Shown: in pieces, positions 1 to 64,000 of the stretch
How the letters are laid out: the number at the start of each line of letters is the position of its first letter
Position numbering within the stretch: position 1 is the first letter of the stretch
DNA from: Streptomyces sp. NBC_01314
GTDB lineage: Bacteria; Actinomycetota; Actinomycetes; Streptomycetales; Streptomycetaceae
Direction: 5' to 3'
DNA length: 64,000 nt
Assembly (NCBI RefSeq): GCF_041435215.1
Contig: NZ_CP108394.1
Location: forward strand, 7,130,001 to 7,194,000
Translations under genes and position numbers: made by a program
The notes under the pieces: model-generated
What the model was told of the DNA's origin: nothing
Seen by the model: only the letters and a program-made list of their open reading frames with translations
Database searches by the model: none

Positions 1-763
1 GCCGCTGTTCCACGCCTCCGCGACGGCCGTCGCGATCGTCCTGTTCACGGCACTCGTACGGCTGCTCGTGCACCCCCTGTCCCGGGCGGCGGCGCGGGGG
101 CAGCGGGCGCGGGTCGCGTTGCAGCCGCAGATCGCGGAGCTGCGGAAGAAGCACGCGAAGAACCCGGAGAAACTGCAGAAGGCCATGCTGGAGCTGCACA
201 CGAAGGAGAAGGTGTCGCCGCTCTCCGGCTGCCTGCCCAGCCTCTGCCAGCTGCCGGCCTTCTTCCTCCTCTACCACCTGTTCTCCAACCGGACGATCGG
301 CGGCGAGGCCAACGCCCTCCTCACCCACCGGCTCTTCGCGGCCCCGCTCGGCGACCGCTGGCACGACGCGCTGGGCGACGGCGGCGTGTTCGGGGCGCAG
401 GGGCTCGTCTACGTGGGCTTGTTCGTGATCGTCACCGGGGTCGCGGCGTTCAACTTCCGCCGTATGAAGCGGATGATGGCGGCGGGTGCGGCCGGGATGC
501 CGGCCGTGTCGGACGAGCAGGTGCCCGGGATGGCGGCCAGCATGGGGGCCGTCAGCAAGTTCATGCCGTTCATGTCCTTCTTCACGCTGGTCAGCGTGGC
601 GGTGGTGCCGCTGGCGGCCGCGTTGTACGTGGTGACCAGTACGACGTGGAGTGCGGTGGAGCGGGCCTTCCTCTACCCGCTGCCCGTGACCGCGGCCGGG
701 GCCGCTGCCGGTACCAGCACCGGCAGCGGTACCGGTGCCTCGTCGGCCGCCGCCGCCCGGTAG
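1..763 (+). CDS. yidC: YidC/Oxa1-family membrane protein insertase, 5' end missing
   Basis: Inserts or folds membrane proteins in the cytoplasmic membrane, with or beside SecYEG. The open frame runs from base 2, so the start lies outside the window; about 254 residues are visible. The segment with KHAKNPEKLQKAMLEL, then KVSPLSGCLPSLCQLPAFF, is the cytoplasmic coiled-coil plus second conserved transmembrane region typical of the family. Two more hydrophobic segments follow (around 410-460 and 560-640). The C-terminus is a Gly/Ser/Thr/Ala tail without the basic extension of the housekeeping enzyme. It may therefore be a secondary paralogue (inference). Confidence 0.9.
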   Translation, partial: PLFHASATAVAIVLFTALVRLLVHPLSRAAARGQRARVALQPQIAELRKKHAKNPEKLQKAMLELHTKEKVSPLSGCLPSLCQLPAFFLLYHLFSNRTIGGEANALLTHRLFAAPLGDRWHDALGDGGVFGAQGLVYVGLFVIVTGVAAFNFRRMKRMMAAGAAGMPAVSDEQVPGMAASMGAVSKFMPFMSFFTLVSVAVVPLAAALYVVTSTTWSAVERAFLYPLPVTAAGAAAGTSTGSGTGASSAAAAR

Positions 764-910
764 AGCGGCGGGCGGGGAGGAGCGGGGCGTGGGGCGGTCC
801 AGTCCGTGAGCCGGGTATTGCGGAGTGGACCGTGACCTTGGAGGATCGACCAGTCCTCCGATGGCTGCACCCATCGGTCGGGCGGCGGACGATCGAGGGA
901 GATGGCGACC

Positions 911-1768
911 ATGAAGCTGCTGCGAGTCGGTACGGCGGGTGCGGAGCGCCCCGCGCTGCTCGACGCCGAGGGAGTCCTGCGGGACCTGTCGGGCGTCGTC
1001 CCGGACATCGACGGCACGCTGCTCGCGGACGACGAGGCGCTCGGGAGGGTCCGGGCCGCTGCCGAGAGCGGTGAGCTGCCCGTCCTGGACGCGGCGGGGC
1101 TGCGGATCGGGCCGCCGCTCGCCCGTATCGGCAAGATCGTCTGCATCGGGCTCAACTACCACGACCACGCGCGTGAGACGGGGTCCGAGCCGCCCGCCGA
1201 GCCGGTGATCTTCTTCAAGGCGGCGGACACGGTGGTCGGGCCCCACGACACGGTGCTGGTGCCGCGCGGGTCGACCAAGACGGACTGGGAGGTCGAGCTC
1301 GCGGTCGTCATCGGGCGTACGGCCCGGTACGTCGAGTCGCGTGAGGCGGCGCTCGCGCATGTCGCCGGGTACGCCGTGTCGCACGACGTGTCCGAGCGGG
1401 AGTTCCAGTTGGAGCGCGGGGGCACGTGGGACAAGGGCAAGAACTGCGAGACGTTCAATCCGTTGGGGCCGTGGTTGGTGACCGCGGACGAGGTTCCCGA
1501 TCCGCAGAAGCTGGGGCTGCGGTTGTGGGTCAACGGGGAGTTGAAGCAGGACGGGACGACCGGGGAGCAGATCTTCGCGGTGAGTGAAGTCGTGCGGTAC
1601 GTCAGTCAGTTCATGACGCTCTATCCCGGGGATGTCATCAACACCGGGACGCCGGCGGGGGTGGCTCTGGGGGAGCCTGAGCCGAAGCCGTTCCTTCGGG
1701 CCGGGGCTGTGGTGGAGCTGGAGATCGATGGGCTCGGCCGGCAACGGCAGGAGTTCAAGAACGCGTAG
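911..1768 (+). CDS. Fumarylacetoacetate hydrolase-family protein
   Basis: Predicted FAH-fold hydrolase/isomerase/decarboxylase of the group acting on 2-oxo-diacids in aromatic catabolism; the exact substrate is unknown. 285 aa. The family core is present: YHDHARE, the metal-ligand region TDWEVELAVVIG, VSHDVSEREFQ, KNCETFNPLGPW and the final NTGTPAGVALG loop. An ATG also lies at 902, but the purine-rich GAGGGAG ends at 901, directly against it, and is 9 bases from the ATG at 911; the start at 911 is therefore preferred. It stands alone between yidC and a repeat-filled intergenic region. Confidence 0.88.
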   Translation: MKLLRVGTAGAERPALLDAEGVLRDLSGVVPDIDGTLLADDEALGRVRAAAESGELPVLDAAGLRIGPPLARIGKIVCIGLNYHDHARETGSEPPAEPVIFFKAADTVVGPHDTVLVPRGSTKTDWEVELAVVIGRTARYVESREAALAHVAGYAVSHDVSEREFQLERGGTWDKGKNCETFNPLGPWLVTADEVPDPQKLGLRLWVNGELKQDGTTGEQIFAVSEVVRYVSQFMTLYPGDVINTGTPAGVALGEPEPKPFLRAGAVVELEIDGLGRQRQEFKNA

Positions 1769-1864
1769 GCGCTCCGCTTGGGGGCCGGGTGCCTGAGGGG
1801 GTGGGGGCTGCGGTTCGTTGGTGGCTGCGGGCTGGGTGTGGCTTGTCGCGCAGTTCCCCGCGCC

Positions 1865-1971
1865 CCTGAAACGCGTGGGTTCCCTTGGTCGTAAAGCGCC
1901 GCGGAGTTCGCCGTGGCCCTGAAAACGCGTGGGTTCCCTCGGTCGTAGAGCGGCGCGGAGTTTGCCGTGGT
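1865..1971. repeat. Two tandem copies of a 53/54-bp intergenic repeat
   Basis: Copies at 1865-1917 and 1918-1971 both begin CCTGAAA(A)CGCGTGGG and end GCCGTGG(C/T), with a handful of substitutions. A decayed third start (CCTGGAAACGGGC) follows at 1972. The 290-base gap between genes (1769-2058) otherwise holds only a copy of the Streptomyces GCGCAGTTCCCCGCGCCCC repeat at about 1850 and the hairpin at 2019. Confidence 0.8.
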
Positions 1972-2018
1972 CCTGGAAACGGGCAGTTCTCCCCGGTCCT
2001 GAAGCATCGTGCGGTTCT

Positions 2019-2044
2019 CCGCGCCCCTGGGTGAAGGGGCGCGG
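2019..2044. terminator. Hairpin between convergent genes
   Basis: CCGCGCCCC (2019-2027) and GGGGCGCGG (2036-2044) form a 9-bp stem with an 8-base loop between the FAH gene and the leftward heme-degrading-domain gene. It is placed to terminate both; there is no U-run, as usual in Streptomyces. Confidence 0.6.
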
Positions 2045-2058
2045 CTCGGACCCGGTAG

Positions 2059-2574
2059 TTACAGGTCGCGCTTGAAGCGTTCCAGTGCTTCCACCACCAT
2101 CGCGTGGTCCTCCAGTTGGGGGAGGCCCGAGACCGTGACCGTGCCGATCACGCCTGTGCCCTCTACCGCCAGGGGGAAGGAGCCGCCGTGGGCCGCGTAG
2201 TGGTCGGGGTCCAGGCGGGACGAGGCTTCGAAGGTCGTGCCCTTGGCTCGGAAACGGGCGCCGATGAGGTAGGAGGAGTTGGCGTAGTGCTCCACCACTC
2301 GGCGTTTGCGGTCGATCCAGGCGTCGTTGTCCGGGGTCGAGCCGGGGAGGGCGGCGTGGAAGAGCTGTTGGGGGCCGCGGCGGATGTCGATGGCGACGGG
2401 GGCGTTCCGCTCACGGGCCAGGTCCACCAGCAGGGAGCCCAAGGTCCAGGCGTCCTCGTGTGTGAACCGGGGGAGCATCAGGCGGCGTTCCTGGGCTTCG
2501 AGTTCGTCGATGCTCGGGGCGGCGGGGGCAGAGGCAGGGGAGGGGGAGGGGGAGGTTTTGGCGTCGGTTGTCAC
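2059..2574 (-). CDS. Heme-degrading-domain (DUF336/UPF0303) protein
   Basis: 171 aa, of the small GlcG/HbpS-like alpha-beta fold family; some members bind or degrade heme, others have no known substrate. After a Ser/Pro/Ala-rich N-terminus the fold starts at DELEAQERRLMLPRF. It continues with VAIDIRRG, DAWIDRKRRVVEHYANSSY and the Gly-rich AAHGGSFPLAV, the signature stretch of UPF0303. The GTG start overlaps the TGA of the upstream oxidoreductase by 4 bases (GTGA), so the two are translationally coupled. Function in this strain is unassigned; the coupling suggests redox or sugar-acid metabolism. Confidence 0.85.
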   Translation of the reverse strand: MTTDAKTSPSPSPASAPAAPSIDELEAQERRLMLPRFTHEDAWTLGSLLVDLARERNAPVAIDIRRGPQQLFHAALPGSTPDNDAWIDRKRRVVEHYANSSYLIGARFRAKGTTFEASSRLDPDHYAAHGGSFPLAVEGTGVIGTVTVSGLPQLEDHAMVVEALERFKRDL

Positions 2575-3656
2575 AGCTTCACCGCCACACCTTCGCTCGC
2601 CGACTTCCGCGCCGCTTCCAGTACGTCCAGCGCGGCGGCCGCCTCGTGTGCCGTGACCGGGTTCTCGCCGGTGCCGCGCAGGGCGGCGGCCACGGCCGTG
2701 TAGTACGCCGGGTAGTCGCCCGGGAGGGTCGGGACGGGGCGGCCGCCGTCGGTCAGCGGGGAGTCGCCGGCGCCCACGCGGCCCCAGAGGTTCTCGGGTT
2801 CCAGGCCCCAGTCGGCGCCGGGCGCGGGACGCTCGCCTTCGCGGAGGGCCGCTTCCTGGGGGTCGAGGCCGTACTTGACGTAACCCGCCTCGGAGCCCAG
2901 CACCCGGAAACGCGGGCCGAGTTGGGGGGTGACGGCAGAGGCGTAGAAGTGGGAGCGGACGCCGCTCGCGTGGGTGACGGCGATGAACGTGTCGTCGTCC
3001 GTCTCGGCGCCGGGGCGGCGGAGGTCGGACTCGGCGTACACGAGGGCGGCGGGGCCGAAGAGGGTGAGGGCCTGGTCGACGACGTGGCTGCCCAGGTCGT
3101 AGAGGAGACCTCCGATCTCTGCGGGGTCGCCGGACTCGCGCCAGCCGCCCTTGAGTTGGGGGCGCCAGCGTTCGAAGCGGGACTCGAAGCGACGGACCTC
3201 GCCCAGCTCGCCGTCGGCGAGGAGCCCCCGGAGAGTCAGGAAGTCGTTGTCCCAGCGGCGGTTCTGGAAGACGGAGAGGAGCAGGCCCCGGGAGTCCGCG
3301 AGGGCGGCCAGCTCGCGCGCCTCGGCCGCCGTACCGGCGACGGGCTTGTCGACGACGACCGCGAGGCCCGCCTCCAGCGCGGCGGTGGCTACGGGGACGT
3401 GCGTCTTGTTCGGGGAGGCGACGACGACCAGGTCCAGCTCCTCCGCCCGGCCCCACAGCTCGTCCGCCGTGGCCGCGAACCGTACCTCCGGGAACTCGGC
3501 GCGGGCCTGTGCCCGCCGCTCCGGGTTCGAGGTGACGACCGTGTCGAGGGTCAGGCCCTCCGTCGCGGCGATCAGCGGGGCGTGGAAGACGGAGCCGGCG
3601 AGGCCGTAGCCGACCACGGCGACGCGTAGGGGCCTGTCTGTGCTGGTGCCTGTCAT
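2571..3656 (-). CDS. Gfo/Idh/MocA-family NAD(P)-dependent oxidoreductase
   Basis: 361 aa. The N-terminal Rossmann fold carries VAVVGYGLAGSVFHAPLI; the conserved (E/D)KP appears as VVDKPVAGT, and a C-terminal alpha/beta substrate domain follows. Members oxidise sugars, inositols or related polyols. A GTG lies three codons upstream (3665). However, a promoter TTGCAC-17 bp-TTAAGT on the minus strand (3692-3664) puts the likely RNA start within a base or so of the ATG at 3656, so the gene is probably leaderless from that ATG. Divergent from a ROK regulator, whose operator lies in the shared promoter. Confidence 0.87.
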   Translation of the reverse strand: MTGTSTDRPLRVAVVGYGLAGSVFHAPLIAATEGLTLDTVVTSNPERRAQARAEFPEVRFAATADELWGRAEELDLVVVASPNKTHVPVATAALEAGLAVVVDKPVAGTAAEARELAALADSRGLLLSVFQNRRWDNDFLTLRGLLADGELGEVRRFESRFERWRPQLKGGWRESGDPAEIGGLLYDLGSHVVDQALTLFGPAALVYAESDLRRPGAETDDDTFIAVTHASGVRSHFYASAVTPQLGPRFRVLGSEAGYVKYGLDPQEAALREGERPAPGADWGLEPENLWGRVGAGDSPLTDGGRPVPTLPGDYPAYYTAVAAALRGTGENPVTAHEAAAALDVLEAARKSASEGVAVKL

Positions 3657-3663
3657 ACCGCCC

Positions 3664-3706
3664 ACTTAAGCAACGCTGTTGCCAAAGTGCAAGCGCGAGG
3701 GACAAT
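3664..3706. promoter_or_regulatory. Divergent promoters with a ROK-type palindromic operator
   Basis: Perfect 13-base palindrome GCAACGCTGTTGC at 3670-3682. Leftward promoter: -35 TTGCAC (3692-3687), 17-bp spacer containing the palindrome, -10 TTAAGT (3669-3664). Rightward promoter: -35 TTGCCA (3679-3684), 16-bp spacer, -10 GACAAT (3701-3706), with the -35 overlapping the palindrome. One bound repressor could block both genes. Operator identity is inferred from position. Confidence 0.6.
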
Positions 3707-3712
3707 GGAGGG

Positions 3713-4888
3713 GTGAACGGCAACGGCAACGGCAACGGGCGTACCGCAGGAGTGACCGGCGTGAATCTTCTCGCCCTGCGCAGCCACAACGGAGCGCTGG
3801 TGCTGGACCTGCTGCGTACCGCCGGCCTGGCCGGGATAAGCCGGCTCGAGCTGGCCGACCGGACGGGGCTCACCCCGCAGGCCGTCAGCAAGATCACCGC
3901 CCGGCTGCGCGCGGACGGGCTCCTGACGGAGGCGGGGTACCGGGCGTCCACCGGGGGCAAGCCGCGCACCGTCCTGCGACTCGTGCCCGACGCCGGGCAC
4001 GCGGTCGGCCTCCACCTCGACCGCGACGAGCTGACGGCCGTGCTCTGCGATCTGACCGGCGCGGTGGTCGCGGAGCGGCATGCGCCGCTGAACCTGGGAG
4101 CCGGGGCGGATACCGTGGTCGAGGGTGCCGCGCGGGAGGTGGAGGCGCTGCTGACGGGGGTGAGCGAGAGCCGCACCGCGATGCCGGTCGACCCCGCACA
4201 CGATTCCTACGGCTCTCCCCTCCTGCCCGTACTCGGCGTCGGTGTCGCCCTCCCCGGCCCCCTCGACCATCTGCACGGCGTCCTGCACCGGGTCACCGGG
4301 TTCCCGGAGTGGGACGGGTTTCCGCTGCGGGCGGCGCTGGCGCGGCGGCTGGGGATGCCGGTGGTGGTGGACAAGGACACCAACGCGGCGGCGCTCGGGC
4401 TCGCGGCGGTCTCGGGGGCGCACGGCTCCTTCGCCTACCTCCACCTCGGTACGGGGCTGGGCGCCGGGCTCGTGATCGACGGGGCGGTGCACCGGGGGGC
4501 CCGGACCCGGGCCGGTGAGTTCGGACATCAGGTCGTCCAGCTGGACGGGCCGTTGTGCGAGTGCGGGAACCGGGGGTGTGTCGAGGCGCTGTGCCTCGCG
4601 GCGATGGCGCGGGGAGACGTGGACGAGGCGGCGCGGGTGCTCGGTACCGGTGCCGCGAACCTCGTGGGGCTCCTCGACATCGAGCTCGTCCTGCTGGGCG
4701 GGCGCACGGTCGAGGCCCGGCCCGAGGCGTTCGTGCGGGGGGTGGGGTTCGTGCTCGACGCGTGGGCCCGGCGGCAGGGAGAGGATCCGGACGTGCCGGT
4801 GCGGGCGGTCGAGGGCGGGGCGTCGTGGGTCGCGGAGGGGGCGGCTCAGTTGCTGCTCGCGCCGTTGTTCGGGCGTGCGGACGGGTGA
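3713..4888 (+). CDS. ROK-family transcriptional regulator
   Basis: 391 aa: an N-terminal winged helix-turn-helix (about 15-80, SRLELADRTGLTPQAVSKIT) fused to a ROK sugar-kinase-like domain. The latter carries the zinc motif CECGNRGCVE and lacks a clear N-terminal phosphate loop. Expected to repress sugar or amino-sugar genes and to sense the sugar or its phosphate. Start choice: the GTG at 3713 lies 7 bases after the -10 box, so it is probably leaderless; the purine stretch directly against it is too close to be a ribosome site. An alternative GTG at 3761 has GCAGGAG 8 bases upstream and would remove the NGNGNGNG N-terminus. Likely autoregulated and controlling the divergent oxidoreductase pair. 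Confidence 0.85.
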   Translation: MNGNGNGNGRTAGVTGVNLLALRSHNGALVLDLLRTAGLAGISRLELADRTGLTPQAVSKITARLRADGLLTEAGYRASTGGKPRTVLRLVPDAGHAVGLHLDRDELTAVLCDLTGAVVAERHAPLNLGAGADTVVEGAAREVEALLTGVSESRTAMPVDPAHDSYGSPLLPVLGVGVALPGPLDHLHGVLHRVTGFPEWDGFPLRAALARRLGMPVVVDKDTNAAALGLAAVSGAHGSFAYLHLGTGLGAGLVIDGAVHRGARTRAGEFGHQVVQLDGPLCECGNRGCVEALCLAAMARGDVDEAARVLGTGAANLVGLLDIELVLLGGRTVEARPEAFVRGVGFVLDAWARRQGEDPDVPVRAVEGGASWVAEGAAQLLLAPLFGRADG

Positions 4889-4939
4889 GGGGCCTTCGAG
4901 GCGGTGCTCAGGGCCGGTCCGGCCCGATGTCCGGGTCGG

Positions 4940-5010
4940 TCCCGTCCGACGGCCCCGTCCGACAACCCGGTCCGACGGCCCGGTCCGACGGCCCGGTCCG
5001 GTCCGGCAGG
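4940..5010. repeat. Short GGTCCGACGGCCC direct repeats
   Basis: The 226-base gap after the ROK gene holds imperfect head-to-tail copies of a 13-base unit (CCGGTCCGACGGC and variants), most regular at about 4965-5005. No promoter or hairpin stands out. Confidence 0.55.
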
Positions 5011-5114
5011 AAGCGCCCCTCGCTCGGCTGATCGAGCGGACTTCCGCCCCAGTCCTCCGCCCCCAAGGCGTGGCGGGGCCCCTTGGCGCAGGCAGATGGC
5101 ATGGTCATGTGTTC

Positions 5115-6056
5115 ATGCGACTGTGTCCCTGTCTGCCCCTCGCCCTCGCCACAGCGGCCGCCCTCGTCAGTGGTCCCGCGGTGGCGCTCGACGGTGCCCC
5201 CGAGCCCTCGCTCGCGGCAGCGGACGACCGTGAGCCCACCTGTGCCGGTGCCGACAGCGGCGCCTTCCCGATCCGGACCCGTATCCGTGGCGGCCCCGCC
5301 ACCTACGTCGCCGGCGGCGGCTTCCACACCTGGGCGCTGGAGCTCACCAACACCACCTCCCGTACCTGCGCGAACATCCATCCGGTGGTCGTGCTGGTGG
5401 ACGGCGCCCGCACGTTGAAGCGGACGCAGCCGCAGCTGGAGTTCTACGAGGACGCCAAAAGCACCACTGCCCACCCGGTGACCTTCGAACGGACCGACTC
5501 GGACGAACTGGTCGGGGTCCTCGGCGGAGATGGGGACGGCGGCGGAACAGGCTTCACCGTGCCGCCCGGCCGCACCCTCACCGTCAGGGTCCGCCTCGCC
5601 CTCACCTCCGACGCGGCCGTACCGAACGACGTCGTGGCGAAAGCGGCCGTCGTCGAGCGGCGGGGCGACGACGGCGAGTGGGTGGGGGAGTCGGACGACT
5701 ACCGTTTCCGGATCACCGACGGAGAGGAAGACGGAGAGGAAGACGGAGAGGAAGCCAGGGAGGAAGACGGGGAGGAAGCAGGGGAGGAAGCAGGGGAGGA
5801 AGACGGAGAGGAAGACGGAGAGGAAGCAGGGGAGGAAGACGGAGAGGAAGTCGGGAAGGAAACCGGAGGGAAAGAGGTCGACCAGGACGGCGGCGGTGCC
5901 GCGGACGGTGATCCCGAGGCCGTACGGAGCGGGCGGCCGCACGCCGACGAGCTGGCCGAATCGGGTACGCGCGAGGCGCTGCCCTATGTGACCGGGCTTC
6001 TCCTCCTGTCCGTCGGCGGGCTCCTGGTGGTGGCCGTCCGCCGACGTGCCCGCTGA
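5115..6056 (+). CDS. Secreted/wall-anchored protein with acidic EEDGEE repeats
   Basis: 313 aa, not assigned to a known family. Order: Sec signal peptide (1-25, ending GPAVALDGA); an Ig-like or DUF4232-like beta domain (about 30-200, with WALELTNTTSRTC and PGRTLTVRVRLAL); a Glu/Gly-rich repeat tract (about 203-255); and a C-terminal LAESG-hydrophobic segment-RRRAR tail. LAESG resembles the LAxTG sorting motif of Streptomyces class E sortases with Ser for Thr, so sortase anchoring is possible but unproven. The ATG at 5115 and a GTG at 5109 are both plausible; no strong ribosome site is seen. Surface location is well supported, function is unknown. Confidence 0.78.
   Translation: MRLCPCLPLALATAAALVSGPAVALDGAPEPSLAAADDREPTCAGADSGAFPIRTRIRGGPATYVAGGGFHTWALELTNTTSRTCANIHPVVVLVDGARTLKRTQPQLEFYEDAKSTTAHPVTFERTDSDELVGVLGGDGDGGGTGFTVPPGRTLTVRVRLALTSDAAVPNDVVAKAAVVERRGDDGEWVGESDDYRFRITDGEEDGEEDGEEAREEDGEEAGEEAGEEDGEEDGEEAGEEDGEEVGKETGGKEVDQDGGGAADGDPEAVRSGRPHADELAESGTREALPYVTGLLLLSVGGLLVVAVRRRAR
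5722..5872 (+). repeat. In-frame GGAGAGGAAGAC / GGGGAGGAAGC tandem repeats
   Basis: About a dozen 12-15 base units encoding EEDG, EEAG and EEA blocks inside the secreted protein gene. Purine-only on the coding strand, so prone to slippage and copy-number change. Confidence 0.85.
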
Positions 6057-6192
6057 CCTGATGAGGACGATCTCAGCGGCCAAGATCGGCCTCCTCTTTT
6101 CAGCCAGGCCTCACTAGGGTTGGGGCGGACTCGGACGTACGGATGTACGGACGTACGGCGGGAAATCGACAGAGGCCGGCAGGAGATCGCAC

Positions 6193-6972
6193 ATGGCAGA
6201 GCGCAAGCCCATCGAGTCGTGGCTCACCGACATGGACGGTGTGCTCATCCACGAGGGCGTGCCGATCCCGGGCGCCGATGCCTTCATAAAGAAGCTGCGC
6301 GAATCCGGGCGCCCCTTCCTGGTGCTCACCAACAACTCGATCTACACAGCGCGTGACCTGCACGCACGCCTCGCCCGCATGGGCCTGGACGTGCCCGTGG
6401 AGAACATCTGGACCTCCGCCCTGGCGACCGCACGGTTCCTGGACGACCAGCGGCCCGGCGGCACGGCGTACGTGATCGGCGAGGCGGGCCTGACGACCGC
6501 GCTGCACGACATCGGGTACGTCCTCACCGACCACCAGCCCGACTACGTCGTCCTCGGAGAGACCCGCACATACTCCTTCGAGGCCATGACGAAGGCGGTA
6601 CGGCTGATCAACGGCGGCGCCCGGTTCATCGCCACCAACCCGGACGAGACCGGCCCCTCCACCGAGGGCCCGTTGCCGGCGACCGGAGCCGTGGCCGCGC
6701 TGATCACCAAGGCGACCGGGCAGAAGCCGTACTTCGCGGGCAAGCCGAACCCGCTGATGATGCGCACCGGCCTGAACGCGATCGGCGCGCACTCCGAGAC
6801 CAGCGCGATGATCGGCGACCGCATGGACACGGACGTCCTCGCGGGCATCGAGGCCGGGATGGAGACCTTCCTCGTCCTCACCGGCCTGACGACCTCCGCG
6901 CAGATCGAGAAGTTCCCGTACCGCCCGTCGAAGGTCGTGAACTCGATCGCGGACCTCGTCGACCGCATCTGA
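6193..6972 (+). CDS. HAD-IIA (NagD-like) hydrolase
   Basis: 259 aa cytosolic HAD-superfamily phosphatase. Motif I is TDMDGVLIHEG (nucleophile plus acid/base Asp), motif II is LTNNS, the C2-type cap is in the middle, and motif IV is IGDRMDTDVLAG with AGKPNP before it. NagD-type members dephosphorylate small metabolites such as ribonucleotides, p-nitrophenyl phosphate or glycolytic side products. GCAGGAG lies 8 bases upstream of the ATG. It is a single-gene unit, and no physiological partner is visible. Confidence 0.9.
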   Translation: MAERKPIESWLTDMDGVLIHEGVPIPGADAFIKKLRESGRPFLVLTNNSIYTARDLHARLARMGLDVPVENIWTSALATARFLDDQRPGGTAYVIGEAGLTTALHDIGYVLTDHQPDYVVLGETRTYSFEAMTKAVRLINGGARFIATNPDETGPSTEGPLPATGAVAALITKATGQKPYFAGKPNPLMMRTGLNAIGAHSETSAMIGDRMDTDVLAGIEAGMETFLVLTGLTTSAQIEKFPYRPSKVVNSIADLVDRI

Positions 6973-7110
6973 ACCCGCTGAGTCCACCGAACCCGTTGAG
7001 CCCCTGGGCGGCGGGATAAACCTCCGGACACCCGTACGGAGCAGCCGCGGGCCCTCCCCGGATGCGGCCCGGTGTCCGGCGGGGGAGTCTCAGGTGTCTG
7101 GAGGTTCACC

Positions 7111-7824
7111 ATGGGCTCATTGAGAGTCGCTCTCTGTGCCGCCACGGTGGTGGCGGCCGCGCTGACCGCGTCGGCGTCCCCGGCCCGCGCGGCCGATTCG
7201 GGAAACGTCTCGGTGGTGCCGGCCTCACCGGCGCCCGGCAGCGACATCCAGGTGCGGGCCGAGGGCTGCGGGGGCAGGTCCGGAACGGCCGCCTCGAAGG
7301 CGTTCGTCGCGGACGCGCTGCTCACCCAGCTCGGAGGCAGGAGCCTCGGCACGCTCGCCGGGGAGACCCGCGTACGGTCCTCGCTCGAACCCGGCACCTA
7401 CGAAGTACGGATCACCTGCGACGGCAAGGAAGACAAGGTCACGGGGGCCATCAAGGTCGGCGACGGGAAGCCCGCCGGCCACAAGCCACCGGCCACGGAA
7501 CCAGCGGCTTCCAAACCGCCGGCCACGGAACCACCGGCTTCCAAACCGCCGGCCACCAGGCCCGCCTCCTCCCCGCGGCCCTCGTCCCCCGCCTCCCCGG
7601 TCGCCCCCGTGCGGGCGGGCGGCGGCGGAGCGGCGGCCCGGCTCGCGGCGGCCGGGTCGGCGGACGGGCGGGGCTCGGCCGATCCGGCCAACTTCATGGA
7701 CGACGCCCGGCACGCCGGCCCCGGCACCCGCCACGCGGTGGTCGGGCTGATCCTCGTCGGGGTCGCGGCGGCGGCGGTCGTGGCGCGGGGCGCACGCCGG
7801 AGCCGCACCCGCGGTACGGAGTGA
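7111..7824 (+). CDS. Secreted Pro-rich protein paired with sortase
   Basis: 237 aa. Signal peptide 1-28 (ASASPARAADSG), a small beta domain (about 30-120, SPAPGSDIQVRAEGCGG), a linker with repeated KPPATEP(P/A)AS units, and a C-terminal membrane helix with a basic RGARRSR tail. GGAGG lies 6 bases before the ATG. Nine bases separate it from the sortase gene, so the two form an operon. No LPxTG or LAxTG motif is present, so it is probably a membrane-tethered partner rather than a classical substrate. Function not recognised. Confidence 0.8.
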   Translation: MGSLRVALCAATVVAAALTASASPARAADSGNVSVVPASPAPGSDIQVRAEGCGGRSGTAASKAFVADALLTQLGGRSLGTLAGETRVRSSLEPGTYEVRITCDGKEDKVTGAIKVGDGKPAGHKPPATEPAASKPPATEPPASKPPATRPASSPRPSSPASPVAPVRAGGGGAAARLAAAGSADGRGSADPANFMDDARHAGPGTRHAVVGLILVGVAAAAVVARGARRSRTRGTE

Positions 7825-7833
7825 GGAGGCGCC

Positions 7834-8538
7834 GTGTCCGGACGGGACTACTTCGACGACGACGGCGGAACCTGGGATGAGACCAGGTCCGGCGGCGGAA
7901 CCGGCCGTGTCGTCGCCGGTGTCGCCTGGGCCGTGCTGCTGCTCGGCCTGTGGCTGTGGAGCCTGAAGGTCACCGACGTACGTGCGGGTGGGTCCGCGCC
8001 GACCACCGGCGACGTGGCGGCGGTCGGGCGGCCCGCCCATGCGGAACTGCCGCCCGCCGCCGAGCCGTTGAGAGGCGCGCGCCCGCAGCGGCTGGACATC
8101 CCCGCGATGGGTGTGCAGGCGCCGGTCGTGGCGCGCGGCCTCGACCGGGAAGGGGCGATCGAACCGCCCTCCTACGGTCAGCCGGGCGTCGTCGGCTGGT
8201 ACGCGGGCGGTGCGCGGCCGGGGGCTACCGGCACCGCGCTGTTCGTCGGGCACGTCGACACCGAGACCCGGCCCGCCGTCTTCTACAAGCTGAGCGCGCT
8301 GCGCGTCGGCGAGAAGATCCGGGTCGCCCGCAGCGACGGGCGGATCGTCGAGTTCACCGTGGACGACGTCCAGGTCATCGGCCGCAAGGACTTCGACGCC
8401 CAACAGGCCTACGGCGTACGGCAGTCGGGGCGCGCCGAACTCCGCCTCGTCACCTGCGGCGGCACCTTCGACAAGACGAGCCGCACCTATACGGCGAACG
8501 TCGTCGTCTCCGCGTACTTGAGCGGGACGGGACCTTGA
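7834..8538 (+). CDS. Class F sortase
   Basis: 234 aa. An N-terminal membrane helix (about 28-48) is followed by a linker and the sortase beta-barrel. The catalytic triad is visible as His in FVGHVDTE, Cys in LVTCGG and Arg in SRTYTANVVV; the TCGGxFD pattern is that of actinobacterial class F enzymes. A cysteine transpeptidase acting outside the membrane, predicted to join surface proteins to the wall or process them. GTG start with GAGGAGG upstream. Its substrates are unknown; the tailed protein at 5115 is one candidate. Confidence 0.88.
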   Translation: MSGRDYFDDDGGTWDETRSGGGTGRVVAGVAWAVLLLGLWLWSLKVTDVRAGGSAPTTGDVAAVGRPAHAELPPAAEPLRGARPQRLDIPAMGVQAPVVARGLDREGAIEPPSYGQPGVVGWYAGGARPGATGTALFVGHVDTETRPAVFYKLSALRVGEKIRVARSDGRIVEFTVDDVQVIGRKDFDAQQAYGVRQSGRAELRLVTCGGTFDKTSRTYTANVVVSAYLSGTGP

Positions 8539-9120
8539 GTGGAACGGGACCTGACGGGAACGGGGCCCGCCTGAGCGTGATCCCGACCCGGAACTCCCGA
8601 CCGGAACAGGATCCCGACCTGAACAGGACCGTGAGAGCGGCCCCCGGGAGTGCACACCTGGCCCGGTCGACGACCCGCTCCCCCCTGGGGGCGCCGACCG
8701 GGCTGGTCCTCGACCGTGCGCGCTCGGGCTGCGGGAGTAACCCGACGGCGACACGGGAGGTCTTGCGACTCGGACCACCCGGAAGGGCACGACAGGCCGG
8801 GGCCGGGGGCCGGGGCCGTTCGTCTGCGACTCTAGAGCGTGCGGGCGCCACCGGCTAGAGGCTGTTTGACGCCAAGTCGACAAGCCGTGGCTCTATGTCA
8901 TCAGTCCAGGTGAAGGCGGGACGGCAGGCTTCTTCCGCGAGTCGGCCGTCCTGGTGCTCCGCCCGGCGATACGGGCGGATTCCGCCCCCATCCGCACACG
9001 CCTCCCACCCGTCGTGGTCAGGAGTGACAGCTTCTCGGCCAAGGCGGCGACGACCCCGTGGGCGAGGCGCAACTTATGTCAGGATTGGTGCTTACGACGG
9101 TGCACCCAAGGGGGAGTTGG
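8539..9120. other. Gene-free region before the GH6 gene
   Basis: 582 bases with short open frames that show no ribosome sites or family features. 8539-8640 contains several imperfect GGAACGGGACC / CCGGAACAGGA repeats. No CebR box (TGGGAGCGCTCCCA) or clear -35/-10 pair was found, although the promoter of the GH6 gene must lie in the right-hand part. Confidence 0.5.
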
Positions 9121-10143
9121 ATGTACGGCAGTAGGGGGGCCGGGGTTCGGGCGTCCGTGGGGGTGGCAGGGGCGGCGTTATTGCTCGCCGGGTGTTTCGG
9201 GGGAGACAGCGATGACGGCGAGGGCGAGCGGTCCTCCGGTTCCGACATCACCCAACAGCCGCGCGGCACGGCCCCGTTCTGGGTCAATCCGAGAGGGAAC
9301 GCGGCGATACAGGTCGCCGCCTACGAGAAGGCGGGCAAGGACAAGGACGCCAAGCTGATCCGCATGATCGCCGAGCAGCCGACCGGCGAGTGGATCGGCC
9401 CGGAGAACCCGGAGCAGGAGGCCGAGGGCTTCACCGAGGCCGCGGAGAAGGCCGGCCGGGACGCCGTCCTCGTCCTCTACAACATCCCGCACCGCGACTG
9501 CGGCCAGTACTCCGGCGGCGGCGCGGCCGACGGCGACGCGTACCGGTCGTGGATCGACGGCGTGGCCCAGGGCATCGGGGACCGGGCGGCCACGGTCGTC
9601 CTGGAGCCCGACGCGGTGCTTCACGTGGTGGACGGCTGCACCCCGGAGGAGTTCCACGAGGAGCGGTACGACCTGCTCAAGGGCGCGATCGAGAGGCTCG
9701 GCGCGCTGAAGAACACGAAGGTGTATCTGGACGCGGGCAACGCCGGCTGGGGCGACCCCGAGGAGATCTACGACCCCCTCAAGTGGGCCGGCGTCGAACA
9801 GGCGGACGGCTTCGCCGTCAACGTCTCGAACTTCTACACCACCGAGGACTCCATCGAGTACGGCAGGCAGCTCTCCTCGAAGATCGGCGACAAGCCGTTC
9901 GTCGTCGACACCAGCCGCAACGGCAACGGCCCCTGGACCGAGGGCGACGAGGACGAACGCTGGTGCAACCCGCCGGGGCGGGCGCTGGGGGAGACCCCGA
10001 CGACCAAGACCGCGGACTCGCTGGTGGACGCGTATCTGTGGGTGAAGCGGCCGGGAGAGTCGGACGGCGAGTGCAAGGGCGGACCGAAGGCGGGGGAGTG
10101 GTGGCCGGAGTACGCGCTGGACCTGGCGAAGGCGTCTGACTGA
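9121..10143 (+). CDS. cslZ: GH6 endoglucanase lipoprotein of the csl locus
   Basis: 340 aa. Lipoprotein signal with lipobox LLAGC (Cys25), then a single GH6 catalytic domain with no binding module. Family signatures: VLVLYNIPHRDCGQYSGGG (catalytic acid in RDC), VVLEPDAV, YLDAGNAGW and the catalytic-base region PGESDGEC. Hydrolyses beta-1,4-glucan. Located beside glxA/cslA it matches the membrane-associated endoglucanase known as CslZ, thought to trim the hyphal-tip glucan as it is made. The ATG at 9121 has AGGGGGAG just upstream; an in-frame upstream start at 9058 would spoil the signal peptide. Confidence 0.88.
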   Translation: MYGSRGAGVRASVGVAGAALLLAGCFGGDSDDGEGERSSGSDITQQPRGTAPFWVNPRGNAAIQVAAYEKAGKDKDAKLIRMIAEQPTGEWIGPENPEQEAEGFTEAAEKAGRDAVLVLYNIPHRDCGQYSGGGAADGDAYRSWIDGVAQGIGDRAATVVLEPDAVLHVVDGCTPEEFHEERYDLLKGAIERLGALKNTKVYLDAGNAGWGDPEEIYDPLKWAGVEQADGFAVNVSNFYTTEDSIEYGRQLSSKIGDKPFVVDTSRNGNGPWTEGDEDERWCNPPGRALGETPTTKTADSLVDAYLWVKRPGESDGECKGGPKAGEWWPEYALDLAKASD

Positions 10144-10203
10144 GGACCGGGGCGCCTAATGGGGTGAGGGCGCGGGGGTGTTGGGCGGCTGCGAGTTGTT
10201 CGT

Positions 10204-10289
10204 GGCTGGTCGCGCAGTTCCCCGCGCCCCTAAAAGACCCCGGGCGCCACCCATGCTGTTAAGGGGCGCGGGGAACTGCGCGACCAGCC
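10204..10289. terminator. Perfect 28-bp hairpin between cslZ and glxA
   Basis: Arms 10204-10231 and 10262-10289 are exact reverse complements; the loop is 30 bases. Both arms are copies of the dispersed GCGCAGTTCCCCGCGCCCC repeat. It sits between convergent cslZ (+) and glxA (-) and probably terminates both. Confidence 0.8.
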
Positions 10290-10347
10290 CCCACGCACCC
10301 GCACCCGCACCTGCGCCCGCACCCGAAAAGCAACCCCGACGCGGCCC

Positions 10348-12285
10348 CTAAGGAACCTTCACCCACCGCGCCTTGCTCGGCGTCCCCGCGTCGTCCGTCA
10401 CGAACAGCATGTACCACCCCGACTGCACCAGATTGCGATTCTTCGGTACGGTCACCGTGATCCGATCACCGTCCGCCTCGAAGTCCACCTCGATCGACTT
10501 CTGGTCCACATCCGTCACATGTGTCGACGCACTCGGCCGGATCAACCGCGCCGACCTGACCGCCGACGCGTGCCGCGTGCCGAACGTCGCCTTCCCGCCG
10601 CGCGCGACCGTCTTCGGCCCACCCGTCAACGTCGGCTGCGCGTCGCGGAACAGATACGGCGGCGTGTAGATCTCGATCCGCTGCTCGAACTCCCCCGGCT
10701 TGGTGTTGGCCCTGTCGGAGTAGAGGGAGTCCGACCCGAAGAACACCACCCGCCCGTCCGGCAACAGGATGGACCCGGAGTGGTAGTTCCGGCCGACCAG
10801 GGGGTCGGCCACCCGTCGCATCCCGCCCCTCCTCGCGTCGTACAGCCGCGCCTGAAGGATGTTGGAGTCGCCGCGCCCGCGATAGTCCTCCGAGCCGCCG
10901 GAGATGAGCACCGTGTCGTCGGGCAGGATCGAGGCCTGCGGATACCGCGTGCCCTTCGCCATCTCCGGCCCGTCCACGAACCTCGGCTCGTCGGCCAGCA
11001 GATCGATCAGCCGGGTCTTCTTGCTGGACCGCTCCGACTCACCGACCCCGCCACCCCCGATGACCATGTACTTCTCGTCCTGCGCCGGAGGCAACAGCAC
11101 GGTCCCGGCGGTTTCGAGCAGCTTGCCGTCGCTCATACCGGGGAGCTTGGTGAACTTGTTGCTCTTCAGGTCCCAGACACCGGGGTCACGCCCGATGTCG
11201 TCCGGCCCGTACCCCGCGTTCGCGCCCGAGTAGAACAGCTTGCCGTTCTGCATCAGGGAGATCGCCGGGTACGTCGGGAACTGCTGGACGCCCTTCGTGT
11301 ACGTCCACTTCCTGGTCTCGGGGTCGTAGACCTCGTTCTTGCCCGGGACCAGCTGACCGATCTCGTCGAGGCCGGAGAGACTGAGGACCGTGCCGTCGGT
11401 GAGGGTGGTCAGCGTCGGGTACCAGCGGGCCTCGTTCATCGGGTCGACCTTGATGTACTTCTCGGCGACCGGGTCGAACTCGTAGGCGTCCCTGATCCCC
11501 TGGAAGTCCTTCTTGTCGAGGGCGAGCTTCTGCGCGATGCCGTACGTGTTCCGCGCGTCCTCGCCCTTCAGGCCCACGATCCGGTAGTTGTCCTCCGTCC
11601 CCGTCTCGTACTTCTTGCCGCGCCGCTCGGCCTCGACGTAGGCGCGCGCGATCCCCGGCTTGTTGCCGGTGAACTTGCCGGTGTCCGGATCGAAGGTCTT
11701 GACGGCCTTCTTGATGTCGACGGTGTCCTTGAGGACGAACGTCCTGCCGTTCGCCTTGCCGACGAACTCGGTCCCCGCCTTGATCCGCATCCCTTTGTCG
11801 GGGTTCTCGTTGTGGATGATCATCAGGCCGCCGGCCTTGGTGACATCGCCCTTCAGTTTCTCGTAGCGCTTGGTGCCGCCCGCGATCAGCAGATTGCCGT
11901 TGGACAACTGGGTGTGCCCCGTGCAGAACAGGTCGGCCGGGGTGGGTACGCGCTTGATCGTCTGCTTGACCGGGTCCCAGACGCGGGTGTCGAACTTCTT
12001 CGCGTCGAAGTTGTCGGCGTCGTTGCCCGAACCCGCGATCAGCAGGATCTTGCCGGTGTGCAGGAGGGCGGCGTGGATCGTGTTCTGCCGGTACTCCTCC
12101 GGGAACTCCACGACCTTCCAGTGCCCGTTGGCCGCCTTGTACTCGGGTCTGTTGATCTTGTAGTCGTGGTACTTCTCGGTGCTGAAGCGGTACACCCATG
12201 GCCCGTTCATCCCGGCGAGCGCGAGGACCACCGCCCCGCCGATCGCGAGGCGACGGGCGCGGCGGCGGCCTGCACGGTCCTTCAT
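10348..12285 (-). CDS. glxA: GlxA mononuclear copper radical oxidase
   Basis: 645 aa galactose-oxidase-like enzyme, anchored by an N-terminal membrane helix (about 11-28 after a basic stretch). A seven-bladed Kelch propeller is followed by a C-terminal DUF1929 domain. Radical site residues are visible: Cys121 in DLFCTGH and Trp288-Tyr289 in ARWYPT for the Cys-Tyr cofactor, copper ligands Tyr501-His502 in GRNYHSG, and His589 in SASTHVTD. Known to modify the glucan made by CslA and to be needed for hyphal tip growth and aerial development. Its ATG overlaps the cslA TGA by 4 bases, so the two are coupled. Confidence 0.95.
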   Translation of the reverse strand: MKDRAGRRRARRLAIGGAVVLALAGMNGPWVYRFSTEKYHDYKINRPEYKAANGHWKVVEFPEEYRQNTIHAALLHTGKILLIAGSGNDADNFDAKKFDTRVWDPVKQTIKRVPTPADLFCTGHTQLSNGNLLIAGGTKRYEKLKGDVTKAGGLMIIHNENPDKGMRIKAGTEFVGKANGRTFVLKDTVDIKKAVKTFDPDTGKFTGNKPGIARAYVEAERRGKKYETGTEDNYRIVGLKGEDARNTYGIAQKLALDKKDFQGIRDAYEFDPVAEKYIKVDPMNEARWYPTLTTLTDGTVLSLSGLDEIGQLVPGKNEVYDPETRKWTYTKGVQQFPTYPAISLMQNGKLFYSGANAGYGPDDIGRDPGVWDLKSNKFTKLPGMSDGKLLETAGTVLLPPAQDEKYMVIGGGGVGESERSSKKTRLIDLLADEPRFVDGPEMAKGTRYPQASILPDDTVLISGGSEDYRGRGDSNILQARLYDARRGGMRRVADPLVGRNYHSGSILLPDGRVVFFGSDSLYSDRANTKPGEFEQRIEIYTPPYLFRDAQPTLTGGPKTVARGGKATFGTRHASAVRSARLIRPSASTHVTDVDQKSIEVDFEADGDRITVTVPKNRNLVQSGWYMLFVTDDAGTPSKARWVKVP

Positions 12286-14279
12286 TCCTTACGTCCCCCA
12301 AGTCCGCCCAGGGCGATCTGCATGGTCTGGTCGCTACCCCCGCTGCCCGACCCGGACGCCGCCCAGCTCGGCTTGTGCTGGGGAGCGTGAGGTGCGTGTG
12401 GGGCGTGCGGTGTGGGTGGCGGCGCGAACGGTGCGGGAGCCGCCTCGGGCGGCGCCACCATGGAACCCTGCAGTTCGGCCGCGGCGGCGGCCTTCTTCTT
12501 GTCCTGCCGCAGCATGTAACGCCAGGCGAAGATGGGCAGAGCGGTGATCGTCATGGCGAAGACGGCCCAGGTGATCATCGCGGGGTGCGCGTTGCCGAAG
12601 ACGAAACCGGCGGTGATCGAGGCCCCGAAGATGACGATGAAGTACCAGTGGTACCGGAAGGTGCCGAACCACCTGTCGGGGCTCGCCGAGTCCCCCTTGG
12701 GCGTGACCACGAACTTGCTCTTGCGGCGCAGGGCCGAGTCGATCAGCGCCTTCGCGTAGAGCGGCGCGGACAGCGCGGACATCACCATGCCTGCCACACC
12801 GCCGGAGCCCTCCGGCTCGTGCGGGGAGACGTTGTGCCGGCGGTTCCAGACGTACAGGCCTATCTGAAGTGCCGAGGCGTTGCCGTAGAGCATCAGCCAC
12901 ACGGTCGGATCGATGTTCACACCCGAGGCGCCCAGGCCCAGGAACAGGGCGCAACTCAGCGCCGCCAGAATCCAGTTGAGGGCGGACATCGGGTAGAAGA
13001 TGATCATCATCGTGTAGTTGAAGAGCTTGCTCGGCGGCAGCGAGTACCAGCCCTTCCAGTACTGCTTGAGGATCGTCTCGTACGTCCCGCGCGACCAGCG
13101 CATCTGCTGGGTGAAGAAGTCCGTCCAGGCGCTGGGCCCCTCACCCACCGCGAGCACGTCCGGCGTGTACACCGAGCGCCACTTCCTGCCCGTCGCCGGG
13201 TTCTTGTGGCGGTGGATCTCGAAGCCGGTGGCCATGTCCTCGGTGATCGAGTCGTACAGGCCGCCGATCTGCTTGAGCGCCTTGATCCGTACGGCGTTGG
13301 AGGTGCCGACGAACATGGGGGAGCCGTACTTGTTGCCGGCGCGCTGGATCAGCGCGTGGAACAGGAACTGCTGGGACTCGGCGGCCTTGGTGACGAAGTT
13401 GTCGTAGTTGCCGTACACCTGGGGGCCGATGACGAAGCCGATGTTCGGGTCGCGGAAGAAACCGAGCATCCGCTCCAGGTAGTTGGGCAGCGGGATGTGG
13501 TCGGTGTCGACCGAGGCGAAGAAGTCGTAGCCGTCACCGTGCGCGTCCAGCCAGGCGTTGTAGTTGCCGTGCTTGGTCTTGGCGCGGTGCGGGCCCTTCG
13601 GCTGGTTCCACTTCGCGATCCCCTTGCGGGAGAAGTGGTGCACGCCCAGACGCGCGCAGACCGCCCGCACATCCGGGTCGTCGCCCTCGTCGAGCAGCCA
13701 CACGTGCAGAAGCCCGCGGTGGCGGAGCCTGACCGCGGCCTCCAGTGTCTTCGTCACCATCTCCAGCGGTTCCTTGCCGGGCACGAAGGAGGTGAGGAAG
13801 GCGACTCTGGTGCCGGTCTCGGGCACCACCGGGATCGGATCGCGGGCGACCAGGGTGGCGTGCGCGTTCGACAGCACGTTCATGCAGCGGAAGAACTCGA
13901 TCAGGCCGATCGAGATCAGCATGACCATGTCGAGGGCGGGCAGGAACTCGTACTCGACGTAGTCGCGCTTGGTCCAGTGCTCCTGCTGCAGCAGCCAGGC
14001 CAGCAGGACCAGGGAGAGCAGCGGTGCGGCCGTCAGCATCAGAGCGACCCGCAGTCGGTGCGGCTCCTGGGAGATCAGTGAGCGGTACTGCACCGTGTAG
14101 GGCTTGGTCGGATCGGGCTGGGTCAGCGGCCCGGCGAGTCGGCTGTAGTGCTCGTAGTCGTATCTGGGAAGTGTCTTCTTGAGCCTGCGGAAGGCTCCGG
14201 TCCGGTGCGACGGCACCTTGAGCCGGGTCGTTTCGGATGGGTCGTAATTGTGCCGGGCGCCCGTCGGCGTCGACGTCAT
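12282..14279 (-). CDS. cslA: CslA cellulose synthase-like glycosyltransferase
   Basis: 665 aa GT2 processive beta-glucan synthase. Two N-terminal membrane helices, a cytosolic GT domain with D (DEGDD), DxD in SVDTDHIP, TED in SITEDMATG and QxxRW as QQMRWSRG, then about four membrane helices and a Pro/Ala/His-rich C-terminal tail. Makes the cellulose-like polymer at hyphal tips with GlxA. GGGGGAT lies 6 bases before the ATG, and a small hairpin lies just upstream in the leader. In other Streptomyces the peptidoglycan-binding and SPFH genes follow directly; here about 3.7 kb separates them. Confidence 0.95.
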   Translation of the reverse strand: MTSTPTGARHNYDPSETTRLKVPSHRTGAFRRLKKTLPRYDYEHYSRLAGPLTQPDPTKPYTVQYRSLISQEPHRLRVALMLTAAPLLSLVLLAWLLQQEHWTKRDYVEYEFLPALDMVMLISIGLIEFFRCMNVLSNAHATLVARDPIPVVPETGTRVAFLTSFVPGKEPLEMVTKTLEAAVRLRHRGLLHVWLLDEGDDPDVRAVCARLGVHHFSRKGIAKWNQPKGPHRAKTKHGNYNAWLDAHGDGYDFFASVDTDHIPLPNYLERMLGFFRDPNIGFVIGPQVYGNYDNFVTKAAESQQFLFHALIQRAGNKYGSPMFVGTSNAVRIKALKQIGGLYDSITEDMATGFEIHRHKNPATGRKWRSVYTPDVLAVGEGPSAWTDFFTQQMRWSRGTYETILKQYWKGWYSLPPSKLFNYTMMIIFYPMSALNWILAALSCALFLGLGASGVNIDPTVWLMLYGNASALQIGLYVWNRRHNVSPHEPEGSGGVAGMVMSALSAPLYAKALIDSALRRKSKFVVTPKGDSASPDRWFGTFRYHWYFIVIFGASITAGFVFGNAHPAMITWAVFAMTITALPIFAWRYMLRQDKKKAAAAAELQGSMVAPPEAAPAPFAPPPTPHAPHAPHAPQHKPSWAASGSGSGGSDQTMQIALGGLGGRKE

Positions 14280-14702
14280 GAGTTATCCCCCCGCACACAC
14301 TTCTTCGAGTGTGTGTTCGTCGGCTTTTCATCCGAATCGGTCCCCCTCGACCGTTACGGACACATCAGTGGGTCATCGTCACCATGTGATCTACACCATG
14401 GAGACACTCGACGACGACCTTCCGGTTGCATTAATGCCCCTTTGGCACGTTTGTTCGGTGGGCGCGTGCACGGTGTGCGTCGGCGAGGTCCCAGGACACC
14501 CATCCCAGGGCAGAATCCGCTCGCGGTCCCCCAACTGCCGCGTATTCGCAGTCTCTTGCGGCCCAGGGTTCTATGCTGTGAAGCTTGATCACAAGACGCG
14601 AACGCGGCGTTTACCGGTCATACGCGGTTATTGGGGCATCAGTGGAGGATCTGTGGCGAGTGGGAGGGGAGCGAGAGGGGACTGTGCGGGGCGACGTGCA
14701 CA
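14280..14702. promoter_or_regulatory. cslA leader and promoter region
   Basis: Gene-free. An 8-bp inverted repeat CACACACT / AGTGTGTG (14294-14301 and 14308-14315) lies 15-36 bases upstream of the cslA start and could form a 5' leader hairpin. At 14644-14656 a GGAGGATCTGTG looks like a rightward ribosome site plus start codon, but the frame after it runs into the hairpin and tRNA and codes for nothing recognisable. Confidence 0.5.
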
Positions 14703-14749
14703 TACGGAGAGGCCCCTCGCGATTCGCTCTGGCGAGGGGCCTCTCCGTA
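14703..14749. terminator. 18-bp hairpin downstream of tRNA-Lys 1
   Basis: Exact arms TACGGAGAGGCCCCTCGC (14703-14720) and its complement (14732-14749) with an 11-base loop, immediately 3' of the leftward tRNA. Confidence 0.8.
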
Positions 14750-14752
14750 CGG

Positions 14753-14826
14753 TGCGCCGCCAGGGACTCGAACCCCGGACCCGCTGATTAAGAGTCAGCT
14801 GCTCTAACCAACTGAGCTAGCGGCGC
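14753..14826 (-). tRNA. tRNA-Lys (anticodon CUU), copy 1
   Basis: 74 nt on the minus strand. The 7-bp acceptor stem GCGCCGC/GCGGCGC, D arm, anticodon loop CTCTTAA (anticodon CUU) and GGTTCGAGTCC T-arm are all present; discriminator A and no encoded CCA. Identical to the copies at 26016 and 40320. Confidence 0.97.
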
Positions 14827-14883
14827 GCGAGAAAAAGCTTAGCGGAGGGGTGGGGGTGCTCCTGACCACGGGGGCGGGGAGCC

Positions 14884-16256
14884 CAGGGTCCTTTGCATGA
14901 TCGTGGTCTGTCCGGATTCATCCGGTGATGCCGAGGGCGGTCAGGGGCCTTCGCCTGTCGCGAGCGGTGTGGCGTAGGGCGGCGGCGATGTTGGTGTGGC
15001 CGTCCTGACGGTGGACGCCGATGGCGAGGTTGCGCAGGCCGGCCATGATGCGCGGGAGATGGCCGGCATGGATCTTGGAGTCGTCCTCGCGGAATGTGCG
15101 GTCACGGACGTGGTGCAGAAGGTTTTCGATCTTCCAGTGCCCTCTGATCCAGTCGGCGAGCTGGGCGCCGGTAGCCGCGCCGGGTGGCAGGCTGGTGATC
15201 AGATGGACGCGCTCGATGGTGAGCTTGCGGGTGGTGAAGTCCGCCCTCCAGCGCACGACTTGCAGGGCCTGGCGTGCGTCGGGGTAGTCGAGGTGGGCGA
15301 AGGCGGCGGTCTTCAGCCGCCGGATCTCCAGGCGGTGGTGGGCCCGGGTGCGGTCGTAGTGGTCGAGCGTGATCTCGCGCCAGGGCAGGCGGCGGACGCG
15401 GTTGAAGAGACCGGGATGGTTGGCCTTGACCTGGGCGATGTAGTGGGCACCGCGCTCGCGGAGGTAGGTGCCGTGAGCGTGCTGGGTGTGCAGCGCGTCG
15501 GCGGTGATGACCGTGCCGGTCAGGTCGACGCTGTCCGGCAGGGGCCGGAAGGCGGGGATCTCGTTGCTCTTGTCGGCGACCTGGCGCTGGGCCAGGACGT
15601 GACCGGTGTGGTCCATCGCGGCGAGCAGGGTGACGTGCCCGGTGACGTGGGTGCGTGAGCCGCGCAGGGCCTTGCCGTCAACAGCGATCGCCCGCAGTCC
15701 GGGGCCGGCCGGGGTGGCGCGGGCGGTAAGGAAGGCGCCGATCGCCCGGTCCAGGGCGTCGCCGTCGAGTTGGACGAGCAGACGGCGCAGGGTGTGGGGG
15801 TGCGGGACGGACACGGTGCCGGAGAGCGGGTCGGTGGGGAAGCCGAGAATCCGGCAGGCCCACGCGGGGACGTCGCTGATCCATTCCGTGATCGCGGTGA
15901 GCGGGCGGGCACCGGCCAGGACACTCGCCGCGGCCGCGGCGACCAGGGCGGACAACCGGTAGCGGCGGCCACGGACGCCTCGCGGGTCGGGCACCAGGTC
16001 CAGGAAGCCGGACAGTGCGACCGCGTCCGCCGGCGGGACCGGCGCGGCAGTCCGGCCCAGTTGGGCCGGCGCGGTGGACATGGGAGAAGACGCAGGAGCA
16101 GGCACAAACTCGCCAGGTGTTCATGGGACTTCGACGCTCACATGATCACTGAGACCGTGCCTGCACTGCGTCCGCTCCCGCCCGAACCGGGACTTCCCCT
16201 CCAAAGACGGGCCGGCACGGCGCTCCGGACGAAACGTGATCACGCAACGGCCCCTG
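14884..16256 (-). mobile_element. ISAs1-family insertion sequence
   Basis: About 1.37 kb with one transposase gene. Imperfect terminal inverted repeats: 14884-14901 (CAGGGTCCTTTGCATGAT) and 16239-16256, whose complement matches at 15 of 18 positions. The only flanking direct repeat is AGCC (14880-14883 and 16257-16260); the 8-10 bp duplication usual for this family is not seen, so the flanks may have diverged or rearranged. Sits 57 bp upstream of tRNA-Lys 1. Confidence 0.75.
14918..16105 (-). CDS. ISAs1-family DDE transposase
   Basis: 395 aa, about full length for the family and without frameshift, so possibly active. N-terminal DDE_Tnp_1-associated segment (FLDLVPDPRGVRGRRY), first catalytic Asp in AVDGKALRGS, second in VITADALHTQ, and the Glu in the WKIENLLHHVRDRTFRED block that typifies ISAs1/H-repeat transposases. 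GTG start at 16105; an internal ATG at 16081 is also possible, and neither has a good ribosome site. Confidence 0.9.
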   Translation of the reverse strand: MPAPASSPMSTAPAQLGRTAAPVPPADAVALSGFLDLVPDPRGVRGRRYRLSALVAAAAASVLAGARPLTAITEWISDVPAWACRILGFPTDPLSGTVSVPHPHTLRRLLVQLDGDALDRAIGAFLTARATPAGPGLRAIAVDGKALRGSRTHVTGHVTLLAAMDHTGHVLAQRQVADKSNEIPAFRPLPDSVDLTGTVITADALHTQHAHGTYLRERGAHYIAQVKANHPGLFNRVRRLPWREITLDHYDRTRAHHRLEIRRLKTAAFAHLDYPDARQALQVVRWRADFTTRKLTIERVHLITSLPPGAATGAQLADWIRGHWKIENLLHHVRDRTFREDDSKIHAGHLPRIMAGLRNLAIGVHRQDGHTNIAAALRHTARDRRRPLTALGITG

Positions 16257-16270
16257 AGCCGAAGTCAGCG

Positions 16271-16322
16271 ATCCGCGCCATGCTCGTCACCCCGGCTTAC
16301 GGGTGACGAGCATGGCGCGGAT
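16271..16322 (-). terminator. Perfect 22-bp hairpin
   Basis: Arms 16271-16292 and 16301-16322 are exact reverse complements around an 8-base loop. Directly downstream of the leftward secreted-protein gene and next to the right end of the IS, so it ends that transcript and shields the IS. Confidence 0.8.
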
Positions 16323-16328
16323 GTGAGG

Positions 16329-16985
16329 TCAGAGTTTACCGTTCACCGCGATCCCGTCATACTCTCGCTCCCGGATGTTGGCCTGCCAATAACCCCATCT
16401 CACGTTCGGGTCCCAGGTGTATACGTGACCGGCCTGGTTGAGGCCAAAGGTGCATGCCCTGTTCTGGTTGACCCATCCGCCCACATAGTCGCCCGACTTC
16501 CACCGACGCTGGACCACCTGCCACGGCTGACCAAACCCATTAGGGGGGACCGGTTGCTCGAATGTCTCCGTGGTGCTGATCGTGGACGACTTTTGGATCG
16601 AGGGGATGAGAGACAAAACGAAGTTGTACCACTTCTTGCTCGGCGAACTAGCGTTACCGAGGCTGACCTGACCACCTACAGCCCAACCAAAGCTTGTGGT
16701 CTTGTTTACGCTCCAGGAGTAATTGCAGTTGCCTGGAGAGTTGGATGCGCACTTCTTTTCAGTCCCCCTCCAGACCACGTCCTGCCAGCTGTTCGCGGCT
16801 TGCTGCCGCGCCACGGACCTGGCTTGCTCCTTGAATGAAGTAGCTTTCGGAGCGATTTGTACCTGGTCCGTGTCCGAGTCACGGAGGCAACCTCCCACCG
16901 CATGGGCAGGGTCCGCCGAGAAAAGAACCACGAAGGCTAGGAACGGAGCCGTGGCCAGTGGACGGGTCCACAACTTCTTGTTCAT
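16329..16985 (-). CDS. Low-GC secreted protein of unknown family
   Basis: 218 aa. Clear Sec signal peptide (1-29, MNKKLWTR ... ADPAHA). The mature part is rich in Ser, Thr, Asn, Trp and Gln with Cys pairs. It has a central Ser/Thr stretch (SSTISTTETFEQPVPP) and SWSVNKTTSFGWAVGGQVSL, a pattern reminiscent of the amphipathic hairpins of aerolysin/MTX-type pore formers; that is a resemblance by eye only. Start chosen at the ATG with GAGAGG 8 bases upstream. Codon use and base composition are clearly less GC-rich than all neighbours, which points to horizontal acquisition. Wedged between the IS and the csl-associated genes. Confidence 0.75.
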   Translation of the reverse strand: MNKKLWTRPLATAPFLAFVVLFSADPAHAVGGCLRDSDTDQVQIAPKATSFKEQARSVARQQAANSWQDVVWRGTEKKCASNSPGNCNYSWSVNKTTSFGWAVGGQVSLGNASSPSKKWYNFVLSLIPSIQKSSTISTTETFEQPVPPNGFGQPWQVVQRRWKSGDYVGGWVNQNRACTFGLNQAGHVYTWDPNVRWGYWQANIREREYDGIAVNGKL

Positions 16986-18001
16986 TCTCATCCTCTCTCC
17001 ACACGAAAAACCTGACGTATGCAGACAGGTGCGACTCTGCATGACAGGAATCACGTGGACATGATGGCACTACCGGGACCTCATCGCTCCCAATGCGTTC
17101 CAGCACGGAAGGAACCTCTGCATTCAAGGGGCGATGCCTTCTGACGTGATGAATATGGCACTCACCACTTACGCAGTCAACGCTGTCGGACAGTTTTGAG
17201 AGGGATTTCAGTGAGTGTGCAGGGAATGCATTTTTCGGGCAGCTGTAAACACCCCTTTCGCCCCTACGAAAAATGCCAGAGGGTGAGGAAAGAGGTCACG
17301 AAAAATGAAGGAGGGTACGCGAAGGGGACGGGAGTGGGTGGGGGGTGATGAACGGCTCCCAAAGAAGGTGGGGGGTCTTTGGAGATGGTTCCGCGAACGC
17401 GCAGGCAGGCAACGGCGGAAGAGGCGCGACATCGAGGGAAGGCGGCACTTTTGGCGTGCCTGTCCGAAACCCCCGTGCCTCGCTCTCCCATGTGAAGAAG
17501 TCGTGTGGGACTGGTCAAGCCTCAAGGGGGACTTCTTCGGGTCATGCGGCTCTGGTTCAGCGCTGATCATGCAGCCGGCGGGCCGGGCCGTCAAGGTTGA
17601 TCGCGAGCGGACTCAATGAACGAAACTCTACTCGGGAGTCACCTTGTGGAATTACTAAGCCGTTCGGTAACTACGCGCCCCCGCATGGGTGTTGCTCGCT
17701 TCTGACGAACCGTCACGGGGGGCCTGGGGCGGTCGCTCGCGACTCGACGCGGTCGTCGACCGGCGGTCGGCGGCGAGGCCGGGATGGCCGAGATGGCTGG
17801 GGAAGCCGGGAAGCCGGGAAGGTCGAGATCGTCGCCGACGGGAGCCGGCCCTAGTCCACGGGGCCGGTGCGGGCGAGGCGAGGGGACCGGTGGGCCGTGT
17901 ACATCATTTGGACCGTCAGCATGCGGCACCGGATGACAGTTGAGAAACTGACGGGCGTGCAGAAGCGTGGAATTCTTCGGTCGGTTCGCGAGGGGAATCG
18001 C
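16986..18001. other. Gene-free, partly low-GC region with promoter of the next gene
   Basis: About 1 kb without a convincing gene. 16986-17600 keeps the lower GC of the secreted-protein gene and contains only short, family-less open frames; it may be the rest of a transferred segment. Normal composition returns at about 17640, where TTGTGG (17644-17649), 18 bp and TAACTA (17668-17673) form a plausible promoter for the peptidoglycan-binding gene, giving a leader of about 320 bases. No known riboswitch fold was recognised in that leader. Confidence 0.45.
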
Positions 18002-19786
18002 ATGGAGACTCCGGTATTCGAGGAGATCGAACCGGGGGCCGATTGTGAATGCCCCGGTTGTGTCCACTGGCGGCGGGTCATGCCGTACTCGGCCCAGTAC
18101 GCCCATCTGAGTCACCCGGCGGCCAGAACCGTCAGGAACGCCCTTGTCGTGGCCACCGCCGCCGGTGCCGCACTCGGCGCGGGGCATGTCGTGCCGGCGG
18201 TCGCGGTGGCCCACGGCCCGGCTCATCCCGGTGGCGTTCCCGCAGGTGAGGGGCCAGATACTCCCCAGGGGAAGAAGGCTCCGCTGCACGGCCCCGGCGG
18301 TCGGCCCGCGGACGGGGAGGAGCCGCCGAAGGAGGTGATGACGCCGCCCGCCACCCGCGCCGAAATCATCAGGCGGGCCAAGACCTGGATCGCGGCCGAG
18401 GTGTCGTACAGCATGCGCGAGTACTGGTCCGACGGATATCGGCAGGACTGCTCGGGGTTCGTCTCGATGGCCTGGGGCCTCCCCGGAAACGAATGGACGG
18501 GCAGCCTCGACAAGTTCGCGCAGCGGATTTCGAAGGACCGGCTGGAGCAGGGTGACATGCTGCTCTTCCATAATCCGAAGGACCCTCAAACAGGCTCGCA
18601 CGTCGTCATTTTCGGCGGCTGGACGGACTACGCCGAGACCCACTACATCGCCTACGAGTCGACCCGTCCGTACGCCCGCAGGCGGGCCACCCCGTACGCG
18701 TACTGGGACAACGCGACCAGCTACGTGCCGTACCGCCACAGGGGACTGATCGGCGACGGCGCGGGCCGGCCGGACGACGAGCCGGACGCCTCCGGCCGCT
18801 CCGGTTCACCCGTTGCCCCGCCGGATAAGCCAGATAGGCCGAACGGGTCGAACGAGCCGGACAAGTCGGTTGCGAAGGGGGCCGCCGGGCCGGGTAGTGG
18901 CCGCTTCCCGGGCCCCGAGGCCTTCGGGTCCGGCGCGCACAACAAGTACGTCGCCCGGCTGGGGCAGATGCTGGTGCGGCGCGGCGGGGCCCGCTTCTGC
19001 AGCGGGGGACCGGGGCCGATCCGGTCGGAATCCGACCTCCGGGCCACCCTGGCGTTCCAGCGGGCGCAGGGCTGGTCGGGCCGCTTCGCGGACGGCATTC
19101 CGGGCCCGTTGACCTGGTCGTATCTGGTCACCGGGAGGGGCAAGGACATCCCACTGGCCGGGAACGCGGGTCCGAAGGGGAAGCCGGCGGTGCCCAAGCC
19201 GGCGGTGCCCAAGCCGGCGGTGCCCAAGCCGCCGACGCCCAAGCCACCGGTGGTCCACCGGCCACCGGGAAGCCCGGAAGAGCCCGCCACCTCCGTCACC
19301 TCCCGCACCTCTGGCGCAACCAGAGCACCCGGAGCTCCGGGAGAACCGACCGCGCCCGGCGAATCGAGGAAACCCGCCATGCCTGGTAAGCCCGCTGTCC
19401 CCGGTAAGCCCGCTCCCCCTGGTAGGTCCGCCATCCCCGGGAAGCCCGTCCCGCCCAGCGGGCCCGCCTCGCCCGGGGCCCCCGTCCCCGCCTCACCCGG
19501 AGCTCCCATGACACCCAGGGCTCCCGTGACGCCCGCCTCGCACGGTGTCCGGGGCTATCCGGGGCGCGGCATGTTCCGGCCGGGCGCGGACAACGCGTAC
19601 GTCACGCAGCTGGGGAAACAGCTGGTCAAGAAGGGGTTCGGCAAGTACTACACCTCGGGTCCGGGGCCGCGCTGGGGCGAGCCGGACCGGCGGAACGTCG
19701 AGGCGTTCCAACGGGCCCAGGGGTGGCGCGGCGGCGCGGCGGACGGCTATCCGGGCCCGGAGACCTGGCGTCGGCTCTTCTCCTGA
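18002..19786 (+). CDS. Membrane-anchored NlpC/P60-like protein with two peptidoglycan-binding domains
   Basis: 594 aa. N-terminal Cys-rich stretch (DCECPGC, 14-20), membrane segment (about 47-70), NlpC/P60-like papain-fold domain (about 118-240; Cys150 in DCSGF, His200 in GSHVVIF), then PG_binding_1 domains at about 315-375 and 530-594, each ending in PGPxTW. Between them is a Pro-rich linker with KPAVP repeats and collagen-like PGKP units. Predicted to bind or cut wall peptides outside the cell. AGGGG lies 7 bases before the ATG. It belongs to the conserved neighbourhood of cslA/glxA, so a role in wall remodelling at the tip is likely. Confidence 0.85.
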   Translation: METPVFEEIEPGADCECPGCVHWRRVMPYSAQYAHLSHPAARTVRNALVVATAAGAALGAGHVVPAVAVAHGPAHPGGVPAGEGPDTPQGKKAPLHGPGGRPADGEEPPKEVMTPPATRAEIIRRAKTWIAAEVSYSMREYWSDGYRQDCSGFVSMAWGLPGNEWTGSLDKFAQRISKDRLEQGDMLLFHNPKDPQTGSHVVIFGGWTDYAETHYIAYESTRPYARRRATPYAYWDNATSYVPYRHRGLIGDGAGRPDDEPDASGRSGSPVAPPDKPDRPNGSNEPDKSVAKGAAGPGSGRFPGPEAFGSGAHNKYVARLGQMLVRRGGARFCSGGPGPIRSESDLRATLAFQRAQGWSGRFADGIPGPLTWSYLVTGRGKDIPLAGNAGPKGKPAVPKPAVPKPAVPKPPTPKPPVVHRPPGSPEEPATSVTSRTSGATRAPGAPGEPTAPGESRKPAMPGKPAVPGKPAPPGRSAIPGKPVPPSGPASPGAPVPASPGAPMTPRAPVTPASHGVRGYPGRGMFRPGADNAYVTQLGKQLVKKGFGKYYTSGPGPRWGEPDRRNVEAFQRAQGWRGGAADGYPGPETWRRLFS

Positions 19787-19875
19787 CGCCTGCACCCGCC
19801 CCTCCGAAACCCGGACCACCACCCCCTCGAACGCTCTCACCACGGCTCTTCCTGCGCGGAGGCACGGAGGCACGT

Positions 19876-21021
19876 ATGAGTACGACCACCTCGACCACAC
19901 CGGAGCCCGAAGGGGCCGCCCGGCCCGCCCGGCTCATCCAGAACGAGACCACCACCGAGATCCCCGTGCATCTGCTGTTCCGGGACGACCCCGTCCCGGT
20001 GGCCGTACCGGTCATCCCCGCCGTCGTGGGCCGGCGGCGGGGCACCGGCGAGCAGCCGAGGGTGCGGCAGGGGCCCGCGTCCGCGAAGCCGCGCCCCGCC
20101 GTCGAGGTCGACCCCGAGCTGGTCGAGCGGCCGGCGCGGGTGGTGCCCGGGGTGGTGGGGGTGCTGGGCGGGGTGTGCGGGGTGGCCGGATGTGTCCTCA
20201 CCACGTGGTGGGCCGGGGCGTTGCCGGGGCTCGCGGTGCGGGCGCTCGGGCTGCCGGCCGCGTACGCGGGTGCCGGACTCGGCCCGGCGCAGTGGGCCGC
20301 GTACGCCGGGGCCGGGGCCCTGGCGCTGTTCGGGTTCGGCGGGCTGGCGCGGGGGCGGACCGGGCGGGCCTGGGTGCTGGGGCTCTTCGGGCGGTACCGG
20401 GGGACCGTCCGCCGCACGGGGCTGCTCTGGGTGAACCCGCTCGTGCTGCGCCGCCGGGTCGACGTACGGCTGCGGCACTGGCGGAGCGAGCCGATGGCGG
20501 CCGTCGACGCGAACGGGGTCGCGCTGCGGGTGGTCGTCCTCGTGGTGTGGCGGGTCAGGGACACCGCGCGGGCGTTGCTCGGGATCGAGGACCACGAGCG
20601 GTATCTGCGCGAGTGCGTGGAGGCGGCGGTCTCCCGGGTGCTGGCACAGCTGCCCGCGGACGTGCCGCCGGGCGCGCTGGTCAGGGACGCGACGCTGCGC
20701 AACACGGAGGCGGTGGGCGAGGCGCTGACCCGGCTGGTGGTGGCGGACGCGGCGCCGGTCGGGATGGAGGTGTTCTCGGTCCAGCCGACCCTGATCGAGT
20801 ACGCGCCCGAGGTGGCCGCCGTGATGCAGCGCCGCCGGATCGCCGCGCTCGACGCCCAGCACCGCGACACCGTCCTCACCTCCGTCGTCGACTCGGTCGA
20901 GGACACGGTGACCCGGCTGACCCTGCGCGGCCTGGTCGAGCTGGACGACTACGAACGCAAGGCGCTGGTGAAGGACCTGACGGTGGCGTTCTGCACAGGG
21001 CGGCGCGAAGTGTCGTCGTGA
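19876..21021 (+). CDS. SPFH/band-7 (stomatin-like) membrane protein
   Basis: 381 aa. Disordered N-terminus (1-80), two to three hydrophobic segments (about 83-160), then the SPFH domain (GLLWVNPLVLRRRVDVRLRHW ... VDANGVALRVVVLVVWRV) and a helical C-terminus. SPFH proteins scaffold membrane microdomains and flotillin-like assemblies; in this locus it may organise the tip glycan machinery (inference from gene order). ATG preceded by GGAGG at 19867-19871. Confidence 0.85.
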   Translation: MSTTTSTTPEPEGAARPARLIQNETTTEIPVHLLFRDDPVPVAVPVIPAVVGRRRGTGEQPRVRQGPASAKPRPAVEVDPELVERPARVVPGVVGVLGGVCGVAGCVLTTWWAGALPGLAVRALGLPAAYAGAGLGPAQWAAYAGAGALALFGFGGLARGRTGRAWVLGLFGRYRGTVRRTGLLWVNPLVLRRRVDVRLRHWRSEPMAAVDANGVALRVVVLVVWRVRDTARALLGIEDHERYLRECVEAAVSRVLAQLPADVPPGALVRDATLRNTEAVGEALTRLVVADAAPVGMEVFSVQPTLIEYAPEVAAVMQRRRIAALDAQHRDTVLTSVVDSVEDTVTRLTLRGLVELDDYERKALVKDLTVAFCTGRREVSS

Positions 21022-21070
21022 ACCACTGCAATTGGTATGGACATGTTCAGGGGTCGCTCATAATCTGGGA

Positions 21071-21086
21071 CTTGGTCTAGACCTGG
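21071..21086 (+). promoter_or_regulatory. DasR-responsive element (dre)-like site
   Basis: CTTGGTCTAGACCTGG contains the perfect core TGGTCTAGACC of the DasR consensus A(C/G)TGGTCTAGACCA(C/G)T; the outer bases deviate. It lies 33 bases upstream of the LPMO start, within the expected promoter, so GlcNAc/chitin-responsive repression by the GntR regulator DasR is predicted. Confidence 0.65.
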
Positions 21087-21118
21087 AAACATCCCCACGT
21101 ACTCCAGGGAGCGGCAGC

Positions 21119-21736
21119 ATGCGCAATCACGCGCGAAGCAGGACCAAGTGGTATGCGGCCACGGTCGGCCTCGCCACCACCGGAGCGCTCGTGCTCTCCA
21201 GCGGTGGCGCCAGCGGCCACGGCTACACCGACCTCCCCGTCAGCCGGCAGAAGCTCTGTCAGAACGGCACCGTCACCAACTGCGGCGACATCCAGTGGGA
21301 ACCGCAGAGTGTCGAAGGACCGAAGGGCTTCCCGGGCTCAGGGCCGGCTGACGGCCGGCTCTGCTCCGGTGGCAACAGCAGGTTCAACCAGCTCGACGCG
21401 TCGACAAGGCCGGGCGGCGGCGCCTGGCCCACCACCAGGGTGACGGGCAATCAGAACTACACGTTCCGCTGGCAGTTCACCGCCATGCACGCCACCACCG
21501 ACTTCAAGTACTACGTCACCAGGGCGGGCTGGAACCAGAACCACGCCCTGGCCCGCTCCGACCTCAACCTCACCCCGTTCTTCACCGTCCCGTACAACGG
21601 CCAGCGCCCACCGTCCACGCTCTCCCACACCGGCCGTCTGCCGTCCGGGCTGAGCGGTCACCACATCATCCTCGCGGTCTGGACGGTCGCGGACACCACC
21701 AACGCGTTCTACGCCTGCTCGGACGTCACCTTCTGA
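21119..21736 (+). CDS. lpmP: AA10 lytic polysaccharide monooxygenase
   Basis: 205 aa, single-domain secreted copper enzyme. Signal peptide 1-33 ends SSGGASG|HGYT, leaving the N-terminal His34 of the copper histidine brace; the second His is His124 in QFTAMHATTDF. Conserved Cys pairs and the closing NAFYACSDV are typical of AA10. Oxidatively cleaves chitin or cellulose. The position beside the cslA locus matches LpmP, reported to act in deposition of the tip glycan, while the dre-like site upstream suggests a chitin link. AGGGAG lies 7 bases before the ATG. Confidence 0.92.
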   Translation: MRNHARSRTKWYAATVGLATTGALVLSSGGASGHGYTDLPVSRQKLCQNGTVTNCGDIQWEPQSVEGPKGFPGSGPADGRLCSGGNSRFNQLDASTRPGGGAWPTTRVTGNQNYTFRWQFTAMHATTDFKYYVTRAGWNQNHALARSDLNLTPFFTVPYNGQRPPSTLSHTGRLPSGLSGHHIILAVWTVADTTNAFYACSDVTF

Positions 21737-21855
21737 GCATCGCCGCACCCGGCCCCGCGAGTTCTGAGCATCCCTTGAGCTGCGCGGGGCCCCCGCACGG
21801 GTACGTTCCCCACAAGCCGCCGACCAGGGCGGCGGCCGAACCGCGGGGGAACACC

Positions 21856-22323
21856 ATGGACGCCTTCTTCTACCTCATTCCCGGGGTCATCATGACCGTC
21901 ATCGCCTTCCAGGCGTACCGGGTGCTGCGCCGCTGGCTGCAGATCAGAAGCGCCTGGAACAGCGGCCTGACGGCCGAGGCGCGCTGTCTGAAGACGTTCA
22001 CGACGGTCAGCGAGAGCGTGGGTGAGCACAGCCGTGTGCGCACGACGATCCACCACGTGTACGAGTTCAGGACCCATGACGGCCAGGCCATCCGCTTCGA
22101 GGAGGAGGACGGGCCGATGACGACGGTCGAGGGCGACTTCGTCACCGTCTACTACACCGAAGGCCCGGACGTGGTGGCCACGGCCCACGAGCCCGGCCGG
22201 GTCAAGCAGGCGGCGGCCAGCCTCGGCCTCCTGAGCTTCCTCGGGGTGGCTTTCGCGTTCTGCGTCTTCTTCATGGTCACCTACCACCAGTTCTCCACGG
22301 ACACCTCCTTCCCGACGCCGTGA
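21856..22323 (+). CDS. DUF3592 membrane protein
   Basis: 155 aa with a membrane helix at each end (about 5-24 and 127-149) and a beta-rich domain between them (HHVYEFRTHDGQAIRFEEED ... VTVYYTEGPDV), the DUF3592 layout. Function unknown. Stands alone between the LPMO and the ligase gene; GGGG lies 6 bases upstream of the ATG. Confidence 0.75.
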   Translation: MDAFFYLIPGVIMTVIAFQAYRVLRRWLQIRSAWNSGLTAEARCLKTFTTVSESVGEHSRVRTTIHHVYEFRTHDGQAIRFEEEDGPMTTVEGDFVTVYYTEGPDVVATAHEPGRVKQAAASLGLLSFLGVAFAFCVFFMVTYHQFSTDTSFPTP

Positions 22324-22363
22324 CCCTCCTCAACTGACGGGACGTCAACTACCGTGCGCGGGC

Positions 22364-24010
22364 ATGGAGTCCACGACGCGCACGGTCGCACAGCTCGTCG
22401 CCGACCGGTGGGACGACCACCGGCCCGGGCTGTGGTTCGAGGAACAGGTCCTGACCCACCACGAGATCACCACCGGAGCCGCCGCCCGCGCGGCACTGCT
22501 CGCCGACCTCCTGCCACCGGCCGTCGAACCGCACATCGGCGTCCTCCTCGACAACACCCCCGAATTTCCCCTGTGGTTGAGCGCGGCAGCCCTCGCGGGC
22601 GCCGCCGTCGCCGGGATCAACCCCACCCGCAGGGGCCCCGAACTGGCCCGCGACATCCTGCACACCGAGTGCCGGGTACTGATCACGGAACGGGCGTACC
22701 TGCCGCTCCTCGGCGACCTGGAACTCCCTGACGTGCAGACCCTGGTGACGGACACTCAGGCCTACGCCGACCTCCTCGCCCCGTACGTCGGTGCCGCGCC
22801 CGACCCGACCCGGGCCACCCCCGCCGACCGCCTCCTCCTCTACTTCACCTCCGGCTCCACCGGCGCCCCCAAGGCCGCGATCTGCACCCAGGGGCGGCTC
22901 GCGGCGGCCGGGCGGGCGCTGGTGGACCGCTTCGGGGTGCGACGGGACGACGTGCACTACGTCTGCATGCCGCTGTTCCACGGCAACGCCGTCATCGCCG
23001 ACTGGGCCCCCGCGCTGGTCGCCGGAGCCGGGATCGCGCTACGGCGCCGGTTCTCCGCCTCCGGCTTCCTGGACGACGTACGGGCGTACGGGGCCACGTA
23101 CTTCACCTACGTCGGACGGGCCGTGCAGTACGTCCTGGCCACCGAGCCCCGCCCCGACGACCGCGACAACCCGCTGCGCATGGGCTTCGGCACGGAGGCG
23201 GGGGCGGTGGACGCGGCGGCGTTCGAGGAGCGGTTCGGGGTGCGGCTCGTGGAGGGATACGGGTCGTCCGAGGGCGGGGCGGCGATCCAGCGGACAGCCG
23301 GGGCGCCGCCGGGCGCGATCGGGCGGGCGGCACCCGGCGACGACCTCGCGGTGGTCGACCCGCAGACCCGCGAGGAGTGCCCCCCGGCCCTCCTCGCCGA
23401 CGACGGCCGTCTGCTCAACGGCACCGAGGCGATAGGGGAGTTGGTCAACCGCGGCCCCAACCCCTTCGAGGGCTACTGGCGCAACCCGGAGGCGGACGCC
23501 GCCCGCCGCCGCGACGGCTGGTACTGGACCGGCGACCTCTTCTACCGGGACCCCGGCGGCTTCCTCTACTTCGCCGGCCGCACCGACGACCGCCTCCGCG
23601 TCGACAGCGAGAACCTCGCCGCCGCCGTCATCGAGAACATCCTCGCCCGCTACGAGGGCGCCGAGGCCGTCGCCGTCTACGCGGTCCCCGACCCGGTCGC
23701 CGGGGACCAGGTCATGGCGACCATCGCGGGCGCCTTCGACCCGGACGGCTTCGCCGAGTTCCTCGTGTCCCAGCCCGACCTGGGCACGAAGATGACCCCA
23801 CGCTTCGTACGCGTCGTCCCGGCCATGCCCGTCACCGCCACCAACAAGATCCAGCGTGCCACCCTCCGCCGCGAGGGCTTCCGCTGCCCGGACCCGGTCT
23901 GGTGGCGCCCGCCGGGGAAGTGGGCCTACCGCAAGTTCTCCGCGGTGGATCTGGCCCGCCTGGTGACGGAGTACCGGGCGCGGGGGCGGGAGGAGTTGTT
24001 GGCGAGGTAG
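22364..24010 (+). CDS. Fatty-acid/carboxylate-CoA ligase (FadD17-like)
   Basis: 548 aa ANL-superfamily adenylating enzyme. ATP/AMP motif LLYFTSGSTGAPKAAI, YGSSEGG, GWYWTGDL and the C-terminal catalytic Lys in TNKIQR are all intact. Activates a carboxylic acid to acyl-AMP and then acyl-CoA. The overall pattern (FGTEAGAVDAAAFEERFG, PDPVWWRPPG) is that of FadD17-type ligases; chain length cannot be read from sequence. No ribosome site is visible, so translation may be leaderless. Confidence 0.85.
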   Translation: MESTTRTVAQLVADRWDDHRPGLWFEEQVLTHHEITTGAAARAALLADLLPPAVEPHIGVLLDNTPEFPLWLSAAALAGAAVAGINPTRRGPELARDILHTECRVLITERAYLPLLGDLELPDVQTLVTDTQAYADLLAPYVGAAPDPTRATPADRLLLYFTSGSTGAPKAAICTQGRLAAAGRALVDRFGVRRDDVHYVCMPLFHGNAVIADWAPALVAGAGIALRRRFSASGFLDDVRAYGATYFTYVGRAVQYVLATEPRPDDRDNPLRMGFGTEAGAVDAAAFEERFGVRLVEGYGSSEGGAAIQRTAGAPPGAIGRAAPGDDLAVVDPQTREECPPALLADDGRLLNGTEAIGELVNRGPNPFEGYWRNPEADAARRRDGWYWTGDLFYRDPGGFLYFAGRTDDRLRVDSENLAAAVIENILARYEGAEAVAVYAVPDPVAGDQVMATIAGAFDPDGFAEFLVSQPDLGTKMTPRFVRVVPAMPVTATNKIQRATLRREGFRCPDPVWWRPPGKWAYRKFSAVDLARLVTEYRARGREELLAR

Positions 24011-24081
24011 GGCTGGGCATACCTCCCGAACGCCCCCTGCGCATATGGCCGTCGCCCGCCGCCCCCGCATACCGTGAACTC

Positions 24082-25320
24082 ATGATCCGAACGGTCGTAC
24101 GGGATGTGTGGCGCGCGGTGGCCTACCTCGTGAGCGGTGTCCTGGTCGGCTGCCCGCTGCTCGTGGTGTTCCTGGTCCTGGGCACGCTGGGTCTCGCCCT
24201 GGCCCCGGTTCTCGTGGGTCTGCCGCTGCTCGCCGTGGCCGTCCTGTCGGGCATCCCCGTCGGTGCGCTCGAACGGCGGCGGCTGGCCCTCACCCGCACT
24301 CCGGCGCCGCCCGACCCGCACGCCACCCCTGCCGAGCCCGGTCTCGCCGCGTGGGCCCGGCTGCGGCTGGCCGAGCGGGCGACCTGGCGGGAGTTGGCGT
24401 ACACGGGGCTTTTCGGGTTCGTGCTGTGGCCGCTGGACGCGCTCGTGCTGTTCGGGGCGCTGGGCATGCCCGGCGCGCTGATCGGGGCGCCGGTGCGGCT
24501 GGCGACGACGGGCAGTGCCGGTGGCGACGCGCGGATCGCCAAGCTCTGGCTGATCGACTCCTACGGCCAGGCCCTGTGGTGCACGGCCCTCGGCGTCGTC
24601 CTCCTCCTCGCGCTGCTGTGGCCCCTCGTCCAGTACGCGCGGGCCCGCGCCGCGCTCGCCCGGCTGCTGCTCGCGCCGAGCGAGGCGGAGGCGCAGCGGC
24701 GGCTGGCAGAGGTGACACGGTCGCGGGCCCGGCTGGTGGCGGCCTTCGAGGCGGAGCGGCGCCGGATCGAGCGCGATCTGCACGACGGGGCCCAGCAGCG
24801 GCTCGTGTCCCTGAGCATGACCCTTGGCCTGGCCAGGCTGGACGCCCCGCCCGAACTGGCCGACCGGCTGGCCACCGCCCACCGGGAGGCCGACGAAGTC
24901 CTGGGTGAACTCCGCGAGTTGATCCAGGGCATCCATCCCCAGGTTCTCGCCGACTACGGCCTGCCGGACGCCCTCGCCGACGCGGCCGACCGTTCCGCCG
25001 TACCCGTGGAGGTGGACGTCGAACTCCCGCGTTTCACCGAGTCCGTGGAGTCGGCCGCGTACTTCGCGGTCCGGGAGGCGCTCGCCAACATCGGCAGGCA
25101 CAGCGGGGCGGACCGGGCGTGGATCAGCGGCCGGTACGCGGGCGGGCGGCTGCGGATGGAGGTGCGGGACGACGGGACGGGCGGCGCCGACCCCGCGCGG
25201 GGCACGGGCCTCACCGGGCTCGCCGACCGGCTCGCCGTGCTCGATGGGAGACTGTCCGTCCACAGCCCGGCCGGCGGCCCGACCGTCCTGTCCCTGGAGA
25301 TCCCGTGCCCGCAGCGCTGA
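24082..25320 (+). CDS. Two-component sensor histidine kinase (NarL/DesK type)
   Basis: 412 aa. The N-terminal half is a membrane sensor with about four helices. A HisKA_3 dimerisation domain (phospho-acceptor His in RDLHDGAQQR) and a HATPase (FAVREALANIGRH, RDDGTGGADPARGTGLTGL) follow. Senses an unknown envelope signal and phosphorylates the regulator encoded next to it; the genes overlap by 16 bases. Confidence 0.9.
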   Translation: MIRTVVRDVWRAVAYLVSGVLVGCPLLVVFLVLGTLGLALAPVLVGLPLLAVAVLSGIPVGALERRRLALTRTPAPPDPHATPAEPGLAAWARLRLAERATWRELAYTGLFGFVLWPLDALVLFGALGMPGALIGAPVRLATTGSAGGDARIAKLWLIDSYGQALWCTALGVVLLLALLWPLVQYARARAALARLLLAPSEAEAQRRLAEVTRSRARLVAAFEAERRRIERDLHDGAQQRLVSLSMTLGLARLDAPPELADRLATAHREADEVLGELRELIQGIHPQVLADYGLPDALADAADRSAVPVEVDVELPRFTESVESAAYFAVREALANIGRHSGADRAWISGRYAGGRLRMEVRDDGTGGADPARGTGLTGLADRLAVLDGRLSVHSPAGGPTVLSLEIPCPQR

Positions 25321-25958
25321 AGATCGTGCTCGCCGAGGACAGCGTGCTGCTGCGTGAAGGACTCGTCGGCGTCCTGACCCGCTTCGGGCACGAGGTCGTC
25401 GCGGCGGTCGGGGAAGCGGAGTCCCTCAAGGCGGCCGTGGCGTCGTACGCCCCCGACCTCGTCGTCACCGACGTACGCATGCCGCCCGGCCTCACGGACG
25501 AAGGCCTGCGCGCCGCCCTCGAACTACGCGCGGCGAACCCCTCCCTGCCCGTCCTCGTCCTCAGCCAGTACGTCCAACGGGCCTACGCCGCCGAGCTGCT
25601 GGACACCGGCGACGGCACCGGCGTCGGCTATCTCCTCAAGGACCGCATCGGCCAGGTCGAACAGTTCGCGGAGGCGGTGGAGCGGGTCGCGGCCGGCGGC
25701 ACGGTCGTCGACCCCGAGGTCGTACGGCAGTTGCTGCGGCGCCGGCGTGATCCGCTGGCGGCGCTCACCCCGCGCGAACGGGAAGTGCTCGGGCTGGTCG
25801 CCGAGGGGAAGTCGAACGGGGCGATCGCCCGCGCGATGGTCGTCAGCGAGGCGGCCGTCGGCAAACACATCGGCAACATCCTGGGAAAGCTGGACCTGCC
25901 GCCGGCGGGGGACACGCATCGCCGGGTGCTGGCCGTGCTCACGTATCTACGGGCGTGA
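25305..25958 (+). CDS. LuxR/NarL-type response regulator
   Basis: 217 aa. Receiver domain with acidic pocket AEDS and phospho-acceptor Asp in VVTDVRMPP, Lys in LLKDR, then a C-terminal LuxR HTH (LTPREREVLGLVAEGKSNGAIA). GTG start inside the end of the kinase gene with a GGAG upstream. Partner of the preceding kinase; targets unknown. Confidence 0.9.
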   Translation: MPAALKIVLAEDSVLLREGLVGVLTRFGHEVVAAVGEAESLKAAVASYAPDLVVTDVRMPPGLTDEGLRAALELRAANPSLPVLVLSQYVQRAYAAELLDTGDGTGVGYLLKDRIGQVEQFAEAVERVAAGGTVVDPEVVRQLLRRRRDPLAALTPREREVLGLVAEGKSNGAIARAMVVSEAAVGKHIGNILGKLDLPPAGDTHRRVLAVLTYLRA

Positions 25959-25978
25959 CGTGACGCGCGAGGGCAAGC

Positions 25979-26010
25979 AGAAGGCCCCTCGCCGGAGCGA
26001 GGGGCCTTCT
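25979..26010. terminator. 14-bp tetraloop hairpin with T-run
   Basis: AGAAGGCCCCTCGC (25979-25992), CGGA loop, complement at 25997-26010, followed by TTCT. Lies between the rightward response regulator and the leftward tRNA-Lys 2, terminating both. Confidence 0.85.
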
Positions 26011-26015
26011 TTCTG

Positions 26016-26089
26016 TGCGCCGCCAGGGACTCGAACCCCGGACCCGCTGATTAAGAGTCAGCTGCTCTAACCAACTGAGCTAGCGGCGC
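26016..26089 (-). tRNA. tRNA-Lys (anticodon CUU), copy 2
   Basis: 74 nt, identical in sequence to copies 1 and 3; anticodon loop CTCTTAA, discriminator A, no encoded CCA. Confidence 0.97.
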
Positions 26090-26092
26090 AGA

Positions 26093-26128
26093 CTCTGTCG
26101 CCCCCGCCTTCGGCGGCTGGCGACAGAG
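26093..26128 (-). terminator. Hairpin between IclR gene and tRNA-Lys 2
   Basis: CTCTGTCGCC (26093-26102) pairs with GGCGACAGAG (26119-26128), with an inner CCGCC/GGCGG stem. Downstream of the leftward IclR gene, it separates that mRNA from the tRNA. Confidence 0.65.
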
Positions 26129-26202
26129 AAAATACTACCTGGTCCGCACGGGTGCCTTCGACCAGTTAAACGTGAGCTGGATCTCCGACGGACACGCAGC
26201 CA

Positions 26203-26961
26203 CTAGATCGCCAACGACAGCAGTACCGGAGCGGCTCCCCGGTTCAACGTGTTCGCCGCCGCGCGCAACCGGTGCGCGTGCTCCAGCGGGAGCGACAGCG
26301 CGAGGCAGCCGACGGCGGAGCCCGCGGTGAGGGGGACGGCCGCGCAGACCGTGCCCGGTGCGTACTCCTGGAGGTCGAGGACCGGGACCGTGGGTGTCTG
26401 GGCGGCGAGTTTGCTCAGCAGCACCTTCTCGTTGGTGATCGTGCGGGCGGTGAGCCGGGCCGGGCGGTGGCGCGAGAGGTGGTCGCGCCGGCCGTTGAGG
26501 TCGAGCTGGGCCAGCAGGCCCTTGCCGAAGGCGGTGGCGTGGGCGGAGGAGCGGAAGTCGACCCACTCGTGGACCGCGGGCATGGCCGGGCTGTCGGCCC
26601 AGCCGGTGACCTGGATCTCGCCGTCCAGGTATCGGGTGATGTAGACGGCGGCGCCCACTGAGTCGCGCAGCCGGTCGAGGGTGTGCTGGAGCTGCTCGCG
26701 CACGGCCTGGTCATGGCCTTCCGCGGAGCCCAGCCGGGCGAGTGCGGCACCGGTGACGTAGGCGCCGTCGGTGGTCTGCTCCACGTATCCCTCGCGACGC
26801 AGCATCCGCAGGAGCGCGGTCAGCCGCTCGCTGTCGACACCGGTGCGACGGGCGATCTCGGCGTCGGTGACGCCACCTGCGTGCTGCGCCACCGTCTCCA
26901 GGACGCGCAGGGCGTCCTGGGCCGAGTGGTACGGCGCGGTCGGCTCGTGCTTGAGCGCCAC
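26203..26961 (-). CDS. IclR-family transcriptional regulator
   Basis: 252 aa. Winged HTH (about 12-72: DALRVLETVAQHAGGVTDAEIARRTG) and IclR effector domain (about 80-250, with FGKGLLAQL and PLTAGSAVGCLALSL). Lies just downstream of the ehu transporter genes, on the same strand, and is a likely local regulator of that island. An 18-base palindrome 137 bases upstream of its start may be its operator. Confidence 0.87.
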   Translation of the reverse strand: MALKHEPTAPYHSAQDALRVLETVAQHAGGVTDAEIARRTGVDSERLTALLRMLRREGYVEQTTDGAYVTGAALARLGSAEGHDQAVREQLQHTLDRLRDSVGAAVYITRYLDGEIQVTGWADSPAMPAVHEWVDFRSSAHATAFGKGLLAQLDLNGRRDHLSRHRPARLTARTITNEKVLLSKLAAQTPTVPVLDLQEYAPGTVCAAVPLTAGSAVGCLALSLPLEHAHRLRAAANTLNRGAAPVLLSLAI

Positions 26962-27097
26962 GGTTTCCCCCTGCGCTTCTCGGGCCGTTTTTCGGACAGC
27001 TTGCCGTTTCCCACGATACGGCCCAAGAGCCGTGCGTGGAGGGGTTGTTCACGAGAAATTCCCGGCACCTCCAGGCCTCTCAACTGCCGGACCAGCA

Positions 27098-27115
27098 CTC
27101 TGGCATATGCCAGAG
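27098..27115. promoter_or_regulatory. Perfect 18-bp palindrome upstream of the IclR gene
   Basis: CTCTGGCATATGCCAGAG reads identically on both strands. In the 214-base gap between the end of ehuA and the IclR start. The size fits a dimeric or tetrameric regulator site. Its core GGCATATGCC also occurs at 41165. Confidence 0.6.
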
Positions 27116-27175
27116 GCGTGGCCCGGCGGGCGGACCTCGCATGTTCCCACGCGTTCGCCCGTTCACTCGGAGTCG

Positions 27176-27979
27176 TCAGATGACCGCTCCCAGGAACTCG
27201 CGCGTTCGTTCGTGCGACGGATCGCCGAAGATCTTCTCGGGGCTGCCCGACTCGATCACCTGGCCAGAATCGAACATCAGAACTTGGTCCGAGATGTCCC
27301 GGGCGAAGTTCATCTCGTGGGTCACACAGAGCATCGTGATGTCGGTGGTGCGGGCGATGTCCCTGAGCAGGTCGAGGACGCCCGCGACCAGCTCGGGGTC
27401 GAGCGCGGAGGTCACCTCGTCGAGGAGCAGCACCTGCGGGCGCATCGCCAGCGCCCGCGCGATGGCCACCCGCTGCTGCTGCCCGCCGGAGAGCTGGCTC
27501 GGGTAGGAGTCGCACCTGTCGGCGAGCCCCACCAGGTCGAGAAGCTCGCGGGCGCGCGCCTCGGCCTCGTCCTTGGAGAGCCCGAGGACGTTGACGGGCG
27601 CCTCGGTGATGTTCCGCAGCACCTTCATGTTCGGGAAGAGGTTGAACTGCTGGAACACCATCCCGATGTTCTTGCGGACCTCACGGCACTGCTTCTCGCT
27701 CGCCGGAAACAGTTGCTGCCCGCCGACGGTGATCGTGCCCTCGTCCGGCTTGGTCAGGGTCATCAGCAGCCGCAGGATCGTCGTCTTGCCGGAGCCGGAC
27801 GGGCCTATCAGCGTGACGTGCTTGCCGGCGTCGACCGAGAAGTCCAGCCGGTCGAGGACGGTGTTGCTGCCGAATCGTTTGGTCACGTTCTCGAAGCGGA
27901 TCAGCTCGGCGCTGTCCACGGGGGCGCCGGAACCGGACTCGGCGTCGGGTTGCTTCATCAGCGGGGTGTCAGCGGACAA
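27176..27979 (-). CDS. ehuA: EhuA-type amino-acid ABC transporter ATPase
   Basis: 267 aa. Walker A GPSGSGKTT, Q-loop VFQQFNLF, signature LSGGQQQR, Walker B VLLLDEVTS, H-loop VTHE. Powers import of polar amino-acid-like solutes; closest in pattern to EhuA of ectoine/hydroxyectoine transporters. The TTG at 27979 has TGGAG 7 bases upstream and overlaps the permease gene by 11 bases; the first ATG (27958) lacks a ribosome site, so the TTG is preferred. Confidence 0.88.
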   Translation of the reverse strand: MSADTPLMKQPDAESGSGAPVDSAELIRFENVTKRFGSNTVLDRLDFSVDAGKHVTLIGPSGSGKTTILRLLMTLTKPDEGTITVGGQQLFPASEKQCREVRKNIGMVFQQFNLFPNMKVLRNITEAPVNVLGLSKDEAEARARELLDLVGLADRCDSYPSQLSGGQQQRVAIARALAMRPQVLLLDEVTSALDPELVAGVLDLLRDIARTTDITMLCVTHEMNFARDISDQVLMFDSGQVIESGSPEKIFGDPSHERTREFLGAVI

Positions 27980-28619
27980 GACGTCGCTCCAGGGTTCGCA
28001 GAAGGAGGGAGGCCAGATAGGAGATGAGGATGAAGGCCACCCCGATGACGGTCAGGGGCTCGGTGAAACGGAAGGTCTCCTGGGCGTAGAGCCGTGCCTC
28101 GCCCAGCATCTCCGGGACCGTGATCACCATCAGGATCGGTGTGTCCTTGAGCATCGAGATCACGTAGTTGCCCAGCGCGGGCACCACCCGGCGGACCGCC
28201 TGCGGCAGGATCACCACCGTCCAGGTGCGCCGCATCGGCAGGTTCAACGCCGTGGCCGCCTCCCACTGGCCCACGGGCACCGCCTCGATGCCGGCGCGGT
28301 AGACCTGCATCGTGTACGTCGAGTAGTGCAGCCCGATCGCGAAGACGCCCGTGGTCAGCGCCGAGAAGGTCAGCCCCCAGGCCGGCAGCACATAGAAGAG
28401 GAAGAACAGCTGGACGAGCAGAGGAGTGTTCCGGACGAACTCCGTGGCGACCCCTACCGGCCAGCTCACCCAGCGGGTCGGTGTCCGCACGAGCAGCGCC
28501 CACACCAGTCCGAGGGCGAAGGAGACGACCGAGCCCAGGGCCAGCGCCTGCAGGGTGACCAGCAGGCCCTTCCGGAAGTGCGGCAGGAAGTCGACGACCG
28601 CGTTCCAGTCCCAGTTCAT
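27969..28619 (-). CDS. ehuD: EhuD-type ABC transporter permease
   Basis: 216 aa, about five membrane helices (LVTLQALALGSVVSF first), HisM/GlnP-type EAA loop with RAGIEAVPVGQWEAATALN. Forms the heterodimeric channel with EhuC. The ATG shares a base with the TGA of ehuC (TGATG), with GGAGG 9 bases upstream; a GTG one codon earlier is possible. Confidence 0.88.
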   Translation of the reverse strand: MNWDWNAVVDFLPHFRKGLLVTLQALALGSVVSFALGLVWALLVRTPTRWVSWPVGVATEFVRNTPLLVQLFFLFYVLPAWGLTFSALTTGVFAIGLHYSTYTMQVYRAGIEAVPVGQWEAATALNLPMRRTWTVVILPQAVRRVVPALGNYVISMLKDTPILMVITVPEMLGEARLYAQETFRFTEPLTVIGVAFILISYLASLLLRTLERRLVR

Positions 28620-29332
28620 CACGCACCACCTCCGGCGCTCGCGCCCTCGGCGACCCGTACGGGCGCCACGGTCGTCTTCACCGGGGCCTTGCCGATCCCG
28701 GCCTTCAGCCGCCGCTCCAGCACCCGCATGCCCCGGGTGAGCAGGAACGCGATCACGAAGTAGATGAGCAGGAGATAGGTGTAGATCTCCACGCTCTCCT
28801 GCAACGCCAGCCGTACCAGGCTGCCGCTGAACGCCAGGTCACCCATGCCGATGATCGACACCAGCGCCGTGCCCTTGAGCAGTTCGACCACCAGGTTGGC
28901 GAAGGGCGGGATCATCTCCGGGACCGCCTGCGGCAGCAGGATCAGCCGTATCCGCTGCCACGGGGTGAAGCTCAGCGCGATACCGCCCTCGCGCTGCGCC
29001 GGATCCACGGCGGTCAGGGCGCCGCGCACGATCTCGGCGCCGTACGCCCCGTACGTCAGCCCGAGGGCGAGGACGCCCGCCCACATCGGGACCAGCTGCC
29101 AGCCGAAGGCCAGCGGCAGCACGAAGTACACCCAGAAGATCATGATCAGTGCGGAGGTGCCGCGGAAGACCTCGGTGTACAGGCCCGCGACGAAGCGGAC
29201 GATCCACCGCCGGTGGGTGCGCGCGACCCCCACCACGAAGGAGACGACCGTGGCCAGCAGCGCGCCGAGGACCAGCAGTTGGAGGGTGACCCAGACGCCG
29301 CGCAGGACGAGTTCCCAGAGTCCCTGTGTCAT
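28619..29332 (-). CDS. ehuC: EhuC-type ABC transporter permease
   Basis: 237 aa membrane protein, about five helices, EAA-type loop EIVRGALTAVDPAQREGGIA. Second half of the channel with EhuD. Overlaps ehuB by 4 bases (ATGA). Confidence 0.88.
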   Translation of the reverse strand: MTQGLWELVLRGVWVTLQLLVLGALLATVVSFVVGVARTHRRWIVRFVAGLYTEVFRGTSALIMIFWVYFVLPLAFGWQLVPMWAGVLALGLTYGAYGAEIVRGALTAVDPAQREGGIALSFTPWQRIRLILLPQAVPEMIPPFANLVVELLKGTALVSIIGMGDLAFSGSLVRLALQESVEIYTYLLLIYFVIAFLLTRGMRVLERRLKAGIGKAPVKTTVAPVRVAEGASAGGGA

Positions 29333-30252
29333 GCGCGACAGAGCTCCTTCGTGGTCAGGTCGGTCATCTCGACCTTGGTGAAGCCGAAGGGCCGCAGGAC
29401 GCGCAGCAGTTCGCCGCTCTCCTTCATCTTCCGCAGCTCGACGTTGAAGGCGTCCCGCAGCCGCGTCTCGGCCGGCCGGAACGCGAAGCCCGCGCCGTCC
29501 ACCCGCGGCTCGCCGTCGACGAGCGCGGCGAACGGCTTGGTCGCCTCCGTCGTGCGGGACTTCTTGACCACCTCGCGGGTGGTCAGCGACGTCCCCGCGA
29601 ACACGTCGACCCGCCCCGCCTCCACGGCGTTCAACCCGGCCACCTGGTCGGGCACGATGACGATGTCGCTCTCCGGGTACCCGGCCTCGACGGCATGCGC
29701 GATCTGCGCGTACCCCGATCCCGTGGCGAACCGGGCCTTGGCACGGATCACGTCCGCGTAGTCGTTGAGGCCCTTCGGATTGCCCTTCCGCACCACGAAC
29801 GCGTCCAGCATCTGATGGTCGGGCTCGGAGAAGATGACCTCCGCGCAGCGGTCGGGGTTGATGTACATCCCGGCGGAGACGACATCGAACTGCTGGGAGT
29901 TCAGCCCGGGTATGAGCGAGCCGAACTCGGTGGGAACGGGCTGAACCCGCCCCACGCCCAGCCGCTTGAAGACGACCCTGGCCACTTCCGGCCCCTCGCC
30001 GGTCAGTTCGCCGTCCGTGTCGATGTAGCCGAAGGGGATCTCTCCCGCGATACCGAGCCGCACGACGCCCTGCGCCCGCAGCCGGTCCAGCAGCTCACCC
30101 CCCTCCGTGCCGGAGGCGGTTGCCACCCGGCTGCACCCGGCGGCGCCCAGCGCGCCCGCCGTGGCCAGCGCGGAGGCGCCGGCGAGCAGTGCCCGGCGGC
30201 TGGGGTCGCGTGTCTTCCCGGTTCTCCCGGAGGTCTCTGTTGCTGGAGCCAT
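29329..30252 (-). CDS. ehuB: EhuB-type substrate-binding lipoprotein
   Basis: 307 aa periplasmic-type binding protein (SBP_bac_3). N-terminal twin-arginine motif SRRALLAG then lipobox LGAAGC, so it is Tat-exported and lipid-anchored. IAGEIPFGYIDTDGELTGEGPEVARV and the C-terminal KMKESGELLRVLRPFGFTK and TTKELC closely follow the EhuB pattern. Delivers solute to EhuCD. First gene of the leftward ehuBCDA operon, divergent from the DUF3830 gene; 121 bases between them hold both promoters. Real substrate is uncertain because ectoine-degrading enzymes are absent here. Confidence 0.88.
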   Translation of the reverse strand: MAPATETSGRTGKTRDPSRRALLAGASALATAGALGAAGCSRVATASGTEGGELLDRLRAQGVVRLGIAGEIPFGYIDTDGELTGEGPEVARVVFKRLGVGRVQPVPTEFGSLIPGLNSQQFDVVSAGMYINPDRCAEVIFSEPDHQMLDAFVVRKGNPKGLNDYADVIRAKARFATGSGYAQIAHAVEAGYPESDIVIVPDQVAGLNAVEAGRVDVFAGTSLTTREVVKKSRTTEATKPFAALVDGEPRVDGAGFAFRPAETRLRDAFNVELRKMKESGELLRVLRPFGFTKVEMTDLTTKELCRA

Positions 30253-30373
30253 GGCCGCGCGGCTACCCGACCCGATGCGATGTATTCGCGCCACTGCCGG
30301 GGCCTTCACGCCCCCTGCACACACCCGGCGGGAACCGGCCGGACCCCGAGGCGCCCTTGACCCCGGCTGCACC

Positions 30374-30877
30374 ATGGAAGACATGGCCGACCGCTACATA
30401 GAGATCTCCCTGCTCAAGCGCCAGGTCGTGTGCCGGGCGAAACTCCTCGACGACCGTGCGCCGCTCACCTGCGCCGCCGTCTGGGGCGCCCTGCCCCTGG
30501 CCGGCGACGTCTACCACGCCAAATACGCCCGCAACGAGATCTACGCCCTCTTCCCGCCCTTCGCCGACCGTGAGCCGCCCCTGGAGAACCCCACCGTCAC
30601 CCCCATCCCCGGCGACCTCTGCTACTTCTCCTTCGCCGGCACGGAGCTGGCCACGAACGCGTACGGCTACGACGAGGAGGTCCGCCCGGGGACGACCCTC
30701 GTCGACCTGGCCCTCTTCTACGAACGCAACAACCTGCTGCTGAACGGCGACGTGGGGTGGGTGCCGGGAATCGTCTGGGGCCAGGTGGTCGACGGCCTGG
30801 AGGAGATGGCGGAAGCGTGCAACGACCTGTGGAGGGCGGGGGCGCTGGGGGAGAGCCTGCGATTCAGCCGGGCATGA
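30374..30877 (+). CDS. DUF3830 (cyclophilin-like fold) protein
   Basis: 167 aa. RYIEISLLKRQVVCRAKLLD, ARNEIYALFPPF, PGDLCYFSF and NNLLLNGDVGWVPG are the recognisable DUF3830 blocks. The family is uncharacterised and often encoded with ABC importers, amidases and isomerases. Start either at 30374 or at the ATG 30383 (MADRYIEIS). It is the only rightward gene between ehuB and the amidase, suggesting shared regulation with the transporter. Confidence 0.78.
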   Translation: MEDMADRYIEISLLKRQVVCRAKLLDDRAPLTCAAVWGALPLAGDVYHAKYARNEIYALFPPFADREPPLENPTVTPIPGDLCYFSFAGTELATNAYGYDEEVRPGTTLVDLALFYERNNLLLNGDVGWVPGIVWGQVVDGLEEMAEACNDLWRAGALGESLRFSRA

Positions 30878-31038
30878 CGGTGCGGGCGCCCCATGGCTCG
30901 GGGGCGTATCAGCCCCTGCTTCTCAGGGGCGCGGGGAACTGCGCGAGAAGCCCCACCCACCCGCACCCGACAACGAACCCCTCGGGGTCGAAGGGGCAGC
31001 GCCCCTGGCGGAGGGACGGGTAGGGGCGGCGGGGGCGA

Positions 31039-32454
31039 TCAGAGCCGGGGCGGCACAACCCCCGCGACCCCCGCCTCGTACAACGCATGCCCCACCCGAA
31101 GCACCAGATCATCCCGATGCCGAGCAGCCACCACCTGCACCCCCACGGGCAACCCACCCCCGTCCACCCCCACGGGAACACTCGCCGCAGGCTGCTGCGT
31201 CAGGTTGAACGGATACGTGAACGGCGTCCACCCGGTCCACCGCCGGTACCCGGAACCGCCCGGCACCTCCACCCCCGCCTCGAACGCGGTCACCGGCAAC
31301 GAGGGCGTGACGAGAACGTCGTACCGCTCGTGGAACGCCCCCATCCGCCGTCCGAGATCCATCCGCACATCCACCGCGGCCAGATAGTCCAGCGCGGACA
31401 ACCGCGCCCCGAGCTCCCGGATCTCCCGCAACCCGGGGTCCAGCACCTCCCGTTGACGCGGCCCCAGCCGCTGCGTCACCCGCGCCGCCCCGCTGAACCA
31501 CAGCGTGTGGAACGCCTCGACGGGATCGGAGAAGTCGGGGTCGGCCTCGCCGACGTGCGCGCCGAGCCCGGCGAGCCCCTCCATGGCCCGCCGCACCGCG
31601 CGGGCGACGCCCGGCTGCACGGCGACCTGCCCACCCAGCGACGCCGAGTACGCGACCCGCAGCCCCCGCACCCCGCCGGCGAGCGCGTCCGTGAAGGACC
31701 CGGACGCCGGCCCGAGCCCCGACCAGTCCCGCGCGTCGGGCCCGGAGATGACGTCCAGCATCAGCGCGGCGTCCGCCGCGTCCCGCGTCAGCGGCCCGAC
31801 ATGCGCCAGCGTGCCGAAGGCGCTCGCGGGATACAACGGCACCCGCCCGTACGTCGGCTTCAGCCCGAACACCCCGCAGAAGGCGGCCGGGATACGCACA
31901 CTGCCGCCCCCGTCCGTGCCCAGCGCCAGCGGCCCCGCCCCGAGCGCGACGGCCGCCGCGGCACCCCCGCTGGAACCCCCGGCCGTACGCGAGAGGTCGT
32001 ACGGATTCCGCGTCACGCCACTCAACGGCGAGTCGGTGACGCCCTTCCAGCCGAACTCGGGCGTCGTGGTCTTCCCCAGGAAGACGGCTCCCTGCTCCCG
32101 CAGCCGGGCCACGGAAGGCGCGTCCTCGTCCCAACTGCCCTCCGCGGAAGCCGAGATGGTCCTGGAGCCCTTCAGGGTCGGCCCGCCCCGCATCAGCAGG
32201 ATGTCCTTCACCGTGACCGGCACCCCGTCCACCGCCCCGGCCGGCTCCCCCCGCCGCCAGCGCCCCTCCGACTCCCGCGCCCGCACGAGGGCCGACTCGG
32301 TGTCGATCCGCACGAACGCGTTCACGTCCGGCTGCACCCGCTCGGCCCGCTCCAGGGCCGCCCGCGCCACCTCCACGGGACTGAACTCACCCTTGCGATA
32401 CCCCTCGACGAGTCGTACGGCGGACAGCTCCGTCAATCGCGTCGGCTCCGACAT
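31039..32454 (-). CDS. Amidase-signature family amidohydrolase
   Basis: 471 aa. Full Ser-cisSer-Lys triad: Lys in VTVKDI, cis-Ser in TAGGSSGGAAAA, nucleophile Ser in GTDGGGSVRIPAA. Hydrolyses an amide bond; substrates of such enzymes range from aryl amides to maleamate-like or cyclic amides. GGGAGGGG 6 bases before the ATG; lies 20 bases downstream of the hydroxyacid dehydrogenase, same strand, so the two form an operon. In this context it may open or deamidate the imported compound. Confidence 0.88.
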   Translation of the reverse strand: MSEPTRLTELSAVRLVEGYRKGEFSPVEVARAALERAERVQPDVNAFVRIDTESALVRARESEGRWRRGEPAGAVDGVPVTVKDILLMRGGPTLKGSRTISASAEGSWDEDAPSVARLREQGAVFLGKTTTPEFGWKGVTDSPLSGVTRNPYDLSRTAGGSSGGAAAAVALGAGPLALGTDGGGSVRIPAAFCGVFGLKPTYGRVPLYPASAFGTLAHVGPLTRDAADAALMLDVISGPDARDWSGLGPASGSFTDALAGGVRGLRVAYSASLGGQVAVQPGVARAVRRAMEGLAGLGAHVGEADPDFSDPVEAFHTLWFSGAARVTQRLGPRQREVLDPGLREIRELGARLSALDYLAAVDVRMDLGRRMGAFHERYDVLVTPSLPVTAFEAGVEVPGGSGYRRWTGWTPFTYPFNLTQQPAASVPVGVDGGGLPVGVQVVAARHRDDLVLRVGHALYEAGVAGVVPPRL

Positions 32455-32474
32455 GCGGCCCCTCCCAGGGGAGT

Positions 32475-33434
32475 TCAGTGTCCGGGCACGTACCCGCGCT
32501 GCTTGTCGACCACGTTGGGCAGCGGCTTCCCCGCCTCCCACAGCTCGAACAACTCCACGAACTGGGCGCCGAGTTCGTCCCGCCACCCCACCGTGTCCCC
32601 GCTCATGTGGGGAGAGACGAGCAGTCCCGGCACCTCCCACAGCGGATCGTCCGGGCCCAGCGGCTCGCGCTCGAAGACATCCAGCGCCGCCCCCGCGATC
32701 CACCGCTTCCGCAGCGCCTCGACGAGCGCGTCCTCCACCACGAGCTGCCCACGCCCCACATTCACGAACCGCGCGGACGGCTGCATGACCCCGAACCGGC
32801 GGGCATCGAACATGCCGTACGTCGCCTCCGTCAGCGGCGCGGCCGCGATCACCCAGTCGGCGCGGGCCAGCAGCCGGTCGAGGTCCTGCGGACCGTGGAC
32901 GCCGGCCCGCGCGGCCCGGCCGACCACGGCCGTATGGAGGCCGAGGGCCTTGAGGTGGCGCGCGATCGCCCGCCCGATCGGTCCGGAGCCCACCACACAG
33001 GCCCGGCCGCCCGCCACCCGCAGCGCCTCCCGGTGCCGCCACTCCCGCCGCCCCTGCAACTCCCAGCTGCGCGGCAGATCCTTGGCCATGGCCAGGACGA
33101 GCGCGGCGACGTACTCGGCGATCGGCGCCTCGAAGACCCCGCGCGCGTTCGTCACCACCGTGTCCTCGTCGGCGGCGAGCCCGGGACCCAGCAGATGGTC
33201 GACGCCCGCGCTCGCCGTGTGCACCCAGCGCGGCCGAGGCCCGCCATCCGGCCAGACGTCCCGCACCACGCGGGACGCGAAGTCCCACACCAGCAGCACA
33301 TCGGCGTACGGCAGCCGCGCGGCCAGCGTCGAGGCGTCGGCGTACTCGATCGTGGCCCGCCCGGTGAGCCGCCCGAGCCGAGGCCGCGGCTCGGTGTCGA
33401 GGACGAGGAGATTCGGGCGATGCGACGAGGTCAT
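32475..33434 (-). CDS. D-isomer-specific 2-hydroxyacid dehydrogenase
   Basis: 319 aa. NAD-binding VVGSGPIGRAIARHL, catalytic Arg in NVGRGQLV, Glu in LDVFEREPL, His in VSPHMSGD. Interconverts a 2-keto acid and D-2-hydroxy acid. First gene of the leftward dehydrogenase-amidase pair; a stack of 21-bp repeats lies just upstream. Confidence 0.87.
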   Translation of the reverse strand: MTSSHRPNLLVLDTEPRPRLGRLTGRATIEYADASTLAARLPYADVLLVWDFASRVVRDVWPDGGPRPRWVHTASAGVDHLLGPGLAADEDTVVTNARGVFEAPIAEYVAALVLAMAKDLPRSWELQGRREWRHREALRVAGGRACVVGSGPIGRAIARHLKALGLHTAVVGRAARAGVHGPQDLDRLLARADWVIAAAPLTEATYGMFDARRFGVMQPSARFVNVGRGQLVVEDALVEALRKRWIAGAALDVFEREPLGPDDPLWEVPGLLVSPHMSGDTVGWRDELGAQFVELFELWEAGKPLPNVVDKQRGYVPGH

Positions 33435-33456
33435 AGGCGTAGGACACCAATCACGG

Positions 33457-33540
33457 ACGGAAACGGCTCTACTCACAACGAAAGCGGCTCTACTCACGAC
33501 GGAAGCGGTTCTGCTCACGACGGAAGCGGTTCCACCGGCC
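33457..33540. repeat. Four tandem 21-bp repeats in a divergent promoter
   Basis: Units at 33457, 33478, 33499 and 33520 follow ACGGAAGCGGTTCTGCTCACG with a few changes per copy; the fourth is the most diverged. They fill the gap between the leftward dehydrogenase and the rightward isomerases, starting 23 bases before the dehydrogenase start. Confidence 0.85.
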
Positions 33541-33661
33541 CCACGAGATGCGTGTGACGTGCACTGATTGACCACGCTCGCACCCGAACCTACCTTCGTC
33601 AACACGGACTTGCGCACGTTCTGTCGTCCGCACATCTCTCTCCGTGAGGCCGGTGACCGTC

Positions 33662-34471
33662 ATGAATGTCTCCTTCCTCGGTGGACCCCGGCCGCAGCGC
33701 GGCGTCGGTGTCATCGCCCCCTTCGACTTCGCCCTCGACCGTGAGCTGTGGCGCTGGGTCCCGAACGACGTCTCCCTCCACCTCACCCGGACCCCGTACG
33801 TCCCGGTCGAGGTGAGCCTCGACCTGGCCCGCCTGGTCTCCGAACACGAGACGCTCCACCACGCGGTCCGGGCCCTGAACGAGGTCGCGCCCGAGGTCGT
33901 GGCCTACGCCTGCACCAGCGGCAGTTTCGTCGGCGGGGTCGCGGGGGAGCGGGCGATGGGCGAGGCGATGACCCGCGCGGGCGCCGCGCACGCGGTCACC
34001 ACCTCCGGCGCGCTGCTCACCGCACTGACCGAGCTGAACGTCCGCCGTGTCGCCCTGGTCACCCCGTACACCGTCTCGGTCACCCGGTCCCTGGAGGAGT
34101 ACCTCGCGGAGGCGGGCATCCTGGTCACCGGCCGCGCCTCGCTCGGCCTGGTCCGGCACATCTGGAAGGTCCCGTACCACGATGTGGTCGCCATGGCCCG
34201 TCTCGCGGTCCGTACGGTGACGCCGGACGCCCTCTTCGTCTCCTGCACCAACCTCCCCACGTACGACGTCATCCCCCAGCTGGAAGCGGAACTGCGGATG
34301 CCCGTTCTCTCGGCCAACCAGGTGACGATGTGGGCGGCGCTGCGTCATCTGGGTACCCGGGCGGTGGGTCCGTACCAGGCTCTGCTCGACGAGTCGGCCA
34401 GGCAGACGTTCGGTGCGGGACCTGTTCCGCCACCGCCGGTACTGCCGGAAGAACAGGAAGGTTGGGCATGA
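33662..34471 (+). CDS. Maleate isomerase / Asp-Glu racemase-superfamily protein, two-Cys paralogue
   Basis: 269 aa. Two half-domains, each with a catalytic Cys: Cys84 in ACTSGSFVGG and Cys195 in SCTNLPTYD, as in maleate cis-trans isomerase and arylmalonate decarboxylase relatives (EutA of ectoine clusters is one). In the isomerases both Cys take part in C=C rotation through a covalent adduct. ATG at 33662 chosen; GTG starts at 33653 and 33644 are in frame and GAGG lies at 33646. Couples to the next gene by a 4-base ATGA overlap. Confidence 0.85.
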   Translation: MNVSFLGGPRPQRGVGVIAPFDFALDRELWRWVPNDVSLHLTRTPYVPVEVSLDLARLVSEHETLHHAVRALNEVAPEVVAYACTSGSFVGGVAGERAMGEAMTRAGAAHAVTTSGALLTALTELNVRRVALVTPYTVSVTRSLEEYLAEAGILVTGRASLGLVRHIWKVPYHDVVAMARLAVRTVTPDALFVSCTNLPTYDVIPQLEAELRMPVLSANQVTMWAALRHLGTRAVGPYQALLDESARQTFGAGPVPPPPVLPEEQEGWA

Positions 34472-35199
34472 CCGCACTCGGTTTCCTCTATCCGGGCCAC
34501 TCCGCCGAGGACGACTATCCGCGTATGGAGCAGCTGCTCGCCAGCGACATCCGGGTGGACGTGGTGCACACCGACATCGGTGAGGACGCCCACCGCGTGG
34601 ACGCCCTGCGCGAGATGGGCGCCCCCGAACGACTGGCGGCCGGCTGCGAGGCCCTGCGTCTCTCCGGCGCGGAGGCCATCGTCTGGGCCTGCACCAGCGG
34701 CAGTTTCGTCTACGGCTACGAAGGCGCCCACGACCAGATCCGCACCCTCGCCCGCACGGCGGGCCTCCCCGCCTCCTCCACGTCCTTCGCCTTCGTCCAC
34801 GCGGCCCGGGAGGTGGGAGCCACCAGGGTGGCCGTGGCCGCGACCTACCCCGACGACGTGGCCCGGCTCTTCGTCGACTTCCTGGCAGCGGCAGGCGTGG
34901 AAGTCCTCGCGGTGCGGGGCGCGGGCATCGTCACGGCGGCGGAGGTGGGCACCTGGGGCCTGGACGAGATCCTCACCCTCGCCCGCGCGGCCGACCACCC
35001 GGACGCGCACGCCCTGCTCCTCCCGGACACGGCCCTGCACACCGCCTCCCACATCCCCACCCTGGAGAAGGAATTCGGCAAACCGGTCCTCACCGCCAAC
35101 CAGGTCACGGTCTGGGAGGCCCTGAGGCTGGCGGACAGGAGGGTGAACGCCCCACAACTGGGCGCCCTGTTCACCAGGGAACCGATCGTGCAGGTATAG
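34468..35199 (+). CDS. Maleate isomerase-like paralogue lacking the second Cys
   Basis: 243 aa, same superfamily as the preceding gene. First Cys kept (Cys75 in WACTSGSFVYG), but the second site reads LLLPDTALHT, with Asp187 where Cys is expected. The fold end (KPVLTANQVTVWEAL) is conserved with its neighbour. It may be a decarboxylase- or EutA-like one-Cys enzyme, or a partner subunit of the two-Cys protein. Translationally coupled to it. Confidence 0.83.
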   Translation: MTALGFLYPGHSAEDDYPRMEQLLASDIRVDVVHTDIGEDAHRVDALREMGAPERLAAGCEALRLSGAEAIVWACTSGSFVYGYEGAHDQIRTLARTAGLPASSTSFAFVHAAREVGATRVAVAATYPDDVARLFVDFLAAAGVEVLAVRGAGIVTAAEVGTWGLDEILTLARAADHPDAHALLLPDTALHTASHIPTLEKEFGKPVLTANQVTVWEALRLADRRVNAPQLGALFTREPIVQV

Positions 35200-35208
35200 C
35201 CACGGGCC

Positions 35209-35233
35209 CCCCGCGCCCCAAAGGGGCGCGGGG
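35209..35233. terminator. 11-bp hairpin after the isomerase pair
   Basis: CCCCGCGCCCC (35209-35219), loop AAA, GGGGCGCGGGG (35223-35233); the right arm continues into the dispersed GGGGCGCGGGGAACCGCGCGA repeat. Confidence 0.75.
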
Positions 35234-35407
35234 AACCGCGCGAGCAACCACGACGAGTCCGCGGATGGGGGTCAAAGGGGCGCGGCCCCTTGAGGACGGG
35301 ACGTTGGATGGGACGCCTAGGGGCGGCGGGGGCGGGGAATAACCGGAGCCACCCTCCTGTTACCCCACCCCGTACCCACAAACCGCCCGCCCGCAGGAGG
35401 CCCCGCC

Positions 35408-36510
<1,103 letters not shown>

Positions 36511-36523
<13 letters not shown>

Positions 36524-36538
36524 GCGCAGGCCTGAGGT
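36511..36538. terminator. 12-bp tetraloop hairpin between convergent genes
   Basis: ACCTCAGGCCTG (36511-36522), AGCG loop, CAGGCCTGAGGT (36527-36538). The left arm includes the flavin oxidoreductase stop codon. A further copy of ACCTCAGGCCTGAGG at 36543-36557 runs into the end of cdgA. Confidence 0.8.
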
Positions 36539-36545
36539 CAGGACC

Positions 36546-38417
36546 TCAGGCCTGAGGGCAGGCCGCCGCCCCCAGCAGTTCCGCGATCCGTTCCGGCGAC
36601 ACCGCGCGGGAGTACAGCCACCCCTGCCCGGTGTCGCAGCCGAGCCGGCGCAGCCGGGCGGCCTGCGCGTCGGTCTCCACGCCCTCCGCCGTGACCGACA
36701 GCCCGAGCCGGTGGGCGAGCTGTACGAGGGCCTCGACGATGATCTCGTCGGCGGGGTTGGGCTGCCCGTCGTCCCCGGCGGCCCCGCTCTCCTCAGCGCT
36801 CTCGTACTGGAACCCCCGTACGAACGCCCCGTCCAGCTTCAGCACCGACACCGGCAGCCGGCTCAGGTACGCGAGGTTGGAGTACCCGGTGCCGAAGTCG
36901 TCGATGGCGATCCGTACGCCCATGTCGCTGAGGGCCCTGAGGGCCTGGAGGGGGCGGCCGGCGGAGCCCATGAGCGCGGACTCGGTGAGCTCCAGCTGCA
37001 GCAGGTGCGGGGCGAGCCCGGTCTCCGCGAGGATCTCGGCGACGTCGGCGACCAGGTCGGAGTCCCAGACCTGGCGGACGGCCACGTTCACGCTGACGAA
37101 GATCGGCGCCCGGTCCGGGTGGTCGATCTGCCAGCGGCGGGCCTGCCGGCAGGCGGTGGCCAGAATCCACCGCCCGAGCTGGACGATCGAGCCGTCCTCC
37201 TCCGCCAATGAGATGAACCGATTCGGCGTCAACAGGCCGAACTGCGGGTGATGCCAGCGCACCAGCGCCTCGACCCCGCGCACCTCGCCCTCCGCCATGC
37301 CCACCAGCGGCTGGTACTCCAGGGCGAACTCGCCCCGTCCGACGGCCGCCCGCAGCGTGGACGACAGGGCCTGACGGGTCATGCGGTGGGCGTTGCGCTC
37401 CGGGTCGAACAGCGTCCAGCGGGCCTTTCCGTCGGCCTTCGCCCAGTACAGCGTCGTGTCGGCGGCCTGCATCAGCCCGGTCGCCGTCGTGCTCGCCGAC
37501 TGCCGTTCGACGACGCCGATCGAGGCCGAGACGGACAGCCGCTGACCGGCCAGGTCGAAGGGGGCCTGCAGGGCCTTGAGGACCGAGTCGGCCAGGTCGG
37601 CGAGTTGCTCCGTGCCGGTGGAGTCCTCCACGAGCAGCGCGAACTCGTCACCACCGAGTCTGGCCACCAGCGGCGCCCCGGCCGCCGTACCGGCCGTGCG
37701 CAGGAGGGCGGCCTCGTCGGCGCACCGGGTGAGCCGCTCGGCGACGGCCGTGAGGAGCCGGTCGCCGACACGGTGGCCGAGGGTGTCGTTGACCGCCTTG
37801 AAGCCGTCCAGGTCCAGATAGACCAGACCGATCCGGCCGGTGCCGACCTCGTCGTACGTTTCCCGTTCGAGGGCGGCGGAGAGCTGTTCGAAGAAGAGGG
37901 TGCGGTTGGGGAGCCGGGTCACCGGGTCGTGCATCTGCAGGTGATGGAGCCTGGCCTGAAGCAGGCGGTTGGCGCTGATGTCGGTGACCGAGAGGAGGAC
38001 CGCCCGCTCCTCCTCGGGCAGCGGCGCCACCGACACCTGCACCCACAGCCAGGTCCCGTCCGGCTGTTTCAGTCGGCGTGTACAGCGCAGCCGGGCCTGC
38101 CGGCCGCGCAGCACCTCGCGGTAGGCGTGCCAGGTGCGGGTGTCCGAGGCGAGGTCCACCAGGTCGGCGGCGACCCGCCCGACCAGCGGCTCCGCGCCTG
38201 TCCCGAGCAGCGTCCCCATCGCCCCGTTGGCGGTGACGACCAGCCCGTCCCGGTCGACCACGGCCATGGCGAGTGGCGCGACGGAGAAGGCGGCGGGTGC
38301 GGTGGGACTCTCCCCCGACGACTGGCTCGACTGAACTGACGCATTGACGTGACGCTCTGTGATCGCCGGCCGGACGAGGTCTGCCACGGGCGCCGGCCCT
38401 TGGGACGTTCCGCTCAC
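36546..38417 (-). CDS. cdgA: PAS-GGDEF-EAL c-di-GMP enzyme
   Basis: 623 aa soluble protein: PAS (about 45-155), GGDEF (about 160-345, active-site GGDEF at 255-259, no RxxD inhibitory site five residues before it), EAL (about 355-615, EAL at 383-385, DDFGTGYSNL present). Both catalytic signatures are intact, so it could make and break c-di-GMP. Matches the architecture and neighbourhood of CdgA, a BldD-regulated developmental enzyme of Streptomyces. GTG start with GGGAG 8 bases upstream. A clear BldD box was not found by eye. Confidence 0.88.
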   Translation of the reverse strand: MSGTSQGPAPVADLVRPAITERHVNASVQSSQSSGESPTAPAAFSVAPLAMAVVDRDGLVVTANGAMGTLLGTGAEPLVGRVAADLVDLASDTRTWHAYREVLRGRQARLRCTRRLKQPDGTWLWVQVSVAPLPEEERAVLLSVTDISANRLLQARLHHLQMHDPVTRLPNRTLFFEQLSAALERETYDEVGTGRIGLVYLDLDGFKAVNDTLGHRVGDRLLTAVAERLTRCADEAALLRTAGTAAGAPLVARLGGDEFALLVEDSTGTEQLADLADSVLKALQAPFDLAGQRLSVSASIGVVERQSASTTATGLMQAADTTLYWAKADGKARWTLFDPERNAHRMTRQALSSTLRAAVGRGEFALEYQPLVGMAEGEVRGVEALVRWHHPQFGLLTPNRFISLAEEDGSIVQLGRWILATACRQARRWQIDHPDRAPIFVSVNVAVRQVWDSDLVADVAEILAETGLAPHLLQLELTESALMGSAGRPLQALRALSDMGVRIAIDDFGTGYSNLAYLSRLPVSVLKLDGAFVRGFQYESAEESGAAGDDGQPNPADEIIVEALVQLAHRLGLSVTAEGVETDAQAARLRRLGCDTGQGWLYSRAVSPERIAELLGAAACPQA

Positions 38418-38803
38418 CGTTCGCTCCCGCAGTGCACTCGTTTTCGTACGGTCTCATGTGTCTCGTCGGAGCGGCCCAACCAGGTACGTACGGGCGCTCA
38501 AGCCGTGTCCGTGCAGGAAAGTGTGCCGATCATAGAGGCTGCCCTCTGGGCCTTCTAGCCACTCTCCAGTCTCCCTGAACAACGACCTGATCTGACAGAT
38601 CGTTTCTGCCCCGACCTGAACGGCTTCCTCGCTCTGTCGACCGATTGTGACGTTCCGTGAGCACTCGGGGTGTCGGCCATTGGTGGTGATCCGGCTCCTT
38701 CTCGCCCGTTCCTCACTCTTTTGGTGCAGGCAAACAGGGCAAAGTACTACTAATTCCGAAAATCTGGACGCGGTGTCCACAAGATCCGCATCCGGAGGTC
38801 TCC
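38418..38803. promoter_or_regulatory. Divergent promoter region cdgA / metalloprotease
   Basis: 386 gene-free bases. Contains a perfect 13-base palindrome GATCTGACAGATC (38589-38601) and, for the rightward gene, a possible promoter TTGGTG-18 bp-TACTAC ending about 50 bases before its GTG. Nothing else stands out. Confidence 0.4.
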
Positions 38804-40219
38804 GTGCAGCGTCCGCTCCTCTGGAAGGAACTCCTGGGCGACCGGGCGCCCGCTCTGCGCAGTACAGCGGCCATGCTCACCTCCCTCACCGCGCTCGCCG
38901 CGACCTCCCTGATCGCGGCCCCCTCCGCCGTGCCGCTGTCGGAGCCGTGCACGCTGCGACGCACCCAGGCACATCACTCGGAGGGTCTCGACACCTGGAA
39001 CTCCGCGTATCCACGCCCCACCCGCGACCTCGACGCCGTACTCGTATTCTTGTCATTCCCGGACGCGGCCCCTCTCACCACACCGGCCGAGCTGACCGCG
39101 GATCATTTTCCGGCCACCAGCGAGTTCTTCGAACGCGCCTCGTACGGCAAGTTCGCACTTCACCCCCATCCGGGACGTGAGTGGCTGGAGATGCCCCAGC
39201 CGTCGACGGCGTACGCCATACGGCGTGACTGGAACGCGTCGCACCGGGCCGCCTACCTCAGGGACGCGCTCGCCACGGCCGACCCGCACGTCGACTTCTC
39301 CCGGTACGACGTCGTGTACCTCGTCGCCGACCCGCACGCGCCCGGCGTCGACTCGGACGCGACGAAGGTGGTCAACCTCGAATCCCCGCTGGAGGTCGAC
39401 GGCACGGGCCTCCGCCGGGTGGTCACCGTGTTCGAGCGGCATCCACCGGACCGGCTCGTCCTCGCCCACGAGACGGGCCATGTCTTCGATCTCCCCGACC
39501 TCTACCACCGCCCCGTCGACGGCAAGGGCGACTGGGACACCCATGTCGGCGACTGGGACCTCATGGGCAGCCAGTTCGCCCTGGCCCCGGATCTGTTCGC
39601 CTGGCACAAGTGGAAGCTGGGCTGGCTGGAACCGCGCCAGGTGACGTGCGTACGGGGGGTGGGGGGCACCCGGTTGACGCTGGAGGCGGTGGGGGCGGGG
39701 CCACGGGGGGCGTACGAGGGGGAGACGGCGGAAGCCGAGATGGCCGAGATGGCCGAGATGGCCGAGATGGCCGAGACGGGCGAGACGGGCGAGACGGGCG
39801 AGGTCGGGGGTGGTGAGGCCGTCGGGCGTGCGGGTGAGGGCGCGGCGGTGGCCGGTGTCGGGGCGCGGGCCTTCGGGGCCGGACGGGGCAAGAAGCTGGC
39901 GGTCGTCCGTACGGGTTCCGACAGCGTGCTCGCGATCGAGGCGCGCGGCGCGGTCGGCAACGACGGTTCCGTCTGCACACAGGGCGTCCTCGTCTACCGC
40001 GTCCGCGGCGGCGCCGAGTCCGGCGGCGGCCCCATCGAGGTCCTCGACGCCCACCCGCGCACGGAGGCCTGCTGGGAGGAGTCCGTGTACCCGCCCCTCG
40101 CGGACGCGCCGGTGGGTGTGGGCGAGAGCTTCAAGGTGCCGGGGGAGGCCGTGGAGGTGGAGGTGGAGGGGCGTACGGCGACCGGCGCGTGGACGGTGCG
40201 GATCACGACGGGGCGGTAG
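38804..40219 (+). CDS. Secreted M6-type metalloprotease-like protein
   Basis: 471 aa. Signal peptide 1-40, protease domain about 75-290 with zinc site HETGH at 222-226 and a GDWDLMG Met-turn-like motif, C-terminal beta domain. The family includes InhA/PrtA-type enzymes that clot or degrade secreted proteins; this one lacks the long C-terminal part. An inserted Glu-Met-Ala and Glu-Thr-Gly repeat (9-base units, about 39738-39800) interrupts the beta domain. GGAGG 5 bases before the GTG. Confidence 0.82.
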   Translation: MQRPLLWKELLGDRAPALRSTAAMLTSLTALAATSLIAAPSAVPLSEPCTLRRTQAHHSEGLDTWNSAYPRPTRDLDAVLVFLSFPDAAPLTTPAELTADHFPATSEFFERASYGKFALHPHPGREWLEMPQPSTAYAIRRDWNASHRAAYLRDALATADPHVDFSRYDVVYLVADPHAPGVDSDATKVVNLESPLEVDGTGLRRVVTVFERHPPDRLVLAHETGHVFDLPDLYHRPVDGKGDWDTHVGDWDLMGSQFALAPDLFAWHKWKLGWLEPRQVTCVRGVGGTRLTLEAVGAGPRGAYEGETAEAEMAEMAEMAEMAETGETGETGEVGGGEAVGRAGEGAAVAGVGARAFGAGRGKKLAVVRTGSDSVLAIEARGAVGNDGSVCTQGVLVYRVRGGAESGGGPIEVLDAHPRTEACWEESVYPPLADAPVGVGESFKVPGEAVEVEVEGRTATGAWTVRITTGR

Positions 40220-40275
40220 CGGCCGGATGGGGAGACCGGGTGCGGGCGGGGAGGGCGGGGGAGGGCGGCGCGGCG

Positions 40276-40315
40276 ACGGAAGAAGCCCCCCGCTTCCGCG
40301 AGGGGCTTCTTCCGT
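40276..40315. terminator. 14-bp hairpin downstream of tRNA-Lys 3
   Basis: ACGGAAGAAGCCCC (40276-40289) and its exact complement (40302-40315), extendable by three pairs past a mismatch to a TTCC loop. Shared by the rightward protease gene and the leftward tRNA. Confidence 0.8.
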
Positions 40316-40319
40316 GTCG

Positions 40320-40393
40320 TGCGCCGCCAGGGACTCGAACCCCGGACCCGCTGATTAAGAGTCAGCTGCTCTAACCAACTGAGCTAGCGGCGC
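40320..40393 (-). tRNA. tRNA-Lys (anticodon CUU), copy 3
   Basis: 74 nt, same sequence as copies 1 and 2. Its first 10 bases overlap the 3' end of the Prim-Pol-like gene on the same strand. Confidence 0.97.
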
Positions 40394-41073
40394 CTGCTGA
40401 CGTCGTAGACCTTAGCACCCTGATCGGGGGGAGGAAAAATCGATACGCGCACGGTCGCGGAGGCACTCGCGCGGGCCGCCCGGACGGCCGCCCAGAGCAG
40501 TACCTCGGGCCCCGGAAGCCAAGGTCGGCGGGTGTCCGGAGCGACGAGCCAACGGGACCCGATCCGGGCGACACCGGGCGCGTCCGGCGTGCTGCCGCCG
40601 GCCTCGCCGCTGCCCCTGGTGCCGCCTTCGAGGGCGCTGTCGCCTCCGGTCTGGAGGACGGCCGGGACGGTCACGGCGTCGCCCGCGCCGTGGCAGAGGA
40701 GCGGCGGGACGGCGCCGGTGCGGCCGGGGGAGCCCCACTCCTCCCACTCCAGGAGCGTGGGCAGCCGGTGGGCGGTGCCGGGGGAGGCGAACAGCAGCAT
40801 GCGTCCGCGGTAGACGGCGACCGGCCCGGAGCCGGCGCCCTCGTCCCATAACCGGTCGAGCATGCGCCGCCCGAAGATCGCCGGCACGCTGACGACGTCG
40901 AACACGCTCCCGCACGGCAGCACCACCGGCGCGGCCGGCCGCTCCTCCCACAGCGTCAACGTGCTGCGCGGATACGTTCCTGCCGAGGCCAGCCAAGCCG
41001 CCCCCTCCGCCGTGACCCTCGCGACATCTGCCCCGTCCTGCGGGTACCTGCCCGTCTCAACTCCACCGCTCAT
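40384..41073 (-). CDS. Small Prim-Pol-like (bifunctional DNA primase/polymerase-annotated) protein
   Basis: 229 aa. Blocks TLWEERPAAPVVLPCGSVFD, FGRRMLDRLWDEG and RWLVAPDTRRPWLPGPEVLLW recall short Streptomyces proteins usually annotated as primase/polymerase N-terminal domains. No convincing catalytic acidic triad could be assigned, so activity is doubtful. Its stop codon lies inside the tRNA-Lys 3 sequence. Two GCATATGC-type palindromes and a hairpin lie upstream. Confidence 0.6.
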   Translation of the reverse strand: MSGGVETGRYPQDGADVARVTAEGAAWLASAGTYPRSTLTLWEERPAAPVVLPCGSVFDVVSVPAIFGRRMLDRLWDEGAGSGPVAVYRGRMLLFASPGTAHRLPTLLEWEEWGSPGRTGAVPPLLCHGAGDAVTVPAVLQTGGDSALEGGTRGSGEAGGSTPDAPGVARIGSRWLVAPDTRRPWLPGPEVLLWAAVRAARASASATVRVSIFPPPDQGAKVYDVSRRR

Positions 41074-41138
41074 GCATCCAGGTCTACCGCCCGTGACGGC
41101 CCGAACCCGTGCAGTTGCCAGAAACTGGTACGGGAGAT

Positions 41139-41201
41139 GGGCAAGTGGGGTATCTTGCCCAACCGGCATATGCCAGACGTCGTTTCGGGTATTGCATATG
41201 C
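41139..41201. promoter_or_regulatory. Hairpin and paired GCATATGC palindromes
   Basis: Within the 310-base gene-free stretch 41074-41383 upstream of the Prim-Pol-like gene: GGGCAAG/CTTGCCC inverted repeat (41139-41145, 41154-41160), GGCATATGCC (41165-41174) and GCATATGC (41194-41201), the two palindrome centres 28 bases apart. The first is followed by AGA as in the 18-base palindrome at 27098. Confidence 0.45.
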
Positions 41202-41383
41202 GGCCTCCCGCGTGGCTGCGGCGCAGCCGTGCCCCCGGGAGCACGGGGGCACGGGGCGTGCTGGGAGCGATGGGCGGACGGGGGGAGGGCGGGCGAAGCG
41301 GCACCCGGCAAGCGCCGGTGAGCGAGACCCCGCCCCGAGCCCGGCCCCGGGTCACCAGGAACCCCGGCCGCACGACCCCCCGC

Positions 41384-41746
41384 TCAGATGGACTCCGGCC
41401 CGCTGACGTCCCGCCCCCGCAGCAGCTCCCGTCCGTACTCGACCATCTTCTTGGCGTAGTCCTCGGTCCACTCCGCGCGCTCCGCGATATCCGCCGAGGT
41501 CAGCCGATCGAACCGTCGAGGATCCGCCAGCTGAGCCGCCGCGATCGCCTGGAACTCCACGGCGCGGTCGGCCGCCGCCCGGAACGCCTGCGCCAACTCC
41601 GTCGCCCGCGAGAGCAACGCCCGCGGATCGTCGATCGACTCCAGATCGAAGAAGTGCTCGGGATCGCCGGCCGCCTCCGCCGGCTCGAAGAGCAGGGGCG
41701 CGGGGCGTAGCCGCGGTTCGTTCCGACGCGACGTGGGCTCCGCCAT
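41384..41746 (-). CDS. Conserved hypothetical helical protein
   Basis: 120 aa, mostly helical (ALLSRATELAQAFRAAADRAVEFQAIAAAQL ... shown in part), no signal or membrane helix. An HTH-like segment may lie at RLTSADIAERAEWTEDYAKKM. Strong AGGAGGAG ribosome site 6 bases before the ATG supports expression. It lies downstream of the nuclease-helicase operon with a 238-base gap; relation to it is unknown. Confidence 0.72.
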   Translation of the reverse strand: MAEPTSRRNEPRLRPAPLLFEPAEAAGDPEHFFDLESIDDPRALLSRATELAQAFRAAADRAVEFQAIAAAQLADPRRFDRLTSADIAERAEWTEDYAKKMVEYGRELLRGRDVSGPESI

Positions 41747-41984
41747 GTCTTCTCCTCCTCGTACGACGGTTCTGTGGGCCGGTCCCCGGGGGTGTCCCGA
41801 GTGGAGGGCCACCGTCCATTGTCTCGTGACCGCGCAAGTGGGCATCGACCCTGCCCAGGCTCCCCACCCGCCGACCTCCACACACCTACGTCCCCGAAGG
41901 CGCCGCCCGCTCGCACGCGCCCGGGGCGGCCCGCACCGCGCGCCCCCGGTCAGGGCGTCGGACCCGCTGTCCCACCGGCCCCGG

Positions 41985-43328
41985 CTAGGGCCGCCAACCC
42001 ACCCGGTGCTTCCCCAGCTCCGCCAGCACCGCGTGGTTCGCCTCCCAGCCGTCCGGGAACTTCACGGTCACCCCCAGCTGCACCGGCTCGATCGACGGAT
42101 GGTCGTCGAGCAGGTCGGTGACGCCCGCCCGGCACACCACGACGCAGGCGTGCCGGTGTCGGGAGGCGAGGACGCACAGCCGCCCGGTCTCCAGGTGGAA
42201 CGCCGTCGCGTCGGGGCGCCCGGACAGCGGGTGCAGGACGACCGTGACGTCGTACTCGCGCCCCTGGAGCCGGTTGGCCGTGTCCACGACCACGTCGCAG
42301 ACGCCCAGCTCGGTCAGCGCGGAGCGCACCGCTGCGGCCTGGTCGCGGTGGGCCGTGCCGACGGCGATCCGGTCGGCGGTCAGCGGCACGGGCTCCTCGG
42401 ACCGCTCCGAGGTCGCCGCCCCGCCCCGGTCGAGGAGTCGACGTACGACCAGGGCGACGGCCCGTACCGCCTCGGGATCGGTCCGTGGCGTGTGCCGGGC
42501 CGGCAGCTCCAGCAGCCCCCATCCCGACTCGGCCGCCTCGTCGATCACCCGGTCCGGACCGGAGCCGTCCGACGGCACCGCGAACCCGAGCCGCCGGTCC
42601 CCGTGCTCCGTACCGCTGCGGAAGGGGGTGAAGGGATAGAACGCGTCGGAGACCAGGGGCGCCGCCGACGCCGGGAGCCGCCAGGACACCGGCAGCCGGT
42701 GCTGGGGCAGCTCCGGGTTGTGGGCCAGCAAGGTGCTCACCGCCGAGGCCGACGGGTCGTAGGACAGCCCCGCCCACTGCTCGCTGCCCACGATCGCGAA
42801 CGGGTCCAGCTGCCCGGGATCACCCACGAACAGCGCCCGCTCGAACAGCCCCGCCACGGCCAGCAGCGCGTCCGACCGCATCTGGTACGCCTCGTCGACG
42901 ATCGCGTGCCGCCACGGCTCGACCCCGTTGACGTGCGCCCACTTCGCGGCCGTGGAGATCACGACGTCCAGCCCGGCCAGATCGGCCGCCTTCGTCGACT
43001 TCCGTACGTTCGCCAGATCGTCCAGTGCCTTGTCGTACGGGTCGCTGTCGCTGCTGTGCAGCCGGCCGACCGGGAGGTCCGGGTCCTTCTCGGCGAGCCG
43101 GATGACCAGGTCGTCGACCTGCGCGTTCGTCTGCGCGATGACCATCAGGGGCCGTCCGGCGGAGGCGAGTTCGAGCGCCGCGCGGACGACGAGCGTCGAC
43201 TTCCCGGCGCCGGGCGGCGAGTCGACGACGACACCGCGCGCGTCGCCGTGCAGCGTGTCGCGCAGGATCGCGTCGGTGGCCCGGCCGGCCGCCGCCCCGG
43301 GGTCGAGTACGGCCTCGGTGGGGGTCAC
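41985..43328 (-). CDS. SF1 (UPF1/Dna2-like) helicase
   Basis: 447 aa. Walker A SPPGAGKST (37-45), motif Ia AQTNAQVDD, Walker B VDEAYQM (DEAxQ, 143-149), motif III LFVGDPGQL, motif IV-like SWRLP, motif V ANRLQGREYDVTVVL and motif VI ASRHRHACVVV. Core motor of an SF1B-type DNA or RNA helicase without accessory domains. GTG overlaps the upstream TGA (GTGA) with GGAGGAT before it. Last gene of a three-gene operon with a nuclease; together they look like a split Dna2. Confidence 0.87.
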   Translation of the reverse strand: MTPTEAVLDPGAAAGRATDAILRDTLHGDARGVVVDSPPGAGKSTLVVRAALELASAGRPLMVIAQTNAQVDDLVIRLAEKDPDLPVGRLHSSDSDPYDKALDDLANVRKSTKAADLAGLDVVISTAAKWAHVNGVEPWRHAIVDEAYQMRSDALLAVAGLFERALFVGDPGQLDPFAIVGSEQWAGLSYDPSASAVSTLLAHNPELPQHRLPVSWRLPASAAPLVSDAFYPFTPFRSGTEHGDRRLGFAVPSDGSGPDRVIDEAAESGWGLLELPARHTPRTDPEAVRAVALVVRRLLDRGGAATSERSEEPVPLTADRIAVGTAHRDQAAAVRSALTELGVCDVVVDTANRLQGREYDVTVVLHPLSGRPDATAFHLETGRLCVLASRHRHACVVVCRAGVTDLLDDHPSIEPVQLGVTVKFPDGWEANHAVLAELGKHRVGWRP

Positions 43329-44956
43329 AGGACATCCTCCGCGGTCACCGGATCCGGCAGTGGTACGGCGTCGGGCTCACCCGGCGGCCCGCCGTGCGTC
43401 CACGGTGTCTCCTCGGGGTCCGGCAGCTTCGCCCCGCCCCGCTGGTCGTGCTCGAAGAGGGTGAAACAGAGCAGGTCCCCCTTCTCGGGGACCGACCCCA
43501 CCTCCGGCTCCTTGCCCCGCCCCATCTTGTCCATGATCCGCAGGACGAGGAGCCCGCCGTCGTGACCGCCGGTTCCGTCCTCCTCGTCCCCCTCGCTCCC
43601 CTCGTACCCCACGAACTCCGCCGCCTGCGGCTTCCCGCCCAGCGAGCGGTACACCTTCGCCCGCTCCCCGAGATGCGGCCGGTCCCGCGTCCGTACGGTG
43701 ACCAGGGGCCGTGGGCTGGGCCGCTTGCTCTCGCTGTAGGCCATGACGACGTCCGTGACCTCACCGGCGAACGCCTCCCCGGCCAGCCGTCGCCCGGCCA
43801 TGACGAGGGGGTCGTCCAGGGCCTCCTGGGCGTCGAGGCGGGCCTGTTCCCGCTCGCGCGCGGCCAGTTTGTTCGCGGCGGTGACCGCGTCGTCGATCCG
43901 GGGCTGTGGGGGCTCCCCGGCGACGATCCGGTCCCGGTGCCCGGTGAAGGACCAGCGGTCGCGGGTCCACCGGTCGGCCGCGTGGGCGCCCTCCGGCAGG
44001 GCGCGCAGCAGGTCGAGGCCGTGCCAGACCGCGTCCCACGTGGGCCGGGTGCGGCTCTCGACGAGGGCGTGGATCTCCCGCTCGGCGGCGGTCAGCGCAC
44101 CCAGCCGGTCGTCGGCCTCCAGACCGTCCTCGGCGGCGGCCAGGGCGAGCCGCGCCCGGTCGTACCGCTCGATGGCCGGGGCCAGCAGCTTGTTGTCGAA
44201 CGCCGGATCGGTCGCGGGCCCGGCGGGCGGCCACAGCAACTGGCCCCCGGCGTCCCGCGCCAGCTCGGCCCGCCGCGCCGCCGCCTCGCCCGGCTCCCCC
44301 TCCGGGGGGTCGATCCAGGCGAGCAGCGACGCCAGATGCTGGTCCTCCACCCCGGACTGCCCGGTCGCCCAGTGCCGCGACAACAGGTCGGTCAGCGCGA
44401 GCAGCAGCGAGGAGCCCGGCACCCGGGCCCGCTCCCCGAAGTGCGTGAGCCACCGCCCGAGCAACGGCACGCGTGGCGGCGCCGGATGGGGCGCCTCCGG
44501 GTCCTGCTCGGCGGTGCGCCGGAACCGCATGGAGCGCCCGAGGAGCCGTACGAAGTCGATGCCCGTCCGGCTCGGCAGGATCAACTGCGGCGCGTCCGCG
44601 CACAGTTCGACCTCCACCTTGACGCGCTTGCCGGTCTCCGGGTCGGTCTCGCTGCGCTCGGCCGCCTCCACGACGTCGGCGTACGAGTCCACGTACGGCA
44701 GCACGATGTCCGCCAGCTCGGCCAGGAACGCGAAGCGCAGGTCCCGGTCCCGGGGCTGGGGCACCACCAGCAGCCGGGGCGCGTCCCGGTCGGTGCCGAC
44801 GAGCGCGCCGAGCGGGGCCCCGGCCTCACCGGCGGTGGTGAGCGGCACGAGGACCAGGGGGCGGTCCGAGAGATGCCGGTGCAGGACGGTCGCGGCGGGC
44901 TGGGCGCGGCCTGTGCTGACGGCTTCGAGGCGGGCCAGGGTGGAGATCAGCGACAC
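43325..44956 (-). CDS. Operon linker protein between nuclease and helicase
   Basis: 543 aa, family not recognised. The N-terminal 300 residues are alpha/beta with LVLVPLTTAGEAGAPLG; a helical middle has EREIHALVESRTRPTWDAVW and a charged coiled stretch (about 385-410). The C-terminal 130 residues (PLVTVRTRDRPHLGERAKVY ... EKGDLLCFTL) look beta-rich, like the beta-barrel/stalk that precedes the motor in UPF1 and Dna2. It overlaps the nuclease by 10 bases and the helicase by 4, so all three are translated together, probably as a complex. GGAGGGG lies before the GTG. Confidence 0.75.
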   Translation of the reverse strand: MSLISTLARLEAVSTGRAQPAATVLHRHLSDRPLVLVPLTTAGEAGAPLGALVGTDRDAPRLLVVPQPRDRDLRFAFLAELADIVLPYVDSYADVVEAAERSETDPETGKRVKVEVELCADAPQLILPSRTGIDFVRLLGRSMRFRRTAEQDPEAPHPAPPRVPLLGRWLTHFGERARVPGSSLLLALTDLLSRHWATGQSGVEDQHLASLLAWIDPPEGEPGEAAARRAELARDAGGQLLWPPAGPATDPAFDNKLLAPAIERYDRARLALAAAEDGLEADDRLGALTAAEREIHALVESRTRPTWDAVWHGLDLLRALPEGAHAADRWTRDRWSFTGHRDRIVAGEPPQPRIDDAVTAANKLAAREREQARLDAQEALDDPLVMAGRRLAGEAFAGEVTDVVMAYSESKRPSPRPLVTVRTRDRPHLGERAKVYRSLGGKPQAAEFVGYEGSEGDEEDGTGGHDGGLLVLRIMDKMGRGKEPEVGSVPEKGDLLCFTLFEHDQRGGAKLPDPEETPWTHGGPPGEPDAVPLPDPVTAEDVL

Positions 44957-46182
44957 GGAACCCCCTCCGGGGCCGAACCGGTGAGGGCGGTGGCTACCGG
45001 GCGCTCGGCAGGGACTCCCAACGCCTCCGCCCGCAGCTCCGCCGCCCTGCGCAGCGCGGCCACGGCGGGGTCGTCCGGGTCGCCGGCCCTGCCGTGGGCC
45101 GCCGCCAGGACGTCGTCGACCGTAGTGAGGCCGCCCAGCTCGGCGCGCGTGGCCCGGCCCAGGGAGGTCACCGCGCCCTCCGTGCGGGAGCGGGCCCGGC
45201 AGTGGAAGGCCAGCTCGCAGGCGGCGAGGCACTCGGGGGCGTAGGAGGCGGACAGTGCCTCGACGGCCGTCGTCAGCTGCTCCTGGGGGAGGTCGGTGGC
45301 GAAGCAGGTGCCCTCGGGGAGGGTGTCCGCGATCTCCTCGATGCGGGTCAGCCGCGTCAACTGGCGGCGTGTGACCGCCCGTTGCTTGCGAACGTCCACC
45401 GCGGCGGCCGTCGGGAGGTTGGTGAAGTCCTTGGGGCAGACCAGCAGCACCCGGTGACGCACCTCGGGGGTGGGGGCGCCCTCGCGGGCGTCGCCGCCGA
45501 GGCGGGCTGCGACCTCCTCCAGCGCCAGCACGTACACCGCGGACTGGCGGGCCGCCGCGCCCACCTTCGCCGGGTCCGCCGAACCGTCCAGCATCGGGAA
45601 GGACTTGATCTCGACGACCGACCAGGTGCCGTCCGGGTGGACCACCACCGCGTCCGGTTCCAGGAACGCGGGGGTGCCCGCGACGTCGAGCGCGAGCATG
45701 GGGTGGTCGAGCAGCGCCCAGCCGCCGGCGTCCGTGGCGTCGCGCAACGCCAGTGCCGTACGGGCGGCGCGGCCCTCGGGGCCCACGGCGGTGAGGTCGG
45801 GGACCTTGGCGGAGGTCGGTGGCTCGGCGCCGGGGTCCAGTCTCTCGTGCACCAGCCGCAGCAGCTCCGCGCCGCCGTCCGCCTTGACCTTGGCCTCGAA
45901 GGCGTTGCCCCGCATGAAGGCGAACTGGGACTGGCCGAAGGCGGAGGGCGAGCCGAGCGCGTCCGCCAGCACCGCCTTGTTCACGCCCGCGCCGTCCAGC
46001 AGCGCGCGGCGCTCACAGCCCGGGTTGGCCGCGAGCGCGGCGAGGGCGCGCGCGTCCAGCGCCTTGGGTGGGACCTCGGGGCCGCGCAGCTCAGCGAGCC
46101 GCTGCCGCAGCGCCGTCCCCTGCTTGCGAGGGGGCGGCACCCGGCTCGGGTTCGATGATCCGCTGCCGTGGAATTCGCTCAC
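44947..46182 (-). CDS. RecB/Cas4-like PD-(D/E)XK nuclease with predicted Fe-S cluster
   Basis: 411 aa. Nuclease core: Asp177 in EPDAVVV, Glu191 and Lys193 in VVEIKSF, and QxxxY as Q213-Y217 in ARQSAVYVLAL. Four Cys are placed as in Cas4/AddB/Dna2 Fe-S nucleases: Cys56 near the N-terminus and Cys318, Cys322, Cys328 (ECLAACELAFHC, CxxxC-x5-C) at the C-terminus. Predicted ssDNA exo/endonuclease. Start uncertain: GTG at 46182 used; GTG at 46140 (MPPPRKQG) is an alternative. Neither has a good ribosome site, and both overlap the PAP2 gene end. Confidence 0.82.
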   Translation of the reverse strand: MSEFHGSGSSNPSRVPPPRKQGTALRQRLAELRGPEVPPKALDARALAALAANPGCERRALLDGAGVNKAVLADALGSPSAFGQSQFAFMRGNAFEAKVKADGGAELLRLVHERLDPGAEPPTSAKVPDLTAVGPEGRAARTALALRDATDAGGWALLDHPMLALDVAGTPAFLEPDAVVVHPDGTWSVVEIKSFPMLDGSADPAKVGAAARQSAVYVLALEEVAARLGGDAREGAPTPEVRHRVLLVCPKDFTNLPTAAAVDVRKQRAVTRRQLTRLTRIEEIADTLPEGTCFATDLPQEQLTTAVEALSASYAPECLAACELAFHCRARSRTEGAVTSLGRATRAELGGLTTVDDVLAAAHGRAGDPDDPAVAALRRAAELRAEALGVPAERPVATALTGSAPEGVPCR

Positions 46183-47122
46183 CCGGGGAAGTCTGGCATC
46201 CACCACTGACAATGGGGGAAATTGAGCCCCGAGAGGCGGCCGTGGCTGGAACGACGGGCTCCTCACCGTGCGGTCGGTCACCGCCGTCGAACCGGCCCGC
46301 GGTCATCGTCCGCAGGCCGAGCGCCGTCCGGCACCGGTCCGCGGTCCGCAGCACCAGCGGTGTCAGCAGCAGGCCCGCCCCCATCACGGCGGCGCCCGCC
46401 ACCGCGTCGAGGAAGTAGTGGTTCGCGGTGCCCATCACCACGATCGTGGTGATCAGCGGGTACGCGACGGCGGCGGTCCGCACGAGCCGCGAGCCGCCGC
46501 CGAAGCGCCAGAGGATCACACCGCACCACAGGGCCCAGCCGACGTGCAGGCTCGGCATCGCCGCGTACTGGTTCGTCATGCCGCCCAGGCCCCGGGGCGC
46601 GCTGGCCTCGCCGCCCCACCAGCCCCACGAGCTGTAGTAGGCCATGGTGTCGACGAATCCGTGGGACGGGTCGAGCAGCCGGGGCGGGCAGGTGGGGAGC
46701 AGGGTGAAGCCGACAAGGCCGATGAAGGTGGAGGTCAGCAGCCAGGTGCGGGCCGCGCGATAGCGCACGGTACGGGACCTGAAGAGCCATATCAGGAGCG
46801 CGGGCGTGACCAGGTAGTGCAGTGACGCGTACCAGAAGTCGGCGGGTATCCCGATCCAGGGCTCACGGGTGAACAGGCGGTTCAGCGGATGCTCGGCGTT
46901 GAGCCACAGGGCCTTCTCGATCCGCAGGAGCTCCAGGCCGTGGTCGACGGCGTGGGCGGTGTCGCCGCGGGCGAGCAGCCGCCCGGCCGAGTACGCCCCG
47001 TACACCAGCAGGATCAGCGGCAGTTCGGTCCACCAGCGGAGCCGCGCGTTCGGCGCCCCCTCGGTAACCGGTGCGCCGGTCCTTCTGGTAACCGGTGCTT
47101 CGGTCGCCTCGGTCTGCGACAT
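46091..47122 (-). CDS. PAP2-family membrane phosphatase (AUR1-like)
   Basis: 343 aa, about six membrane helices. PAP2 motifs: MPSLHVGWALW (motif 2, as PSxH) and TANHYFLDAVAG (motif 3, HxxxD). Likely dephosphorylates a lipid phosphate or transfers a head group. ATG at 47122 chosen because GGAGG lies 8 bases upstream; an ATG at 47140 is less well placed. The polar C-terminal 60 residues overlap the following nuclease gene by 92 bases. Confidence 0.85.
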   Translation of the reverse strand: MSQTEATEAPVTRRTGAPVTEGAPNARLRWWTELPLILLVYGAYSAGRLLARGDTAHAVDHGLELLRIEKALWLNAEHPLNRLFTREPWIGIPADFWYASLHYLVTPALLIWLFRSRTVRYRAARTWLLTSTFIGLVGFTLLPTCPPRLLDPSHGFVDTMAYYSSWGWWGGEASAPRGLGGMTNQYAAMPSLHVGWALWCGVILWRFGGGSRLVRTAAVAYPLITTIVVMGTANHYFLDAVAGAAVMGAGLLLTPLVLRTADRCRTALGLRTMTAGRFDGGDRPHGEEPVVPATAASRGSISPIVSGGCQTSPGERIPRQRIIEPEPGAAPSQAGDGAAAAAR

Positions 47123-47326
47123 CCGAACGTCCTCCCCCATCTGCGTGCCTCGGTGTCCGCCCGTGTGCGGTGTTCATCTGTGCGTGGTTCAGCTGTGGCC
47201 CTAGTGCAGGACGAAGTCCAAGACGCAGAGATCGCCTTACGGGTTGCCCCCCGACAGCGTGCGCGATGATGGAATCATCCGCCTCCGAATTCTCCCTTCT
47301 CGCAGAAGGCCTTGGAAAGGTCGCCC

Positions 47327-47920
47327 ATGGCACCGCGCATCCTGCTGGCCCGGCATGGACAGACGGAATGGTCCCTGCTCGGGAAGCACACCGGCAGGAC
47401 GGACATCCCGCTCCTCGAAGAGGGCCGGCGCGGTGCCAAGCTCCTCGGGGAGCGCCTTCACCGGGCGCCCCTGGACGGGTTGCCCGGTGTCGACGTCCGG
47501 ACGAGTCCCCTGTCCCGCGCGCGTGAGACCTGCGATCTGGCCGGCTTCGGCGAGCGGGCCACCGAGTGGGACACGCTGATGGAGGTGGACTACGGGGCGT
47601 ACGAGGGGCTGACGCCCGCCGAGATCCAGGCCTTCCGGCCCGGCTGGCTCATGTGGCGCGACGGCGTCCCCGAGGGGGAGACCCTTCAGCAGATCTCCGC
47701 GCGCGCGGACGAGGTGGTCGCGTGGGCGCGCGGCGAGGACCGCGATGTGCTGGTCTTCGCCCACGGGCACGTCCTGCGGTCCATAGCCGCGCGCTGGCTG
47801 GGGCTGGACGTCGGCTTCGCGGCCCGCGTCCGCCTCAACCCGACCTCTCTGTCGGTGCTGGGCTGGGCCTACGGCGACCCGGCGATCGAGTCCTGGAACG
47901 ACACGGGGCATCTGTCATGA
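47327..47920 (+). CDS. Histidine phosphatase (phosphoglycerate-mutase superfamily)
   Basis: 197 aa. Catalytic RHG in [11 protein letters not shown], second Arg in [11 protein letters not shown], Glu in DYGAYEGLT, second His in [10 protein letters not shown]. Broad-specificity acid phosphatase type. GGAAAGG 6 bases before the ATG. Single gene. Confidence 0.9.
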
Positions 47921-48051
47921 CCGCGGGCAGTCGTGCCGTCGGGGGCGGCACCGGTGGGTGCGGCGGCACCCCGTGAGCGCCGGGCCACGCGATGTGCCCC
48001 CGCCCGGCCGCGCGGCTGGGGGCACCCTCGAAACCGCCGCCTAAGCCACTC

Positions 48052-49563
48052 CTAAGCCGTCCGCGCGACCCCCGCGTGCCGTTCCAGGAACGCCGACACC
48101 CCCGAGGCCCGGCGGTGCGGCAGCAGTACCCGGGCCGTTGCCGCCAGCATCTGCTGGACACGGGAGGACTGGACCTCGTCGAGGAGGTCCAGGACCCGCG
48201 TTCCGGCCGCCGCGGCCTCGTCGGGGCGCCCCCCGCGCGCGAGGTCGTCGGCGAGCTCGGCGGTGTACAGCGCGATGTTCCGCGTGAAGTGCGGGTTCTG
48301 CGTCCCGGCCGCCCGGCGCGCGTGCCGGGCCGCCCGTGGCCAGTCGCCCAGCGTGGACCAGCACTGTGCCTCAAGGCCCTCCAGCTCGGCCTCCCCGTAG
48401 AAGCTCATCCACTCCGGGTCGGTCTCGCCGGCCCCCCGCCCGAACAGGGCGTGCGCCCGGGCCAGCGCCTGCTCGCACCCGGTGCGGTCGGCGAGCCCCG
48501 CCCAGCCGCCCGCCTCCCGCAGCGCGAGCAGGGACATCAGTCGCGGCGAGCCCAGCGGCCGGGCGACCCGCTGCGCGGCCTGCGCCGCCCGTACCGCCTC
48601 GCGCGGCCGGCCCGCGTCCCGCGCGAGGAACGCGGTGTTGCAGAAGGCGTGCGCCTCCAGCCCCGGGTCCCCCGACATCCGGGCCGTGGCGAGGGCCTCC
48701 GCGTAGTGCGAGCGGGCGTCGTCGAACCGCCCCGAGTCATGGGCCAACCAGCCCACCGAGATGGCCAGTTCTCCCGCCCCCGAGTACAGCCGGTCGGCGG
48801 TGGCCTGCCGGGTGGTGCCCGCGTCGAGCAGCGCGTACGCCGCCCGCAGCGGCGCCGAGGCCCTGCGGTACAGCCCGTCCGCCCCGTGCCGGTCGTCGAG
48901 CAGCCGGATCTTGCGTACGGCCGCTTCGAGGGCCCCCGCCTCCCCCGTGCCCGCCCGGTGGACGGGACGGCCGGTGGCCGACGCGGTGCCCCCCAGGGCG
49001 AAGGGGCCGAGCGAGGCGGCCGCCACCGCGGCGCTGCCTCCGGTCATGAATGCGCGACGTTGCACGTCGCTCTCCTCGTGGTTCTGGTACGTGTGCTGCG
49101 AGCCCCGCCGGCCGCGCACGTAGCCCGTGTCGCCCCGCGGGTCCTGCATGTCGTACATCTCTTGCGTGTCATACGGCTCGTACGCCCCTTCCGTCTCACC
49201 CCTCACTCCGTGTGAGAGGTGAGAGCGGCTCTTGTTGCGAGGGGAGGGCGCCTCTTCGGCGGGGCGCGCCCCCCGACCGCGTACCTCCGCGCGGGGCGCG
49301 AACCCCAGGTCGGTCAGTGTGCGGCCGGGAAACATGTGCAGGAACACCCGCTCGTACGCGTAGTTGGGGCAGCGGATCTCGCCCGCCTCGACCCGCCCGA
49401 CGTACCGCGCGTCACAGCTCACCCGCTCGCCGATCTCACGCGCGGCCCGCCGTACCGCCGCGGCGAACTCGCCCGGCGAACGCTGCCCGCGCAGCCGCCT
49501 GAAGGCGAGGTTCGGCCGCTGTGGCCGGGGAAACTGGGACGAGGTCACCGATGACGACGTCAT
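48052..49563 (-). CDS. XRE/TPR-type regulator with internal Tat-like motif
   Basis: 503 aa. N-terminal helix-turn-helix-like region (about 20-95: RLRGQRSPGEFAAAVRRAAR, CDARYVGRVEAGEIRCPNY), a charged disordered linker (95-165), then DVQRRAFMTGGSAAVAAASL, which reads like a twin-arginine signal but sits in the middle. A helical TPR-like repeat domain (about 215-500) follows. A common Streptomyces regulator architecture, often mis-annotated as Tat-exported; targets unknown. ATG with GAGAGAGGG upstream. Confidence 0.8.
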   Translation of the reverse strand: MTSSSVTSSQFPRPQRPNLAFRRLRGQRSPGEFAAAVRRAAREIGERVSCDARYVGRVEAGEIRCPNYAYERVFLHMFPGRTLTDLGFAPRAEVRGRGARPAEEAPSPRNKSRSHLSHGVRGETEGAYEPYDTQEMYDMQDPRGDTGYVRGRRGSQHTYQNHEESDVQRRAFMTGGSAAVAAASLGPFALGGTASATGRPVHRAGTGEAGALEAAVRKIRLLDDRHGADGLYRRASAPLRAAYALLDAGTTRQATADRLYSGAGELAISVGWLAHDSGRFDDARSHYAEALATARMSGDPGLEAHAFCNTAFLARDAGRPREAVRAAQAAQRVARPLGSPRLMSLLALREAGGWAGLADRTGCEQALARAHALFGRGAGETDPEWMSFYGEAELEGLEAQCWSTLGDWPRAARHARRAAGTQNPHFTRNIALYTAELADDLARGGRPDEAAAAGTRVLDLLDEVQSSRVQQMLAATARVLLPHRRASGVSAFLERHAGVARTA

Positions 49564-49821
49564 GGCCGGGCCCTCTCTCGCGAACCGTCGAACCATGCCG
49601 GATTCATTAGGACTTGTGTGCGTGCTGCACGGTTGGTTCCGCTGTGTCCGGCGGGGCAAGAACGTACCCGCCCCGTCGGTGCCCCCACGCGAGGTTTGGC
49701 TACAAACCGGATATCTCATCCCGGATCTGCCATGAACTGCCATCCTTTGCGGCGCAGTTTCGCCGTAGCCGTTGACGGAGTGGCGCGTTGGGCAGGTGGC
49801 TGGCAGGCCTGGGAGGCCCGG

Positions 49822-50196
49822 ATGAAGAATCTCGAACCCCGTTCCGAGTGCGACATGGTGACCGTGCCCGCCCGGCAAGGGCTGGAGGCGGTCGACATTC
49901 TCCGTCGGGGTGCCCTCGACGTGGTGGGGCCCGTCATGACGGTCGGGCCCGTCCTGCACGACGACACCTGCGACACCCTCGGGTTTCTGGTGCCGCCCGG
50001 TACGGCTGACGCGTGGGACGTGCCGGGGAGCACGTGTACGCAGAGCGACGGTCGGGGGGCGGTGCTCGTTCCCGCGGACGGGGCGGACTGGTTGCTTCCG
50101 CTTGGCGAGGCGGACCTCGCGACCGATCCGACGGTGTTGCGGGCGGCGTTGGACGAGGCGGCGCGGTTGATCGAGGCGGCGGACAACTGCCGGTGA
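49822..50196 (+). CDS. Small conserved hypothetical protein
   Basis: 124 aa, no signal or membrane segment. LEAVDILRRGALDVVGPVM and HDDTCDTLGFLVPPGTADAW recall short Prim-Pol-associated Streptomyces proteins; no catalytic motif is seen. Start set at the ATG with GGGAGG 5 bases upstream; the frame is open further up but lacks a start with a ribosome site. Function unknown. Confidence 0.65.
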   Translation: MKNLEPRSECDMVTVPARQGLEAVDILRRGALDVVGPVMTVGPVLHDDTCDTLGFLVPPGTADAWDVPGSTCTQSDGRGAVLVPADGADWLLPLGEADLATDPTVLRAALDEAARLIEAADNCR

Positions 50197-50299
50197 GTCG
50201 CGCCCGGTCGACGTAGGAGTTCCGGTCCCGGTTCGTCGGCGGCTGCGGTTCGTCGTGGGCTCGTCGCGCCCACCGCCCTCCAGGCCCGATAATGGACTG

Positions 50300-51172
50300 G
50301 TGGGCAGGTCCAAGAAGGGGCAGGGGCGGCGTGGGCAAGGGGCCGACGCCGTTGTCGAGGAGGTCGACGGGGGGCTTGCCGAGCTGCAACCCGATCGGGA
50401 CCGGCCTCGGGCGTGGACGTTGCTGGTCGACGGGGCACCGCAGTCGCACGTCGATCTCGACGATCCGGCGTATCTGTCGTTCGAGTACCAGCGCCGGCTC
50501 GGACATGTCATCGATCTCGTCGCCCCGGCCGGGCGGCCCGTGCACGCCGTACACCTCGGCGGGGGCGCCTTCACCCTCGCCCGGTATGCCGCCGCCACGC
50601 GCCCCCGCTCCACCCAGCAGGTCGTCGAACGTGACGCGGCACTCGTCCAACTGGTCCGGCGGGAACTGCCGTTGGATCCGAACGCGCGCATACGGGTGCG
50701 GTCGACGGACGCGCGCGAAGGGCTCGCGAAGGTGCCGGACGGGTGGGCGGACCTGGTCATCGCGGATGTGTTCAGCGCGGCGCGCACCCCGGCGCACCTG
50801 ACGTCGACGGAATTCCTCACGGACGTACGGCGGGTGGTGAAGCCCGGCGGGTACTACGCCGCCAACCTCGCCGACGGCCCGCCGCTGGCCCATCTTCGCG
50901 GCCAGATCGCCACCGCCGCCGCCGTCTTCCCGGAGCTGGCACTGATCGCCGACCCCACGGTGTTGCGGGGCAGACGATTCGGCAACGCGGTCCTGGTCGC
51001 CTCCGACCAGCCGCTCCCCGTCGCCGAACTGACCCGCCGTGCCGCCTCCGACCCGCACCCCGGCCGCGTCGAACACGGCAGGGCGCTCACCGACTTCACG
51101 GGCGGCGCGGTGCCGGTGACGGACGCGGGGGCGGTGGCCTCGCCCGTGCCGCCGTCGTCGGTGTTCCGCTGA
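50300..51172 (+). CDS. Spermidine-synthase-fold methyltransferase-like protein
   Basis: 290 aa Rossmann-fold. VHAVHLGGGAFTLARYAAA is the nucleotide/SAM loop, VVERDAAL follows as the acidic strand, and DLVIADVFSAARTPAHLTS corresponds to the spermidine-synthase region, but the catalytic Asp pattern for polyamine transfer is not obvious. Probably a SAM-dependent enzyme of unknown substrate. GTG lies 7 bases after GATAAT (50288-50293), so it is likely leaderless. Confidence 0.8.
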   Translation: MGRSKKGQGRRGQGADAVVEEVDGGLAELQPDRDRPRAWTLLVDGAPQSHVDLDDPAYLSFEYQRRLGHVIDLVAPAGRPVHAVHLGGGAFTLARYAAATRPRSTQQVVERDAALVQLVRRELPLDPNARIRVRSTDAREGLAKVPDGWADLVIADVFSAARTPAHLTSTEFLTDVRRVVKPGGYYAANLADGPPLAHLRGQIATAAAVFPELALIADPTVLRGRRFGNAVLVASDQPLPVAELTRRAASDPHPGRVEHGRALTDFTGGAVPVTDAGAVASPVPPSSVFR

Positions 51173-51197
51173 GGGCGCGGGGTTCTCAGACGTAACG

Positions 51198-51280
51198 GTC
51201 CGCGGAAGCGCCGGTCGGCAGAACGTGCCGGTTGGCAGAACGTGCCGGTTGGCAGAACGTGCCGGTCCGCGGAACGCACC
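51198..51280. repeat. Five tandem 17-bp repeats between convergent genes
   Basis: Units follow GGTTGGCAGAACGTGCC: 51213, 51230 and 51247 are near identical; 51198 and 51264 (GGTCCGCGGAA-) are diverged ends. Each unit has the small inverted repeat GGCA-GAACG-TGCC. They lie between the ends of the 50300 and 51286 genes. Confidence 0.85.
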
Positions 51281-51285
51281 GGGCC

Positions 51286-51831
51286 TCAGAAGTTCTGGAC
51301 GTCCACCCGGGGCGCGCTGTCGTGCCAGGTGCAGAAGACCGACACCCGGTCCGCACCGGCGGCGAAGTCGACCCGGATCCAGGTCTCCGTCTTCCACACC
51401 TGCATCGACCAGCCCGAGCCGGGCGTCGCCGACACGAGGGTCGCGTACTCCTCGCCGAGTGAGAAGACCACCCGGCCGCCCTCGGTGTCGTACCCCTTGA
51501 TCTCGCCCGCGTCGGCCGGGACACCGGTGCTCGGACCGGGGCTGGGCCGCACGGACTTCGACGGCTTCGAGGGGGTGAGGGACGGCTCGCCCGCGTCTCT
51601 CTTCGCCGGTGCCTTCGTGCTCTTCGCCGGCTCGGGAAGGGCCGTCGCGGTGACCGGCGAGGGGGCTCCCCCGGCCTGAGCGTCGGCGGCCGTGATGGGC
51701 AGGGCGCGGGGCGGGTCGTAGGCCGTGCCGGCCATCACCGTGTGGACGCCCCACCACGTCAACGTGACCGCCGCGCCCGTGGCGAGCAGCCAGGCCAGTA
51801 CGTGGAGAAGTCCTCTGCGCATCGCGGCCAT
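51286..51831 (-). CDS. Membrane-anchored hypothetical protein
   Basis: 181 aa: N-terminal membrane helix (about 8-33), Pro/Ser/Lys-rich linker (45-110) and a small beta domain (about 112-181) ending in SVFCTWHDSAPRVDVQNF. Type II orientation predicted, with the domain outside. Family not recognised. Divergent from the two-component system at 51921, so it may be a target or accessory sensor protein (inference). Confidence 0.75.
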   Translation of the reverse strand: MAAMRRGLLHVLAWLLATGAAVTLTWWGVHTVMAGTAYDPPRALPITAADAQAGGAPSPVTATALPEPAKSTKAPAKRDAGEPSLTPSKPSKSVRPSPGPSTGVPADAGEIKGYDTEGGRVVFSLGEEYATLVSATPGSGWSMQVWKTETWIRVDFAAGADRVSVFCTWHDSAPRVDVQNF

Positions 51832-51920
51832 ACTGCCTCACGAGCCCCATCGGTGTCGTGGCCGCGTGAGTTGTCCACAGGCCCCGACCGGCCCGCCGCG
51901 TTTGGCGTACGGTGCGGCGC

Positions 51921-52625
51921 ATGGCAAGTGTGCTCGTGGTCGAGGACGACCAGTTCGTACGCTCGGCGCTGATCAGGCATCTGACGGACGCCGCACACAC
52001 CGTGCGCAGCGTCGGCACGGCCCTGGAGGCGCTGCGCGAGGTCGCGCACATCCGCTTCGACGTGGTCATCCTCGACCTCGGGCTGCCCGATCTCGACGGC
52101 TCGGAGGCGCTGAAGATGCTGCGCGGCATCACGGACGTCCCGGTGATCATCGCGACCGCGCGGGACGACGAGTCGGAGATCGTCCGCCTGCTGAACGCGG
52201 GCGCGGACGACTATCTGACCAAGCCGTTCTCGGTCGAGCACCTGTCCGCCCGGATGGCCGCCGTGCTGCGCCGCTCCCGCGCCTCCGCCGGCGAGGCGCT
52301 CCCGTCCACGGTCATCCGGGTCGGCGGCCTCGCGATCGACCCGCTGCGCCGCCAGGCCGGGCTGGACGGCGTACGACTCGATCTCACCCGGCGTGAGTTC
52401 GACCTGCTCGCGTTCCTCGCCGGCCGGCCCGGTGTCGTCGTCCCGCGCAAGGAGCTGCTGGCCGAGGTGTGGCAGCAGTCGTACGGGGACGACCAGACCA
52501 TCGACGTGCATCTGTCGTGGCTGCGGCGGAAGTTGGGGGAGACGGCGGCGAAGCCGCGCTATCTGCACACGCTGCGCGGGGTCGGTGTGAAGCTGGAGCC
52601 GCCGGGGGCGGGGGAGCGGCCATGA
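51921..52625 (+). CDS. OmpR/PhoB-type response regulator
   Basis: 234 aa. Receiver (VEDDQ pocket, phospho-acceptor Asp in VVILDLGLPDLDG, Lys in YLTKPF) and winged-helix DNA-binding domain (LTRREFDLLAFL, TIDVHLSWLRRKLG). ATG at 51921 follows a short leader without ribosome site. 37 bases upstream of the kinase gene, same operon. Confidence 0.9.
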   Translation: MASVLVVEDDQFVRSALIRHLTDAAHTVRSVGTALEALREVAHIRFDVVILDLGLPDLDGSEALKMLRGITDVPVIIATARDDESEIVRLLNAGADDYLTKPFSVEHLSARMAAVLRRSRASAGEALPSTVIRVGGLAIDPLRRQAGLDGVRLDLTRREFDLLAFLAGRPGVVVPRKELLAEVWQQSYGDDQTIDVHLSWLRRKLGETAAKPRYLHTLRGVGVKLEPPGAGERP

Positions 52626-52662
52626 GCCGGCGGCCGGTCGGGACGTGCGGGGCGGTGCGGCC

Positions 52663-54087
52663 ATGAGATGGGCGCTGGTCAAGGTGTGCGTGGCGGTGAC
52701 GGCGATGGTCGTGGTGGCCTTCGCGGTGCCGCTCGGGCTGGTCATCAAGGAGATGGCACGGGACCGGGCCTTCTCCAACGCCGAGCGGGAGGCGGCCGCG
52801 ATCGCCCCGGCGCTCTCCATCACCACCGACCGGGAGCAGTTGGAGCGGGTCGTCGCCTCGGCGGGGTCGGACGACGGGATGGCGGTGCACATACCGGCGG
52901 ACGGTGCGGGGGCCACCGCGCTCGACCTGGGCCGGCAGCGGGCGTCCGACCAGGACATCGCGACCGTGCGGAAGTTGGGCCGGGCCTCCACCGCGCAGGT
53001 GCCGGGCGGGTCCGCGCTGCTCCAGCCCACCGCGCTCAGCTCCGGCGCGATAGCGGTCGTCGAGGTCCATGTGCCCGAGTCGGAGGTGAGCAACGGCGTC
53101 GCCACGGCGTGGGCGGTGCTCGCCGGGGTGGGCGCCCTGCTGATCGTCGGCTCGGTGGCGGTCGCCGACCGGCTCGGGGTGCGCATGGTCCGGCCCGCGC
53201 GGCGGCTGGTGGAGAGCGCGCAGGAACTGGGGGAGGGGCAGTTGGGCGCGAGGGTACCGGAGAAGGGGCCGAAGGAGCTGCGGCTGGCGGCGGTGGCGTT
53301 CAACGCGATGGCCGACCAGGTGGTCCAGCTGCTGGCGAACGAGCGGGAGCTGGCGGCGGATCTGTCGCACCGACTGCGGACACCGCTGACCGTGCTGCGG
53401 CTCAACGCGGCCTCGCTCGGCGACGGGCCGGCCGCCGAGCAGACGCGGGCGGCGGTCGAGCAGCTGGAGCGGGAGGTCGACACGATCATCCGGACGGCGC
53501 GGGAGGCCAAGCCTCAGACGGCGGTGGCGGGGCCCGGCGCCGGGTGCGACGCGGCCGAGGTGGTCCGGGAGCGGATGGCGTTCTGGTCGGCGCTCGCGGA
53601 GGACGAGGGCCGCAGGTGGCGGGTGGCCGGGGTCGAGCGCCCGGTCCGCATACCCGTCGCCCGAGCCGATCTGGCCGCGGGGCTGGACGCCCTCCTCGGC
53701 AATGTCTTCCGGCACACGGCTCAGGGCACGGCCTTCGCGGTCGACGTCCACAACGGCGAGGACGCGGTGATCGTCCTGGTCTCCGACGCGGGGTCCGGTA
53801 TCACCGACCCCGGGGCCGCCATGGCCCGTGGCCGGGGCTCCGGCAGCGACGGCTCGACCGGGCTCGGCCTGGACATCGTGCGCAGGCTCGCCGAGTCGAC
53901 CGGCGGTGACGTCCGCCTCGGGCCGTCGGTGCTGGGCGGCGCCGAGGTGCGGGTCTGGATCCAGCTGGACGGGGGCGCGGCGGGGGACGGCAGGGCGTCG
54001 GCGCGGAGAGGGCACCGAGGGGCGTCGATACGCCGACGCGGACGCAGCGGAACGGCCTCGGTCCGAGCCGGTGACCTCGGTGGTTGA
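52663..54087 (+). CDS. HAMP-containing sensor histidine kinase
   Basis: 474 aa. Two membrane helices (about 7-27 and 143-166) flank an extracytoplasmic sensor of about 115 residues. A HAMP, then H-box DLSHRLRTPLTVLRLN (phospho-His), N-box LLGNVFRHTA, and G-boxes SDAGSGI and STGLGLDIV follow. The C-terminus is basic. Pairs with the preceding OmpR regulator. Confidence 0.9.
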   Translation: MRWALVKVCVAVTAMVVVAFAVPLGLVIKEMARDRAFSNAEREAAAIAPALSITTDREQLERVVASAGSDDGMAVHIPADGAGATALDLGRQRASDQDIATVRKLGRASTAQVPGGSALLQPTALSSGAIAVVEVHVPESEVSNGVATAWAVLAGVGALLIVGSVAVADRLGVRMVRPARRLVESAQELGEGQLGARVPEKGPKELRLAAVAFNAMADQVVQLLANERELAADLSHRLRTPLTVLRLNAASLGDGPAAEQTRAAVEQLEREVDTIIRTAREAKPQTAVAGPGAGCDAAEVVRERMAFWSALAEDEGRRWRVAGVERPVRIPVARADLAAGLDALLGNVFRHTAQGTAFAVDVHNGEDAVIVLVSDAGSGITDPGAAMARGRGSGSDGSTGLGLDIVRRLAESTGGDVRLGPSVLGGAEVRVWIQLDGGAAGDGRASARRGHRGASIRRRGRSGTASVRAGDLGG

Positions 54088-54268
54088 TCTTGCGCGGTCA
54101 CGGTGCCCCGCGGATGCGGCTCCTACGGTGAGTGAAGTGGCTCACATATGTGTCGGTCACGTTTCGACATCCACGGATTACGTTTCAACAAAGGGGGACA
54201 AGAAGCCTTGACGTATGACATGACATAGAGCTGTTATGGCGGCCACCGATGTTCGGTCGAGTTGGTTT

Positions 54269-54286
54269 CTGATTGTTTTCGATCAG
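54269..54286. promoter_or_regulatory. Candidate operator of the sugar ABC/galactosidase operon
   Basis: CTGATTGTTTTCGATCAG has 5-base arms CTGAT/ATCAG around an 8-base centre, 52 bases before the binding-protein start. Also in the 250-base leader are two direct ACGTTTCRAC motifs (54159 and 54180) and a TTGACG at 54209. No regulator gene lies in the operon. Confidence 0.4.
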
Positions 54287-54337
54287 TAGCTGACGAGGGC
54301 CATTGCGACCGAACCACCTGTCCCCAGGGAGCCGTAC

Positions 54338-55648
54338 ATGCACCTCACACCTTCCGGACTCGCCGTCCCCGGGCCGAGCCGTCGCACCCTGCTGCGCGGC
54401 ATAGGCGGGGCCGCTGCGCTCGGCGCTGGAGTCCCCCTGCTCAGCGCCTGCGGCGGCAGTGGCAGTTCGGCCGGCGACTCGAAGACCGTCACCCTCGGCT
54501 CGAACGCGTCGGACGCGGTGCCGAAGAAGGCGTTCGCCGAGATCTACGCGGCGTTCAAGAAGCAGTCCGGGATCACGGTCGACGTGAACACCAAGGACCA
54601 CAACACGTTCCAGGAGCAGATCAACACCTATCTGCAGGGCACGCCGGACGACGTGTTCCACTGGTTCGCGGGCTACCGCATGCAGTTCTTCGCGTCCAAG
54701 GGCCTCGCCAACCCGATCGACGACGTGTGGGACAAGATCGGGGGCAACTTCCCCGACGCGATGAAGAAGCTCAGCCAGGGCGCGGACGGCAAGTTCTACT
54801 TCGTGCCGCTGTACACCTACCCCTGGGCCCTCTTCTACCGCAAGAGCGTCTTCGCGGAGAAGGGCTACGAGGTTCCCACCACGTGGGACCAGCTGATCGC
54901 CCTGTGCAAGCAGATGGAGAAGGACAAGCTCGTCCCGATCGCCTTCGGCGACAAGGACGCGTGGCCGGCGATGGGCACCTTCGACCAGCTGAACTTCCGG
55001 ACCAACGGCTACGACTTCCACGTCGAGCTGATGGCGGGCAAGGCGTCCTGGACCGACGCCAAGGTGCGCAAGGTCTTCGACCTGTGGTCCGAGCTGCTGC
55101 CGTACCACCAGGAGGGCGCGGTCGGCCGTACCTGGCAGGACGCCGCGCAGACCCTGGCGTCGAAGAAGGCGGGCATGTACCTGCTGGGCACCTTCGTGGG
55201 CCAGCAGTTCACCAACAAGGAAGACCTCGACGACCTCGACTTCTTCGCCTTCCCGGAGATCGACCCGGCGTACGGCCAGGACACCGTCGAGGCCCCGACC
55301 GACGGCTTCATGATGAGCAAGAGCCCGAAGAACAAGGCGGGCGCGGTCAAGCTCATGGAGTTCCTCGGCACCCCCGAGGCCGAGCAGATCTACCTCAAGG
55401 CCGACCCGAACGTCGTCGCCGCCTCCACCAAGGCCGACACCTCCTCGTACACGCCGATGCAGAAGAAGGCGTTCGAGATGATCTCCGGCGCCAAGAGCCT
55501 CACCCAGTTCATGGACCGCGACAGCCGTCCGGACTTCACCTCGACGGTGATGCAGCCGGCGCTGCAGAAGTTCATCCGCGACCCCAAGGGCATCGACAGC
55601 CTGCTCTCGTCCATCGAGCGCCAGAAGAAGACGATCTTCGCGTCCTGA
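54338..55648 (+). CDS. Sugar ABC transporter substrate-binding lipoprotein
   Basis: 436 aa SBP_bac_1 family. Twin-arginine SRRTLLRG (R15-R16) followed by lipobox LLSAC (Cys38), so Tat-exported and lipid-anchored. The mature protein has the usual two-lobe sugar-binder pattern (NTYLQGTPDDVFHWFAG, TYPWALFYRK, WDAAQTLASKKAGM-like region). First gene of an operon ending in GH36 and GH42 enzymes, so a galactoside is the likely ligand. Confidence 0.9.
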   Translation: MHLTPSGLAVPGPSRRTLLRGIGGAAALGAGVPLLSACGGSGSSAGDSKTVTLGSNASDAVPKKAFAEIYAAFKKQSGITVDVNTKDHNTFQEQINTYLQGTPDDVFHWFAGYRMQFFASKGLANPIDDVWDKIGGNFPDAMKKLSQGADGKFYFVPLYTYPWALFYRKSVFAEKGYEVPTTWDQLIALCKQMEKDKLVPIAFGDKDAWPAMGTFDQLNFRTNGYDFHVELMAGKASWTDAKVRKVFDLWSELLPYHQEGAVGRTWQDAAQTLASKKAGMYLLGTFVGQQFTNKEDLDDLDFFAFPEIDPAYGQDTVEAPTDGFMMSKSPKNKAGAVKLMEFLGTPEAEQIYLKADPNVVAASTKADTSSYTPMQKKAFEMISGAKSLTQFMDRDSRPDFTSTVMQPALQKFIRDPKGIDSLLSSIERQKKTIFAS

Positions 55649-55700
55649 CGACCGACTGTCCTGACGATCGACCGTCCTCACGACTGGATGACCTCCTGAC

Positions 55701-56690
55701 ATGACGACCACCCCCACCGAGAGCCCGGAGGCGGCCACGCCGCCTCCGGGCTCCGGCCCTGCCGCCAAGACCGCAAAAGCCGCGAAGGTGCCCCGGGGGC
55801 ACCGGCGGCTCCTCACCCGCCGAGACAGGCTCACGCTGGGCCTGATGGCGGGTCTGCCGACGATCCTGCACGTCGCCCTCGTCTGGGTGACGGCCTTCGC
55901 CTCGATCGCGCTGGCCTTCACCACCTGGGACGGCATCGGCTTCGACTCGATCAAGTGGGTCGGGTTCGACAACTTCAAGGAACTGTTCACCAACAACCCG
56001 CAGTTCTGGCCCGCCGTCGAGCACAACATCATCTGGTTCGTGGCGCTCATCTTGATCCCCACGCCGCTCGGCCTGTTCCTGGCCGTGCAGCTGGACAAGC
56101 AGATCCGGTTCAGCCGCGTCTACCAGACGGCCTTCTTCCTGCCCGTCGTGATGTCGCTCGCGGTCATCGGCTTCGTCTGGCAGCTGATCTACAACCCCGA
56201 CACGGGCCTGATCAACAGCCTGATCGGCGCCAACGAGCCGGGCCACTACATCGACTGGATCGGCGACCCGGACCTCAACCTCTGGGCCATCCTCATCGCC
56301 GCGTCCTGGCGGCACACCGGCTACATGATGATCCTGTACCTGGCCGGCCTGAAGGGCGTCGACCCGTCCCTGCGGGAGGCCTCCGCGCTGGACGGCGCCA
56401 ACGAGTGGCAGACGTTCAAGAACGTCATCTTCCCGACCCTGCGCCCGACGAACACCGTCGTCCTGGTCGTCACCATCATCGAGGCCCTGCGCGCCTTCGA
56501 CCTCGTCTTCGTCTTCAACAAGGGCGCCGAGGGCACGGAACTGCTGTCGATCCTCGTCACCAACAACATCATCGGAGAGTCCAGCCGTATCGGATACGGA
56601 TCGGCGATCGCCGTCGTCCTCCTGGTGATCTCCCTCGTCGTGATCATCCCGTATCTGATCTCGACCTTCCGGAAGGAGCGGCGCGCATGA
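55701..56690 (+). CDS. Sugar ABC transporter permease (MalF-type)
   Basis: 329 aa, about six membrane helices after a Pro/Ala-rich N-terminus. EAA loop DPSLREASALDGANEWQTF. Forms the channel with the next gene, overlapping it by 4 bases. No ATPase gene in the operon; a shared MsiK-type ATPase elsewhere is expected. Confidence 0.9.
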   Translation: MTTTPTESPEAATPPPGSGPAAKTAKAAKVPRGHRRLLTRRDRLTLGLMAGLPTILHVALVWVTAFASIALAFTTWDGIGFDSIKWVGFDNFKELFTNNPQFWPAVEHNIIWFVALILIPTPLGLFLAVQLDKQIRFSRVYQTAFFLPVVMSLAVIGFVWQLIYNPDTGLINSLIGANEPGHYIDWIGDPDLNLWAILIAASWRHTGYMMILYLAGLKGVDPSLREASALDGANEWQTFKNVIFPTLRPTNTVVLVVTIIEALRAFDLVFVFNKGAEGTELLSILVTNNIIGESSRIGYGSAIAVVLLVISLVVIIPYLISTFRKERRA

Positions 56691-57592
56691 GCACCACCGT
56701 CGACACCACCGCCGCGACCGCCGCTCCCAAGGAGCGCACCCCCCTGCGCCCCGCGCGGGTCCTCCTGCACGTCTTCCTCGCCGGTATGGCACTGGCGTGG
56801 CTGGGACCCCTGCTGTGGGCCCTGTACGCCGCCATGCGCCCGTACGGCGAGACCAGCGAGAAGGGCTACGTCTCGTGGCCCGACAAGCTGAGCTTCGACA
56901 ACTTCACGAACGCGTTCACGCAGTCGGACATGACGCACTACTTCGTGAACACGCTGATCGTCGCCGTCCCGGCGGTGCTGGTGACGCTGTTCCTGTCGTC
57001 GATGGTGGCGTTCTACGTCAGCCGCTTCGACTTCCGCGTCAACATCTTCCTGCTGCTGGTCTTCACGGCGGGCAACCTGCTCCCGCAGCAGGTCATCATC
57101 ACCCCGCTGTACCGCCTGTACCTGCTCATCGACCTGCCCGGCATCACGATGAGCGGCAAGCTGTACGACTCCGCGCTCGGCCTGGTCCTCATCCACGTGG
57201 CGTTCCAGTCCGGCTTCTGCGCCTTCGTGCTCAGCAACTACATGCGCTCCCTGCCGCACGAGCTGACCGAGGCCGCGCTCGTCGACGGCGCGTCCGTGTG
57301 GCGCCTGTACTGGCAGATCGTGCTCCCGCTGTGCAAGCCCGCGATGGCCGCCCTGGGAACCCTGCTCTCCATCTGGATCTACAACGACTTCTTCTGGGCC
57401 CTCGTCCTGATCTCCACCGGCGAGAACATGCCGATCACCTCGGCCCTGAACAACCTCTCCGGGCAGTACTTCACCGACCCCAACCTGGTCGCCGCAGGTG
57501 CGCTCCTCACCGCGATCCCCACGCTGGTCGTGTACTTCGCGCTCCAGCGGCAGTTCGTGAGTGGTCTGACCCTCGGCGCCAACAAGGGCTGA
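56687..57592 (+). CDS. Sugar ABC transporter permease (MalG-type)
   Basis: 301 aa, six membrane helices, EAA loop PHELTEAALVDGASVWRLY, typical C-terminus RQFVSGLTLGANKG. ATGA overlap with the MalF-type gene. Confidence 0.9.
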   Translation: MSTTVDTTAATAAPKERTPLRPARVLLHVFLAGMALAWLGPLLWALYAAMRPYGETSEKGYVSWPDKLSFDNFTNAFTQSDMTHYFVNTLIVAVPAVLVTLFLSSMVAFYVSRFDFRVNIFLLLVFTAGNLLPQQVIITPLYRLYLLIDLPGITMSGKLYDSALGLVLIHVAFQSGFCAFVLSNYMRSLPHELTEAALVDGASVWRLYWQIVLPLCKPAMAALGTLLSIWIYNDFFWALVLISTGENMPITSALNNLSGQYFTDPNLVAAGALLTAIPTLVVYFALQRQFVSGLTLGANKG

Positions 57593-57633
57593 CAGCCCCT
57601 TCGGCAGCCCACGTTTCGAAAGAGAAGTTTTTC

Positions 57634-58971
57634 GTGCACCACCCCTTCACCCACGTGGTCTCCGTGCCCGTGGACACCAGTACGGCACGGGTCCACGAGG
57701 AGGGCTGGCAGTCCTGGAGCCCCAGCGGCGCCTACGCCCTCGACGCGGCCCCGTACCGTCCGACCAACGACAACTGGGCGACGGTCTGCTACCGCCCGGG
57801 TGTCACCGCCCCCGCCGGCACCTTCCAGGGAGAGGGCCTGCTGGCGCTCGACCCCGGCGACGGCACAGCGGTCCGCCTCTGGGCCGCGCCCGACCCCGTA
57901 CGTGAGGTCCCGTCCATCCGCCTGGTGGTGCGGGACGGGGTCGCCGAGGTGAGCTCCGACAGCCCGGTGAAGGAGTGGACGGGCCCGGACATCCAGTCGG
58001 TGCTGGGCGACTGGGCCGCCGGCCTCGGCCTCGCGGCCCCCCGCCCGGCCCCCACCGTCTGGTGCTCCTGGTACGAGTACTTCACCTCCGTCACCGAGGA
58101 CGACATCCACGAGAACATCCGTGCGATGGAGACCCTCGACCTCCCCATCGACGTCGTCCAGATCGACGACGGCTACCAGCGCGCCCTGGGCGACTGGCTC
58201 GCCCTCTCCGGCCGCTTCCGCTCCCGCGCGGGCATCGCCGACACGATCCGGGCACGGGGCCGCCGAGCGGGCATCTGGACGGCCCCCTTCCTCGTCGACC
58301 CGTCGAGCACCCTGGCCGCCGAGCACCCGGAGTGGCTGGTCAGGGACTCAGCGGGCCGGCCGCTGCACGCCGGCCACAACTGGGGCCACGACCTGTACGT
58401 CCTCGACCTGTACGTCCTCGACACCACGCATCCCGAGGCGGCGGCGTACCTGACCGAGGTCTTCACGACCCTGCGCGCCGAGGGCTACGACTACTTCAAG
58501 GTCGACTTCCTGTACGCGGGCGCGCTGGACGGCGTACGGCACGCTTCCGTGGACGCGGTGACGGCGTACCGCCAGGGCATCGAGCTGATCCGCGACGCGA
58601 TCGGCCCCGACGCCTACCTCCTGGGCTGCGGCGCGCCGATCCTCCCGTCCATCGGCCTGTTCGACGCCATGCGGGTCAGCCCCGACACGGCCCCGCACCG
58701 CCGTCCCGAGGCGGACGACCACAGTCAGCCCGGCCAGGACTCCGCCGAGTTCACGGGCGCGGGCCGGCAGTGGCAGCACGGCCGACTCTGGGTGAACGAC
58801 CCCGACTGCCTGATGGCCCGCCCGGCCGTGGAGACACGGGAACGCTGGGCGGCGCACGTCGAGGCGACGGGTGGCCTCATGGCCTCCAGCGACCGCCTGC
58901 TGTCGCTGGACGTCTGGGGCGTGGACACGACTCGCCGTCTGCTGGCCAAGGGCACGGAGGCCCCCGAATGA
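57634..58971 (+). CDS. GH36-type alpha-galactosidase
   Basis: 445 aa, compact form like the Thermotoga enzyme and shorter than the 700-aa GH36 type. EGWQSWSPSG, VVQIDDGYQ, nucleophile Asp291 in YFKVDFLYAG and acid/base Asp351 in RVSPDTAPH are all present. Cytosolic (no signal peptide), so it acts on imported oligosaccharides. A 15-base tandem duplication (58393-58422) repeats LYVLD just before TTHP and may disturb the barrel. GTG start 41 bases after the permease gene. Confidence 0.85.
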   Translation: MHHPFTHVVSVPVDTSTARVHEEGWQSWSPSGAYALDAAPYRPTNDNWATVCYRPGVTAPAGTFQGEGLLALDPGDGTAVRLWAAPDPVREVPSIRLVVRDGVAEVSSDSPVKEWTGPDIQSVLGDWAAGLGLAAPRPAPTVWCSWYEYFTSVTEDDIHENIRAMETLDLPIDVVQIDDGYQRALGDWLALSGRFRSRAGIADTIRARGRRAGIWTAPFLVDPSSTLAAEHPEWLVRDSAGRPLHAGHNWGHDLYVLDLYVLDTTHPEAAAYLTEVFTTLRAEGYDYFKVDFLYAGALDGVRHASVDAVTAYRQGIELIRDAIGPDAYLLGCGAPILPSIGLFDAMRVSPDTAPHRRPEADDHSQPGQDSAEFTGAGRQWQHGRLWVNDPDCLMARPAVETRERWAAHVEATGGLMASSDRLLSLDVWGVDTTRRLLAKGTEAPE

Positions 58972-60986
58972 AGCGCGAACTGAAGGTCCCCGGCATCGCC
59001 TACGGCGGTGACTACAACCCCGAGCAGTGGCCCGAGGAGGTCTGGGCCGAGGACGTACGCCTCATGCGCGAGGCGGGCGTCACCATGGTCAGCGTCAACA
59101 TCTTCGCGTGGGCGCTGCTGGAGCCGAGGGAGGGCGAGTACGACTTCTCCCGCCTCGACCGCATCCTGGCGCTCCTCCACGAGAACGGGATAGCCGCCGA
59201 CCTGGCGACACCCACGGCGGCTCCGCCGGCCTGGTTCTTCGTCGCGCACCCGGACGCCCTGCCGGTCGACAAGGACGGCCGCACCCTCTCGTACGGCAGC
59301 CGCCAGACCTTCTGCCCGTCGAGTCCCGCCTACCGCGAGGCGGCCCTGCGGATCGCCCGCGTGCTGGGCGAGCGGTACGCGGACCACCCGGCCGTCGTCA
59401 TGTGGCACATCCACAACGAGTACGGCTGCCACAACGGCGAGTGCTACTGCGACACGAGCGCGGCGGCGTTCCGGGTCTGGCTGCGGGAGAAGTACGACGA
59501 CGACCTGGCGGCGCTGAACAACGCCTGGGGCACCACGTTCTGGAGCCAGTGGTACTACGACTGGGACGAGATCATCCCGCCTCGCCCGACGGGCGCGGTC
59601 CCGAACCCCACCCATCAGCTGGACTGGCGCCGCTTCAGCAGCGACGCGTTGCTGTCGCTGTGCAAGGCGGAGCGCGAGGTGCTGCTGGAGGCGGCCCCCG
59701 CCACCCCCGCCACCACCAACTTCATGGTGATGTACAACTTCGACAAGCTGGACTACTGGCGCTGGGCGCCGGAGCTGGACATCGTCTCCAACGACCACTA
59801 CCTCCAGTCGACGGACCCCGAGTCCGAGATCGACATCGCGCTCAGCGGCGACCTGGTGCGGTCCTTGGCGGGCGGCAGTCCGTGGCTGCTGATGGAACAC
59901 TCCACCGGCGCGGTCAACTGGCAGCCGGTCAACCGGGCCAAGACGGCCGGCGAACTGCGCCGCAACGCCCTCTCCCACGTGGCCCGGGGCGCCGACGGCA
60001 TCGCCTACTTCCAGTGGCGGGCCGCCAGGGCGGGCGCCGAACAGTGGCACTCGGCGATGCTCCCGCACGCGGGCACCGACAGCCAGATCTGGCGTGACGT
60101 GGTCCGACTGGGCGCGGATCTGGGGTCGTTGGCGGAGGTGCGGGGCAGCACGGGCGTCGCCGAGGTGGCGATCGTCTGGGACTGGAGCGCCTGGTGGGCG
60201 GTGGAACTCCCGTCCCAGCCGAGCGGCGAACTCCGCTTCCAGGACCTGGTCCGCGCCTGGTACGAGCCCCTGTGGCGGGCCGGCGTGGCCGTGGACTTCG
60301 TCCGCCCCGACGCGGACCTCTCCGCGTACAAGCTGGTCCTGGCGCCGAGCCTGTACCTGGTGGACGACGAGGGAACGGCGAACCTGACGGGCTTCGCGGC
60401 GGCCGGCGGCACGCTGGCCGTCGGCTTCCACAGCGGCGCGGTGGACGAGAACTGCCATGTCCGGCTGGGCGGTTACCCCGGTGCGTTCCGCGAGGCGCTG
60501 GGCGTGCGCACGGACGAGCTGTTCCCGTTGCTGCCGGGGGAGTCGGTGGGGCTCAGTGACGGCGGTACGGCCGGACTGTGGTCGGAGCGGGTCGCCCTCG
60601 CGGGCGCGGAGGCGGTGACGTCGTACACCTCCGGCCCCCTCACCGGCGTCCCGGCGGTCACCCGCAACACCCACGGCTCGGGCACGGCCTGGTACCTGTC
60701 CACCCGCCCGGACCCGACAACTCTCACCTCCCTCCTGAACCGCATCCGCGAGGAGGCGGGCGTGGCGTCGGTGCGTACGACCCCCGCCGGGGTGGAGGCG
60801 GCCCTGCGCCGGGGCGCGGACGCGGACTACCTCTTCCTGATCAACCACGGGGAATCGTCGGCCGAGATCGAGGTCGCGGCCGACGCGTCCGAACTGCTGA
60901 CGGGCAAGGGCGTTGTCGTCGGCGACGGCAGCGGTTCGGTGACGGTGGCGGCCGGGGACGTGCTGGTGGTGCGGGAACCGCGCTGA
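58968..60986 (+). CDS. GH42 beta-galactosidase
   Basis: 672 aa. Acid/base Glu151 in WHIHNEYGC, nucleophile Glu310 in WLLMEHSTG, zinc Cys cluster (Cys116, Cys154, Cys159, Cys161 in CHNGECYC), trimerisation and C-terminal beta domains as usual. No signal peptide, so it cleaves imported beta-galactosides. ATGA overlap with the GH36 gene completes the operon. Confidence 0.93.
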   Translation: MKRELKVPGIAYGGDYNPEQWPEEVWAEDVRLMREAGVTMVSVNIFAWALLEPREGEYDFSRLDRILALLHENGIAADLATPTAAPPAWFFVAHPDALPVDKDGRTLSYGSRQTFCPSSPAYREAALRIARVLGERYADHPAVVMWHIHNEYGCHNGECYCDTSAAAFRVWLREKYDDDLAALNNAWGTTFWSQWYYDWDEIIPPRPTGAVPNPTHQLDWRRFSSDALLSLCKAEREVLLEAAPATPATTNFMVMYNFDKLDYWRWAPELDIVSNDHYLQSTDPESEIDIALSGDLVRSLAGGSPWLLMEHSTGAVNWQPVNRAKTAGELRRNALSHVARGADGIAYFQWRAARAGAEQWHSAMLPHAGTDSQIWRDVVRLGADLGSLAEVRGSTGVAEVAIVWDWSAWWAVELPSQPSGELRFQDLVRAWYEPLWRAGVAVDFVRPDADLSAYKLVLAPSLYLVDDEGTANLTGFAAAGGTLAVGFHSGAVDENCHVRLGGYPGAFREALGVRTDELFPLLPGESVGLSDGGTAGLWSERVALAGAEAVTSYTSGPLTGVPAVTRNTHGSGTAWYLSTRPDPTTLTSLLNRIREEAGVASVRTTPAGVEAALRRGADADYLFLINHGESSAEIEVAADASELLTGKGVVVGDGSGSVTVAAGDVLVVREPR

Positions 60987-61008
60987 CGCCGGTCGAACCG
61001 CCTTTCTC

Positions 61009-61040
61009 CTGTGGGCGGCAACGCCGGTTGCCGCCCACAG
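61009..61040. terminator. 14-bp tetraloop hairpin
   Basis: CTGTGGGCGGCAAC (61009-61022), GCCG, exact complement (61027-61040). Ends the rightward galactosidase operon and the leftward Nudix gene. Confidence 0.85.
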
Positions 61041-61071
61041 CAGGCACTCACACCCGCGCGGCCTCCCGCGC

Positions 61072-61515
61072 TCAGGCCCAGCCGTACAGGGACAGCCGGG
61101 GGCCGTCGGCGAGGTAGCCGCGGAGCGCGTCGGCGTTGCCCTCGACGAAGTCCTCGGGGAGGGAACCGGTGTCGGCCCAGCGGACCTGGGCGTGCTTGTG
61201 CGGTTCCCGGTTCTCCAGCTCGCCGGTCCACTCGTGGGTGACGAAGACGACGGTGAGGAAGCCGTCCGGTGCCTCGACGCCCCGGGCCGCGTGGATGAGG
61301 TGCACGACCTCCAGCGCCTCCGGCCGCACGGTCAGGCCGGTCTCCTCGTACAGCTCACGCACGGCGGTCTCGGTGACGGGCTCTCCCGGTTCGCTCTTCC
61401 CGACGGGGAGGTCCCACCTCCCCCGGGCGAACCTGGCGTGCTCGCCCCGCTGGAGGAGGACGACACGGCCCGCGGCCCGGTCGTGGACGATGACGGCGGC
61501 GACCAGCAGGGTCAT
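61072..61515 (-). CDS. Nudix hydrolase
   Basis: 147 aa. Nudix box GKSEPGEPVTETAVRELYEE fits Gx5Ex7REUxEExGU (positions shown up to EE; TGL follows). MutT-like; could clean oxidised nucleotides or other diphosphates. ATG at 61515 has GAAGGG 9 bases upstream and is preferred to the in-frame codon at 61554. Confidence 0.88.
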   Translation of the reverse strand: MTLLVAAVIVHDRAAGRVVLLQRGEHARFARGRWDLPVGKSEPGEPVTETAVRELYEETGLTVRPEALEVVHLIHAARGVEAPDGFLTVVFVTHEWTGELENREPHKHAQVRWADTGSLPEDFVEGNADALRGYLADGPRLSLYGWA

Positions 61516-61679
61516 GGGACTTGTCCCTTCGTAGACCGCTAGCATGCCGCGCATGGAGTGCTTCGCTTCCTGGCGTACTCGCCACTGAGGATCGGCCCAC
61601 CGACACGTCCCGCGTGCTCGGCGGGCCAGACATGTCCTGCTCCGGATATTTCTCCCTCAGTCACCGAGAGGTCCACTCC

Positions 61680-62162
61680 ATGCTCATTCGCGCGTTCGTC
61701 CCGGACGACGTGGCCCGACTGACCCAGCTCACCATCGACACGTTCCGGCCCTTCTTCGAGAACTCCGTCGGAACGCTGCTGGACGGACTCGTCCTCGCCA
61801 CCCTGCACACCGACTGGCGTGACGACTACCGCGAACAGGTCCCCGCGCTGCACGACCCGGCCCAGCACAAGTACGTCGCGGTCGCCGAGGCCGCCGGCGT
61901 CATCGCCGGCTATGTAGCCTGGCGGGCCGACCTCACCCGTCGGCACGGCGAGATCACACTGCTCGCCGTGGACCAGGACCACCGCGGCGACCGTACGGGC
62001 ACCGCCCTGTGCGAACACGCCTTCGCCGACCTGCGCGGGCGCGGCACGCGGCTCGTCGAGATCGGGACCGGCGCCGACGCCTTCCACGCCCCCGCCCGCG
62101 CCCTGTACGAGAGCCTCGGCTGCGTCCCGTTCCCGACGGTGCACTACTACCGCCAACTCTGA
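61680..62162 (+). CDS. GNAT-family N-acetyltransferase
   Basis: 160 aa. Acetyl-CoA site in ITLLAVDQDHRGDRTGTALC (Q/RxxGxG/A-like), then the usual C-terminal LYESLGCVPFPTVHYYR. Substrate unknown. ATG with GAGAGG 9 bases upstream; convergent with bglC, 111 bases between them. Confidence 0.85.
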   Translation: MLIRAFVPDDVARLTQLTIDTFRPFFENSVGTLLDGLVLATLHTDWRDDYREQVPALHDPAQHKYVAVAEAAGVIAGYVAWRADLTRRHGEITLLAVDQDHRGDRTGTALCEHAFADLRGRGTRLVEIGTGADAFHAPARALYESLGCVPFPTVHYYRQL

Positions 62163-62273
62163 CGACAGCCGTCCGGGGCGCGGCGCTCCCCTAATCGCGC
62201 CACGCCCCGGACCCCCGCTCCCCCGTCCCCCCGGAGGGCTCCCCCAGCCCCCGGCTCTACACCCCGACGTCCC

Positions 62274-63716
62274 CTACGCCGAGGTCGTCACCAGCGGCGG
62301 CAGCGCCCCCGTCTTCGCCGCCTGCGCATACCAGTACGCACTCGACTTCGGCGTACGAGCGAGGGTCGCGTAGTCGACGTACACCGCCCCGAACCGCTTG
62401 CCGTACCCGTACGCCCACTCGAAGTTGTCCATCAGGGACCACAGGTAGTACCCGCGCACATCCGCCCCCTCGGCGATCGCGCGCCGGACCGCCCGCAGGT
62501 GGCCGTGCAGGTAGGCGATGCGCTCGGGGTCGTGGACGCGACCGTCCGAGTCCATCTTGTCGTCGTACGCCGCCCCGTTCTCGGTGACGTACATCGGCAG
62601 CCCCGGCGCCTCCCGCGAGTACCGCATGATCAGCTCGTGCAGACCGGTCGGGTCGATGGTCCAGCCCATCTCCGTACGCTCGCCCGGGGTCTGGTGGAAC
62701 AGGACGTCGTCCGCGCCCGGCCACGGCGAGTGGTTGCTCGCCCCGTGGCCGTCCGCACGCGGCCCGATCGCGTCGGCGTCGGCCGCGCCCACCAGCGTCG
62801 GCGTGTAGTAGTTCAACCCCAGCGCGTCCAACGGCTGGTTGGCCGCCGCCACGTCACCGTCCTGCACGAACGACCAGTCCGTCAGCGACGAGGTGGCGGC
62901 GAACAGGGTCTCCGGGTACGCCCCCTGCAGCATCGGCCCGTGGAAGACGCCGTTCGCGAGGTCGTCGATCTTCCGGGCCGCGGCCACGTCCTCGGGGGAG
63001 CTCGTGATCGGCCGTACCACCGACGAGTTGAGGCTCACGGCGATCGAGTTGCGGGCGGGCATGGCCGAGCGGAGCGCCGAGACGCCCAACCCGTGCGCCA
63101 GGTTCAGATGGTGGGCCGCGCGCAGCGACGCCACCGGGTCCGTACGGCCGGGCGCGTGCACGCCGGAGCCGTACCCGAGGAACGCGGTGCACCACGGCTC
63201 GTTGAGGGTGATCCACTGCTCGACACGGTCGCCGAGCGCCTCGCCCACGATCCGCGCGTACTCGGCGAAACGGTGGACGACGTCCCGCTCGGGCCAGCCG
63301 CCCGCGTCCTCCAGCTCCTGGGGAAGGTCCCAGTGGTAGAGGGTGACGGCCGGCTTGATGCCCTTGTCCAGCAACTCGTCGACCAGACGGCGGTAGAAGT
63401 CCAGTCCGCGCTGGATCGCGGGACCCCGGCCCGTCGGCTGCACCCGCGACCAGGAGATGGAGAAGCGGTACGAGTTGAGGCCCAGGTCCGCCATCATCGC
63501 CACGTCGTCGCGGTAGCGGTGGTAGTGGTCGACAGCGATGTCACCGGTCTCACCACCGGCGGTCTTCCCCGGGGTGTGGCTGAAGGTGTCCCAGATGGAG
63601 GGCGTACGGCCGTCCTCCCGCACCGCTCCCTCGATCTGGTAAGCGGAGGTGGCCGCGCCCCAGAGAAAGGCGGGGGGAAAGGTCACCGGGGTCACCGGGT
63701 TCACGGGTTCAGGCAT
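62274..63716 (-). CDS. bglC: GH1 beta-glucosidase BglC
   Basis: 480 aa (beta/alpha)8 enzyme. Acid/base Glu173 in TLNEPW, nucleophile Glu379 in YVTENGA, sugar-binding QIEGA and HWDLP. Intracellular; hydrolyses cellobiose and short cello-oligosaccharides imported by CebEFG. It follows cebG and carries a CebR operator overlapping its own start codon, so cellobiose control is expected. BglC also removes the cellotriose-type inducer in plant-pathogenic species. Confidence 0.93.
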
Positions 63717-63729
63717 GGAAGCGCTCCCA
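63716..63729. promoter_or_regulatory. CebR box overlapping the bglC start
   Basis: TGGAAGCGCTCCCA differs at one base from the CebR palindrome TGGGAGCGCTCCCA. The bglC ATG (63716-63714, minus strand) shares base 63716, so bound CebR would block transcription from the gap upstream. Confidence 0.85.
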
Positions 63730-63825
63730 TTGGGTGGTCGGGTGGACCGACGGAGGATTGGTGGGGGGAGAAAGGGAGGAGAGAAACAGGGGTCGAGGCG
63801 GCGGTGACCCGACCCCCGGAGATAC

Positions 63826-63905
63826 CGAACGAGAAACGATCGACAATCCGGAACGAGAACCCGGAACGAGAAGCGAACGAGTATCCGGAAGAAGCGAACG
63901 AAGGT
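63826..63905. repeat. CCGGAACGAGAA direct repeats in the cebG-bglC gap
   Basis: Three to four imperfect copies of CCG(G)AACGAGAA and related GCGAACGA(G/A) units fill most of the 200-base gap between cebG and bglC. No hairpin recognised. Confidence 0.6.
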
Positions 63906-63916
63906 GAATCCGGGCC

Positions 63917-64000
63917 TCAGCCCTTCACCGCGCCCTGCATGATGCCCCCCACGATCTGCTTGCCGAAGAAGGCGAAGACCAGCAGCAACGGCAGGGTGCC
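63917..64000 (-). CDS. cebG: CebG-type sugar permease, 3' end only
   Basis: The last 27 codons, [20 protein letters not shown] then MQGAVKG and stop, match the C-terminal helix of MalG-type permeases. Position before bglC identifies it as cebG of the cellobiose/cellotriose transporter CebEFG-MsiK; most of the gene lies beyond the window. Confidence 0.85.

Follow-up and report, generated by a model that had tools for sequence, protein, structure and literature searches.

A three-gene operon of Streptomyces that probably encodes a split Dna2-like helicase-nuclease

Three overlapping genes of Streptomyces, which we refer to as NUC, MID, and HEL, probably encode the subunits of one helicase-nuclease that would work in the manner of Dna2 and Bad. 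We place the probability of this reading at about 0.72, and of its parts the formation of a complex, the service of MID as a 1B domain, the polarity, the substrate and the induction are those that we infer. The genes are located in a 64,000-nucleotide stretch of DNA (the window) from a Streptomyces chromosome of 11.3 Mb (genome G000). The Dna2-like enzymes that have been characterised consist of one chain each, and what their relatives do in bacteria is described as unsettled (PMC7430649). The three-part form, which is present in almost every Streptomyces examined and apparently has a DNA-damage promoter, makes the role of a bacterial Dna2-like enzyme testable by simple deletions in a laboratory strain, and its separate subunits would allow motor, nuclease and 1B-like barrel to be mixed or omitted singly.

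All three genes lie on the minus strand of the window in the order NUC (46182-44947; 411 aa), a Cas4/RecB-type PD-(D/E)XK nuclease, MID (44956-43325; 543 aa), a middle subunit left without a family by our searches, and HEL (43328-41985; 447 aa), a minimal helicase core of the SF1 UPF1/Dna2 type. NUC and MID share 10 bases (44947..44956) and MID and HEL share 4 bases (43325..43328), as the initial annotation of this DNA had given them. Its claim that the overlaps imply a fixed stoichiometry was an over-reading, as overlaps of this kind suggest translational coupling only. The MID protein of the window is 95% identical to the MID proteins of S. brasiliscabiei and S. griseiscabiei. Elsewhere in the window, the plus strand contains an ORF of 471 aa (38804-40219) with an internal run of EMA/GET repeats and, by eye, a metalloprotease-like HETGH motif.

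The assignment of NUC to the RecB/Cas4-type nucleases with Fe-S cysteines, already proposed in the initial annotation, is supported by its cysteines, its PD-(D/E)XK residues and its fold. The protein of the window contains one cysteine before the nuclease core (C56) and three after it (C318, C322, and C328). These are invariant in an alignment of 14 rows and all four are retained in 134 of 136 rows, the remaining two consisting of one row with an X and one that is truncated. The residues D177, E191, and K193 as well as a QxxxY sequence at positions 213-217 are all present, and we take these to be the catalytic PD-(D/E)XK residues and the associated motif of such nucleases. The ExK is intact in 129 of the 136 rows; it is altered in L013, L144, L145, L166, P0171, and P0172 and unreadable in the truncated L054. 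In structural comparisons by VIA-align, the top rows were mostly Cas4, EXO5, RecE, AdnA, MGME1, RecB, AddB, and Dna2, and the E-values obtained with Foldseek were weak (best 0.013). Searches of Pfam, NCBIfam and PADLOC at E <= 10 gave no match for NUC, its profile had spurious matches only among solved structures, and no relatives were present in the phage records searched.

HEL matches PF13086 (AAA_11) and PF13087 (AAA_12) above the cut-off and its best matches among solved structures are SMUBP-2 and DNA2, which bears out its earlier description as a UPF1/Dna2-type SF1 motor. What we take to be the SF1 motor motifs are conserved in 15 alignment rows. The Walker A lysine is residue 43, with 42 residues ahead of it as against about 200 in SMUBP-2 by the alignment, which starts at residue 206 of the SMUBP-2 chain and at about residue 641 of the DNA2 chain. 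In the UPF1-like helicases, a stalk and a 1B barrel occupy the place just before motif I. The HEL chain lacks these elements ahead of motif I, and because just 42 residues precede the Walker lysine it has no room for them. In the loci L002, L008, and L021, the HEL gene is followed directly by a second copy of its final ~22 codons in a different frame, a relic of tandem duplication.

No match to MID was obtained from Pfam, NCBIfam or PADLOC at E <= 10, in agreement with the initial annotation, which recognised no family for it; solved-structure sequences contained no relevant match and the viral contigs searched contained no relative. Its structure model (pLDDT 87.1, pTM 0.85) has strands between residues 395 and 499, which confirms the beta-rich C-terminus noted earlier. 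Two parts of the protein can be distinguished. Residues 1-344 (43925..44956, minus strand) form an alpha/beta front domain and a helical region, and this front half shows a weak, fold-level likeness to the exonuclease domain of B-family polymerases in VIA-align. Residues 345-507 (43436..43924, minus strand) form a stalk-like helix and a beta-barrel, proposed here as a stalk and 1B in trans. By VIA-align this C-terminal part resembles the helix and barrel of Sen1/senataxin 1B, with the senataxin 1B row leading the barrel rows and FNR-type barrels nearly equal to Sen1 1B in score. Both of these likenesses come from VIA-align alone, every Foldseek row for MID being at E >= 0.03. MID is not a mere linker, as the earlier view had it, since its front half is weakly exonuclease-like. 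A middle protein of unrelated fold had been named as evidence against a Dna2-like arrangement, and the resemblance of the barrel to 1B points the other way.

The association of the three genes was examined in 137 loci including the window, all of which were chosen for MID and 80 of which are from close Streptomyces relatives. NUC, MID, and HEL were found together, in the same order and on one strand, in 130 of these loci, with gaps of less than 600 bases in 125 of them. This arrangement is not due to chance, and the expectation that the genes would stay together across genomes was borne out. The seven exceptions comprise four loci cut by contig ends, two with a distant HEL, and L024, where NUC was not seen and MID is frameshifted. 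In the two loci with a distant HEL (L152 and L157, from genomes G504 and G243, which belong to one genus), a large insertion or rearrangement has put 36-49 kb between NUC-MID and HEL. The trio is also present in L059 of S. violaceoruber. With the start codons picked by a script, the commonest spacings in the 130 loci are also those of the window, viz. -10 for NUC-MID (78 loci) and -4 for MID-HEL (86 loci). The family distances of the three proteins are correlated (Mantel r 0.89-0.91 in 53 loci; 0 of 999 permutations), a correlation to which shared species history contributes, and dN/dS was 0.09-0.35 in four species pairs.

For each of the two neighbouring pairs, naturally fused proteins were also identified, and as they follow the operon order they support the earlier observation that the genes stand in the N-to-C order of Dna2. 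MID and HEL are fused in P0241-P0245 (930-936 aa) and NUC and MID in P0171, P0172, and P0246. In P0242 the MID match stops at residue 488 and the HEL match starts at 503, which places the barrel right ahead of motif I. The nine matches of the fusion search included no triple fusion; P0239 and P0240, which a frameshift may have joined, are not counted among the fusions, and P0238 is a match to MID alone. Plasmids of Rhodococcus and Mycobacterium encode a MID-like protein of 390-404 aa followed by a HEL-like protein. The MID-like protein, which was found on 45 plasmid records, matches the MID profile with P 94.8 and E 5e-8 over 252 columns (profile positions 150-494 of 559), and NUC was not found by tblastn in the three loci examined. 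Because MID and HEL occur there without NUC, they are the tighter pair. The conserved module on these plasmids (L216:4074-9176, L217:3749-9146, and L218:4019-9125) consists of a MoxR/AAA ATPase, a VWA protein, a small ORF and the MID-like and HEL-like proteins.

Within the genus, MID was detected in all 24 other genomes of one sample (one match being partial and one split) and in 38 of the 39 other genomes listed in another. At class level it was present in 70 genomes out of 394, and at phylum level in 11 out of 296. The fused family TM0106 (TIGR03491), discussed below, was above its cut-off in 99 of 296 genomes of the class and in none of the same-genus genomes listed, three of which show weak partial matches. 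Only G089 and G557 were both positive for MID (in the 394-genome class sample) and above the TM0106 cut-off (in the 296-genome sample). This is a hint that the MID trio replaces the TM0106 fusions in genomes, and only a hint because relatedness confounds the pattern and the samples are of unequal size.

The Streptomyces operon is probably switched on by DNA damage, to judge from a promoter motif of the RecA-NDp/PafBC type ahead of NUC. This motif, TTGTCAGTG-N8-CAGACT (46190-46212, minus strand), starts 30 bases before the NUC start codon, in a leaderless arrangement, and it is the sole match in the window where 0.01 would be expected. The first base of its -10 element is C as compared with T in the RecA-NDp consensus, tTGTCRgtg-8 nt-TannnT (PMC5656591). 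Of 92 Streptomyces core loci, 78 have the full motif (with YAnnnT) and 87 its core, TTGTCRGT, and no motif was found in the 41 loci of other MID clusters. By the start codons chosen here, 82 of the 87 core matches begin at -30, and for 86 of them some start codon lies exactly 30 bases on; the 8-base spacer occurs in 21 different forms among the 87. The scanned loci (4.57 Mb, both strands counted) contained 81 full matches in total.

By its sequence, the genome G000 has a regulon of the RecA-NDp/PafBC type that includes many genes for repair and replication. A looser pattern of the motif has 78 sites in this genome as against one for the reversed pattern; eight of the 78 are identical copies, apparently of a repeated element, and two more pairs are repeats near both chromosome ends. 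Inspection of 66 of the 78 sites (30 loci and 36 stretches) listed 67 downstream ORFs, repeats included, from which 20 were picked by eye and scanned. The first ten were all replication or repair genes, viz. recA, ruvC, uvrB, dinB (Pol IV), ung, ligA, priA, dnaX, holA, and a RarA-type AAA protein that is below its curated cut-offs. Seven of the second ten were nucleic-acid enzymes, including MGMT, an Lhr-type protein and delta-prime (holB); of the others, DUF6891 and NADAR are not clearly nucleic-acid enzymes and one had no match. Such promoters reach beyond the mycobacteria (reviewed in PMC8223512), and in S. coelicolor they have been described upstream of recA and the UV-inducible SCO6735 (PMC5087735). 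The sites in G000, with their many repair and replication genes, are at odds with a remark that an initial search had shown no conservation of the motif in S. venezuelae (PMC9380542).

The MID sequences form six clusters at 50% distance, and the loci of clusters 1, 2, and 6 constitute an accessory set of 11 (L219 and L220, which are on Streptomyces plasmids, were placed in cluster 2 by hand, outside the original clustering). These loci adjoin SbcD in 11 of 11 cases, SbcC in 10, Wadjet genes in six, and a family designated F3 in 11, whereas SbcCD or Wadjet adjoined none of the 95 core Streptomyces loci and none of the 29 loci of cluster 5. A complete Wadjet type I set, JetABCD, is present in L219, whereas L172 counts as Wadjet-linked through one weak DUF2397 hit. 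In L016 SbcD is short and SbcC absent, in L220 both are in pieces, and in G551 the linked SbcD is interrupted by a stop. The linked SbcCD is mostly an extra copy, since eight of the nine searched genomes with an accessory locus have another SbcD match elsewhere that is weaker (and in three of the eight only in pieces or partial); G037 has no second match and G000 has a weak SbcD match only. The genes for the F3 proteins (~255-330 aa; e.g., L170:10079-10963, L176:5377-6174, L219:8455-9300, and others) precede NUC in 26 loci that do not belong to the Streptomyces core, and three members tested had no Pfam match above cut-off. In cluster 1, HEL is followed by a DEAD helicase with helicase-associated (HA) domains (L171:9910-12150, L170:3794-6043, and L169). 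A further MID relative, P0154, is on a small contig of a gammaproteobacterial MAG (Candidatus Thiodiazotropha taylori), possibly misbinned, and no relatives of it were present in the phage records searched. We tentatively consider, with more doubt than conviction, that SbcC, SbcD, F3, and NUC-MID-HEL make up a mobile six-gene counterpart of the eukaryotic resection by Mre11-Rad50 plus Dna2, which would travel as a unit, in many cases together with Wadjet, and would destroy the DNA ends made by Wadjet or another cutter, the core operon being its domesticated repair form. With SbcD/SbcC as Mre11-Rad50, these relatives suggest that a partnership of this pair with Dna2 occurs in bacteria.

In the mechanism that we favour for the core operon, NUC would be the Fe-S cutting subunit and HEL the SF1B motor core, and MID would be a scaffold supplying the stalk and 1B barrel missing from HEL, its front half being an apparently inactive exonuclease-like domain that would hold NUC. 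In Streptomyces, the operon would be transcribed after DNA damage from its RecA-NDp (PafBC-type) promoter, along with recA, ruvC, uvrB, dinB, and priA. The enzyme may load on a single-stranded 5' end, from which HEL would translocate 5' to 3', as Bad does (PMC7430649). At broken ends or stalled forks, NUC would then cleave flaps or single-stranded DNA, and the trio would be an accessory to the main nuclease, AdnAB. It is rather doubtful, although it is the most serious of the alternatives, that MID is instead a general scaffold or loading factor with a DNA-binding barrel of its own and HEL a minimal translocase that works without a 1B. The nearly equal scores of FNR-type barrels and Sen1 1B, and the failure to find a sequence-profile link to the fused TM0106 proteins, are in accordance with such a scaffold. 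However, in the MID-HEL fusions the barrel stands directly ahead of motif I (P0242: 488/503), as the stalk and 1B do in UPF1-like helicases, MID and HEL are the two that stay paired where NUC is missing, and senataxin 1B is at the top of the barrel rows.

The fusions found for each neighbouring pair, the correlated divergence and the conservation of the overlaps make it very improbable that these are merely three adjacent genes of separate functions under a common damage-inducible promoter, a view to which the two genomes with HEL 36-49 kb away lend some weight. The initial annotation had mentioned action against phage among the possible functions, and for the core copy we do not favour it. 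A role mainly in defence against phage or plasmid DNA, with the core copy as a domesticated or constitutive defence module, draws on the SbcCD and Wadjet neighbours of the accessory copies, on the two copies carried by plasmids and on the complete JetABCD of L219. We consider it unlikely and set it aside for the core copy because that copy is near-universal in the genus and is preceded by a DNA-damage promoter motif; the core loci also lack SbcCD or Wadjet neighbours, and neither NUC nor MID matches a PADLOC family. The mobile relatives beside Wadjet and SbcCD are likelier candidates for a role in defence than the core copy.

An architecture of this kind has precedents, as the fused Bad protein has been published (PMC7430649) and the family TIGR03491 curated, from both of which the split form differs. 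Bad of Geobacillus stearothermophilus (WP_053413574) is a bacterial DNA2-like helicase-nuclease of 1245 aa, and like the trio it has a four-cysteine Fe-S nuclease, a conserved central region and an SF1B motor in this order (PMC7430649). Its central domain is termed unknown and missing from eukaryotic DNA2 in that paper, and our comparison of MID with it is by description only. Whereas Bad is one chain, rare and sporadic (PMC7430649), the trio consists of three genes and is nearly universal in one genus. The TM0106 fusions likewise contain a nuclease, a middle domain and a UPF1-like helicase in order, and their profile is matched strongly by HEL (P 99.5, E 8e-23) and weakly by the cysteine tail of NUC (P 21.7). 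They differ from the trio in being one chain and in a D-x-E-G motif of the middle part, seen in 12 of 15 proteins read; the TIGR03491 profile has no match in G000. MID was considered as a piece of the TM0106 fusion, but a profile-profile comparison gave no match and the common plan is therefore one of order and rough fold only. The TM0106 family is possibly the "second class" of DNA2-like proteins (Mycobacteria, Rhodococcus) named in the report on Bad (PMC7430649).

Compared with eukaryotic Dna2, the trio has separate subunits and the additional exonuclease-like front half of MID. Nuclease and helicase share one polypeptide in Dna2 and Bad, which is not so in the trio, although pairwise fusions occur elsewhere. 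AdnAB and AddAB are, like the trio, multi-subunit bacterial helicase-nucleases with a RecB-type nuclease, and NUC resembles AdnA and AddB; however, HEL is of the UPF1/Dna2 type, unlike the UvrD-like helicase of AdnAB. Streptomyces also carries AdnAB, its main helicase-nuclease (PMC5869714). The UvrD-Cas4 pairs, fused or side by side, similarly tie a Cas4-like nuclease to an SF1 helicase, but this is a UvrD-type 3'-5' helicase and the portion of the source available to us mentions no MID-like subunit (PMC5704561). The open-access literature searched contained no description of the trio, of its split form or of the sisters linked to SbcCD and Wadjet. We class the operon neither with Dna2 or Bad nor with TIGR03491. 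Its plan is known from Bad, TM0106, and Dna2; what appears to be new is a split, near-universal and damage-linked trio in which a 1B-like barrel resides in a subunit of its own, together with its SbcCD- and Wadjet-linked sisters.
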